From an uncultured bacterium (GTDB taxonomy: Bacteria > Patescibacteriota > Minisyncoccia > Phycocordibacterales > CAIZLB01), in NCBI GenBank assembly GCA_903933735.1, contig CAIZLB010000019.1, positions 1-36,400 of the forward strand: a DNA stretch of 36,400 nucleotides, read 5' to 3'. Position numbers and translations under genes: made by a program. This document shows positions 1 through 36,400 of the stretch, piece after piece. The notes beneath the pieces are model-generated. The model was not told where the DNA came from, searched no databases, and saw only the letters and a list, made by a program, of their open reading frames with translations. Each line of letters begins with the position of its first letter. Position 1 is the stretch's first letter.

Positions 1-87
1 ATGATAAAAGTGTTTTCTTTGATAATATCAAACATATTGATCTCAATTTACAGCTATTTTATATATAAAAAATTAATTTTTAAATAA
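1..87 (+). CDS. C-terminal end of a membrane protein, possibly GtrA-like (partial)
   Basis: An open frame enters from the window edge and stops at 85-87, three bases before the next ATG, so it is probably the first visible gene of a glycan operon. The 28 visible residues are hydrophobic and end in a Tyr/Lys-rich tail (YFIYKKLIFK). That ending resembles the last helix and tail of GtrA-family flippase-like proteins, which often sit beside DPM-type glycosyltransferases such as the one at 1259. An ATG lies at position 1, but the true start is probably upstream of the window. The family call is a guess from the tail and neighbours. Confidence 0.4.
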   Translation: MIKVFSLIISNILISIYSYFIYKKLIFK

Positions 88-90
88 AAC

Positions 91-1245
91 ATGAAGACAA
101 TAATAAAATACATCTTAATAAGTAGAATATTTTTAATAATAATGGCCATGTCTTCATTGTTGTTGATACCCATGATTAAAAACAAAACACATAGTGGGGA
201 TTCTAGTCCAAGAACCATCAATCAAGGTGATCATATATACATATATACAGAACCAAAACCGATGTATCAAAGTATGTGGTCTGTCTGGGATAGTAAATGG
301 TATATAAGTATAGCTGAAGATGGGTATTCAAATCAAAAGTACCCTTACAGAACTACAGATAACAAAGGTTTTATGCCATTATACCCTATCTTGATTTGGT
401 TATTTTCCACGTTTATACTACTCGGCAATAGTCACCTTGCAGGATTTTTGATATCAAATATATTTTTAATATTATCTTTTTATTTTTTGAAAAAATTTGT
501 CGAATCAGAAGAGAGACTAAAAGATAAAGTAAATATAGAAAACACTTATTTGTATTTACTTTTTTTTCCTACATCTTATTTTTTATCTAGTATTTATCCC
601 GAATCTTTATTTTTATTTTTAAGTATATTAACTTTTTATCTAATAAATAAAAATAAGATTATATGGGCCTGTATTGTTATAGGATTGGCTTTTATCACAA
701 AAGTATTTGGAATATTTTTATTAATACCCTTGGGTTTCTATATATTTAAAAATAAAAAAATTATCCCACTAAAGAAGTTAATTTCCTATATATTAACACT
801 GTCTGTCATACCCTTATCATATCTTTTTTATATGTTTAAAGTATCTAATGACGCTCTTGCCTATCTACATATACAGGAAGCATTCTTTAGGCATAACTGG
901 GTGAACCCTTTACAAACAATTTTTATTGATATTTTTTGCAATACATCATCACAAACATTATTACATGGCCTGATTACAATTTTTGCATTAGTAGTCATTG
1001 TATTAGGTCATAAAATAATAAAATTAGAATATCTTTTATATAGTTTATGTTATATACTGTTTACACCTTTAACTGGTATGGTGAACGGTAACGCTAGGTA
1101 TATAGCAAGTCTATTTTTCATACCAATAATATTGAGCGTTATTATTAAAAGTGAAAATATTAAATTGATATATGTTTACATAATATCTTTCATACAAGGA
1201 TTTATATTTATATGGTGGTTAATTGGATCCGGTTTCACTTCATAA
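91..1245 (+). CDS. PIG-V-like integral membrane mannosyltransferase
   Basis: A 384-residue polytopic membrane protein with about nine or ten hydrophobic segments. Near residues 65-78 it has WDSKWYISIAEDGY, followed by FMPLYPILIW and FFPTSYFLSSIYPESLF. These are the hallmarks of PIG-V/Gpi18-type GT-C mannosyltransferases: an early loop with an acidic residue, then a proline/serine-rich FxPxS...Y.ES segment. Family members move a sugar from a polyprenyl-phosphate donor to an acceptor on the outer face of the membrane. The DPM-type transferase encoded just downstream could make that donor, so the two probably act in surface glycan or glycolipid assembly. The stop is 13 bases before the downstream ATG. 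Sugar and acceptor cannot be told from sequence. The family call is fairly secure. Confidence 0.75.
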   Translation: MKTIIKYILISRIFLIIMAMSSLLLIPMIKNKTHSGDSSPRTINQGDHIYIYTEPKPMYQSMWSVWDSKWYISIAEDGYSNQKYPYRTTDNKGFMPLYPILIWLFSTFILLGNSHLAGFLISNIFLILSFYFLKKFVESEERLKDKVNIENTYLYLLFFPTSYFLSSIYPESLFLFLSILTFYLINKNKIIWACIVIGLAFITKVFGIFLLIPLGFYIFKNKKIIPLKKLISYILTLSVIPLSYLFYMFKVSNDALAYLHIQEAFFRHNWVNPLQTIFIDIFCNTSSQTLLHGLITIFALVVIVLGHKIIKLEYLLYSLCYILFTPLTGMVNGNARYIASLFFIPIILSVIIKSENIKLIYVYIISFIQGFIFIWWLIGSGFTS

Positions 1246-1258
1246 AAATGAATACATT

Positions 1259-1972
1259 ATGTCAACAAATTCAACAAAAATAAGCTTTATACTCCCCTGC
1301 CTAAATGAAGAAAAAGGTTTACGATTGGTCATACCTGAGATAGTTTTTATAGCCGGAAAAAACAATCTTAATTATGAAATAGTTTTAGCAGATAATAATT
1401 CTACAGACGACAGTATTAATACTGCAATAAGTTTAGCAAAGAATCTAAACATAGAGTCTAGGCTAAATATTGTTACAGAAAAGATTCAAGGGTACGGCTC
1501 AGTTTATCGTACAGGTTTTAACAATGCCAAAGGTGATATATTCATAATGGCCGATAGCGATGGTACATATGATTTTAATAATATTAATAATTTTCTAAAA
1601 AAAATAGATGAGGGATATGATATGGTTATAGGAAATAGATTTTCTGGAAAAATGGAAAAAAAATCTATGCCTTTTGTAAACAGATATATAGGTAATCCTA
1701 TATTATCTGGTCTTGTTAGAGTTATATTCGGTATAAAGATTAAAGATATACATTCTGGCATGAGATGTATAAAAAGAGATACTTATCATAAGTTAAATCT
1801 AAAAACCAATGGTATGGAGTTTGCATCTGAGATGATAATAAGAGCTGCAAAAAATAAAATAAAAATAACAGAAGTCGATATAAATTACAGACTTAGATCC
1901 GGTAATTCTAAATTAAAAAAAATAAGAGATGGTTTAAGACATCTCAAATTTATTTTCTCTAATATCGTTTAA
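1259..1972 (+). CDS. Family 2 glycosyltransferase, polyprenyl-phosphate sugar synthase type
   Basis: A soluble GT-A enzyme of 237 residues from the ATG at 1259. An upstream TTG at 1223 would overlap the preceding gene and add 12 unconserved residues, so the ATG is preferred. The N-terminus has the nucleotide-sugar fold (ISFILPCLNEEKGL), then DNNSTDDS and the DxD-like metal motif MADSDGTYDF. GNRFSGKM and HSGMRCIKRD are typical of the DPM1/DPG-synthase-like branch, which loads a sugar onto a polyprenyl phosphate at the cytoplasmic face. There is no C-terminal membrane segment. Together with the PIG-V-like gene and the partial GtrA-like end upstream, it forms a donor-synthesis and transfer cassette. 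Its TAA abuts the stop of the opposing pilin gene with no spacer. Confidence 0.85.
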   Translation: MSTNSTKISFILPCLNEEKGLRLVIPEIVFIAGKNNLNYEIVLADNNSTDDSINTAISLAKNLNIESRLNIVTEKIQGYGSVYRTGFNNAKGDIFIMADSDGTYDFNNINNFLKKIDEGYDMVIGNRFSGKMEKKSMPFVNRYIGNPILSGLVRVIFGIKIKDIHSGMRCIKRDTYHKLNLKTNGMEFASEMIIRAAKNKIKITEVDINYRLRSGNSKLKKIRDGLRHLKFIFSNIV

Positions 1973-2965
1973 TTATGAGCCACTATAACAGCTACCGTAC
2001 GGATCGTTAATATCACAGTAACTATAACAACTACCATATGGATCGTTAACATCACAATAACTATAACAACTGCCGTATGGATCGTTTACGTCACAATAAT
2101 CACTACCTGAGCCACCAGAGTAACAACTACCATAGGGATCATTTACATCACAATAACTATAACAACTACCGTAAGGATCGTTAACATCACAGCTACCTGA
2201 GCCACCAGAGTAACAACTACCATACGGATCATTTACATCACAGTAATCACTACCTGATCCGCCAGAGTAACAGCTGCCGGAGGGATCATTAACATCACAA
2301 GAACCAAATTCAGGACCACCCCCTGATTGTGTATTATTATAATTAGTACCGACATTGAGACCTGTAGTAAGATTTACATTAGGATTCATCGGTAATGTAT
2401 TTCCGTAGCTAATACCAGCAAAAGCTTGATAACCATCTACGGTTTTAGTATTTTCTAAAAATGATCCAAATACTGCATTTCTAACTTTATTGGATATCAC
2501 AGCAGCCAACGGACCAGAAGATATATAATTACCATCTTGATCATATGAAGCCCCTGCCACAATGCTTGCGTCACTCATATATACATAACAATAGCCCTTG
2601 GACGCCTGTGCATCTGCTGTAGGTTTAGATGATAAAGCTTTTGCCTGTATCAAAGTATCGTAAAAGTCATTCATAAAACTGATTAACCCAGGATCATTAC
2701 AGATAATACTTCCATCTGCGTTATGGGGTATTGAGGTAAAATCTGGATAATTAGATTTAGGAACAGAACCATTAGTGTTGAGAGCATATATATTTATAGC
2801 TTTTTCTATAGATCTCATCTCTGCTACTCTTTTTGTATCCCTTGCTTTAACCCTAACTGAAGAGAAAGAGGCGGTCATAATAGAGCTAAGTAATCCTATT
2901 ATAGCTATAACAACCAACAACTCTATCAGAGTAAAACCTTTGTTTATATTTGCTTTAAATTTCAT
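1973..2965 (-). CDS. Type IV pilin-like protein with Cys/Asp-rich C-terminal repeats
   Basis: A 330-residue secreted pilus or pseudopilus subunit. The N-terminus is a class III prepilin signal: a short basic leader ending in Gly10, then FTLIELLVVIAIIGLLSS with the conserved Glu at +5. PilD-type peptidase (a gene at 5498) should cut after Gly10 and methylate Phe11. The middle part (about 35-210) looks like an ordinary major-pilin head. From residue 223 to the end there are seven copies of a 12-residue unit CDVNDPYGSCYS joined by Tyr or GGSGSDY linkers. Each unit carries two Cys and two Asp, which suggests disulfides and possibly Ca2+ or other metal binding (inference). The 94-residue membrane protein upstream ends four bases before the ATG, so the two are probably co-transcribed. 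Confidence 0.9.
   Translation of the reverse strand: MKFKANINKGFTLIELLVVIAIIGLLSSIMTASFSSVRVKARDTKRVAEMRSIEKAINIYALNTNGSVPKSNYPDFTSIPHNADGSIICNDPGLISFMNDFYDTLIQAKALSSKPTADAQASKGYCYVYMSDASIVAGASYDQDGNYISSGPLAAVISNKVRNAVFGSFLENTKTVDGYQAFAGISYGNTLPMNPNVNLTTGLNVGTNYNNTQSGGGPEFGSCDVNDPSGSCYSGGSGSDYCDVNDPYGSCYSGGSGSCDVNDPYGSCYSYCDVNDPYGSCYSGGSGSDYCDVNDPYGSCYSYCDVNDPYGSCYSYCDINDPYGSCYSGS
1982..2299 (-). repeat. Seven in-frame protein-coding repeats in the pilin gene
   Basis: The region encodes seven copies of CDVNDPYGSCYS; the first copy has Ser for Tyr and the last has Ile for Val. Third-codon positions differ between copies (the Pro-Tyr-Gly codons appear as at least five different spellings), while the peptide is nearly invariant. 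This points to selection on the peptide rather than very recent DNA amplification. Linkers alternate between a single Tyr and GGSGSDY or GGSGS. Confidence 0.95.
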
Positions 2966-2969
2966 ATAT

Positions 2970-3254
2970 TTAATTATTGTTAAAGCTTAATTCTGGTGAT
3001 GGTATGGCGGTTTTTACAGATGTAAAATTAGTAAAAAGAAAAATGGATACAATTATCAAAATAACGACAGCCGTCAGCATAAGGCCTAATGCCTGTTTTT
3101 CATTTTTGACGATATGTTTGTTAACCAAAATTTTAACCATAGTTGGAACCTCTAATTCCCCTAAAACTTTTCTAGATTTTATATTAAACTTTGATTCATC
3201 AAAAGTTATAGATGATTCTGTGGAAATATCTATAGTGTTATTTTCAATCGACAT
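2970..3254 (-). CDS. Small single-pass membrane protein upstream of the pilin
   Basis: A 94-residue protein with no recognised family. The first 55 residues are polar, with an acidic stretch rich in Ser/Thr/Asp, then KSRKVLGELEVPTMVKILVNKHIVKNEKQ. One strong membrane helix follows (LGLMLTAVVILIIVSIFLF, about 56-75) and then a short Ser/Asn tail. The gene ends four bases before the pilin ATG, so an accessory role in pilus assembly or anchoring is plausible but unproven. A promoter fits directly upstream: TTGATG at 3284-3289, 16-base spacer, TAATAA at 3262-3267, then seven bases to the ATG. That predicts a leaderless message starting just after tRNA-Ile. Confidence 0.7.
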   Translation of the reverse strand: MSIENNTIDISTESSITFDESKFNIKSRKVLGELEVPTMVKILVNKHIVKNEKQALGLMLTAVVILIIVSIFLFTNFTSVKTAIPSPELSFNNN

Positions 3255-3296
3255 AGAGATATTATTACACTTTTAGAGATTAACATCAATGTATTG

Positions 3297-3369
3297 TGCG
3301 CATGCTTGGGTTCGAACCAAGGACCTTTCGAGTATCAGTCGAATGCTCTACCAGCTGAGCTACACGCGC
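3297..3369 (-). tRNA. tRNA-Ile (GAT)
   Basis: The complement folds as a 73-nt cloverleaf. The acceptor is GCGCGTG with CATGCGC (one G-T pair), the D arm contains AGCTCAGCTGG, the anticodon stem is TTCGA/TCGAA with loop CTGATAC (anticodon GAT), and the T arm is CTTGG-TTCGAAC-CCAAG. The discriminator is A, and CCA is not encoded. It lies about 380 bases downstream of the 16S gene on the same strand. This is the tRNA normally found in the 16S-23S spacer, but here no 23S follows. Confidence 0.97.
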
Positions 3370-3746
3370 AGACGTTCGTTTCTTTCGTTTCGATCAGAAG
3401 TCCTCGTAAAATTTTTATAAAAATTTTCCTGCGGATGATCTCACTCAATAAACTCACTCAGGAAAAATATCACTGAGTAATAATATTTATACGACAAAAA
3501 ATACTATGTAAAGAGTATTACATAATTTTACTAAAATCACAATATATCGAGTTAACTTATTAACATAATCAATCAAACAAATTCTTTTGTTCTGTTTAAG
3601 TCCCCGTCTTTCCGAGATGTCAAAGTTTTACGAACTTCATCGCTTATATGAACGACAGCATATAAGAACTGTTGAATACTAATTGCTTAGATTCAGTAAC
3701 GACCGTTATTAATTTTTAACCCTCGAAAGAGCTAAAAACAGTTTTC
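3370..3746 (-). other. 16S rRNA 3' trailer and spacer to tRNA-Ile
   Basis: No protein gene is seen here. The segment 3582-3600 is complementary to 5286-5304 in the 16S leader (19 pairs, one G-U), which makes the long-range stem that RNase III-type enzymes would cut. It lies about 147 bases beyond the mature 16S 3' end. Between them are a perfect 8-bp hairpin (CTTATATG...CATATAAG, about 3642-3665) and a TAACG/CGTTA inverted repeat near 3699-3710. Nearer the tRNA is a 20-bp palindrome of A and T only (about 3408-3427). Confidence 0.7.
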
Positions 3747-5284
<1,538 letters not shown>

Positions 5285-5443
5285 ACTCAAACAGAACAAA
5301 AGAAAGGATTTGATTTAATTAAATTAATAATAAATTTCTTGCATATATTGTGATGTAAAATATTCTATTTTCAATGTGTTGTTCGTTGGAAATTCTTTCT
5401 AAATCCATCAAGGATTCAAAGGTTTAATTTCCATTCCGTATGG
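5285..5443 (-). other. 16S rRNA leader with 5' half of the processing stem
   Basis: The transcribed leader lies between the predicted start (about 5443) and mature 16S. Bases 5286-5304 pair with 3582-3600 beyond the 3' end, bracketing the whole 16S. No protein gene is present. Confidence 0.65.
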
Positions 5444-5449
5444 GTGTCT

Positions 5450-5477
5450 ATTATACTCGAAACGAAAACAAAGTCAA
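5450..5477 (-). promoter_or_regulatory. 16S rRNA promoter
   Basis: On the complement, a -35 box TTGACT (5472-5477) and a consensus -10 box TATAAT (5450-5455) are separated by 16 bases. This is the strongest-looking promoter near the rRNA gene. It sits in the 213-base gap between the prepilin peptidase stop and 16S. Confidence 0.8.
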
Positions 5478-5497
5478 GCATTGTTGATAAGTATTAT

Positions 5498-6439
5498 CTA
5501 TAACCACCAAAGTAAGTTTTTACCTAGGAAATATATCATATAAAAAGCCACTATAATGAATGGTCCAAACGGTATTTCACTCCTAAGTTTAAAGGATGGA
5601 AGTCGTCTTGCAAAGTATTGAAGTTTCTTATTATGCAAGAATCTGATCTTTATACCTAAGGCATTGTTAGGGGTTGAAAATGCGTCAAACATCTCTCGTA
5701 TCAAAGTCAGACCTATGATAGATATCGCCCCAATCCAAAAAGAATACATAAGAGCTGTATAGCCATAAGATATTCCAAGTCCCCACCCAACAATAAGTGC
5801 CAGCTTAGCATCCCCTAGTCCCATCCATCTACCACCAGAGACCAACCAGAATAATGCAAAAGGTAATGCAACGATCGGTCCAGCGAGCAAGACAGCTATA
5901 GTTCCAAACCAACCTATTTTAAATATTATAAGGCTTATAACTATCTTTACAAACATCAAGATAACACCTGTGTAGACCAAGCTGTCAGGAATAATTTTAT
6001 GTCTAAAATCATAAACAAATATACATATTAAAAGTGACAATAAACTAAGATCAAAAACAAAGAAAATATATTTGAAAAAAGACATCTGAGTTAATACGGA
6101 AAAAATGACACCTTTATTAAAAATGTTATTACCTATGAAAATATCATTATCGAAAAAATAAAAATATGTTACAAAGACAAACATAAGCCCTGTGAAAATC
6201 TCGACCAATGGGTACTGAACCGAGATCTTTGATTTACAAGTTCGACATCGTCCACGGAATAGTAGATAGGACAATATAGGCACAAGATCTTTGGGTCCCA
6301 AAGCTCGACCACAAGAAAAACACTTGGAGTGACCTTTGCTTATACTAAGGTTTGTGTTGAGGCGATAGATTACGACGTTCAAGAAGCTACCGATTATGGA
6401 TCCAAAGATGAATGTTATGATAAGGGTTGTTATTGTCAT
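5498..6439 (-). CDS. pilD: Prepilin peptidase / N-methyltransferase (A24 family)
   Basis: A membrane aspartic protease that cleaves class III prepilin leaders and methylates the new N-terminus. The 313-residue protein starts with GSIIGSFLNVVIYRLN, then a zinc-binding four-cysteine loop (C40, C43, C65, C68) that supports the methylase domain. It then has about seven membrane helices. The two catalytic aspartates are visible in the family motifs DFRHKIIPD and GLGDAKL. Its nearest substrate is the repeat pilin at 1973. The ATG follows a TGC-TACAAT extended -10 box by eight bases, so the message is probably leaderless. The C-terminus runs on as a further membrane segment ending FLGKNLLWWL. The function is confident. 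Confidence 0.95.
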   Translation of the reverse strand: MTITTLIITFIFGSIIGSFLNVVIYRLNTNLSISKGHSKCFSCGRALGPKDLVPILSYLLFRGRCRTCKSKISVQYPLVEIFTGLMFVFVTYFYFFDNDIFIGNNIFNKGVIFSVLTQMSFFKYIFFVFDLSLLSLLICIFVYDFRHKIIPDSLVYTGVILMFVKIVISLIIFKIGWFGTIAVLLAGPIVALPFALFWLVSGGRWMGLGDAKLALIVGWGLGISYGYTALMYSFWIGAISIIGLTLIREMFDAFSTPNNALGIKIRFLHNKKLQYFARRLPSFKLRSEIPFGPFIIVAFYMIYFLGKNLLWWL

Positions 6440-6505
6440 ATTTGACTATTGTAGCAAATAGTTAGGGGGTTTGGTAGATAAACATTATCTAAACCTGCAA
6501 AACTT

Positions 6506-6533
6506 TTAATTATGGCGAATTCGCCATAATTAA
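6506..6533. repeat. Perfect 28-bp palindrome with CGAATTCG core
   Basis: The sequence reads identically on both strands, centred on GAATTC, and can fold as a 12-bp stem with an AATT loop. It sits between pilD and the Ham1 gene, about 27 bases after the Ham1 stop, so it may end that transcript. It resembles the palindromes at 10454 and 19398. Confidence 0.8.
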
Positions 6534-6560
6534 GATAATCTATATTTTTAGTATTGAGTA

Positions 6561-7106
6561 TTATTTCATTAAAAATTCTTTCAATGCTGCAAATGGCTTT
6601 ATCTGTAAATATGTTTTTTTATCATCCTCCTCATCAAGCTGAGCCCGAGTTAATTCATATCCTTTAGGAATAAATATCCTGTCCCAACCATAACCATTTT
6701 CACCAACTGGACTTTCCGAGATTACTCCTTCAAGAATTCCTTCAAACAATTCTAGATTCACCCCATCATAATATCCAAAAACACATCTTGCTACTGCCTC
6801 TCTAGTATTAGTACCAATCATTGAGCAGATTACTTCGAAAGGTACATTGTCTACAAAAAATTTTATAAAGGGACCAGGGAGGCCATTTAGGGCTTTAAAC
6901 TCCAAAGATACATCTTCCACAATTACCGGCGTTTTAATTTTATCATATGCCTGCCTAACTTTATGTTCGACTATTTCCCTAAGATTCAAAGATTGAATCT
7001 CATCTAAATCAAGTTTTTTATGTTTAACAAAAAATCCTAAATATTTAGCGAGGTAGTCGGCCTTGTTCTGATTTCCGGTTATGAAAGTAATATTTTTATT
7101 TGCCAT
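6561..7106 (-). CDS. Ham1/RdgB-like non-canonical NTP pyrophosphatase
   Basis: House-cleaning hydrolase that converts ITP/XTP-type nucleotides to monophosphates, keeping them out of DNA and RNA. The 181-residue protein carries the family signature: ITGNQNKADYLAKYL at the N-terminus (nucleotide-binding T/SGN.xK), VEDVSLEF with LNGLPGPFIKFF (metal-binding acidic residues and the GlyProG segment), and GYGWDRIFIP (the GYG.D motif). The length is slightly below the roughly 190-200 residues usual for RdgB. The start fits an extended -10 (TGC-TATAAA) nine bases upstream and shows no Shine-Dalgarno site. It follows the Fic gene on the same strand after 189 bases of noncoding DNA that holds small inverted repeats, so it is probably transcribed independently. 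Confidence 0.9.
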   Translation of the reverse strand: MANKNITFITGNQNKADYLAKYLGFFVKHKKLDLDEIQSLNLREIVEHKVRQAYDKIKTPVIVEDVSLEFKALNGLPGPFIKFFVDNVPFEVICSMIGTNTREAVARCVFGYYDGVNLELFEGILEGVISESPVGENGYGWDRIFIPKGYELTRAQLDEEDDKKTYLQIKPFAALKEFLMK

Positions 7107-7295
7107 ATATTTATATTTATAGCATCTGAGATGGTTACTGTTCTCGATTTTGATATTATCGGCGGGCGCATTCGTGCTGGAACCGAATGATGTAAGACCT
7201 GCAGGGTAGGTTTGTAATGATTTAAAGATAACATATTGACCCTATTCGTGCGAGTTAAAAAATGACACGTATTTAATATCTTAAATTCGAATTTA

Positions 7296-9134
7296 CTATT
7301 TAAATATCTTATTTACTCCGTACCCCTTATGTATCGAACTATCTACAGGGTTTAAATATACAATTTTACTATCTTTTTCATATCTTCTGATTTTAGATTT
7401 AAATTCGCTTTGTGCTCCATCTTCTTTTTGAATAGAAATAAATTCTTTTGTATAATACTCCACTACATTGGAACCAGCTTCAGGCTCATCTGAAGTTTCG
7501 TCTTCATTTTTTATGAAGAAAATCTTTTCCGTAAATGGTTGAATGACACCTCCTAATCCTTCCGTGAGCAATTCATATTTCTTAAGTCGAAGTGATTGAC
7601 CTCCTTGAGTAACATAATAAATTGAATCCGTGAGTTCTTGTTGAGTTTCAGTTAAGTATCCAATCGAACTTCTAGTAGTAAATTTTGTTTTCCAAATATC
7701 TAAGCTATCTAGATAAGCAGTTACCTTATCTAGATATTTACGAGAAATATCTAAAATTGGTTTATATATTTTCTGTTTTAATTCAAATATTTCTCTTTCT
7801 GCTTCATCAGAAAGACCTTCAATTTTTCCTCTTTTTTGAAGATCTGCTTGAGATAATTGTTTTCTTTGTTCATCAAAGTCCTCTTCAGCTTTTTTCATAT
7901 CAAATTTCAAAAATTCTCTTTCGTGTTTTTCTTCATCAGCAATTCCTTTTAAGACTTTATTTACTTCCCTCAATTGATTCAAATCTTCAATGGAAATAGA
8001 TTGTTCAGAAAAAGGTAGACTATCTCTTTCATCCCAGATATCAGAAATATTTTGAGCGTTTACTTCCTCAAATGACTTTTTATACCCATCGTCTACAGAC
8101 CTGAGAAAAGCTTCTTTTATAGTTCTCTCTCCTCTTTTATTTTTATGCATAGATCGAGGTGAAGCTAAGAGATAATCTTCAGGCTTCGCAATTGCATTCA
8201 GCAACAAGGAGCACCCTTCTTTTTTGAATTGCCAATAAAGCTCTAAAATCTTTTCGTAATCTTCAGGCTCCAATTCTTTAAGCATATCAACAATTCGTAA
8301 ATCTGTTCTAACAATCTCACCCCCTTCTTTGAATTGCGTAATAGCTCTCTCTAACTTATTATTATCCTCCAGAAACTTATATGCCGCAAAAAATCCATAC
8401 CCACTTGCATCACCTATTATATGTCGCTTAAAATTTAATTTTACATCTTCAGAAACTCTCTCGTCGAGCCTCATCCCACCGAAACTATTTAAATAACGAG
8501 GATATTTATCATCTTCTGGGTGTATTCCTAATTTATTAAAAGCGATATATTCCTTGATCTCACGATCAACTGGTCCGGGATTAATATCTATATACAATCT
8601 TCCTTCTTCTCCTAAAATCTTCTTCAGCTCCTCAACTTGTTCTTCGTCACCTGTATAGTTTTCCGTAAGAAGAAAATATATGAGACGGCTCGTTCTACCG
8701 TTTCCATCCATGTATTGATGAATAGCATTGATGCCGGCAGCGGATAAAAGTCCAGCTGTTTCCAAATCACCTTCTTGTACCAACCTTTTGACCAAGTAGA
8801 ACATCTCTTGTGATAAGGCTTCTTTATCTTGCTGACGAGGAGGATAGTGAGGTTTATCAAAATTAAAAGCTTTTGCCATACTTCCATCTTTAGTCATGAT
8901 AGCTACAGAATCACCATCAGCCCCTCTTTCATGCAAAGGAATATCTCTGAGCAGTCCATTAACAGCATCTGTAAATCTTTGAAATTGTTCGAAGGTCAAG
9001 CTTTCGATGAATTCCTGCTTCGATTCTGGAGTAGAGAATATTTCTGTTGCATGAAGCTTATCCATAAATAAAACTAGTTTTTCTGATTGTCTGTCTCGAG
9101 GCAGTTCTGCTATAGGTTGTTCAAATTTTTTCAT
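7296..9134 (-). CDS. Large Fic (Fido) domain protein
   Basis: A 612-residue protein with a Fic active-site loop at residues 139-150, HQYMDGNGRTSR, against the family form HxFx(D/E)GNGRxxR. The catalytic His, the Asp and the phosphate-binding GNGR are kept, but Pro and Phe are replaced by Gln and Tyr. Fic enzymes usually transfer AMP or another nucleotide monophosphate to a protein hydroxyl. The domain covers roughly residues 60-240. The remaining 370 residues have no family I recognise and include a charged, probably coiled-coil part near 395-455. I do not see an obvious inhibitory (S/T)xxxE(G/N) helix. Target and regulation are unknown. A TATAAT box lies six bases before the ATG. Confidence 0.8.
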   Translation of the reverse strand: MKKFEQPIAELPRDRQSEKLVLFMDKLHATEIFSTPESKQEFIESLTFEQFQRFTDAVNGLLRDIPLHERGADGDSVAIMTKDGSMAKAFNFDKPHYPPRQQDKEALSQEMFYLVKRLVQEGDLETAGLLSAAGINAIHQYMDGNGRTSRLIYFLLTENYTGDEEQVEELKKILGEEGRLYIDINPGPVDREIKEYIAFNKLGIHPEDDKYPRYLNSFGGMRLDERVSEDVKLNFKRHIIGDASGYGFFAAYKFLEDNNKLERAITQFKEGGEIVRTDLRIVDMLKELEPEDYEKILELYWQFKKEGCSLLLNAIAKPEDYLLASPRSMHKNKRGERTIKEAFLRSVDDGYKKSFEEVNAQNISDIWDERDSLPFSEQSISIEDLNQLREVNKVLKGIADEEKHEREFLKFDMKKAEEDFDEQRKQLSQADLQKRGKIEGLSDEAEREIFELKQKIYKPILDISRKYLDKVTAYLDSLDIWKTKFTTRSSIGYLTETQQELTDSIYYVTQGGQSLRLKKYELLTEGLGGVIQPFTEKIFFIKNEDETSDEPEAGSNVVEYYTKEFISIQKEDGAQSEFKSKIRRYEKDSKIVYLNPVDSSIHKGYGVNKIFK

Positions 9135-9222
9135 ATATTTATTATATTATCAGAATAATTTTTAATTATACAACTCTATCAAAGTGTTTTATTAACCCCT
9201 CTCATGCTAATACGAATTGGCA

Positions 9223-9339
9223 GGCCCACAAGGACTCGAACCTTACAGGTTCAGTATGGGTTTCCTATTTTCTCGAATTCCTAGAATTCTCGAAAATATA
9301 GGAGAACCCTTTCGAGTCCTAAAAATCCTACGGATTTTT
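9223..9339 (-). mobile_element. Partial copy of the tRNA-Trp 3' end in a folded element
   Basis: Bases 9223-9244 are identical to 9367-9388, the T loop, T stem and acceptor 3' strand of tRNA-Trp, and lie 144 bases downstream of it. The copy has no 5' tRNA half. Read on the minus strand it is preceded by a terminator-like hairpin (9321-9339) and a perfect 10-bp inverted repeat that pairs 9311-9320 with 9231-9240. Next come a long imperfect hairpin (9258-9309, two GAATTC sites) and a small hairpin GAACC-TGTAA-GGTTC. The stretch TACTGAACCTGTAAGG just before the tRNA sequence recurs beside tRNA-Leu at 35970. No protein is encoded. A remnant attachment site or a miniature element is the likeliest reading. 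Confidence 0.6.
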
Positions 9340-9364
9340 TAATTCTCGAGTTTAATAATGTTAG

Positions 9365-9436
9365 CGGGCCCACAAGGACTCGAACCTTGAACTGCGCGTT
9401 TGGAGTGCGATATTTTACCATTGAAACTATGGACCC
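9365..9436 (-). tRNA. tRNA-Trp (CCA), weak anticodon stem
   Basis: A 72-nt cloverleaf on the complement. The acceptor is GGGTCCA with TGGGCCC, the T arm is CAAGG-TTCGAGT-CCTTG, and the D arm is GTTT/AAAT. The anticodon loop CTCCAAA gives CCA. The anticodon stem pairs only in its three central positions (CGC/GCG), because the top and bottom pairs are T-C and A-C. CCA is not encoded. It lies next to rpmG, as in the conserved rpmG, tRNA-Trp, secE order of many bacteria, but secE is absent here. Confidence 0.85.
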
Positions 9437-9481
9437 TTTTTTTTCAAACCTGAACATATATTAGCACGGATCTCATAAATT

Positions 9482-9515
9482 AAAAATGACGCCTTTCAAA
9501 AACAGAAAGGGTCAC
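9482..9515 (-). terminator. Terminator after rpmG
   Basis: On the complement GTGACcCTTTC and GAAAGgcGTCAT form a stem followed by TTTTT, starting 15 bases after the rpmG stop. Confidence 0.75.
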
Positions 9516-9529
9516 TTTTAATCAAGATG

Positions 9530-9694
9530 CTATTTCTTTCCTTCTTCAAAAACTTCTCGCTTTCTTGTAACTTTATTATACTTTTTAAGTTTAAGTTTTG
9601 GCATAGTTGAAGAACCTGGTTTTCCAGATTTTCTCATATGTATAACTTGACCTGTTTTTTTATGTCTTAATTTAACTATTTTCTTTTGTGGCAT
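9530..9694 (-). CDS. rpmG: Ribosomal protein L33 (bL33)
   Basis: A short gene of 54 codons. The protein starts MPQKKIVKLRHKKTGQ and ends KLKLKKYNKVTRKREVFEE plus three basic residues. The basic composition, the length and the LxLKKY...(K/R)xxxF/H core fit bL33 of the large subunit. The zinc-binding cysteine pairs found in some L33 forms are absent, so this is the C-minus type. It is flanked by tRNA-Tyr and tRNA-Trp on the same strand, the usual bacterial neighbourhood of rpmG. A run of A/T precedes the ATG with no Shine-Dalgarno site. A terminator follows directly. Confidence 0.8.
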   Translation of the reverse strand: MPQKKIVKLRHKKTGQVIHMRKSGKPGSSTMPKLKLKKYNKVTRKREVFEEGKK

Positions 9695-9720
9695 ATTTTT
9701 AAAAAATTATTTTATTAATT

Positions 9721-9806
9721 TGGTGCGCAGAGTAGGATTTGAACCTACGTAGCCCGAAGGCGTCTGATTTACAGTCAGATGCGATTGACCACTCCGCCAT
9801 CTGCGC
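9721..9806 (-). tRNA. tRNA-Tyr (GTA)
   Basis: The complement forms a class II tRNA. The acceptor is GCGCAGA/TCTGCGC, the anticodon stem is CTGA/TCAG with loop CTGTAAA (GTA), there is a long variable arm, and the T arm is GTAGG-TTCAAAT-CCTAC. It ends ACCA, so this is the only tRNA in the window with CCA encoded. Confidence 0.97.
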
Positions 9807-9854
9807 TTTGTGTATACAATATATCTTTTTTTGAGACAAAAGGCAAATTATACG

Positions 9855-10676
9855 TTAAGTGAGTTTTTTAATAGTATTATTATCTATTAATAACCGCATC
9901 TGAGATATTGCTATATCGTTCAGTTTTATCAATCTGTCTTTTTGAGATAATCCATTTTTGATGAATTCAGAGTTTAAAACCTCAAGATTTGATAAACAAA
10001 TGAGTTGAGTTATTTCTGCATAATCTCTCATATTTCCTTCTGTGTCTTTATTATTTAATCTCCAATCTTTTGCCGTCATACCAAATAGCGCCATGTTTAA
10101 AACATCTGCCTCGTTTGCATAGATAACATTTGAATCTTTAAGTGATATCTTGTTAGGGATGATTATATTTTCTTTTATTGAGTTTGTGTGGATTTTGTAA
10201 TTGACTTTAGTTAACATTCTTTTTACATTCCATTCTAGGTTTTTATTAGAAAATTCTTCATTTTTGAGTCTTTGAAATTCTTTTATGAGATATAGTTTAA
10301 ATTCTGGTGATAACCAGCTGGTAAATTCAAAAGCTATATCTTTATGAGCAAATGTACCTCCGTAGCGACCTGATGATGATTTTATGCCTATAGCACCCGT
10401 CTTTTTAATCCACTTCTCAGGAGAAATGACAAAACTATTATTACCAGCCTCTTTTTTAAACTGGTCGAATTCGACCAGTTTAAAATTTATATTATTTATT
10501 TTCTCCCAAATACCTATAAATTCTATAGTATTTTTATTTCTCATCCAGTTTTTGACTATACCTGCCGGAAATTTTGCGTCTTTAAACTTTGCCAGATCAG
10601 TCAGCGAAAAATAATCATCACCAATATCTGACATGTTTACGTTTATAATTTGATTATTTATTGTTATTTTTTCCAT
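9855..10676 (-). CDS. KilA-N domain protein
   Basis: A 273-residue protein whose first half (about 15-140) matches the KilA-N DNA-binding fold: YFSLTDLAKF, IVKNWMRNKNTIEFIGIWE, VEFDQFKKEAG, SGRYGGTFAHKDIAFEFTSW and LYLIKEFQRLK. These domains come from large DNA viruses and phages and are common in CPR genomes, usually with unknown targets. The C-terminal half (from about 150) shares the typical tail of the cellular forms (KISLKDSNVIYANEADVLNMALFGMTAKDWR). A perfect 32-bp palindrome lies inside the coding sequence over the VEFDQF codons. The ATG is six bases after a TGT-TATGAT extended -10 box. A regulatory or defence role is inferred only from the domain. Confidence 0.85.
   Translation of the reverse strand: MEKITINNQIINVNMSDIGDDYFSLTDLAKFKDAKFPAGIVKNWMRNKNTIEFIGIWEKINNINFKLVEFDQFKKEAGNNSFVISPEKWIKKTGAIGIKSSSGRYGGTFAHKDIAFEFTSWLSPEFKLYLIKEFQRLKNEEFSNKNLEWNVKRMLTKVNYKIHTNSIKENIIIPNKISLKDSNVIYANEADVLNMALFGMTAKDWRLNNKDTEGNMRDYAEITQLICLSNLEVLNSEFIKNGLSQKDRLIKLNDIAISQMRLLIDNNTIKKLT
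10454..10485. repeat. Perfect 32-bp palindrome inside the KilA-N gene
   Basis: Centred on TCGAATTCGA with arms TTTTAAACTGG. The left flank CTTTTTTAAAC is shared with the palindrome at 19398, and inner bases differ in matched pairs between the two. It encodes FKLVEFDQFKK, part of a motif normal for the family, so coding constraint explains at least part of it. Confidence 0.7.
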
Positions 10677-10687
10677 GAGGAAATCAT

Positions 10688-10712
10688 AACAAAACAGGGT
10701 TAAAATAAACCC
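10688..10712 (-). terminator. Terminator after the NDK-like gene
   Basis: On the complement GGGTT-tatttt-AACCC is followed by TGTTTTGTT, 29 bases after the NDK-like stop and just before the KilA-N promoter. Confidence 0.65.
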
Positions 10713-10740
10713 GAAGAAGTTATAAAGATTTTAGATAAGA

Positions 10741-11238
10741 TTATTCTATAAAAAATGTCTTAAACTTCTCCAAATCATCTCTCACTTCATCACTATTCTT
10801 CCCTCTATGTATAGCATTTCTAAAGTATTGACCACCCTCTGCCATCTGGTGACCGTCATGTTCACCAAATAGATATCTTAAAGAATCTTCATCACATTCA
10901 CCAGGTTTTGTATTCTTTCCTATTATAGAAACAACTTTATCGATCAAACCATTATCCCCCTCCAACATCAACACGGTACTAGGACCTTGGGAAAAATGTT
11001 TAGCATTTTCAAATTGAATCTGTGCAGGCATGTTTCTATACATAACTCTATTTACAAAATCTAAAGGTAAGATTTTTGTAACTGATTCCACAATCTCCAA
11101 ACCTTCATCTTTAAATCTATCTATGATTGCTTGTAAATGAAAATAAGCATCAGGTTTTACTACCACTATCATACGATCTTTCGGTTCTTTTTCTTGAGAT
11201 GATTCAAAATTCATATATTTGTTATTCGAATTTATCAA
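10741..11238 (-). CDS. Nucleoside-diphosphate kinase-like protein
   Basis: A 165-residue protein with the NDK layout: VVVKPDAY at about 25-32, then the strand-helix RFKDEGLEIVESV, GPSTVLMLEG, SLRYLFGEH, and the active-site region FRNAIHRGKNSDE with the phospho-accepting His. The canonical NxxHGSD is altered after the His (RGKNSD), and the segments around it are longer than in standard enzymes of about 140-150 residues. Classical NDK passes phosphate from ATP to other nucleoside diphosphates through phosphohistidine. Activity here is likely but not certain. Its ATG lies 17 bases inside the CYTH gene upstream, so the two are translationally coupled. No Shine-Dalgarno site is visible. Confidence 0.75.
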   Translation of the reverse strand: MINSNNKYMNFESSQEKEPKDRMIVVVKPDAYFHLQAIIDRFKDEGLEIVESVTKILPLDFVNRVMYRNMPAQIQFENAKHFSQGPSTVLMLEGDNGLIDKVVSIIGKNTKPGECDEDSLRYLFGEHDGHQMAEGGQYFRNAIHRGKNSDEVRDDLEKFKTFFIE

Positions 11239-11773
11239 AAGTTACAGTCTTGATATTGTCGAAATCATGTCCATAATGTTTAAAAACAAATCTCGCATCT
11301 TGATCAAATCTCTTTTCCCAATCTAGCCCTATCTTACTCGCAACAGCTTTTAAAGCATCGACAGAAGAGCCCTCAACCTCAACATATGGAGGTATTTGAG
11401 GCCAAGTATCTATATCCAATGTAACATCATCCAGCTCAAAAGTATGACGATATTTTTCAACTATACGATATGCCGGCCAACCTATAGTTTCTAAAAATAA
11501 TTTAGCATTTTCAAAACTTGAAACCTCAAATTCTATCTCTTTTGCAGAATCAACTTCTTGTTTAGCATTTGATTTATACGTCATGAAAGTTTTATCACCT
11601 TTCTTCCTTAAACGTACAAAATATTTTTCTCTTAAACATTTTTCTTTATCATCATAGAAAATAATCTCATCGAGCTTTTTTTCACCGAGATCTTTAGCAT
11701 TTAATGATTTTAATTTTTGTATTAATTCATCTTTATTTATATCTAAAAATCTTGTCTCTATTTCAGTATTCAT
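11222..11773 (-). CDS. CYTH-domain protein (CyaB/triphosphatase superfamily)
   Basis: A 183-residue protein with the CYTH tunnel-fold signature: an N-terminal EIETRF (the ExExx strand), KYFVRLRKKGDKTFMTYK (basic strand), AKEIEFEV, and a late acidic strand DDVTLDIDTWPQIPPYVEVEG. The family includes class IV adenylyl cyclases and thiamine or inorganic triphosphatases, all binding triphosphates with Mg2+ inside the barrel. Which substrate applies cannot be told. The gene overlaps the downstream NDK-like gene by 17 bases, so both probably act on related nucleotides or polyphosphates (inference). The ATG follows TGG-TATCAT by six bases. Confidence 0.85.
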   Translation of the reverse strand: MNTEIETRFLDINKDELIQKLKSLNAKDLGEKKLDEIIFYDDKEKCLREKYFVRLRKKGDKTFMTYKSNAKQEVDSAKEIEFEVSSFENAKLFLETIGWPAYRIVEKYRHTFELDDVTLDIDTWPQIPPYVEVEGSSVDALKAVASKIGLDWEKRFDQDARFVFKHYGHDFDNIKTVTFDKFE

Positions 11774-11791
11774 GTATGTATGATACCATCC

Positions 11792-12196
11792 CTACCCGAC
11801 CAATCCAACCTCCTCAGGCAATATAGCCATTATAGGACTATTCACAAAATCTTTTTTGTTTCTGGTAATAATGTAATCAGCATCTACAGCTTTCGCTGAA
11901 ACTATTTGCAAAGCATCCTCAAAGTCAGCCACATCTAAATCTAATGCAAGTTTTGCATCATCATGACCTACTGTTACAACATTAGCAAAGTACAATATAT
12001 CTTTCACAGACAACTTTGCTATTTGGTTATTAAGATTTTTTTCAAGTATATAAAATAAATTTGATAGAGTGTGCCAAGAAATATATATTTTATTTTTATT
12101 TAAAATGCACTTATTAACAAAATCAGTGGCTATCCCCCCACCTTTTCTATCTAATACAATATCTAAGAATATATTTGTGTCTATAAAATATTTCAT
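11792..12196 (-). CDS. PIN-domain ribonuclease toxin (VapC-like)
   Basis: A 134-residue PIN-domain protein. Conserved acidic residues appear in order: D6 in FIDTNIFLD, D91/E93/D94 in DFEDALQ, and D107 with the following IITRNKKDF, the usual Mg2+-coordinating set. VapC toxins cut tRNA or rRNA when freed from their antitoxin. The gene starts 11 bases after the stop of the Phd-type antitoxin gene, the normal antitoxin-first order. The exact RNA target is unknown. Confidence 0.88.
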   Translation of the reverse strand: MKYFIDTNIFLDIVLDRKGGGIATDFVNKCILNKNKIYISWHTLSNLFYILEKNLNNQIAKLSVKDILYFANVVTVGHDDAKLALDLDVADFEDALQIVSAKAVDADYIITRNKKDFVNSPIMAILPEEVGLVG

Positions 12197-12207
12197 GATA
12201 TTTTCAA

Positions 12208-12519
12208 TTAATGCACATGCTTCTCTACTAAATAATGTAACCTAGGATCATATTCTTTATGGGCTGGATTTATCTTATTTTTAACTTTTTTATCAAAATC
12301 TGCACTCTTAATTTTACTAGCCCATTTATTCAAAAAAGATCTTGCACCAGAAACTTCTGCATCGCTCATCTTTTCTCCTTTTAAAGATAAATATTCTTCC
12401 ATAGATAAAATAACAGCAACACCCCTTCCTTGTCGTTGTATTTCAATAGGTTTATGTTGAACAGTATCCAACAACATACCTAATGACTGTTTTGCTTCTG
12501 TGGCTGATATTTTATTCAT
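12208..12519 (-). CDS. Phd/YefM-type antitoxin
   Basis: A 103-residue partner of the PIN toxin. The first 50 residues (ISATEAKQSLGMLLDTVQHKPIEIQRQGRGVAVILSMEEY in short) have the Phd/YefM fold: a helix, the Q..P..I.R.G...AVI.S strand pair and the EY end, which binds DNA as a dimer. The remainder (55-103) is basic and probably wraps the toxin. The promoter TAGACA-N17-TATTAT (12527-12555) ends seven bases before the ATG and overlaps a long inverted repeat, which suggests self-repression. The message should be leaderless. Pairing a Phd-type antitoxin with a PIN toxin is common. Confidence 0.85.
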   Translation of the reverse strand: MNKISATEAKQSLGMLLDTVQHKPIEIQRQGRGVAVILSMEEYLSLKGEKMSDAEVSGARSFLNKWASKIKSADFDKKVKNKINPAHKEYDPRLHYLVEKHVH

Positions 12520-12526
12520 ATTTTAT

Positions 12527-12579
12527 ATAATACACAAAATAAACAACTTTGTCTATTTTGGACAAAGTTGTTTATTTTG
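12527..12579 (-). promoter_or_regulatory. Toxin-antitoxin promoter with 19-bp inverted repeat
   Basis: The arms 12535-12553 and 12561-12579 are perfect complements (19 bp each, 7-base spacer). The -35 box TAGACA (12550-12555) lies across the end of one arm and the spacer, and the -10 box TATTAT is at 12527-12532. The repeat could be an antitoxin operator, the clpB terminator (its stop is at 12586), or both. Confidence 0.7.
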
Positions 12580-12585
12580 ATTTTA

Positions 12586-15309
12586 TTATTTTTTATTTAA
12601 CACCCTCTTCCCCTTGACAACCTTCTTGACTTTTACATCTTTGACCTCCCTCACCTCGCGAATCGCCTTATTTTCAAAAGACAATTCTCCTTGTTTATCT
12701 ATATCTACAATAACTTGCCTGTTAGCAACGAGGCCTTTATCTATAATCATCGATGCCAAAGGTGTTAAGACTTTAGACTGTATGAGACGTCTGAGTGGAC
12801 GAGCTCCATACTGAGGGTTATAACCTTCTTTAGCCAAAAGATCATAAACTGTATCTTTGAAAACTAGATGTATACCTTTTTCCAAAAGTCTGTCTTGAAC
12901 TTTTTTAATCTCTATATCGACAATCTTTCTTATAGACTCCGGCGACAACACATCAAACAAAATTATCTCATCTAAACGATTCAAGAATTCTGGTTTGAAA
13001 TAATCTTTAAGTGATGACATGACTTTTTCTTTGATTCCTGCATAAACATCTTGATCGTTAGAAGAATCAGCAAAACCGATGTTCTGCATCTTATCTATGA
13101 ATTGGGCACCGATGTTTGATGTCATGATGATAATGGTGTTCTTGAAGTTTACAGTTCTACCTTTTGAATCAGTTAGACGACCATTGTCCAATACTTGAAG
13201 AAGTATGTTAAATATCTCAGGATGAGCTTTTTCAATCTCATCAAATAATATAACTGAATAAGGTCTATGTTTAATCTTATCAACCAAAGTTCCTGAATCT
13301 TCATGTCCAACATATCCTGGTGGTGCACCTATGATCTTAGAGACTGTATGTCTTTCACCGTATTCGGACATATCTACACGTATCAAAGCTTTCTCGTCGT
13401 TAAACATAAACTTGGCAAGAGATTTTGTAAGCTCAGTCTTTCCCACCCCTGTAGGCCCCAAGAATATAAATGAGCCAAGTGGACGAGCGGGATCATGTAT
13501 ACCTACACGAGATCTTTTTATGGTATCTGAAATCTTTTTAACTGCATCATCTTGTCCTATAACTTCTGACTTTAGAACATCTTCCATGCGAGAAAGTTTC
13601 TTCATCTCTTCCTCCATCATGCGTGATACTGGTATGCCGGTCCAGGAAGAGACAACAGCGGCTATGTCAGCCTCATTGATTTCTTCTTTGAGGATTCTCT
13701 TTGTTGTATCAAGTTTTCGAAGCTTTTTGAGTTTGTTTTCAAGATCTTGTTCCATGATTGGTAATTTTCCATATCTTATCTCTGCAGCTTTCACTAGATC
13801 AGCGACGGCTTCGGCTCTGTTTGATTCTTGTGTTAATTCCTCTATATTTTTCTTTAGATCTTTGATACCGGTGATCAATTCTTTTTCTACATTCCATTTA
13901 CCTTCTATATCAGAGACACTATCTTTGATCTCATTGATATTATTTTCAATATTTTTAATACGAGCTTTTATATCTTTGTTTTCTGGATCTTTTGATAGGG
14001 CTTGTTTTTCTATCTCAAGTCTTAAGATCTTTCTATGTGCATCTTCTATAGCTTGTGGCTTATTCTCTAAAGAGATCTTCAAAGTTGAAGCAGCTTCATC
14101 GATCAAATCAACGGCTTTATCTGGTAATTGCCTATCTGTTATGTATCGACTTGAAAGTTGTACTGCGGCTACTATAGCCTCATCGAGTATACGCACACCG
14201 TGGAATAATTCGTATTTTTCTTTAAGACCACGAAGTATAGCTGTAGCATCTTCCCCCGACGGTTCTTCAACATATACAGGTTGAAAACGTCTTTGTAAGG
14301 CAGGGTCTTTTTCTATATGTTTTTGATATTCACGAAGTGTTGTTGCACCTATAGCTTTAAGTTCACCACGAGCAAGAGCTGGCTTTAACATGTTAGATGC
14401 ATCAAGTGACCCTTCAGCACCACCGGCCCCTACTATAGTATGAGCTTCATCGATGAATAAGATGTATTTTCCATCGGCTTTATCTATCTCTTTCAATATG
14501 TTTTTTAATCTATCTTCAAATTCTCCGCGATACTTTGTACCTGCTACAAGAGAACCTATATCAAGTGAAAGTAATTCTTTATTTTTTAAAGACTCAGGTA
14601 CATCACCCATAGCAATACGACTAGCTAGTCCTTCAACTATAGCAGTTTTTCCAACCCCGGCTTCACCTAAGAGTATGGGATTATTTTTTGTACGGCGAGA
14701 CAATATCTGTATTACACGAGAGATCTCGGAATCTCTACCTATGACTGGATCAAGTTTATTTTCACGTGCCAAAGCCGTGAGGTTTCGAGTAAACTTAGCT
14801 AAAGCTTTTGTCTTTTTTGTCTCACCTGTATTCTCTCCCGCGGGTGTGTTTTTTTGTGAACGTAAAAAAGTTAAAGCTTCTAGAGATTTTTCTTTATCGA
14901 TCTTAAACTTTTCAATAAGCTCTCGAGCTGGATTCAATGTATCAAAAAATGCAATGAATAGATGCTCAACTGAAACGAAGTTGTCTTTGATCAAAGCTGC
15001 TACATTTCCAGAATTTTCCATAAGCATAATAAGCTCTGGGGTTAAGAAAAGTTGATATGCGGGAGATAAGGTGTTCGATATAGATGACTCTGAATCTATA
15101 GCCTCAAAAGCATTGTCGGTTAATAAGATATAATCTACATCTAGTTTTTCAAGTATAGAGATAACCACAGAATCTTCCTGTGTTAATAGAGAAACCAATA
15201 GATGCATAGGTGAGACGTTAGTTTGTCCTCTTTCTATAGCAAGTTCATGTGCTCGGCGTATAGCCTCTTTGGCACGAGTTGTAAAATTGTTTAATGGTGG
15301 CATAGACAT
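12586..15309 (-). CDS. clpB: ClpB-like Hsp100 AAA+ unfoldase with an IGF loop
   Basis: A 907-residue two-ring AAA+ protein. The order is Clp N-domain (1-150, two repeats), first AAA+ module with Walker A GEAGVGKT (215-222) and Walker B FIDEAH, a long coiled-coil middle domain (about 418-545), second AAA+ module with GPTGVGKT (628-635) and FDEIEK, then the D2 small domain and a Lys-rich tail. The middle domain is full ClpB length (about 127 residues, with the ClpB-like AEIRYGKLP), typical of DnaK-coupled disaggregases. Yet D2 also contains [10 protein letters not shown] (IGF at 744-746) in the place where ClpC and ClpX carry their ClpP-docking tripeptide, which ClpB normally lacks. It could therefore feed a protease. 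No clp protease gene is in the window. No clear Shine-Dalgarno site precedes the ATG. Confidence 0.92.
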
Positions 15310-15345
15310 ATGAAAGAGTATAACACATATGTCAACTGGGGTTTA

Positions 15346-15376
15346 TTGACAAATACAGGTTTATCAATAGTATATA
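15346..15376 (+). promoter_or_regulatory. Promoter of the 15383 gene
   Basis: Consensus TTGACA (15346-15351), 19-base spacer and TATATA (15371-15376), six bases before the ATG at 15383. It predicts transcription starting at or beside the start codon. Confidence 0.65.
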
Positions 15377-15382
15377 TAGTGT

Positions 15383-15808
15383 ATGAATATAACACCGAGA
15401 CCGATAATTCCAGCTAGTTTGAGATTCCCCCATCACTTTAGAGGCCAAGTTGGGGCTGTCTACATAAACACATTTGGTACTAAATCAATAAAAATACACC
15501 CGCTGAAAGTTTTTGGCGAAAGAGATAAAATATTATCAGTAGGATTAGGTACAAAAAGTCTGAATCTTAGTATAGAGGACCCTGCCCTACTGGGTATGGA
15601 TGAATTTGCACATTTAAAGATTATTGCTGACCGTCATTCAACTTATCAATCATTCGATTCTATTGGATATATAAATCATTTACAGGATTTAGATGCCGAT
15701 TATGTCTGCACACTTTATTATTTACGTGATTTAAAAAATAGACATGGGAGCAATATCGATATGGAATTACTTTTCGAAGCAATACATAAATTCACATTCC
15801 CTAAATAG
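15383..15808 (+). CDS. Uncharacterised protein, single-gene unit
   Basis: A 141-residue soluble protein of no family I recognise. It starts MNITPRPIIPASLRFPHHF and contains RGQVGAVYINTFGTKSIKIHP, an Asp/Leu-rich middle and a C-terminal helix (DMELLFEAIHKF). There is no signal peptide or membrane helix. The gene has its own promoter and a strong terminator 20 bases after the stop, runs against its neighbours, and has base composition somewhat richer in G+C than the adjacent clpB. It belongs to a set of similar one-gene units at 16749, 17008, 20391 and 31340. It is probably real, because promoter, frame and terminator agree. Confidence 0.7.
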   Translation: MNITPRPIIPASLRFPHHFRGQVGAVYINTFGTKSIKIHPLKVFGERDKILSVGLGTKSLNLSIEDPALLGMDEFAHLKIIADRHSTYQSFDSIGYINHLQDLDADYVCTLYYLRDLKNRHGSNIDMELLFEAIHKFTFPK

Positions 15809-15827
15809 ACAATCTCGATTCACAATG

Positions 15828-15868
15828 CCGGGTGGGACTATTTGTCCACCCGGTGTTTTTTTTATTTT
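15828..15868 (+). terminator. Terminator of the 15383 gene
   Basis: CCGGGTGG...CCACCCGG stem (15828-15853) followed by a run of eight T and further T-rich sequence. It overlaps the end of the opposing BRO-N pseudogene. Confidence 0.9.
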
Positions 15869-16661
15869 AACTTTTTTCTATTATCTATAAACTTATCTTT
15901 TGAGATAACTTTCTTTTTTATAACTTTTTCTATATTTTTTCTAGCATTTCCAGCAACCCGACCACCTTCTTTTGCAACTTTTTTATTTTCTTGTAAACCT
16001 TTCAGTTGTCGATACTTCTGCCAACATATTTAAAACTAATTCTAGATTCGTTCTTGATTCCTTTGTATTTTTTATACTCTTTTGTATTCATACCAGACCA
16101 AGCTTTAGTTATTTCATTTGTTAATATGGCAAATTCTAAACCCTCTGTAACATCACCTTCTTTCCATTGATCAGTTAAATCTTTTCTAACTTCTATAGTT
16201 TTCAATCTTTGATTTATCCACTCCTTTGAATATCCTTTTTGCAAATAGGTATTAATTGCCCTGTCAAAGACTTTCTCAGGATCTTCGATTTCTTCTATTC
16301 TCTCATAGCCAACTTTGGCCAACCAAAGTTTTAAAGGTTCAGCCTTAGGAGAAGGTATCGATTGGATGAGACGAAACAAAGTTTCTGTATCAACAGCATC
16401 TGTATTGTAAAATTTACCATCTTTGGCTAAAAATTTCAGTTGGTGACATTTTGTCACCAACTCACTACCTTCATTATTAAGTCTTTCTTTTAATTTATTC
16501 CAATATTTTCTAGCAGTCTGAAAATCTATTTGCTGTGTTAATACTTGAACAACATCAACAACAGAAAAATACCAAAGTTCTTTTTCATCATCCCAAATAC
16601 GACGAATCTCTTTTTGTTCGAATATTAGTATTGATTTTTTCTTTGGGTTTTTGTTGTCCAT
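15862..16661 (-). pseudogene. Frameshifted BRO-N family protein
   Basis: The open frame 16002-16661 encodes 219 residues with a BRO-N-like domain (WYFSVVDVVQVLT, ELVTKCHQLKFLAKDGKFY, TETLFRLIQSIPSPKAEPLK) and the usual follow-on segment (TKAWSGMNTKEYKKYKGIKNES). After KNES it departs from the family and stops. Just downstream another frame encodes NMLAEVSTTE, and a third encodes KGLQENKKVAKEGGRVAGN followed by KKVISKDKF, ending at 15862. These are the family's normal C-terminus. At least two small indels have therefore broken the gene. BRO-N proteins are virus-derived putative DNA-binding proteins common in CPR. The promoter (TGA-TATAAT six bases before ATG) is intact, so a truncated product may still be made. 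Confidence 0.8.
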
Positions 16662-16748
16662 TTATATATTATATCAAGGGTGTCAATCATTGCATTCTCC
16701 TCAAAAAAGTTGTATTTTAAAAGAGTCTAGAACAACCCCTTAACTACC

Positions 16749-16955
16749 ATGAGTAACCCAGCAGGAAGAAAAGATAAAGAAGCAAAAAGACCTACAAGAC
16801 TACAATACTACTCCCACAGAACATTAGAAGAAAAAGTTATACCGGAGCATAGGACTAGGGTGTGTCAAACGAGAATGCAAGTCGCAAATACAGACTTAGA
16901 CCTGAGAATCCAAGAACTTGAGTTAGAATTGATATTAGGATGCCCCGTCGAATAG
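16749..16955 (+). CDS. Small uncharacterised basic protein
   Basis: A 68-residue protein, highly charged, starting MSNPAGRKDKEAKRPTRLQY and ending in a Leu/Glu-rich helix (RIQELELELILGCPVE). No family is recognised. A perfect-stem terminator begins in its last codons. The 5' region is A/C-rich (AACAACCCCTTAACTACC before ATG) with a possible promoter TTGTAT...TAGAAC, so unlike most genes here it seems to have a short leader of about ten to fifteen bases. The strong terminator supports expression. The coding status is likely but not certain. Confidence 0.55.
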   Translation: MSNPAGRKDKEAKRPTRLQYYSHRTLEEKVIPEHRTRVCQTRMQVANTDLDLRIQELELELILGCPVE

Positions 16956-16969
16956 ACGGGGTTGTTTTA
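16943..16969 (+). terminator. Terminator of the 16749 gene
   Basis: CCCCGTC-gaata-GACGGGG followed by TTGTTTTATT. Confidence 0.9.
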
Positions 16970-17000
16970 TTGACAAAAATCAATTCATCATTAATATTAT
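16970..17000 (+). promoter_or_regulatory. Promoter of the 17008 gene
   Basis: TTGACA (16970-16975), then TAATAT (16992-16997, 16-base spacer) or TATTAT (16995-17000, 19-base spacer), 7 to 10 bases before the ATG. The message is probably leaderless. Confidence 0.65.
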
Positions 17001-17007
17001 TAATGTT

Positions 17008-17511
17008 ATGAACACACTACTAAACACGATATTACCGCCGAGTCTTAGGGCTCTCCATAATGGTTATTACATCCATGACAATCACCGCAAGAGATTTGCT
17101 GTAATCAGCCTAGCCGGTCTGAAAGGGATAGGGTTTGAAGTCAGAGTAGGGGTTTGGTCATCAACCTCACCCCCCAATCCACATAGGGACAATGAGGTCA
17201 CTGTCACCTTATACAAAGAGTTTGAAAACCCTAGTAATTGTCATCGACGTTTCACCCAAGAGGCAGCGAACATGCTGCGAGAGGATGAATTTAAATGGCT
17301 GTTGTGGTCAATACAATGTATCGGAGATCATCTTGACTTGGTCGGATCAGCAGCGGCTGGTAATCGAGAGTCAGGTATTATCTATGCGTACCTGATGACA
17401 TTGGCCAAACAATTCGAGGTGGATGCAAGATTGATTTTCGATTATCTACGGAAACTTACAGTCGACACAGGGACCATCGACATCACAGCTTTGCTACAAA
17501 AGCCTTGGTAG
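17008..17511 (+). CDS. Uncharacterised protein, G+C-rich single-gene unit
   Basis: A 167-residue soluble protein without a recognised family. It has a YYIHDNHRKRFAVISLAGLKG start, a Pro-rich turn (SSTSPPNPHRDNEV) and a helical second half (ANMLREDEFKWLLWSIQCIGD, then AYLMTLAKQFEVDARLIFDYLRKL). Base composition is visibly richer in G+C than thrS next to it, with CGA, GCG and GGT codons rare elsewhere in the window. This suggests different ancestry or recent transfer. It has its own promoter and terminator and is convergent with thrS. No function is assigned. Confidence 0.7.
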   Translation: MNTLLNTILPPSLRALHNGYYIHDNHRKRFAVISLAGLKGIGFEVRVGVWSSTSPPNPHRDNEVTVTLYKEFENPSNCHRRFTQEAANMLREDEFKWLLWSIQCIGDHLDLVGSAAAGNRESGIIYAYLMTLAKQFEVDARLIFDYLRKLTVDTGTIDITALLQKPW

Positions 17512-17532
17512 CGATTTCGAGAATACAAACAC

Positions 17533-17571
17533 ACATCGGGACGCTTTCGAGCCTCCCGGTGTTTTTATTTT
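17533..17571 (+). terminator. Terminator of the 17008 gene, shared with thrS
   Basis: A nine-pair stem ACATCGGGA/TCCCGGTGT with a 12-base loop, followed by TTTTATTTT. It abuts the thrS stop codon (17570) on the other strand. Confidence 0.85.
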
Positions 17572-19336
17572 ACAAACTCTTACTCTCAATCTTCTCTTTC
17601 AAAAATCTTATCATCTCATCATATGACAAACCTGTAACCTTCTCATCATTTCTACCTTCAAGTGAAAAGGTATTACTCTCCATCTCTTTATCCCCCACTA
17701 CAATCAGATATGGGACCTTCTCAAGTTTTGAGGCACGAACTTTTTTTCCAAGACTTTCATTACTTTGATCTATCTCAACACGTATATCTTCAGAGGCAAT
17801 TTTCTTAAATAAATCATGGGCGAAATCCATCTGCCTCTCGCCTATTGGAATAACTTTAAGTTGTACAGGTGAAAGCCAAAGTGGAAAAGCTCCGGCAAAA
17901 TGTTCTATAGCCACACCTAAGAATCTCTCTATAGATCCACCGATAGCGCGATGTATAACCACAGGTCTTTCATTTTCCCCTTTTTCATTTACAAATGATA
18001 AATCAAATCTTTCTGGTGCATTGAAATCAAGTTGTATAGTTGCAAGTTGCCATTCACGACCAATAGCATCCTTAAACATAAAGTCGAGCTTAGGACCATA
18101 AAAAGCGGCTTCATTTTTACCTTCTTTATATGGAAGTTTATTTTCATCACATATCTCTTTAAGTGAAGTCTCTGCAGTATTCCAGATCTCATCTGACCCA
18201 AGATAACCAGTTTTGTCATCACCTCGAGTTGATAATCTAACCCAATAACCTTCTATCATATTCATAGTTGTATAGAATTGTTTTATGATATCAACAATAA
18301 TATTAACCTCTTCTTTTACTTGAGATACACGACAGAATAGATGACCATCATCTTGAGTAATAGCACGCACACGAGCCAGACCTGAAAGTTGTCCGGTTTT
18401 TTCATCACGATAAATAGTTGCTGGTTCAAAATATTTTATCGGCATATCACGATATGAAAATTGATTATCTAAAAATAATTGATAATGATGCGGACAGTTC
18501 ATCGGTTTAAGATAAAAATCTTCTTTAGAAGTACCACCGTGCACCGAAAACATATCATCTAGATAATGTTGTCCATGACCTGAGACTTCATATAACTGAG
18601 CTTTAGCTAGATGCGGAGTCCAAACTCTTTGATAACCTTTGTTTTTATGTAGTGACCAAAGATACTTTTCAAGCTCTTGTCTTAAGACTGTTCCCTTTGG
18701 TTGAAATAAAGGAAGACCAGAACCAACAAGATCTGAGATAGTGAAAAGTTTTAATTCCTTTCCAAGTTTTCTATGATCTCTTTTTTTAGCCTCTTCTCTG
18801 TTGTCAATGAAGGTGTCAAGTTCCGCTTTAGTGTCATAAGCTAAACCATAGATACGAACGAGCATCTTATTTTTCTCATCTCCTCGCCAATAAGCACCAG
18901 CGATCTTATCGAGTGTGAATGAATCCTCAGCTATTTCTTTTGTATCTTCAACATGACCTCCACGACAAAGATCTGTGAATTCATAGTCAGTTCCTTTACC
19001 TGAGACGTATAGAGTTATCTCTTCACCTTTGTCGACTATACCTTTTATAAGTTCAAGCTTATAGGGATTATTTTTGAAAATGTTTTCCGCCTCGGCTTTG
19101 GTAACTTTTTCTTGATTGAAGGATGACCAAGTTTTTAAGACTTTCTTCATCTCATCTTGTATACGTGGAAAATCTTCTTCTTTAGGAGCGTTTGATGGAA
19201 AATCAATATCATAATAAAAACCGTTTTCAACTGCAGGACCGATCGTCATCAAAGCATCTGGGTATAGCTTTAATATGGCTCCGGCTAATACATGTGCCAA
19301 GGAATGTCTTTTATTTTCTATTGATGATGATTGCAT
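17570..19336 (-). CDS. thrS: Threonyl-tRNA synthetase lacking the TGS domain
   Basis: Class II synthetase that charges tRNA-Thr and edits mischarged serine. The 588-residue protein begins directly with the editing domain. HSLAHVL (H11, H15) and TDLCRGGH (C124, H128) are its metal or substrate residues. The catalytic core has MNCPHHYQLF with zinc-ligand C281, the motif 2 region ARVRAITQDDGHLF and motif 3 near IERFLGVAIEHFAG. The C-terminal anticodon-binding domain (VKVIPIGERQMDFAHDL...) is present. Typical bacterial enzymes are about 640 residues with an N-terminal TGS domain, which is missing here. The ATG lies six bases after TGC-TAAACT, predicting a leaderless message with no room for a T-box or other leader control. 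Confidence 0.96.
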   Translation of the reverse strand: MQSSSIENKRHSLAHVLAGAILKLYPDALMTIGPAVENGFYYDIDFPSNAPKEEDFPRIQDEMKKVLKTWSSFNQEKVTKAEAENIFKNNPYKLELIKGIVDKGEEITLYVSGKGTDYEFTDLCRGGHVEDTKEIAEDSFTLDKIAGAYWRGDEKNKMLVRIYGLAYDTKAELDTFIDNREEAKKRDHRKLGKELKLFTISDLVGSGLPLFQPKGTVLRQELEKYLWSLHKNKGYQRVWTPHLAKAQLYEVSGHGQHYLDDMFSVHGGTSKEDFYLKPMNCPHHYQLFLDNQFSYRDMPIKYFEPATIYRDEKTGQLSGLARVRAITQDDGHLFCRVSQVKEEVNIIVDIIKQFYTTMNMIEGYWVRLSTRGDDKTGYLGSDEIWNTAETSLKEICDENKLPYKEGKNEAAFYGPKLDFMFKDAIGREWQLATIQLDFNAPERFDLSFVNEKGENERPVVIHRAIGGSIERFLGVAIEHFAGAFPLWLSPVQLKVIPIGERQMDFAHDLFKKIASEDIRVEIDQSNESLGKKVRASKLEKVPYLIVVGDKEMESNTFSLEGRNDEKVTGLSYDEMIRFLKEKIESKSL

Positions 19337-19397
19337 AGAGTGAGTTTAGCATATTTGGACGGGGGTGAAAATGGGGTGATGTTATTTAATCTTTTTT

Positions 19398-19423
19398 AAA
19401 CCCGTCGAATTCGACGGGTTTAG
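19398..19423. repeat. Perfect 26-bp palindrome between dinD and thrS
   Basis: TAAACCCGTCGAA and its complement, centred on GAATTC. Its upstream flank CTTTTTTAAAC matches the palindrome at 10454. Three inner pairs differ between the two copies, each change matched on the other arm. There is no clear T-run in the thrS direction, so it is not an ordinary terminator. Confidence 0.75.
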
Positions 19424-19431
19424 ATTTAAGG

Positions 19432-20271
19432 TTATTTCTTCTTAGTAATCTTCTTAAGTTCTTTTTTCTTTTCACTTTCTACTTTCCTCTCGACTTTTTT
19501 GACATCTTCCAGTGGTGGTAACTTTTCAGGAACAACACCTCTGGATATCAGAGTTGATCTTACACTTTTATTATTGGTAACATGTTCAGAGGATATCTGA
19601 TTTTCTGTTTTCATATTCTTTTCTCTTGCATTATGCACCGTAATTGCACTAGCAAATTCTTTGGCTTTCAATAAAATTGTTGGCATGAAATCAGCAATAG
19701 GTTTATCACCTGTATTCCATATAATTTTCATATCTGAAGTGGTTTTTCCTCCGAAAAATGCAATATCTCCTTTACTACGGATAAGTGCAAAGTTTTTATT
19801 ACCACCAGTTTGTTTAAGAATCACCGATGATAATTCCTTTTCTGTTCCAGTAAGTTTTTCTCTAGCTTTTAATCTATCAATCTCAGACAGTCTTTTTTCA
19901 ATAAGTTCAGCTCTTCTTGTTTGGATGGCAAAATATGTTTGAGCGAAAGCTATTTCCTCCTTTGAAGGGTTGCCATTTTGAGCTATGAGGTAGCAGGCAT
20001 AACGTGTGAGTGCTATATCATCAATTTCTCTTTGTGCACCCTTACCAAGATCTATCATCTTCCTGACGTCAGGAAAATGATCATAAATTTTTTCACCAAA
20101 GACTTCGCACGCTATTTTAGCCTTAAATATAGCATTTAAAAAGTTTTCCCACTTTGAATAACCAAGCAAGTTTTGCAAATCTCTAGCAAACCAAAATTCT
20201 AGACCATCATCGGTTTTATGTGCGAAGGACTCGAAGTTTTTTGTGAGTGAATGTATTATTTCTGGTTTCAT
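19432..20271 (-). CDS. dinD: DinD-like DNA-damage-inducible protein
   Basis: A 279-residue protein matching the Escherichia coli DinD layout along its length: [22 protein letters not shown] (BRO-N-like domain), [31 protein letters not shown] in pieces, a helical [22 protein letters not shown]...GDIAFFGG, and the C-terminal [25 protein letters not shown]. Escherichia coli DinD is SOS-induced and acts against RecA filament function. The role here is inferred. The tail is a Lys/Glu-rich extension. The ATG follows TGA-TAAAAT by nine bases. I see no convincing LexA box. Confidence 0.85.
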
Positions 20272-20324
20272 ATGAGTAGTATTTTATCATAGATTTTTTT
20301 GAGGAGATGTGGTGTAAATAATAT

Positions 20325-20357
20325 AAAAAAACGCCCCGCACACATGGTGAAGGGCTT
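20325..20357 (-). terminator. Terminator of the 20391 gene
   Basis: On the complement GCCC...GGGC is followed by GTTTTTTT, 34 bases after the stop. Confidence 0.75.
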
Positions 20358-20390
20358 AATATCAAAGACAGAATCAGACGATGATTTTCC

Positions 20391-20654
20391 TCATTCGAAA
20401 TTCTTATCGATCATAATCATATCATCTTCATTGGTCTGAATGACAGTGACTGAAAAACACAGTTCACCGACAGAATAAGAGACGTAGCGATATCTGATAT
20501 TGTTATGGGTCTGATAGTCGGTGAACAAATCATCTTTGTTCAAAGTAGAGATCCAAGTAAAGAATCCTTCGATCTGCCGATCTTTAACTTCGGAATGCGG
20601 CATTTGCTCAGCGATACGGAGAGCGTTGAGGTGGTTTAGGAATAGTTGTTTCAT
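20391..20654 (-). CDS. Small uncharacterised protein with a real 5' leader
   Basis: An 87-residue soluble protein (MKQLFLNHLNALRIAEQM... ending MIMIDKNFE), with no recognised family. Its promoter is clear at the -10 (TGT-TATAAT, 20689-20694) but lies about 34 bases before the ATG. The leader is A/C-rich (CAACCAACC, then GGACCAACCAA before ATG) and lacks a Shine-Dalgarno site. This contrasts with the leaderless pattern of its neighbours. The terminator is strong. It looks like another independently expressed single-gene unit. Confidence 0.65.
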   Translation of the reverse strand: MKQLFLNHLNALRIAEQMPHSEVKDRQIEGFFTWISTLNKDDLFTDYQTHNNIRYRYVSYSVGELCFSVTVIQTNEDDMIMIDKNFE

Positions 20655-20738
20655 TTGGTTGGTCCTGGTTACGTTTTCAGGTTGGTTGATTATAACATGA
20701 GTTTGGGGGTTTGTGGAGGGGGGGGTAAGCTATACAAA

Positions 20739-21110
20739 TCAAACAATATCTTCAATATGTTTTTGCCACCAAGTAGTTTCATTTTTCATATTTAAATCAT
20801 TCTTATTATATACCAAAAGTAATTCAGCTATAGCCTCTTTTTTGGATACTTTTACTATATACCTACAACCACTACTTTTCTTAGATTCTTTTGTACCAGC
20901 AACTGTAAATTCAACCTTTGCTATATAATAATCTTCATAGACATTTATTTTTTCAAAGAAATTTGTACTTGATAATTCATCAACATTTTCAAGTTGAAAA
21001 ACAATAGCCTTGAGAGTAATATCCCATTTGCTTAAATACTTTTTTAAAAAATATTTTATATAATGCTTTTCGGCATATTGATGGATTATTACAGTATACC
21101 TAATAGACAT
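20739..21110 (-). CDS. RelE-like toxin candidate partnered with Panacea antitoxin
   Basis: A 123-residue protein encoded directly after, and overlapping by 11 bases, the HTH-Panacea gene. The segment VYEDYYIAKVEFTVAGTKESKKSSGCRYIVKV followed by AELLLVYNKNDL is typical of RelE/HigB-superfamily proteins: strands carrying basic residues and a late LLVYxK segment. The N-terminus is less typical. In Panacea systems the second gene encodes a toxin, often of variable fold. An mRNA-interferase activity is possible but not shown. The call rests on context and a moderate motif match. Confidence 0.6.
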   Translation of the reverse strand: MSIRYTVIIHQYAEKHYIKYFLKKYLSKWDITLKAIVFQLENVDELSSTNFFEKINVYEDYYIAKVEFTVAGTKESKKSSGCRYIVKVSKKEAIAELLLVYNKNDLNMKNETTWWQKHIEDIV

Positions 21111-21792
21111 GATCAGGATCCTCTTGAGTTATGAGTTCATAATGTATAGCTTCCCCGTCACGACTGATTTTCCAAGGTAATTGAGAGTGTGTAAAATCAA
21201 CAATTTCTTTTGTTCTTTTATCTTCCCATTTTTTATATATTTTTTTTATAAGAGTAAGTTCATCTTTGTTAAGATTTTGAATAGGCTCATATTCGGCGCC
21301 ACGACCTAGAGATATGAGCATTGCATCTTTTTTGGTTTCGATATTTATCTCACCTTGTTCAAACATCTCATCAAGTACTCTAAAATAGACATCGGGTACA
21401 GGACCGTATTCCAGTCTCTTATATTGCATACCACTCATACTCACACAATTTTCATAGAACCAAGCGAAGTCGGCGAGATATACTAGCTTAGCAAGTTTTG
21501 TTTTAGGAATCTTACCGTCCTTTTTTCCACCAAGTTCCAGTTTTAGAAAAGAAGTGATTATGCTTTTATACTTTTCGATGTTGGGTGATTGTTCTCTAGA
21601 TATATCCTCTAGTGTTACACCGAACATATTGGCGAGAATATTTGCCTCACTTAATGTTATCTCCCTCTTGTCTTGTTCGATGTTTATATAACTTGTACGG
21701 GATATAGATAAAAAACCAGCCATCTGTTGTTGAGAGTAGCCTTTGGCTTCACGCTGGGTTTTTATGTATGTGCCGTGTTTTGTTGGGAGCAT
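21100..21792 (-). CDS. HTH-Panacea antitoxin
   Basis: A 230-residue fusion. Residues 1-66 form an XRE-type helix-turn-helix (TQREAKGYSQQQMAGFLSIS, then YINIEQDKREITL). Residues about 75-200 match the Panacea domain (DUF4065): KLAKLVYLADFAWFYENC, a short loop, then YKRLEYGPVPDVYFRVLDEM. Panacea domains neutralise many unrelated toxins by direct binding, and HTH-fused forms can repress their own operon. Here the presumed toxin follows with an 11-base overlap. The ATG lies six bases after TGC-TACACT, a leaderless arrangement. Confidence 0.85.
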   Translation of the reverse strand: MLPTKHGTYIKTQREAKGYSQQQMAGFLSISRTSYINIEQDKREITLSEANILANMFGVTLEDISREQSPNIEKYKSIITSFLKLELGGKKDGKIPKTKLAKLVYLADFAWFYENCVSMSGMQYKRLEYGPVPDVYFRVLDEMFEQGEINIETKKDAMLISLGRGAEYEPIQNLNKDELTLIKKIYKKWEDKRTKEIVDFTHSQLPWKISRDGEAIHYELITQEDPDHVY

Positions 21793-21859
21793 ATAAATAG
21801 TGTAGCATATGGGTGTCAGGATTGCGAACAGTTAGTATGTAAAATACGGACACTTAAAA

Positions 21860-21942
21860 ACATTAAACGCAAGTATCCTTATAATAAACAGTCTATATAA
21901 TTATAATTGAAAAGAACCATTCGGATAAATGATTCTTTTCAC
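21860..21942 (+). ncRNA. Possible small RNA (weak)
   Basis: The 231-base gap between the Panacea gene and the DUF3892 gene has a -10-like TG-TAAAAT-ACGGACAC near 21840-21850, similar to the promoters in the 29.9-30.6 kb array. It also has a 13-bp imperfect hairpin at 21909-21940 that could end a transcript. No -35 box at proper spacing was found. Confidence 0.25.
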
Positions 21943-22023
21943 AGAAATTTATTACATAAATTCCCTACAAAATTATTGTAACATATTTCTGGATTAAAAA
22001 TAACTTATCCACAAATTAAAAAT

Positions 22024-22314
22024 ATGTCAGTGAGAATAACGTGTATCACAAAAGATGATACAAATAACGAAAATAGATACACAGCAATAAGTGAATTAGG
22101 TTGGAAAAATGAATCTACAGGTAATACAGGTAGAGCATCACGATTAGAAATGTATAACTGGATTAAATTCAAAGGTGGATCAGCTTATGTAAAAGATAGT
22201 TCTAATAATACCGCCTACCTAATGACCGCGGAAACAAATAGAGGTACACAATATGTTAAGACTATAGCAGATGAAACTAAAACGGATAATTTACTAAGCC
22301 TGCCTAGGTGTTAA
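22024..22314 (+). CDS. DUF3892 family protein
   Basis: A 96-residue protein whose pattern fits DUF3892: VRITCITKDD, a short polar loop, AISELGWKNESTGNTGRASR, MYNWIKFKGGSAYVKDSSNN, and TKTDNLLSLPRC at the end. The family is small, widespread and of unknown function, often near mobile or defence genes; here it is convergent with the type I restriction operon. No helix-turn-helix or membrane segment is present. A strong bidirectional terminator separates it from hsdS. Confidence 0.8.
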   Translation: MSVRITCITKDDTNNENRYTAISELGWKNESTGNTGRASRLEMYNWIKFKGGSAYVKDSSNNTAYLMTAETNRGTQYVKTIADETKTDNLLSLPRC

Positions 22315-22324
22315 TTATATAAAA

Positions 22325-22370
22325 AATAAAACAGTATCAGAATAATATCTTGTGCTGTTTTATTATTTTT
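22325..22370. terminator. Bidirectional terminator
   Basis: AATAAAACAG and CTGTTTTATT form a ten-pair stem with T-rich sequence on both sides. It serves the DUF3892 gene (+) and hsdS (-), whose stop is five bases away. Confidence 0.85.
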
Positions 22371-22374
22371 TAAA

Positions 22375-23571
22375 TTATATTGATTCTCCATTAAAGGCCT
22401 CTTTTAGATATGCTTTTTCAAGTTTTTTAAAATCTTCGAGTTGGGATTTTTGGAGTTGTTTTAAGTTTTCTATTTTTTCAGATAATTTATCAAGTTCCTT
22501 AACAATTTCTTTTTGCTCAGCCAATGAAGGAATCAATATTTTAACCCCCTTTACTAATTGACTATTCAAATTTTGAACAACAGCACCTCCTGCAAGTTTT
22601 TTAAACTGACTATATATATCATCTGAACTTAAAAAGTAATATAAGTACTCTTCTGTTAATTCTTTTTTTGGTCTTAATAGTAACCAACCGTCGTGAATAG
22701 CTCCTTCCGTTTTCATTATATAAGGACGACCAAAACTCATTGAGTTTGTTAAAATAAAGTCTCCAGGATAAACCATTCTTGTTTTATGAAGACCTTCTTT
22801 TGTAATCTTTTGCTTAGTTTTATATATGTATTTAGTGGAATCTGTGGCATCTGATATCTTGATCCAGTTTATAGCATCAACATCATTTGTTAAATAGTGC
22901 TGAATAGGACGCGGAGATCCTCCTCTGGCGATTTCACATATTTCTCCCAGAGCTTCTTCTTTCCAATTCTTAATCTTACCTTGTTCGAATATATTGTGAA
23001 GTTTTTGGGATAATATTTTTTCTGTATCAGAAATAGATTCTTCCTGTAGTTGTTTTATTTTTGTTAGTTTATCAAATTTATTATCCAAAGATTTTATAAT
23101 TTCTTCTTGCTTATCAATCGGAGGGAGCGGTACATTAATTTTACTAATATCTGAAATCTTTAATGAAGGATATGCTGAATTAGATGTAATTTCTTTTGCA
23201 TCAACAGTTGTTAGAAAATAATATAAGTATTTTGATTGCACATTATTTGGATTTGGAGTAATTGTTGCAAGATGACTTGAGACATAACCATCACATCCCA
23301 TAATTACTCTGTGATTTAAAAAGGTTGAGGCACCACTCTTAGGAAACAATATTGTACCCTTTGTAAATAATTTTAAACCTTTGATACCGTTTTTATTCAA
23401 ATAATCTCTCACATGAGTCAAATGATCAGATAAATGAACTATCCCAACATCTGAGGTTCTGAAAAAAGGATATACCCCATCTTTAAAAAGATCTTTCTTT
23501 TGTGGTGCGGAGTTACCAGAAGATATTTCCGATATTTCTGATATTTTTTTTATTTGCCAATTAGTTTTCAT
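22375..23571 (-). CDS. hsdS: Type I restriction-modification specificity subunit
   Basis: The subunit that picks the two halves of the split recognition site. I start it at the ATG 23569-23571 (MKTNWQIKKISEISEISSG), giving 398 residues and an 11-base overlap with the OLD gene. The longer frame from 23607 adds 12 residues not typical of HsdS. There are two target-recognition domains, each followed by a conserved spacer helix. The first is about 1-170 (FFRTSDVGIVHLSD..., ending LPPIDKQEEIIKSLDNKFDKL). The second is about 205-398 (LGEICEIARGGSPRP..., ending IPSLAEQKEIVKELDKLSEKI). It is the last gene of the operon. The recognition sequence cannot be read from this. Confidence 0.93.
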   Translation of the reverse strand: MKTNWQIKKISEISEISSGNSAPQKKDLFKDGVYPFFRTSDVGIVHLSDHLTHVRDYLNKNGIKGLKLFTKGTILFPKSGASTFLNHRVIMGCDGYVSSHLATITPNPNNVQSKYLYYFLTTVDAKEITSNSAYPSLKISDISKINVPLPPIDKQEEIIKSLDNKFDKLTKIKQLQEESISDTEKILSQKLHNIFEQGKIKNWKEEALGEICEIARGGSPRPIQHYLTNDVDAINWIKISDATDSTKYIYKTKQKITKEGLHKTRMVYPGDFILTNSMSFGRPYIMKTEGAIHDGWLLLRPKKELTEEYLYYFLSSDDIYSQFKKLAGGAVVQNLNSQLVKGVKILIPSLAEQKEIVKELDKLSEKIENLKQLQKSQLEDFKKLEKAYLKEAFNGESI

Positions 23572-25453
23572 AAATATTTTTGATAAATTCTTTAATGTAA
23601 GATTCATTAATAATATCAGAAATTCTTTCTCCGTTATTTAATAATTTTTGAATTTGAAAAATTTTATCTAAACTAAGTTTAATAGTCCCGGGTTCAAGTA
23701 TTTCACCTCTAAGACTAAGTCCCTCTATATCAGAATTCAAAATAAGTATTGAATTTTTAGATAATTCTTTAATAACAGAATCTATTTCTAATCTTAGCCC
23801 TAGGCTAATATCATCTATTTTTTTTGCTAAATAAAAGCCTTTTTCATCTTTTTCTTTAATTTTTAACCTTAATGACGAAATTTTTTTCCTCAATCCTTCT
23901 TTTAAAAATTCTTTGTTGATGTCGACAACAGAATTATGACATTTATAATTAATACTATATTTTTTTCCGATCTCTTTATCTTTATCTCGAAGTAAAAAAT
24001 CAAAATCTGCAATGATAAAACATGGTATATCTAATTTATTCAACATATCAACATATTTAGAAAAATTATCTTTTGTTCCAACAGCAACGACAGATATATT
24101 TTTATTATCCAAACTGTATCCCGAATCATCCGCAATCCATCTTACAACATACTCATCAAGACCTTCAGTTAAGATAACTTTATCTGCAAAAAATATCTCA
24201 CTATATCTTACGTCTAAGATTAAATGCTTATTCTCTTTAATGCTTAAAGATTTTGCATGAGTACCATTTTCATCTTTTGTTATATTTATAATATTTAAAT
24301 TTTCATCAATTGTTTTAATAAACTCAGTAGAATGAGTCGTTATAATAACCTGATGATTTCCATCAGCAAATGCATCCAGTCGATCACTTACAACCCTTCT
24401 CGCATGTGGATGAAGGAATATTTCAGGCTCCTCAACACAAAGAAGTGCTGATGAGGTAGTGTTAATATTTTTTGTATAATAATTAAATAATCCAATAATA
24501 GTCGCACTTTGGATTCCTGAACCTTTTTCAGAAAGAGGACTATCTATACCGTCATTTATGTATATTTTTGCGTTTTTATAAATTTCAGTGTCCAGACTAT
24601 CATTAAATTTTATCTCAAGACTGGCACCAGGAAAAGCAATATCCAATGATGTTTGTTGCATTTCTTCTTTTACTTCAGAAAAAATTTTATCAGCTTCAGC
24701 ACCTATTTCTTTGAATTTTTTTAGTAAATCTTCTGTTTTTTTAGATTCAACCAATGATTTCATCAATTTACCATACCAAGACCAATTGTTTAATCTTAAT
24801 TGATTTTGAGGATCTCTAAATGACGGAATTATAGCACTTTGCAAAAACTCATTTCTAATTGGAGCCTTAAAACCAAGTGTATAATTCTCACCATCCGCAC
24901 TATAAGTAAACATTATCTTTTTTGTAACCCTCTCTTCTTGTCTTTTGGCTTGAAAAATAAAAACGATATTGCTAACATTTTGAAATTCAGCGGTAAAACC
25001 AGTCTGATTTTTGAGTTTTGGGTTTACATAAATTTTTTCACTTTTATCCAAAGAGTCTACATCTATGTCAAACATTTTTTTACAATTATCAAAATTAAAA
25101 ATATCATCTTCTTCATAAGATTGAGTGTGCTTATAGTAACCGTAACATTTGTTAATTTCTTCAAAATTCAAGACGATTAATTCATCATTACCATCTTTTT
25201 CTCTAGTCAACTCAATTAATATATATATTTCATTTGAGAAATCTGTACCGTTATTATAAAAATCATTCTTTGTAACATTTTCACTCTTAGCATAATCGGG
25301 AGAGTTCTCACCCAAAATTAAATCTATGGCTTTTATAATATTACTCTTGCCTCCATTATTCTTACCTACTATAATATTTTTTTTGGGAGAAAACTTAAGA
25401 TCTAAATCTTTAATTGATCTATAATTTTTTACTTTCAATCTACTCAGATACAT
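23561..25453 (-). CDS. OLD-family nuclease (AAA ATPase plus TOPRIM) inside the hsd operon
   Basis: A 630-residue protein. The N-terminal ABC-type ATPase has MYLSRLKVKNYRSIKDLDLK, Walker A GKNNGGKS (30-37), the signature SEKGSGIQ, Walker B LLCVEEPEIFLHP and the switch His in TTHSTEFI. A TOPRIM domain follows with KVILTEGLDEYVVRW and IADFDFLL, the acidic residues that hold metal for DNA cleavage. This is the architecture of OLD nucleases. There is no UvrD partner, so it is not Gabija. It starts six bases after hsdM stops and overlaps hsdS, so it is co-transcribed with and embedded in the restriction system, in the manner of the R-linked ORFs of Campylobacter. A defence role is inferred. Confidence 0.9.
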   Translation of the reverse strand: MYLSRLKVKNYRSIKDLDLKFSPKKNIIVGKNNGGKSNIIKAIDLILGENSPDYAKSENVTKNDFYNNGTDFSNEIYILIELTREKDGNDELIVLNFEEINKCYGYYKHTQSYEEDDIFNFDNCKKMFDIDVDSLDKSEKIYVNPKLKNQTGFTAEFQNVSNIVFIFQAKRQEERVTKKIMFTYSADGENYTLGFKAPIRNEFLQSAIIPSFRDPQNQLRLNNWSWYGKLMKSLVESKKTEDLLKKFKEIGAEADKIFSEVKEEMQQTSLDIAFPGASLEIKFNDSLDTEIYKNAKIYINDGIDSPLSEKGSGIQSATIIGLFNYYTKNINTTSSALLCVEEPEIFLHPHARRVVSDRLDAFADGNHQVIITTHSTEFIKTIDENLNIINITKDENGTHAKSLSIKENKHLILDVRYSEIFFADKVILTEGLDEYVVRWIADDSGYSLDNKNISVVAVGTKDNFSKYVDMLNKLDIPCFIIADFDFLLRDKDKEIGKKYSINYKCHNSVVDINKEFLKEGLRKKISSLRLKIKEKDEKGFYLAKKIDDISLGLRLEIDSVIKELSKNSILILNSDIEGLSLRGEILEPGTIKLSLDKIFQIQKLLNNGERISDIINESYIKEFIKNIYEN

Positions 25454-25459
25454 ATAAGT

Positions 25460-26869
25460 TTACTTTAAAAAAGCTAAGATTTTACCAATCTCCCCCATCC
25501 TCTCCACCACCCTCTGGACCAACTCATCCGAACTCAATTCGACCTCCACTTCCCCTACATGTGGATTTTTTGAGTCTAGATTCCAATTCTTATTTTCTAT
25601 ATCTTCTATAGAAACCTTCCATGCATTTTCATTTTCTTTTTTATTACCCATCCATTCTTTAACCACATCAAATTCTCCGTCAGTTATAGGTCTATTTCTA
25701 TTATATTGTCTCAATCCTTCAGGTAACTTCATTTGATAATACCAAACCTCTTTTGTTGGTTTTCCTTTTGTAAAAAATATAAGATTTGTATTGACTCCGG
25801 CATAAGGTTGGAATACTCCTTGTGGTAATCTTATTATTGTGTGAACATTACACTCTTTAAGTAAATGTTCTTTTATTTTAGCCCCCACACCTTCACTAAA
25901 AAGCGAACCGTCTGGCAGAACAATACCAGCTCTCCCCTCATCTTTTAATAAATGAACAAATAAAACTAGAAACAATAAGGCTGTTTCTTTAGTTCTAAAA
26001 TTTGCTGGAAAATTTAATTCTGTCCCATCTGTTACTTTAGCTCCAAAAGGTGGGTTTGCCAGTATTACATCTACTCTATCGTTTGGACCGTAATCATTAT
26101 ATGGACGAGATAACATATCCCCACGAAGTATAGTTGAAGGATCCTCAACGCCATGCAATATCATATTTGTTACAGCTAGCATATGAGGCAGAGGTTTTAA
26201 TTCTATTCCATGTATTTGTTCATGAAGTTTTTTCTCATCTTGAGATGTACCAACCTCTTTCCTCATATGTTCAAGTGCATTTGTTAGAAAACCTCCAGTA
26301 CCACACGCTGGGTCTAAAATCTTATCTCCTAATTTTGGATTTACTGTTTCAACAATAAATCTTGTCAGGGGTCTTGGTGTATAAAACTCTCCCGCACTTC
26401 CAGCACTTTGTAGATCTTTTAATATCTTTTCATATAAATCTCCAAAAGCATGCCTATCGCTATTTTTATTAAAATTTATTTCATTTATTTTATTAAAAAC
26501 TCTACGTATTAATACGCCATTTTTCATATAATTATAAGTGTCAGAAAATACAGTTTTTATTATAAGACCTCTTGGATCTATGGTGGATAAATCTTTTAAA
26601 CCTGGAAATAATTCTTTATCAATAAAATCAGCTAATTCTTGTCCTGTTATACCTTTATCATCCTTGGCCCAATTTCTATATCTAAATTTTTCTGGTATAG
26701 GTGATTTATACTTATTATCTATAAGCTCAAGATTTTCTTCTCTGTCGTCAAATATTTTTAGAAATAACATCCAAACTAATTGCGATATTCTGTTTGCATC
26801 ACCATCAAGACCTGCGTCTTGCCACATTATATCTTGTATACTTGATATTATATTTTGTATATTTCCCAT
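25460..26869 (-). CDS. hsdM: Type I restriction-modification DNA methyltransferase subunit
   Basis: N6-adenine methyltransferase subunit, 469 residues. The N-terminal helical domain has IQNIISSIQDIMWQDAGLDG in its first 25 residues. The AdoMet-binding motif DPACGTGGFL starts at 186 and the catalytic motif NPPF is at 272-275. AFGDLYEKIL and GEFYTPRPLTRF are also typical. The C-terminal part ends DELVQRVVERMGEIGKIL, a helix that docks on HsdS. It follows hsdR after a single base and precedes the OLD gene by six bases, so translation is probably coupled. With HsdS it protects host DNA; with HsdR it cuts unmodified DNA. Confidence 0.96.
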   Translation of the reverse strand: MGNIQNIISSIQDIMWQDAGLDGDANRISQLVWMLFLKIFDDREENLELIDNKYKSPIPEKFRYRNWAKDDKGITGQELADFIDKELFPGLKDLSTIDPRGLIIKTVFSDTYNYMKNGVLIRRVFNKINEINFNKNSDRHAFGDLYEKILKDLQSAGSAGEFYTPRPLTRFIVETVNPKLGDKILDPACGTGGFLTNALEHMRKEVGTSQDEKKLHEQIHGIELKPLPHMLAVTNMILHGVEDPSTILRGDMLSRPYNDYGPNDRVDVILANPPFGAKVTDGTELNFPANFRTKETALLFLVLFVHLLKDEGRAGIVLPDGSLFSEGVGAKIKEHLLKECNVHTIIRLPQGVFQPYAGVNTNLIFFTKGKPTKEVWYYQMKLPEGLRQYNRNRPITDGEFDVVKEWMGNKKENENAWKVSIEDIENKNWNLDSKNPHVGEVEVELSSDELVQRVVERMGEIGKILAFLK

Positions 26870-26870
26870 A

Positions 26871-29246
26871 TTAATTATTATATAAACTTAATTGCACATT
26901 TTTAATCATTTCTAAATACTTCTCCCTTCCACCAAAGATATCATTCACGATCTCTATAGGTGTTCCAAAATCAGTAAATGGAGAAACAACTAAATCACCT
27001 ATATCATCAATAGCCGTAATACCACTATCAGCATATTTTTCAAACAATAACTCTATAATTTCTCTTGCTTTTCCTTCATATTTTACAAAATAATCAGTGG
27101 CTTTAGCTTGTTTTATTCTTTCACTTCTTGTCATTGGTTTTTTACCATAAGCTATATGTAAAATAAGATCGAATACATCCATATCTTTTCCGATCTCCTT
27201 TCTCAACTCTTCAAAAGCGACACCTCTGTCAAGTAACTCATTTACTATGATATCTTTTCGATCTGATTCTTTCCATTTTGTCAGAAAATCATCTATAGAA
27301 TCATATTCATTTATAATAGTTTTCTTTGAAAAATCTTTCAATGACTCAGTTATAAGTTTTCCGGTTGATGGATCAATATATTTAACTTCTTGATGTATTG
27401 GATAAAAATCTACCCCATCTTTTATACGAATCCTCTTTGGTTTTTCTTCTGTATCTGTTCCATCTATAATAACATCAGCTTGCGGATTATATTCTTTAAT
27501 CTGTTCTTCAGACATAGTTTCGTTTTCTATTAAATTACCAACATTGAATGACTCATTTCCATCAGCCTCATATGCTTTTATTGGATCACCGTCAAAAGTT
27601 GGATCTGCGAACAATCTTGTTACATTCCTAAAATCCATGATAGTGAAATAATATTTACCGTATTGCTCTTCGACACGAGTTCCTCGACCTATTATTTGTT
27701 TAAATTCAGTCATAGAATTCATAGGCGAATCTAAAACTATCAGTTTAACAGTTTTTGTATCCACACCTGTAGATAAAAGTTTTGATGTTGTTGCAATAAC
27801 GGGATATCTTGATTCTGGATTTGTAAAATTTTCTATTTCCATTTTTCCGTATTCATCATCACCTGTTATCTTAACTACAAATCTACTATTTTCTTTTACC
27901 TGTTCAGATAATTCATTTACAAAACATTGTCTCATACGTTCTGCGTGATCTATGGTTGTACAAAATACAATAGCCTTTTGATATATATCAGTCTGTCTCA
28001 TAAAATCCGCCACACATTTTGCAACAGCGCGGTTGCGAGCATCTATAATAATTCTTCTATCAAACATATTTTCATTATATATTTCATCAGGAACAATATT
28101 TCCATCTACATCAGTAAAGCCCTGAGCAGGTCTCCATTCATCATTATTAAATCTATATCTTATAACTTTATAAGGTGCCAAAAAACCGTCATCTATACCC
28201 TCTTTTAAAGAATATGTATATACAGGATCTCCAAAATAATCACCTGTACTGATATCCACTGTTTCCTTTGGTGTAGCAGTTAAACCTATTTGTGTAGCAC
28301 TACTGTAGTGTTCCAGAATCTCTCTCCAAGCACTATCAGCATTTGAACTTCCTCTATGGCACTCATCGATTATTATAAGGTCAAAAAAGTCAGGAGAAAA
28401 ATCCTGAAAAAGTTTTCTCTTTTCCTCTTCAGCTTCAATGTCATCTTCTTTTCTACTATCTCCTGTTAAACCTTGATACAAGGCGACATAAACCTCATAA
28501 GCTGTATCAACAACACCATTTTTAACCCTAGTCATTGAACTTCCAAAATGTTTAAAATCACCTTGCATAGTTTGTTGAGCCAATGCAGTTCTATCTACCA
28601 AAAATAATATTCTTTTCTTTTTTCTTGATTTCCATAAACGATAAATAATCTGAAAGGCTGTATATGTTTTACCTGTACCTGTAGCCATCACAAGTAAGAT
28701 TCGATCTTTACCTTTTGCAACTGCCTCAACAACTTTATTAATAGCGTTCTCTTGATAATATCTAGGACCTTTACCTGATGGATCTATAAAATAATCTTGA
28801 AGTAAAATATCTTTTTGCTCTTGGTTACAATCTTTTGCCTCTATGTATCTCCTTAACAATTCTTCAGGATTAGGAAACTCATCCATAGTTAAAGTTATTT
28901 CAGTCCCTCTCAAAAAATCAAATTCAACATATTCCAACCCATTAGTACTGTATGCAAACGGTATATTTAAAATCTGAGCATATTGTTTAGCTTGTTCAAG
29001 ACCCGCACCAGCAGAATGTCTAGCGTCCTTAGCTTCAACTATAGCTATGGGTAAATTATTTTTATAATACAAAATAAAATCAGCCCGTTTTTTTTCACCA
29101 CGAGAGATTGTTTTTCCATCGACTTTAATACGTCCTGCTGTAAAAGTTTTCTGTTCCCGTATCTGTAAAAATTGATCCCATCCTGATTTTAATATAGATG
29201 GTAATACATATTTTGAACAGATATCTTGTTCTGATAAATCTTGCAT
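26871..29246 (-). CDS. hsdR: Type I restriction endonuclease subunit (EcoEI-type)
   Basis: The motor and nuclease subunit, 791 residues and first in the operon. The N-terminal PD-(D/E)xK nuclease has D56 in ADFILYY and E71-A-K73 in IVEAKD. The SF2 translocase follows with Walker A ATGTGKT (188-194) and DECH box (294-297), GLTATP, and the second RecA-like lobe with TSKLLSTGVDTK and QIIGRGTR. The C-terminal part matches the EcoEI R extension. The order hsdR-hsdM-OLD-hsdS is on one strand with minimal spacing. The start ATG lies nine bases after TGG-TAATAT. All catalytic residues appear intact. Confidence 0.96.
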   Translation of the reverse strand: MQDLSEQDICSKYVLPSILKSGWDQFLQIREQKTFTAGRIKVDGKTISRGEKKRADFILYYKNNLPIAIVEAKDARHSAGAGLEQAKQYAQILNIPFAYSTNGLEYVEFDFLRGTEITLTMDEFPNPEELLRRYIEAKDCNQEQKDILLQDYFIDPSGKGPRYYQENAINKVVEAVAKGKDRILLVMATGTGKTYTAFQIIYRLWKSRKKKRILFLVDRTALAQQTMQGDFKHFGSSMTRVKNGVVDTAYEVYVALYQGLTGDSRKEDDIEAEEEKRKLFQDFSPDFFDLIIIDECHRGSSNADSAWREILEHYSSATQIGLTATPKETVDISTGDYFGDPVYTYSLKEGIDDGFLAPYKVIRYRFNNDEWRPAQGFTDVDGNIVPDEIYNENMFDRRIIIDARNRAVAKCVADFMRQTDIYQKAIVFCTTIDHAERMRQCFVNELSEQVKENSRFVVKITGDDEYGKMEIENFTNPESRYPVIATTSKLLSTGVDTKTVKLIVLDSPMNSMTEFKQIIGRGTRVEEQYGKYYFTIMDFRNVTRLFADPTFDGDPIKAYEADGNESFNVGNLIENETMSEEQIKEYNPQADVIIDGTDTEEKPKRIRIKDGVDFYPIHQEVKYIDPSTGKLITESLKDFSKKTIINEYDSIDDFLTKWKESDRKDIIVNELLDRGVAFEELRKEIGKDMDVFDLILHIAYGKKPMTRSERIKQAKATDYFVKYEGKAREIIELLFEKYADSGITAIDDIGDLVVSPFTDFGTPIEIVNDIFGGREKYLEMIKNVQLSLYNN

Positions 29247-29297
29247 AATAAGTTGATATTACCATAAAATATCGCTTATATAAAGAAATTTTAAAGT

Positions 29298-29885
29298 TTA
29301 TTTTCTCCCCGAAAACACCCAAACCACCCCTCCCACAACCGCCCCCATCACATCCATCAACATATCCTTCTGTGCATCCCACACATCACCCTGTGACCCT
29401 AAAAACGCAATCCCTGCACTTCCTCCCTCTTTAACCGCATATATCCACTCTATCCATTCATAACAAACCGCCACAAATGCTATAGCAAAAACCCCATACA
29501 AAAACGTAACGAGTCTACTTTTAATAATCCCCCGACTCCACACATATTCCATTATCGGCAATGCATAAAAACCTACAGTAAAATGTCCTACCCTATCAAA
29601 CATATTTCTCTCAAATCCAAACAAATCACTAAACCATTGAAAAGGAACTCTCTCAAAAGTATAATGTCCACCTATAGTATGTAAAAAAGGTAAAAGGAAT
29701 ATCAAGAAATAAGTTATATTGGAAAAACGAACTTTCTTATAATATAAAAACGTAATCACTGCTACCAATATAAATATCGGGGCATTCTCTGCATACCAAA
29801 CATCTCTTGAATATGGACTTATTCCAAGCCAGATGAATTCGATAATATATATTGCAAGTAATAGATGTGGGAAATATTTTTTCAT
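29298..29885 (-). CDS. YjdF/DUF2238-like integral membrane protein
   Basis: A 195-residue protein with about five or six membrane helices and the conserved stretch LHTIGGHYTFERVPF, then RVGHFTVGFYALPIMEY and AVCYEWIEWIYAV. These His/Glu-containing motifs within helices define the YjdF (DUF2238) family, whose function is unknown. The C-terminus has GSQGDVWDAQKDMLMDVMGAV, also typical. Its promoter is one of the clearest leaderless cases: TGC-TATAAT (29892-29900) exactly six bases before the ATG, back to back with the first small-RNA promoter. Confidence 0.85.
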   Translation of the reverse strand: MKKYFPHLLLAIYIIEFIWLGISPYSRDVWYAENAPIFILVAVITFLYYKKVRFSNITYFLIFLLPFLHTIGGHYTFERVPFQWFSDLFGFERNMFDRVGHFTVGFYALPIMEYVWSRGIIKSRLVTFLYGVFAIAFVAVCYEWIEWIYAVKEGGSAGIAFLGSQGDVWDAQKDMLMDVMGAVVGGVVWVFSGRK

Positions 29886-29903
29886 GGGTTTATTATAGCA
29901 AAT

Positions 29904-30055
29904 TTGACTATTATTTACCTTTTGCTAAAATACACAATGTAACAAGCTACAACGGGACAGAAGGCCCTTAAGCCTTCTGGATTTAACAAAATCCTAACCG
30001 TAAGCTGGCGTCCTATCGCATGGAATATAGATATCCTTAATTGGATATTTTTATT
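29904..30055 (+). ncRNA. Small RNA unit A with promoter
   Basis: Promoter TTGACT (29904-29909), 16-base spacer, TAAAAT (29926-29931). The transcript should start near 29938. It contains the hairpins AGAAGGC-ccttaa-GCCTTCT and GGATTT-aac-AAAATCC, and a GGGAC/GTCC pair that may close a junction around them. It ends with ATATCC-ttaatt-GGATAT and TTTTATTTT (30031-30057). No conserved small open frame is seen, and no known RNA family is recognised. Confidence 0.6.
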
Positions 30056-30166
30056 TTATGTTTTATCAGAACCTATAGCTACCATATCGAGCATATCCTC
30101 GAAATGGTCTTGATAAAAATGACCAATTAATTCTAAAGAGGTTTTTGCCACTACCGGCAAAAACCA

Positions 30167-30258
30167 TTGACACAAAAAGAATCCCCATGATAAAATCTAC
30201 ATGTAGCAAAGAAAAAGGTCTTTATGAAGTTCTGTCTTCATCGAGGGCTTTTTCATTT
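30167..30258 (+). ncRNA. Small RNA unit B with promoter
   Basis: Promoter TTGACA (30167-30172), 18-base spacer, TGA-TAAAAT (30191-30196), start near 30203. A compact RNA of about 55 bases: outer stem GAAAAAG/CTTTTTC around ATGAAG-ttctgt-CTTCAT, then a T-rich end. Confidence 0.55.
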
Positions 30259-30279
30259 ATAAACTCATAAAATCACAAT

Positions 30280-30425
30280 TTGACAGTAGAATAAGGTTTG
30301 ATAAAATACAATCATTACCTTTGACGCCAGACGCCTTCTCTGGTTGGCCAAAAGCCTAGATTGGTATTATAGGCCTATAGAAGGCCCCCTACTTATAATG
30401 TTTCCTCTACCGAGGAGGCGTTTTA
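30280..30425 (+). ncRNA. Small RNA unit C with promoter
   Basis: Promoter TTGACA (30280-30285), 16-base spacer, TAAAAT (30302-30307), start near 30314. The body is about 110 bases, includes a ten-base palindrome ATAGGCCTAT, and ends with TCCTC-tacc-GAGGA and TTTT (30403-30424). It shares the promoter but not the body with units D and E. Confidence 0.5.
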
Positions 30426-30433
30426 AGTTTATA

Positions 30434-30540
30434 TTGACATAAAAATATCACCCATGATAAAATACACACATAACAAGTTAGACCCCTAAAGGATGGCCGT
30501 CAATTGATGGCCAATTAGCTCCCTAGGGGCTTTGTTTTAC
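30434..30540 (+). ncRNA. Small RNA unit D with promoter
   Basis: Promoter TTGACA (30434-30439), 18-base spacer, TGA-TAAAAT (30458-30463), start near 30470. The RNA begins AACAAGTTAGACCCCT and ends AGGGGCTTTGTTTT, so its ends pair, enclosing a stem TGGCC/GGCCA. The start and end sequences recur in unit E, while the roughly 40-base core does not. Confidence 0.6.
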
Positions 30541-30555
30541 CTGAGTATTCTGAAT

Positions 30556-30658
30556 TTGACAAAGATTTTAGGTTTGATAAAATACACACATAGCAAGTTA
30601 GACCCTCGATGAAGGACTACCCACAGGCGGTCCACACGTTTCTCGGGGGCTTTGTTTT
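30556..30658 (+). ncRNA. Small RNA unit E with promoter, paralogue of D
   Basis: Promoter TTGACA (30556-30561), 16-base spacer, TGA-TAAAAT (30578-30583), start near 30590. It shares ACACACATA, CAAGTTAGACCC and GGGGCTTTGTTTTACC with unit D but has an unrelated core. The T-run overlaps the stop codon of the opposing DUF3800 gene at 30657. Confidence 0.6.
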
Positions 30659-31220
30659 ACCTGAGTATTATCTGATCTTTCAATTTTAAAAAGTAAACAG
30701 AATATCCATACTCTAGATGAGAAAACACTGACCATGAGTAAAAATCGGCTATCTGTAGAGACTTCTCTAAAGCAGGGTCAGAAAATTGTAATTCCATACC
30801 ACTAGAATGGAATAGATTAATTATATTTTTATTATAACTCTTTCTTGTATCCCTCTTTGCTAAAGTGATCTGGGTGACTTTTAAAGTTGAAAAATAAATG
30901 ATTATTTTATTTAACAAATATCGATAAGGATCCTTTACGAAAATTTTATTTTTATCCAAAATAAAAACGATACATTTCAAATCTTTTTCTCGCATCTCTT
31001 TTGCTAACTTATTTTTCACCACATTGTCTTCATTATAAGTATGTAAAATACTTGTTCTTTTTTTACTTAATTTAAATTTATATATATTTTTAACAACACG
31101 CCTCAACACAAAAGGATCCCCAACTACAACAGCTGTAAGTATAAAATACCTGGTTGATTTCTTTGTATATCCAGTGTCGCCACTTTCATCTATGTATATA
31201 TTTTTCTTCTCCATCCCCAT
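30657..31220 (-). CDS. DUF3800 protein, predicted RNase H-fold nuclease-like
   Basis: A protein of up to 187 residues with the DUF3800 marks: YIDESGDTGY at the N-terminus (two acidic residues), VFILDKNKI in the middle, and the C-terminal SLQIADFYSWSVFSHLE with its Asp. The family is often tied to defence or mobile loci, and its fold resembles RNase H. The ATG at 31220 directly follows a TAGAAT -10-like box, so transcription would start near the second ATG (31212-31214). The real N-terminus may be MEKKNIYIDESG, leaving 185 residues. The 3' end overlaps the terminator of small RNA unit E, so the two transcripts are antisense there. Confidence 0.8.
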   Translation of the reverse strand: MGMEKKNIYIDESGDTGYTKKSTRYFILTAVVVGDPFVLRRVVKNIYKFKLSKKRTSILHTYNEDNVVKNKLAKEMREKDLKCIVFILDKNKIFVKDPYRYLLNKIIIYFSTLKVTQITLAKRDTRKSYNKNIINLFHSSGMELQFSDPALEKSLQIADFYSWSVFSHLEYGYSVYFLKLKDQIILR

Positions 31221-31286
31221 ATTCTACAAAAACACACCTAAAGTTCTCATAAAGAAAATATAAATTTTTACCAAAGAAACCCCCAA

Positions 31287-31318
31287 CAAAAAAACCGCCA
31301 CCCCCTCACACTGGGGAT
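31287..31318 (-). terminator. Terminator of the lipoprotein gene
   Basis: On the complement CCCC-agtgtga-GGGG and GTGGCGG lead into TTTTTTTG, about 20 bases after the stop. Confidence 0.75.
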
Positions 31319-31339
31319 GACGATCAGAATCAAACGTGA

Positions 31340-31729
31340 TCACTGGCCATAAGTGGCCTGGCGGCCCTGTTCGAGCGCACTGGCAGCAGGATTATAACGC
31401 CGAGGTTGTTGTCGCATCTCGATAGCTCGAAGCTGGGCTTTTTGGAACTCAACCTCGCGATCATAGATCGCCTTTTGAGTCGGGGTCATATAACCCCCAC
31501 TGTTGCCACCCGATGGCTGGGTGAGACTTTCGATATAGGCCCGGCGATTCAACTCCGCCTGCCTGTTGGCATCCCTGATGGCCATTTGCTGTTGTCTGTC
31601 GGCATCGGCCCTGGCTTTCGGGTCATATTCGGTGCCGACCACTCGGCCGTTTTCATCAGTCACCACAGTGCAGGATGACATCAGGACGGCGATGATGATA
31701 AAAATAATCAAATTCAGAAACGTTTTCAT
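31340..31729 (-). CDS. Small lipoprotein, G+C-rich single-gene unit
   Basis: A 129-residue secreted lipoprotein. A hydrophobic signal ends in the lipobox LMSSC (Cys20), which would be lipidated and held in the membrane. The mature part is polar and rich in Arg, Gln and Ala (DADRQQQMAIRDANRQAEL, RRAYIESL, YDREVEFQKAQLRAIEMR), probably helical. No family is recognised. Base composition is near half G+C, far above its neighbours. The promoter fits TGTAAC-N17-TACACT with a leader of about 29 bases that is A/C-rich (CACCCACCAACAACA before ATG) and lacks a Shine-Dalgarno site. Recent transfer is a reasonable guess. Confidence 0.75.
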   Translation of the reverse strand: MKTFLNLIIFIIIAVLMSSCTVVTDENGRVVGTEYDPKARADADRQQQMAIRDANRQAELNRRAYIESLTQPSGGNSGGYMTPTQKAIYDREVEFQKAQLRAIEMRQQPRRYNPAASALEQGRQATYGQ

Positions 31730-31799
31730 TGTTGTTGGTGGGTGCTTGGAGTTTCAGTGTACCTTCCGGAGTGAAAGGGTTACACTTAAAATATACCAA

Positions 31800-33008
31800 C
31801 TATTTAGCTACCTTGTCAATAGCTCTCACCAACCCTCTCACCTCACCCCAAGTTGTCCATCTACCCAAGCTTATACGCAAACTCGAACCGCCACAATCAC
31901 CTCGCAAAGCATCAACAGACACAGATCTCGATTCCTCTTTTTTATTTTGACAAGTTGTTCCCGTCGAAACTTCGTAACCTAGTTTATCCATTTTAAAAAG
32001 TAAAAACTCAGCATCTTTATTTTTGAAACAGATATTTATATTATTTACAATTCTTTTTTCTTTTTCTACGGAACCATTTATGGAAACATTTTTAATCTTT
32101 TGTATTTTTGAAAATATATATTGTTGCATTTTAAATAATCTCTGGGTCTCTTTTTCTTTCTCTGTACTGACAATCTGCAAAGCTTTTTCAAGACCCACTA
32201 TAGCAGATAAATTCTCTGTTCCAGGTCTCATACCGTATTCTTGATCACCACCAAAATACACAGGATTTATAGGGGTTTTTCTCTTTATATAAAGAATACC
32301 ACTACTTCTTGGTCCATATATCTTTCCCCCATCAAGTGAAAGTAGATCAACACCCATCTTGTCAAACTGTATGTCAAGATAATTCATAGCTTGGCAAGCA
32401 TCAGTATGTAGCAATGGATAAATATTATTTTCTCTTATTTTTCTGATTACAGAAGCTATCTCTTTTATTGGTTGTATGCTGCCAATCTCATTGTTGACCA
32501 ACATCACAGAAACCAAGATAGTATTTTTATTTTCAGACAATATTTCTTTTAGATTTTGTATATCAATCACACCATCATTATTTATTTTTATTTTAGAAAA
32601 TGTGATTTTATTCTTCTTCGATAGATTCTCTACAATATTTCTTATAGAAGGATGTTCAATCTCAGATATTATGATATGAGGCTTTTGATCATGATCTTCA
32701 TACCATTTGTCTACAACACCTTGTATGGCAATGTTGTTTGATTCAGTACCACCTGAAGTGAATATCACCTCATCTGCATGCACAGTGTTCGTATTTTTAC
32801 CTGATAAAATCTTAGCGATATTAACCCTCGCGGACGAGATCATTTTCTCGACTTTTACTCCAGATGCATACAAAGAACCGGGATTGTGAAATAGACTCGA
32901 AGTCAGCTTATTCATCACAACTAAAACACGACTATCCACAGGCGTGATAGAGGCATAATCTAGGTATTTTTTTTCTTTTTTTATAAATTTTGTAAATCTT
33001 GAAAACAT
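31800..33008 (-). CDS. Cysteine desulfurase (NifS/IscS-like)
   Basis: PLP enzyme taking sulfur from cysteine, 402 residues. YLDYASITPV and SGGTESNN bind substrate and cofactor, HTDACQ (201-206) contacts the PLP ring, and K229 in LSLDGGKIYGP is the Schiff-base lysine. The usual His before this lysine is Gly here. The catalytic cysteine is C353 in STGTTCQN. RPGTEN and SLRISLGRWTT are also standard. No iscU or other Fe-S assembly gene is nearby, so tRNA thiolation may be its main job (inference). It is transcribed divergently from infB. TACAAT lies nine bases before the ATG. Confidence 0.9.
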   Translation of the reverse strand: MFSRFTKFIKKEKKYLDYASITPVDSRVLVVMNKLTSSLFHNPGSLYASGVKVEKMISSARVNIAKILSGKNTNTVHADEVIFTSGGTESNNIAIQGVVDKWYEDHDQKPHIIISEIEHPSIRNIVENLSKKNKITFSKIKINNDGVIDIQNLKEILSENKNTILVSVMLVNNEIGSIQPIKEIASVIRKIRENNIYPLLHTDACQAMNYLDIQFDKMGVDLLSLDGGKIYGPRSSGILYIKRKTPINPVYFGGDQEYGMRPGTENLSAIVGLEKALQIVSTEKEKETQRLFKMQQYIFSKIQKIKNVSINGSVEKEKRIVNNINICFKNKDAEFLLFKMDKLGYEVSTGTTCQNKKEESRSVSVDALRGDCGGSSLRISLGRWTTWGEVRGLVRAIDKVAK

Positions 33009-33055
33009 ATTGAAAATATTGTATTTTTCTTAAAAAAGTGTATATTTAATATACT
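33009..33055. promoter_or_regulatory. Divergent promoters of the desulfurase gene and infB
   Basis: Within 47 bases: TACAAT on the minus strand (33018-33023), nine bases from the desulfurase ATG, and TTGTAT-N16-TATATT on the plus strand (33019-33046), nine bases from the infB ATG. The boxes overlap, so the promoters may compete. Confidence 0.6.
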
Positions 33056-35257
33056 ATGATAAGTGATAAAAATAAAGACGATGAAGGTGTATTTGGAAGC
33101 GTGTTTGGTAACGCCTTCGGCAGTGTTTTCTCTGATGATACTACAGATACTAAAAAAGAGGAAGAAAAACCCATAAAAGCTAAAGGTAGAACTAAAAAAG
33201 TTGAGCCTATAATCAAAGTAAATAGAACAAATTCTAGAACCTTTGCTGTAAGCAAAGAAATAGAGGAGGAAAAAAAACAAGAAGTTGTAGAAAATGAAAA
33301 CAATTGGTTTGAAAATGCATCAAAGTTTTATGAAAATAAACACAAACAAGAAGAAGTTGTAGCTCCAACAAAAGAAGTTGAAAAAGAAATAAAAGTAGAA
33401 GCAAAACCTGAAGTCAAATATTCTCCTATCATATTCAAATCTAAAATAATTACAAAAGAAGATAAAGCCGAGTTACAAAAAAAAGAATTAGATAAAAAGA
33501 AGATAGAAGAAAGAGGTATTGCCTTCGCTAAAACTTTTGCAAAACATAAAGACACTCCAGAAGTAAAGAAAGTAAATACTCCACCTAGAAATGTTAAACC
33601 GAAAACAGAATATGTTCCCTATTATAAAAGACCCAGACAGCCAAAGATCAAAAGAGCAGCCACACTTAAAACTCGTATCAGTGGTAAATCAAATAATCTC
33701 GTAAAGAAGATACAGATCATTGACGGATTAGATATTAGACCTAAAAATCCAGTTGTTATAATCATGGGTCATGTTGATCATGGTAAATCCACACTACTCG
33801 ATCATATCAGAAAATCAAATACAGCAGATCGCGAGATCGGTGGTATCACCCAAAAAATGTCCGCTTATGAAATACGTCATAATGATAGTAAGATAACTTT
33901 CTTAGATACACCAGGACATGAATCATTTACATGTATGCGTGATCGCGGAGCTCGAGCTGCCGACATAGCTATACTTATAGTATCAGCCGAAGATGGTGTT
34001 AAACCACAAACATTGGATGCTTTAAAATCAATCAAAGATGCAGATGTACCTTTTTTCATCGGTATGAGTAAGATGGATAAACCTGGTGCTGATATAGAAA
34101 AAACAAAACAATCTTTAGCAGAAAACGGAATCTTTGTTGAGGGTTATGGTGGAGATATATCCTTTGTACCTTTTTCAGGTAAAACAGGTGAAGGTATAGA
34201 TGAACTACTAGATATGATATTACTTATGACTGAGATGGCAGATATACAGGCTGCTTATGATGTACCTGCTGAATGTATCATTATAGAATCTGGTAGAGAT
34301 AAAGTTCGCGGTATCAATGCTACAATGATAGTTAAAAACGGTACTTTAAAAGTTGGATCATTTATAGTTTCAGGTGGTGAAATATCCCCTGTTCGTATAG
34401 TAGAAGATTTTGAAGGTAAACCTCAAAAAAGTTTTGAACCTGGTCAACCTGTAAAACTTATAGGTTGGGTATCAACTCCAAAAGTTGGAGACATCTGTAT
34501 CATGTGTGCCGACAAAGAAACCGCAGAACTCTTAGCTGAAGATCAAAAGAAAATGATAGCCTTAGAAGATGAGATGAACAAAGCCGACAAAAAAGTTATA
34601 ACAAAGATTCCTCAAAATATCAGAGCTTTATACGGTCTTGAAGTTGATAATAATTGGACTTTACCTATAGTCTTAAAAACGGATACTGTTGGAACATTGG
34701 ATGCTGTTAAACAAGAGATTGGTAAAATAAAATTAAACAATATCGAATTGAAAATAATCAGAGCAGAGACTGGTGACATCAATGAGAATGATGTAAAATC
34801 AGCTCAAGGAAGTAATGATTCTGTCATCATAGGATACAACACCAAAGTAGATGCTCAAGCTAAAAACCTAGCAAATCAATTGAAATTGAAAATAGAGACA
34901 TTTGATATAATATACAAACTTTCAGAATGGCTAGAAGCTGAGGCTAAAGCCAAATCACCAAAGATAACAGAAGAAGAAAGTCATGGTACTCTAAAGGTTT
35001 TGAAAATATTTAATGCCAATAAAACAAAACAGGTTCTAGGAGGAAGAGTTGAATCTGGAAGAATTAATCTTGGAGATAAGATAAAAATATTTAGACGTGA
35101 AAATGAAATCGGTCGTGGTGAAATAGTTGAACTACAGCATGCTCGTTCACAAGTTAAAACTGTAGAGATGGATTCTGAATGTGGACTTATGGTTGAGGCA
35201 AAGATAGAGATAGTCACAGGAGATGTTATATCAGCCTTCTCTGTTGTAGAAAAATAA
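33056..35257 (+). CDS. infB: Translation initiation factor IF-2
   Basis: The GTPase that brings initiator tRNA to the small subunit and joins subunits, 733 residues. A charged, Lys/Glu-rich N-terminal region (1-215) is poorly conserved. The G domain has GHVDHGKSTL (about 238-247), GGITQ (switch I), DTPGHE (switch II) and a G4 motif SKMD (338-341), where most bacteria have NKxD. Domains II, III and the C-terminal tRNA-binding region (up to GDVISAFSV) follow. rbfA lies 25 bases downstream, the usual partner. The start has no Shine-Dalgarno site. IF-2 would matter particularly if many messages are leaderless. Confidence 0.97.
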   Translation: MISDKNKDDEGVFGSVFGNAFGSVFSDDTTDTKKEEEKPIKAKGRTKKVEPIIKVNRTNSRTFAVSKEIEEEKKQEVVENENNWFENASKFYENKHKQEEVVAPTKEVEKEIKVEAKPEVKYSPIIFKSKIITKEDKAELQKKELDKKKIEERGIAFAKTFAKHKDTPEVKKVNTPPRNVKPKTEYVPYYKRPRQPKIKRAATLKTRISGKSNNLVKKIQIIDGLDIRPKNPVVIIMGHVDHGKSTLLDHIRKSNTADREIGGITQKMSAYEIRHNDSKITFLDTPGHESFTCMRDRGARAADIAILIVSAEDGVKPQTLDALKSIKDADVPFFIGMSKMDKPGADIEKTKQSLAENGIFVEGYGGDISFVPFSGKTGEGIDELLDMILLMTEMADIQAAYDVPAECIIIESGRDKVRGINATMIVKNGTLKVGSFIVSGGEISPVRIVEDFEGKPQKSFEPGQPVKLIGWVSTPKVGDICIMCADKETAELLAEDQKKMIALEDEMNKADKKVITKIPQNIRALYGLEVDNNWTLPIVLKTDTVGTLDAVKQEIGKIKLNNIELKIIRAETGDINENDVKSAQGSNDSVIIGYNTKVDAQAKNLANQLKLKIETFDIIYKLSEWLEAEAKAKSPKITEEESHGTLKVLKIFNANKTKQVLGGRVESGRINLGDKIKIFRRENEIGRGEIVELQHARSQVKTVEMDSECGLMVEAKIEIVTGDVISAFSVVEK

Positions 35258-35282
35258 TTTTAAAAAATAAATAATATCAAAT

Positions 35283-35624
35283 ATGAAAAAAATAAATAAT
35301 CCAAGAGATAAACAAGTTACAAGAGGTCGTGCTGAATCAGTTATCAGAAGAGTTATAGATGAATATATTTCCAAAAATTCTGGAGGGCAATCACTTATAA
35401 CAATAACATCTATAGATCAAGCTGATAGAAGTAATAACGTCACAATCAGGGTATCAGTATTACCAGAAAATCAGGAGAATGCCGTGATTGATTTCTTAAC
35501 TAGAAATGTTACAGATATTAGAAATGATATAAAAGAGAAAACAAGAGTTGGCATGCTTCCCTTTTTGTCTTTCGAGATAGATAAAGGTGAAAAACATAGA
35601 CAAGAGATATTTGAGATTATATAG
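35283..35624 (+). CDS. rbfA: Ribosome-binding factor A
   Basis: A KH-fold factor of 113 residues that helps mature the 30S subunit and process the 16S 5' end. RVIDEYISKN, LITITSIDQADRSNNVTIRVSVLP and the C-terminal RVGMLPFLSFEIDKGEKH match the RbfA layout (TI..V.vs.D...a.VyvSvl and a basic strand). It sits 25 bases after infB, and infB-rbfA is a conserved bacterial pair. A short A/T-rich spacer precedes the ATG with no Shine-Dalgarno site. Reading is probably from the infB transcript. Confidence 0.9.
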   Translation: MKKINNPRDKQVTRGRAESVIRRVIDEYISKNSGGQSLITITSIDQADRSNNVTIRVSVLPENQENAVIDFLTRNVTDIRNDIKEKTRVGMLPFLSFEIDKGEKHRQEIFEII

Positions 35625-35648
35625 TCTATATGATATAAATATATATAC

Positions 35649-35722
35649 GGCGTAGTGGCGAAGTGGTTTAACGCGGCAGTTTGCAAAACTGATATTCGCC
35701 GGTTCAAATCCGGCCTACGCCT
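35649..35722 (+). tRNA. tRNA-Cys (GCA)
   Basis: Acceptor GGCGTAG/CTACGCC, anticodon stem CAGT/ACTG with loop TTGCAAA (GCA), T arm GCCGG-TTCAAAT-CCGGC, discriminator T. CCA is not encoded. Confidence 0.97.
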
Positions 35723-35747
35723 CCCGGAAAGACCGGAATATTGAAAA

Positions 35748-35830
35748 GCCCTGGTGGTGGAATGGTAGACACGAAAGACTTAAAATCTTTTGGCGGCAAC
35801 GCTGTGCGGGTTCGAGTCCCGCCTAGGGCA
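35748..35830 (+). tRNA. tRNA-Leu (TAA)
   Basis: An 83-nt class II tRNA. Acceptor GCCCTGG/CTAGGGC, D arm with GGTAGAC, anticodon stem AAAGA/TCTTT with loop CTTAAAA (TAA), variable arm GGCGGCAACGCT, T arm GCGGG-TTCGAGT-CCCGC, discriminator A. CCA is not encoded. It lies 25 bases after tRNA-Cys. Confidence 0.97.
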
Positions 35831-35834
35831 CAAG

Positions 35835-35875
35835 TAAAACAAACAGAGTCTTTAGGCTTTGTTTGTTTTATTTTG
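35835..35875 (+). terminator. Terminator after tRNA-Leu
   Basis: TAAAACAAAC and GTTTGTTTTA form a ten-pair stem, followed by TTTT. Confidence 0.8.
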
Positions 35876-35879
35876 ACCT

Positions 35880-36007
35880 AGAAAAATTGCCTTGAGGCAA
35901 TTTTGTGCGGGACGAGAAAAGCTTTACGATGTTTTTGAGGACCTATGGTCCGAAAAAACCGTAAAGGTGTACTGAAGCTGTAAGCTTCGAGTCCCGCCTA
36001 GGGCACA
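35880..36007 (+). mobile_element. Partial copy of the tRNA-Leu 3' end in a folded element
   Basis: Bases 35986-36007 are identical to 35811-35832: T loop, T stem, acceptor 3' strand and the two following bases of tRNA-Leu. The copy lacks the 5' tRNA half. It is preceded by a perfect hairpin AAAATTGCC-ttga-GGCAATTTT (about 35882-35903) and by GCGGGAC (35907-35913), which pairs with GTCCCGC (35991-35997) in the copied T stem. This encloses a long hairpin (35922-35966, CTTTACG/CGTAAAG outer, GGACC/GGTCC inner) and a small one (35974-35988, GAAGC-tgtaa-GCTTC). The motif TACTGAAGCTGTAAGC matches the element beside tRNA-Trp in 14 of 16 positions. No protein is encoded. Confidence 0.6.
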
Positions 36008-36025
36008 GTGATATATATAAAAAAC

Positions 36026-36050
36026 AAACCACACAAAATAAATGTGGTTT
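36026..36050. terminator. Terminator-like hairpin
   Basis: AAACCACA-caaaataaa-TGTGGTTT between the tRNA region and the 36084 gene on the opposite strand. The A/T-rich flanks allow use from either side. Confidence 0.65.
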
Positions 36051-36083
36051 ATCTTCATCAAAAACGATTAATAATCTTAATAA

Positions 36084-36359
36084 CTATATCATCTTACTTG
36101 AAAGCAAACTCATCAAAGTAACAGCGTTCTTTTGAGCACTGTCACTGTCTTTACTTGCTACAAATAGATCCCATTGTTTTACTAGAGCTTGATCACCTAG
36201 AGATCTGATATCACTCTCTAACTTAACACGATCATCAAATGATATCGTACCGTTTGTACCTAAAACCTTATCAACAAACAATTTCATAAATCTTGATGTT
36301 TTAAGTCTTTCTTCTGTCTTTGCTGATTCAGCTGCTTCTTTGGCATCATTCAACTTCAT
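36084..36359 (-). CDS. Small uncharacterised helical protein
   Basis: A 91-residue soluble protein, mostly charged helix by eye (MKLNDAKEAAESAKTEERLK, FMKLFVDKVLG, FDDRVKLESDIRSLGDQALV, then a Ser-rich C-terminus). No family is recognised, and there is no signal peptide or membrane segment. It is followed after about 33 bases by the hairpin at 36026-36050. An A/T-rich sequence with TACACA near the ATG may hold its promoter. The frame is plausible as a gene because composition and terminator fit. Confidence 0.6.
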   Translation of the reverse strand: MKLNDAKEAAESAKTEERLKTSRFMKLFVDKVLGTNGTISFDDRVKLESDIRSLGDQALVKQWDLFVASKDSDSAQKNAVTLMSLLSSKMI

Positions 36360-36400
36360 GTTTTGTGTATATTGAATACTAAAGAAGATGTTTAATCCTA

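Follow-up and report, generated by a model that had tools for sequence, protein, structure and literature searches.

The window analysed here, a stretch of 36,400 nucleotides (36.4 kb), contains a gap at approximately 29886-30656, between a DUF2238 gene and a DUF3800 gene that both lie on the minus strand. The gap is part of a variable island between nifS and thrS, which holds BRO, SocA/HTH, HsdS, OLD-like ATPase, HsdM, HsdR and DUF2238 genes, the array of promoters and hairpins described below, and the DUF3800 gene. In two congeneric genomes nifS and thrS lie close together and the island genes are absent. The type I restriction genes of the island are complete, and the OLD-like ATPase sits within the hsd cluster; PADLOC returned no defence model besides a weak match to NYN. 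A phage origin was considered and is unsupported, since the search of viral contigs was nearly empty: these hold no relatives of DUF3800-2 or of the PBECR2-like protein, and two weak matches to DUF3800-1. The features of the island and the gap are as follows; translations of gene-end remnants are given up to the stop codon.

19432-31729, no strand assigned: variable island with the array, between nifS and thrS
29298-29885, minus strand: DUF2238 gene
29904-30060, plus strand: unit 1, family A, partner type DUF3800-2; promoter 29904-29931, RNA about 29937-30060; match to covariance model R2 at 29934-30057
30037-30069, minus strand: DUF3800-2 gene-end remnant (last codons) in unit 1, LIKHKIKISN
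30058-30168, plus strand: structured stretch between units 1 and 2, folding z -5.52, with no good promoter of its own
30167-30256, plus strand: unit 2, family B, partner type NYN nuclease; promoter 30167-30196, RNA about 30200-30256
30222-30260, minus strand: NYN gene-end remnant in unit 2, INEKALDEDRTS
30280-30424, plus strand: unit 3, family C, partner type PBECR2-like protein; promoter 30280-30307, RNA about 30308-30424; match to covariance model R3 at 30308-30429
30367-30432, minus strand: remnant of the last ~21 codons of a PBECR2-like gene in unit 3, INLKRLLGRGNIISRGPSIGL
30434-30543, plus strand: unit 4, family D, solitary copy; promoter 30434-30463, RNA about 30470-30540; match to covariance model R1 at 30464-30539
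30537-30554, minus strand: DUF3800-1 gene-end remnant (last codons) at unit 4, FRILR
30556-30663, plus strand: unit 5, family D, with the DUF3800 gene adjoining; promoter 30556-30583, RNA about 30590-30660; match to covariance model R1 at 30584-30659
30657-31220, minus strand: DUF3800-1 gene, the convergent partner of unit 5 (PF12686, E 5.5e-14)

Five extended promoters start on the plus strand of the gap, at 29904, 30167, 30280, 30434 and 30556. The first has the form TTGACT-16-TAAAAT and matches the consensus at 10 of 12 positions; the other four are TTGACA-18/16/18/16-TAAAAT, respectively, each matching at 11 of 12, and a TGn extension precedes the -10 element in all five. When the gap was dinucleotide-shuffled 2000 times, comparable TGn promoter sites numbered 0.008 on average and one at most, and no other plus-strand promoter in the whole window is as good as these five. 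The RNAs that would start from them all fold better than their shuffled counterparts, with z-scores from -2.3 to -5.1 (-5.07, -4.6, -2.3, -3.75 and -2.49 for units 1 to 5), and in units 4 and 5 the terminator is the entire last hairpin. The original prediction of five co-directional promoters, each followed by a compact structured segment, is thus borne out; the regular spacing that it also described is not, the promoter starts being 263, 113, 154 and 122 nt apart. Together with the conservation and covariation described below, promoters and folding support the reading of the gap as five separate putative small-RNA transcription units, which were sorted into families A to D by sequence and fold. 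As had been stated beforehand, none corresponds to a known RNA family: the units of the window gave zero matches to Rfam 15 at up to E 5. The structured stretch between units 1 and 2 closes with a strong hairpin (GGTTTTTGCC/GGCAAAAACC) and could be the remnant of a sixth unit.

Units 1 to 4 are solitary, with no nuclease partner beside them, while unit 5 faces an intact DUF3800 gene. The antisense remnants in the solitary units resemble the ends of intact genes: those of DUF3800-2 end in LLKHKIKIPD or ILKNKIKILN and those of NYN in ENKKALIKHAT or ENKKAADEDGTS (L229, L237), each before the stop codon, and a PBECR2-like profile matches the remnant in unit 3 at 30370-30438 on the minus strand (E 2.4e-4). 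A decayed protein gene had been named in advance as an observation that would count against small RNAs; half of this is true, since remnants of nuclease gene ends do lie antisense in units 1 to 4, but the conserved element is the RNA of the opposite strand. Orphan RNAs elsewhere in the same genome also match RNAs that converge on DUF3800 genes in related genomes: C25 matches G005:C27 with a score of 96 (shuffled maximum 25), C44 matches G002:C3 with 70 (27) and C24 matches G002:C9 with 64 (31). Gene-end remnants and orphan matches together indicate that the units derive from two-gene modules, and the solitary units appear to be modules whose nuclease was lost or was not copied along.

Relatives of the units were found both in the bacterium's own genome and in its congeners, convergent to nuclease-like genes, which answers the proposal that such units be sought in related genomes. 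With the gap as query, the own genome (822 kb) yielded 15 further matches, and covariance models found six copies of family D, six of family A and five clear copies of family C in it, with more copies in two congeneric genomes; family D extends beyond the genus, to a second genus of the family and to another family within the order. Further copies of family A lie on C17, C44 (two), C37 and C34 of the own genome and in G001 and G002. Wherever the partner of family A is present, the RNA lies at the end of a DUF3800 type 2 gene, opposite its 3' end (C44 and C34 of the own genome, twice in G001 and four times in G002), and 12 of its pairs covary, against 3.5 in shuffled alignments. Hairpins of the family B type overlap the 3' ends of NYN genes on C17 of the own genome and in G003, G005 and G007; as subtypes are mixed in the pooled alignment of this family, no consensus fold emerged from it. 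Copies of family C were found on C22, C17, C27 and C12 and in G002, and on C22, C17, C27 and G002:C14 the RNA overlaps a PBECR2-like gene over roughly its final 25 codons. The assignment of this partner to PBECR is weak (E 0.084) and its structure is poorly predicted (pLDDT 49.6). The RNA family paired with the 3' end of DUF3800 type 1 genes is D, and the RNA consensus fold is a nested hairpin.

Several other loci of the own genome carry similar elements. A fifth RNA family (AACAATCGGCTTGCTGCGG...) lies at L013 (C28) and L009 (C22), and its partner gene on C28 ends in ...HFEIVTMHYKK..., like the PBECR2-like protein. At L023 (C24, 1100-1400), three tandem promoter-hairpin units stand behind a third type of DUF3800 gene, two of the three with a nearly identical GCGTCTGGTGCTCC...GGGCGCTTTTC hairpin. 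At L010 (C27, 699-777), a solitary copy of family D converges on a KilA-N domain gene; another KilA-N gene lies in the window, at 9855-10676.

The protein encoded beside unit 5, DUF3800-1, is predicted to have an RNase H-like fold: its AlphaFold model has a pLDDT of 91.9, and the best Foldseek matches of the model are archaeal RNase HII proteins (E 7e-7). A sequence search of the PDB gave a lone marginal match to a TnpB-like protein (E 0.0049), which was treated as chance. We know of no demonstration of toxin activity for DUF3800. The predicted fold agrees with the RNase H fold predicted for DUF3800 in the literature (PMC10910872). A first detector of promoters and short terminators found 11 of 75 DUF3800-1 genes positive, against 9 of 287 controls; it proved too strict for long hairpins and was therefore replaced by folding z-scores and promoter counts. 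At other DUF3800 genes of the relatives, structure at the 3' end exceeds that of control genes (p = 0.0025), not at every gene; those at L178, L193 and L022 have no obvious partner RNA. The Rfam motifs DUF3800-V and DUF3800-II occupy the same convergent position at L189, L071 and L176. At L175 (G002:C3, 2084-2624), a DUF3800 gene is accompanied by a weak DUF3800-IX-like RNA with a tmRNA gene directly beside.

Family D was followed further in 79 loci encoding DUF3800-1 homologues, obtained by a search of a genome collection and spanning CPR bacteria, Nitrospirae, deltaproteobacteria, Ignavibacteria, Bacteroidetes, Omnitrophota and one archaeon. Covariance model R1, built solely from the family D copies of this genome, matches 50 of the 79 loci, 42 of them at E <= 0.01, and most of the remaining loci show a like RNA by eye. 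All matches are antisense to DUF3800, and all but one extra copy in L084 adjoin its stop codon. In an alignment of 53 sequences, 91.5% of cells are paired, falling to 38-51% once the partners are slid by 1-3 columns, and cells changed on both sides number 202, against 42 +- 10 after shuffling. Most positions lie in paired, covarying helices, with no variable guide-like segment, and the RNA ends at the DUF3800 stop codon, not inside the open reading frame. Among the copies of the own genome the 5' part and outer stem are 92% identical and the core 56%, with the fold kept. Ten strong family D loci gave no match to Rfam 15 at up to E 1. Family D is a real structured and covarying RNA family without an Rfam 15 model. 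Nearly all of those with a match among 25 genomes searched whole have a single copy, and multiple solitary copies are therefore a feature of this genus. Two DUF3800 loci contain additional RNAs: at L071 (Omnitrophota, 3630-3815) a DUF3800-V RNA and a family D-like RNA stand in tandem behind one DUF3800 gene, a two-unit array, and at L065 (Yanofskybacteria) the group I intron model RF00028 matches 4180-4471 with 51 bits, near a DUF3800 gene.

The same arrangement was found at genes of other nucleases. PemK/MazF and NYN genes were surveyed in six genomes of the family, counting those that have an extended promoter on the antisense strand no more than 190 nt from the stop codon. Such a promoter is present at all 12 PemK/MazF genes, against 10 of 102 control genes, and at 6 of 10 variable NYN genes, against 0 of 6 NYN genes that are conserved and housekeeping-like. 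In the hairpin of the PemK RNA, 7 of 12 pairs carry compensatory changes. The toxicity of PemK/MazF enzymes is well established and requires no RNA. None of the 12 loci has a same-strand open reading frame of at least 40 amino acids within 40 nt upstream of pemK, and we take from this that the usual protein antitoxin, PemI, is missing. The Rfam pemK RNA model had no match among 116 genomes of the phylum, a result that is uninformative. At G005:C1 (L241, 5551-7458), genes for PemK, NYN and PemK follow one another, with a convergent promoter at each 3' end.

Our analysis suggests a model in which the array, within a defence island, is probably a set of antitoxin or immunity RNAs, of which four are orphans. 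As seen in the sequence, genes of the DUF3800, NYN/PIN, PBECR2-like and PemK/MazF types in this lineage each have a convergent, small structured RNA with a strong promoter of its own, and the 3' end of this RNA coincides with the end of the nuclease gene or falls within it. The RNA would fold, bind the nuclease and hold it inactive, acting as a single-hairpin antitoxin that the strong promoter provides in excess. Unit 5 would protect against the adjoining DUF3800 protein, and units 1 to 4 would come from modules that lost the nuclease or were copied without it. These may have been retained because the RNA works in trans, against related nucleases of the genome or newcomers on mobile DNA, so that the whole would form an anti-addiction or immunity array under selection for immunity. 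Transcription of the units, binding to their partners and neutralisation are steps that we infer; the model is drawn from the separate strong promoters, the kept fold, the partner-specific association with RNases, the lack of PemI and the fact that solitary copies have been kept.

The main rival to this model, which we consider unlikely, is that of convergent antisense RNAs of the type I kind, which would block or destabilise the nuclease mRNA by pairing with its 3' end; solitary copies would then pair imperfectly in trans or be remnants. The RNAs do overlap convergent gene ends, an arrangement known from SR6/yonT of B. subtilis (PMC5848175); units B and C extend into coding codons, and long though imperfect duplexes are possible between orphan family D RNAs and the end of the DUF3800 mRNA (-61 to -94 kcal/mol). 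However, antisense action in cis does not need strong compensatory covariation of helices, family D stops at the stop codon instead of entering the reading frame, and its core has diverged far more than its 5' part and outer stem while the fold was kept. Helices that covary, and a core that has diverged but still folds, point to structure as what is recognised. A role as cofactors or guides, in which the nucleases need the RNA for activity and the array provides it in trans, is less probable still. The RNA family follows the type of nuclease, and DUF3800, with its RNase H-like fold, is found alongside some CRISPR effectors (PMC10910872, PMC12669027), but family D lacks a variable segment, which makes it an unlikely guide. 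Nor do PemK/MazF toxins fit, as they act without RNA.

The original prediction had raised, as an open question, whether the units regulate mRNAs by base pairing as known tandem small-RNA sets do; on that reading they would be trans-acting RNAs that pair with unrelated mRNAs. Five independent promoters and compact hairpins are what such a set would present, but each family is tied to a particular type of nuclease-like gene across loci and genomes, and the copies share structure, their cores retaining it over sequence, with no conserved single-stranded seed; we regard this reading as very improbable. A stack of kept antidotes is preferred over ordinary mRNA regulators because the families face nucleases and the enzyme has been lost in four of the five units. 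Equally hard to credit is non-functional debris left by the deletion of nuclease genes in a hot spot of module turnover, a reading suggested by the remnants in units 1 to 4 and the variable island, as all four solitary units retain near-consensus promoters and folds and the orphans at several loci still fold despite their divergence. Also considered and set aside were a guide array, cassettes of an integron-like kind and plain 3' UTR terminators.

If the RNAs are indeed antitoxins, they may represent a new toxin-antitoxin class with interchangeable parts, in which unrelated RNases (DUF3800, NYN, PBECR-like, PemK/MazF) are combined with convergent single-hairpin RNA antitoxins and multi-specific solitary arrays; we put this broader proposal forward tentatively. 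DUF3800-associated RNAs have stood in Rfam without a known role, and PemK genes with an RNA in place of the protein antitoxin, together with the solitary arrays, turn RNA antitoxins placed head-on to nucleases into a testable idea. Family D adds a new RNA family across many phyla. The array further suggests that ultra-small bacteria may keep RNA immunity against several toxin types cheaply, because each antidote costs ~100 bases.

The closest known elements are the Rfam DUF3800 motifs (DUF3800-II RF02961, DUF3800-V RF02964, DUF3800-IX RF02968 and DUF3800-I RF02969), likewise small structured RNAs beside DUF3800 genes. Families D and A, structured small RNAs at DUF3800 gene ends, are of the same kind as these motifs, yet all four families A to D fall outside every Rfam 15 model; here the arrangement is also found with NYN, PBECR2-like and PemK genes, and solitary copies are gathered in arrays. 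New, then, are RNA families A to D with respect to Rfam 15, the extension to NYN, PBECR2-like and PemK partners, and the arrays of solitary RNAs. As in the type III systems ToxIN, CptIN and TenpIN, an RNase is paired with a structured RNA that would neutralise it. Those systems are one-promoter operons in which the antitoxin is encoded upstream of the toxin as short tandem repeats and the RNA is pseudoknotted (PMC5086642), whereas here a single hairpin has its own promoter, converges on the 3' end and accompanies other nuclease families; the layout of upstream repeats in one operon with a terminator between was not seen. The convergent small RNA that overlaps the 3' end of a toxin gene recalls the type I pair SR6/yonT of B. 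subtilis. Overlap with gene ends is present here too and duplexes are possible, but the partners are nucleases, not small hydrophobic peptides, and the RNA is conserved in its very structure, with covarying helices. The 12 pemK loci lack the antitoxin gene that lies directly upstream in the type II pemIK/mazEF systems, and the array does not have the repeat-spacer layout of CRISPR or TIGR-like loci, as its units have their own promoters, belong to different families and, in family D, contain no hypervariable spacer. In purpose the array may resemble solitary antitoxins and anti-addiction modules, in which an antitoxin without its toxin could protect against a related incoming toxin (PMC2654758); the known ones are proteins, whereas here several RNA families stand in one array.
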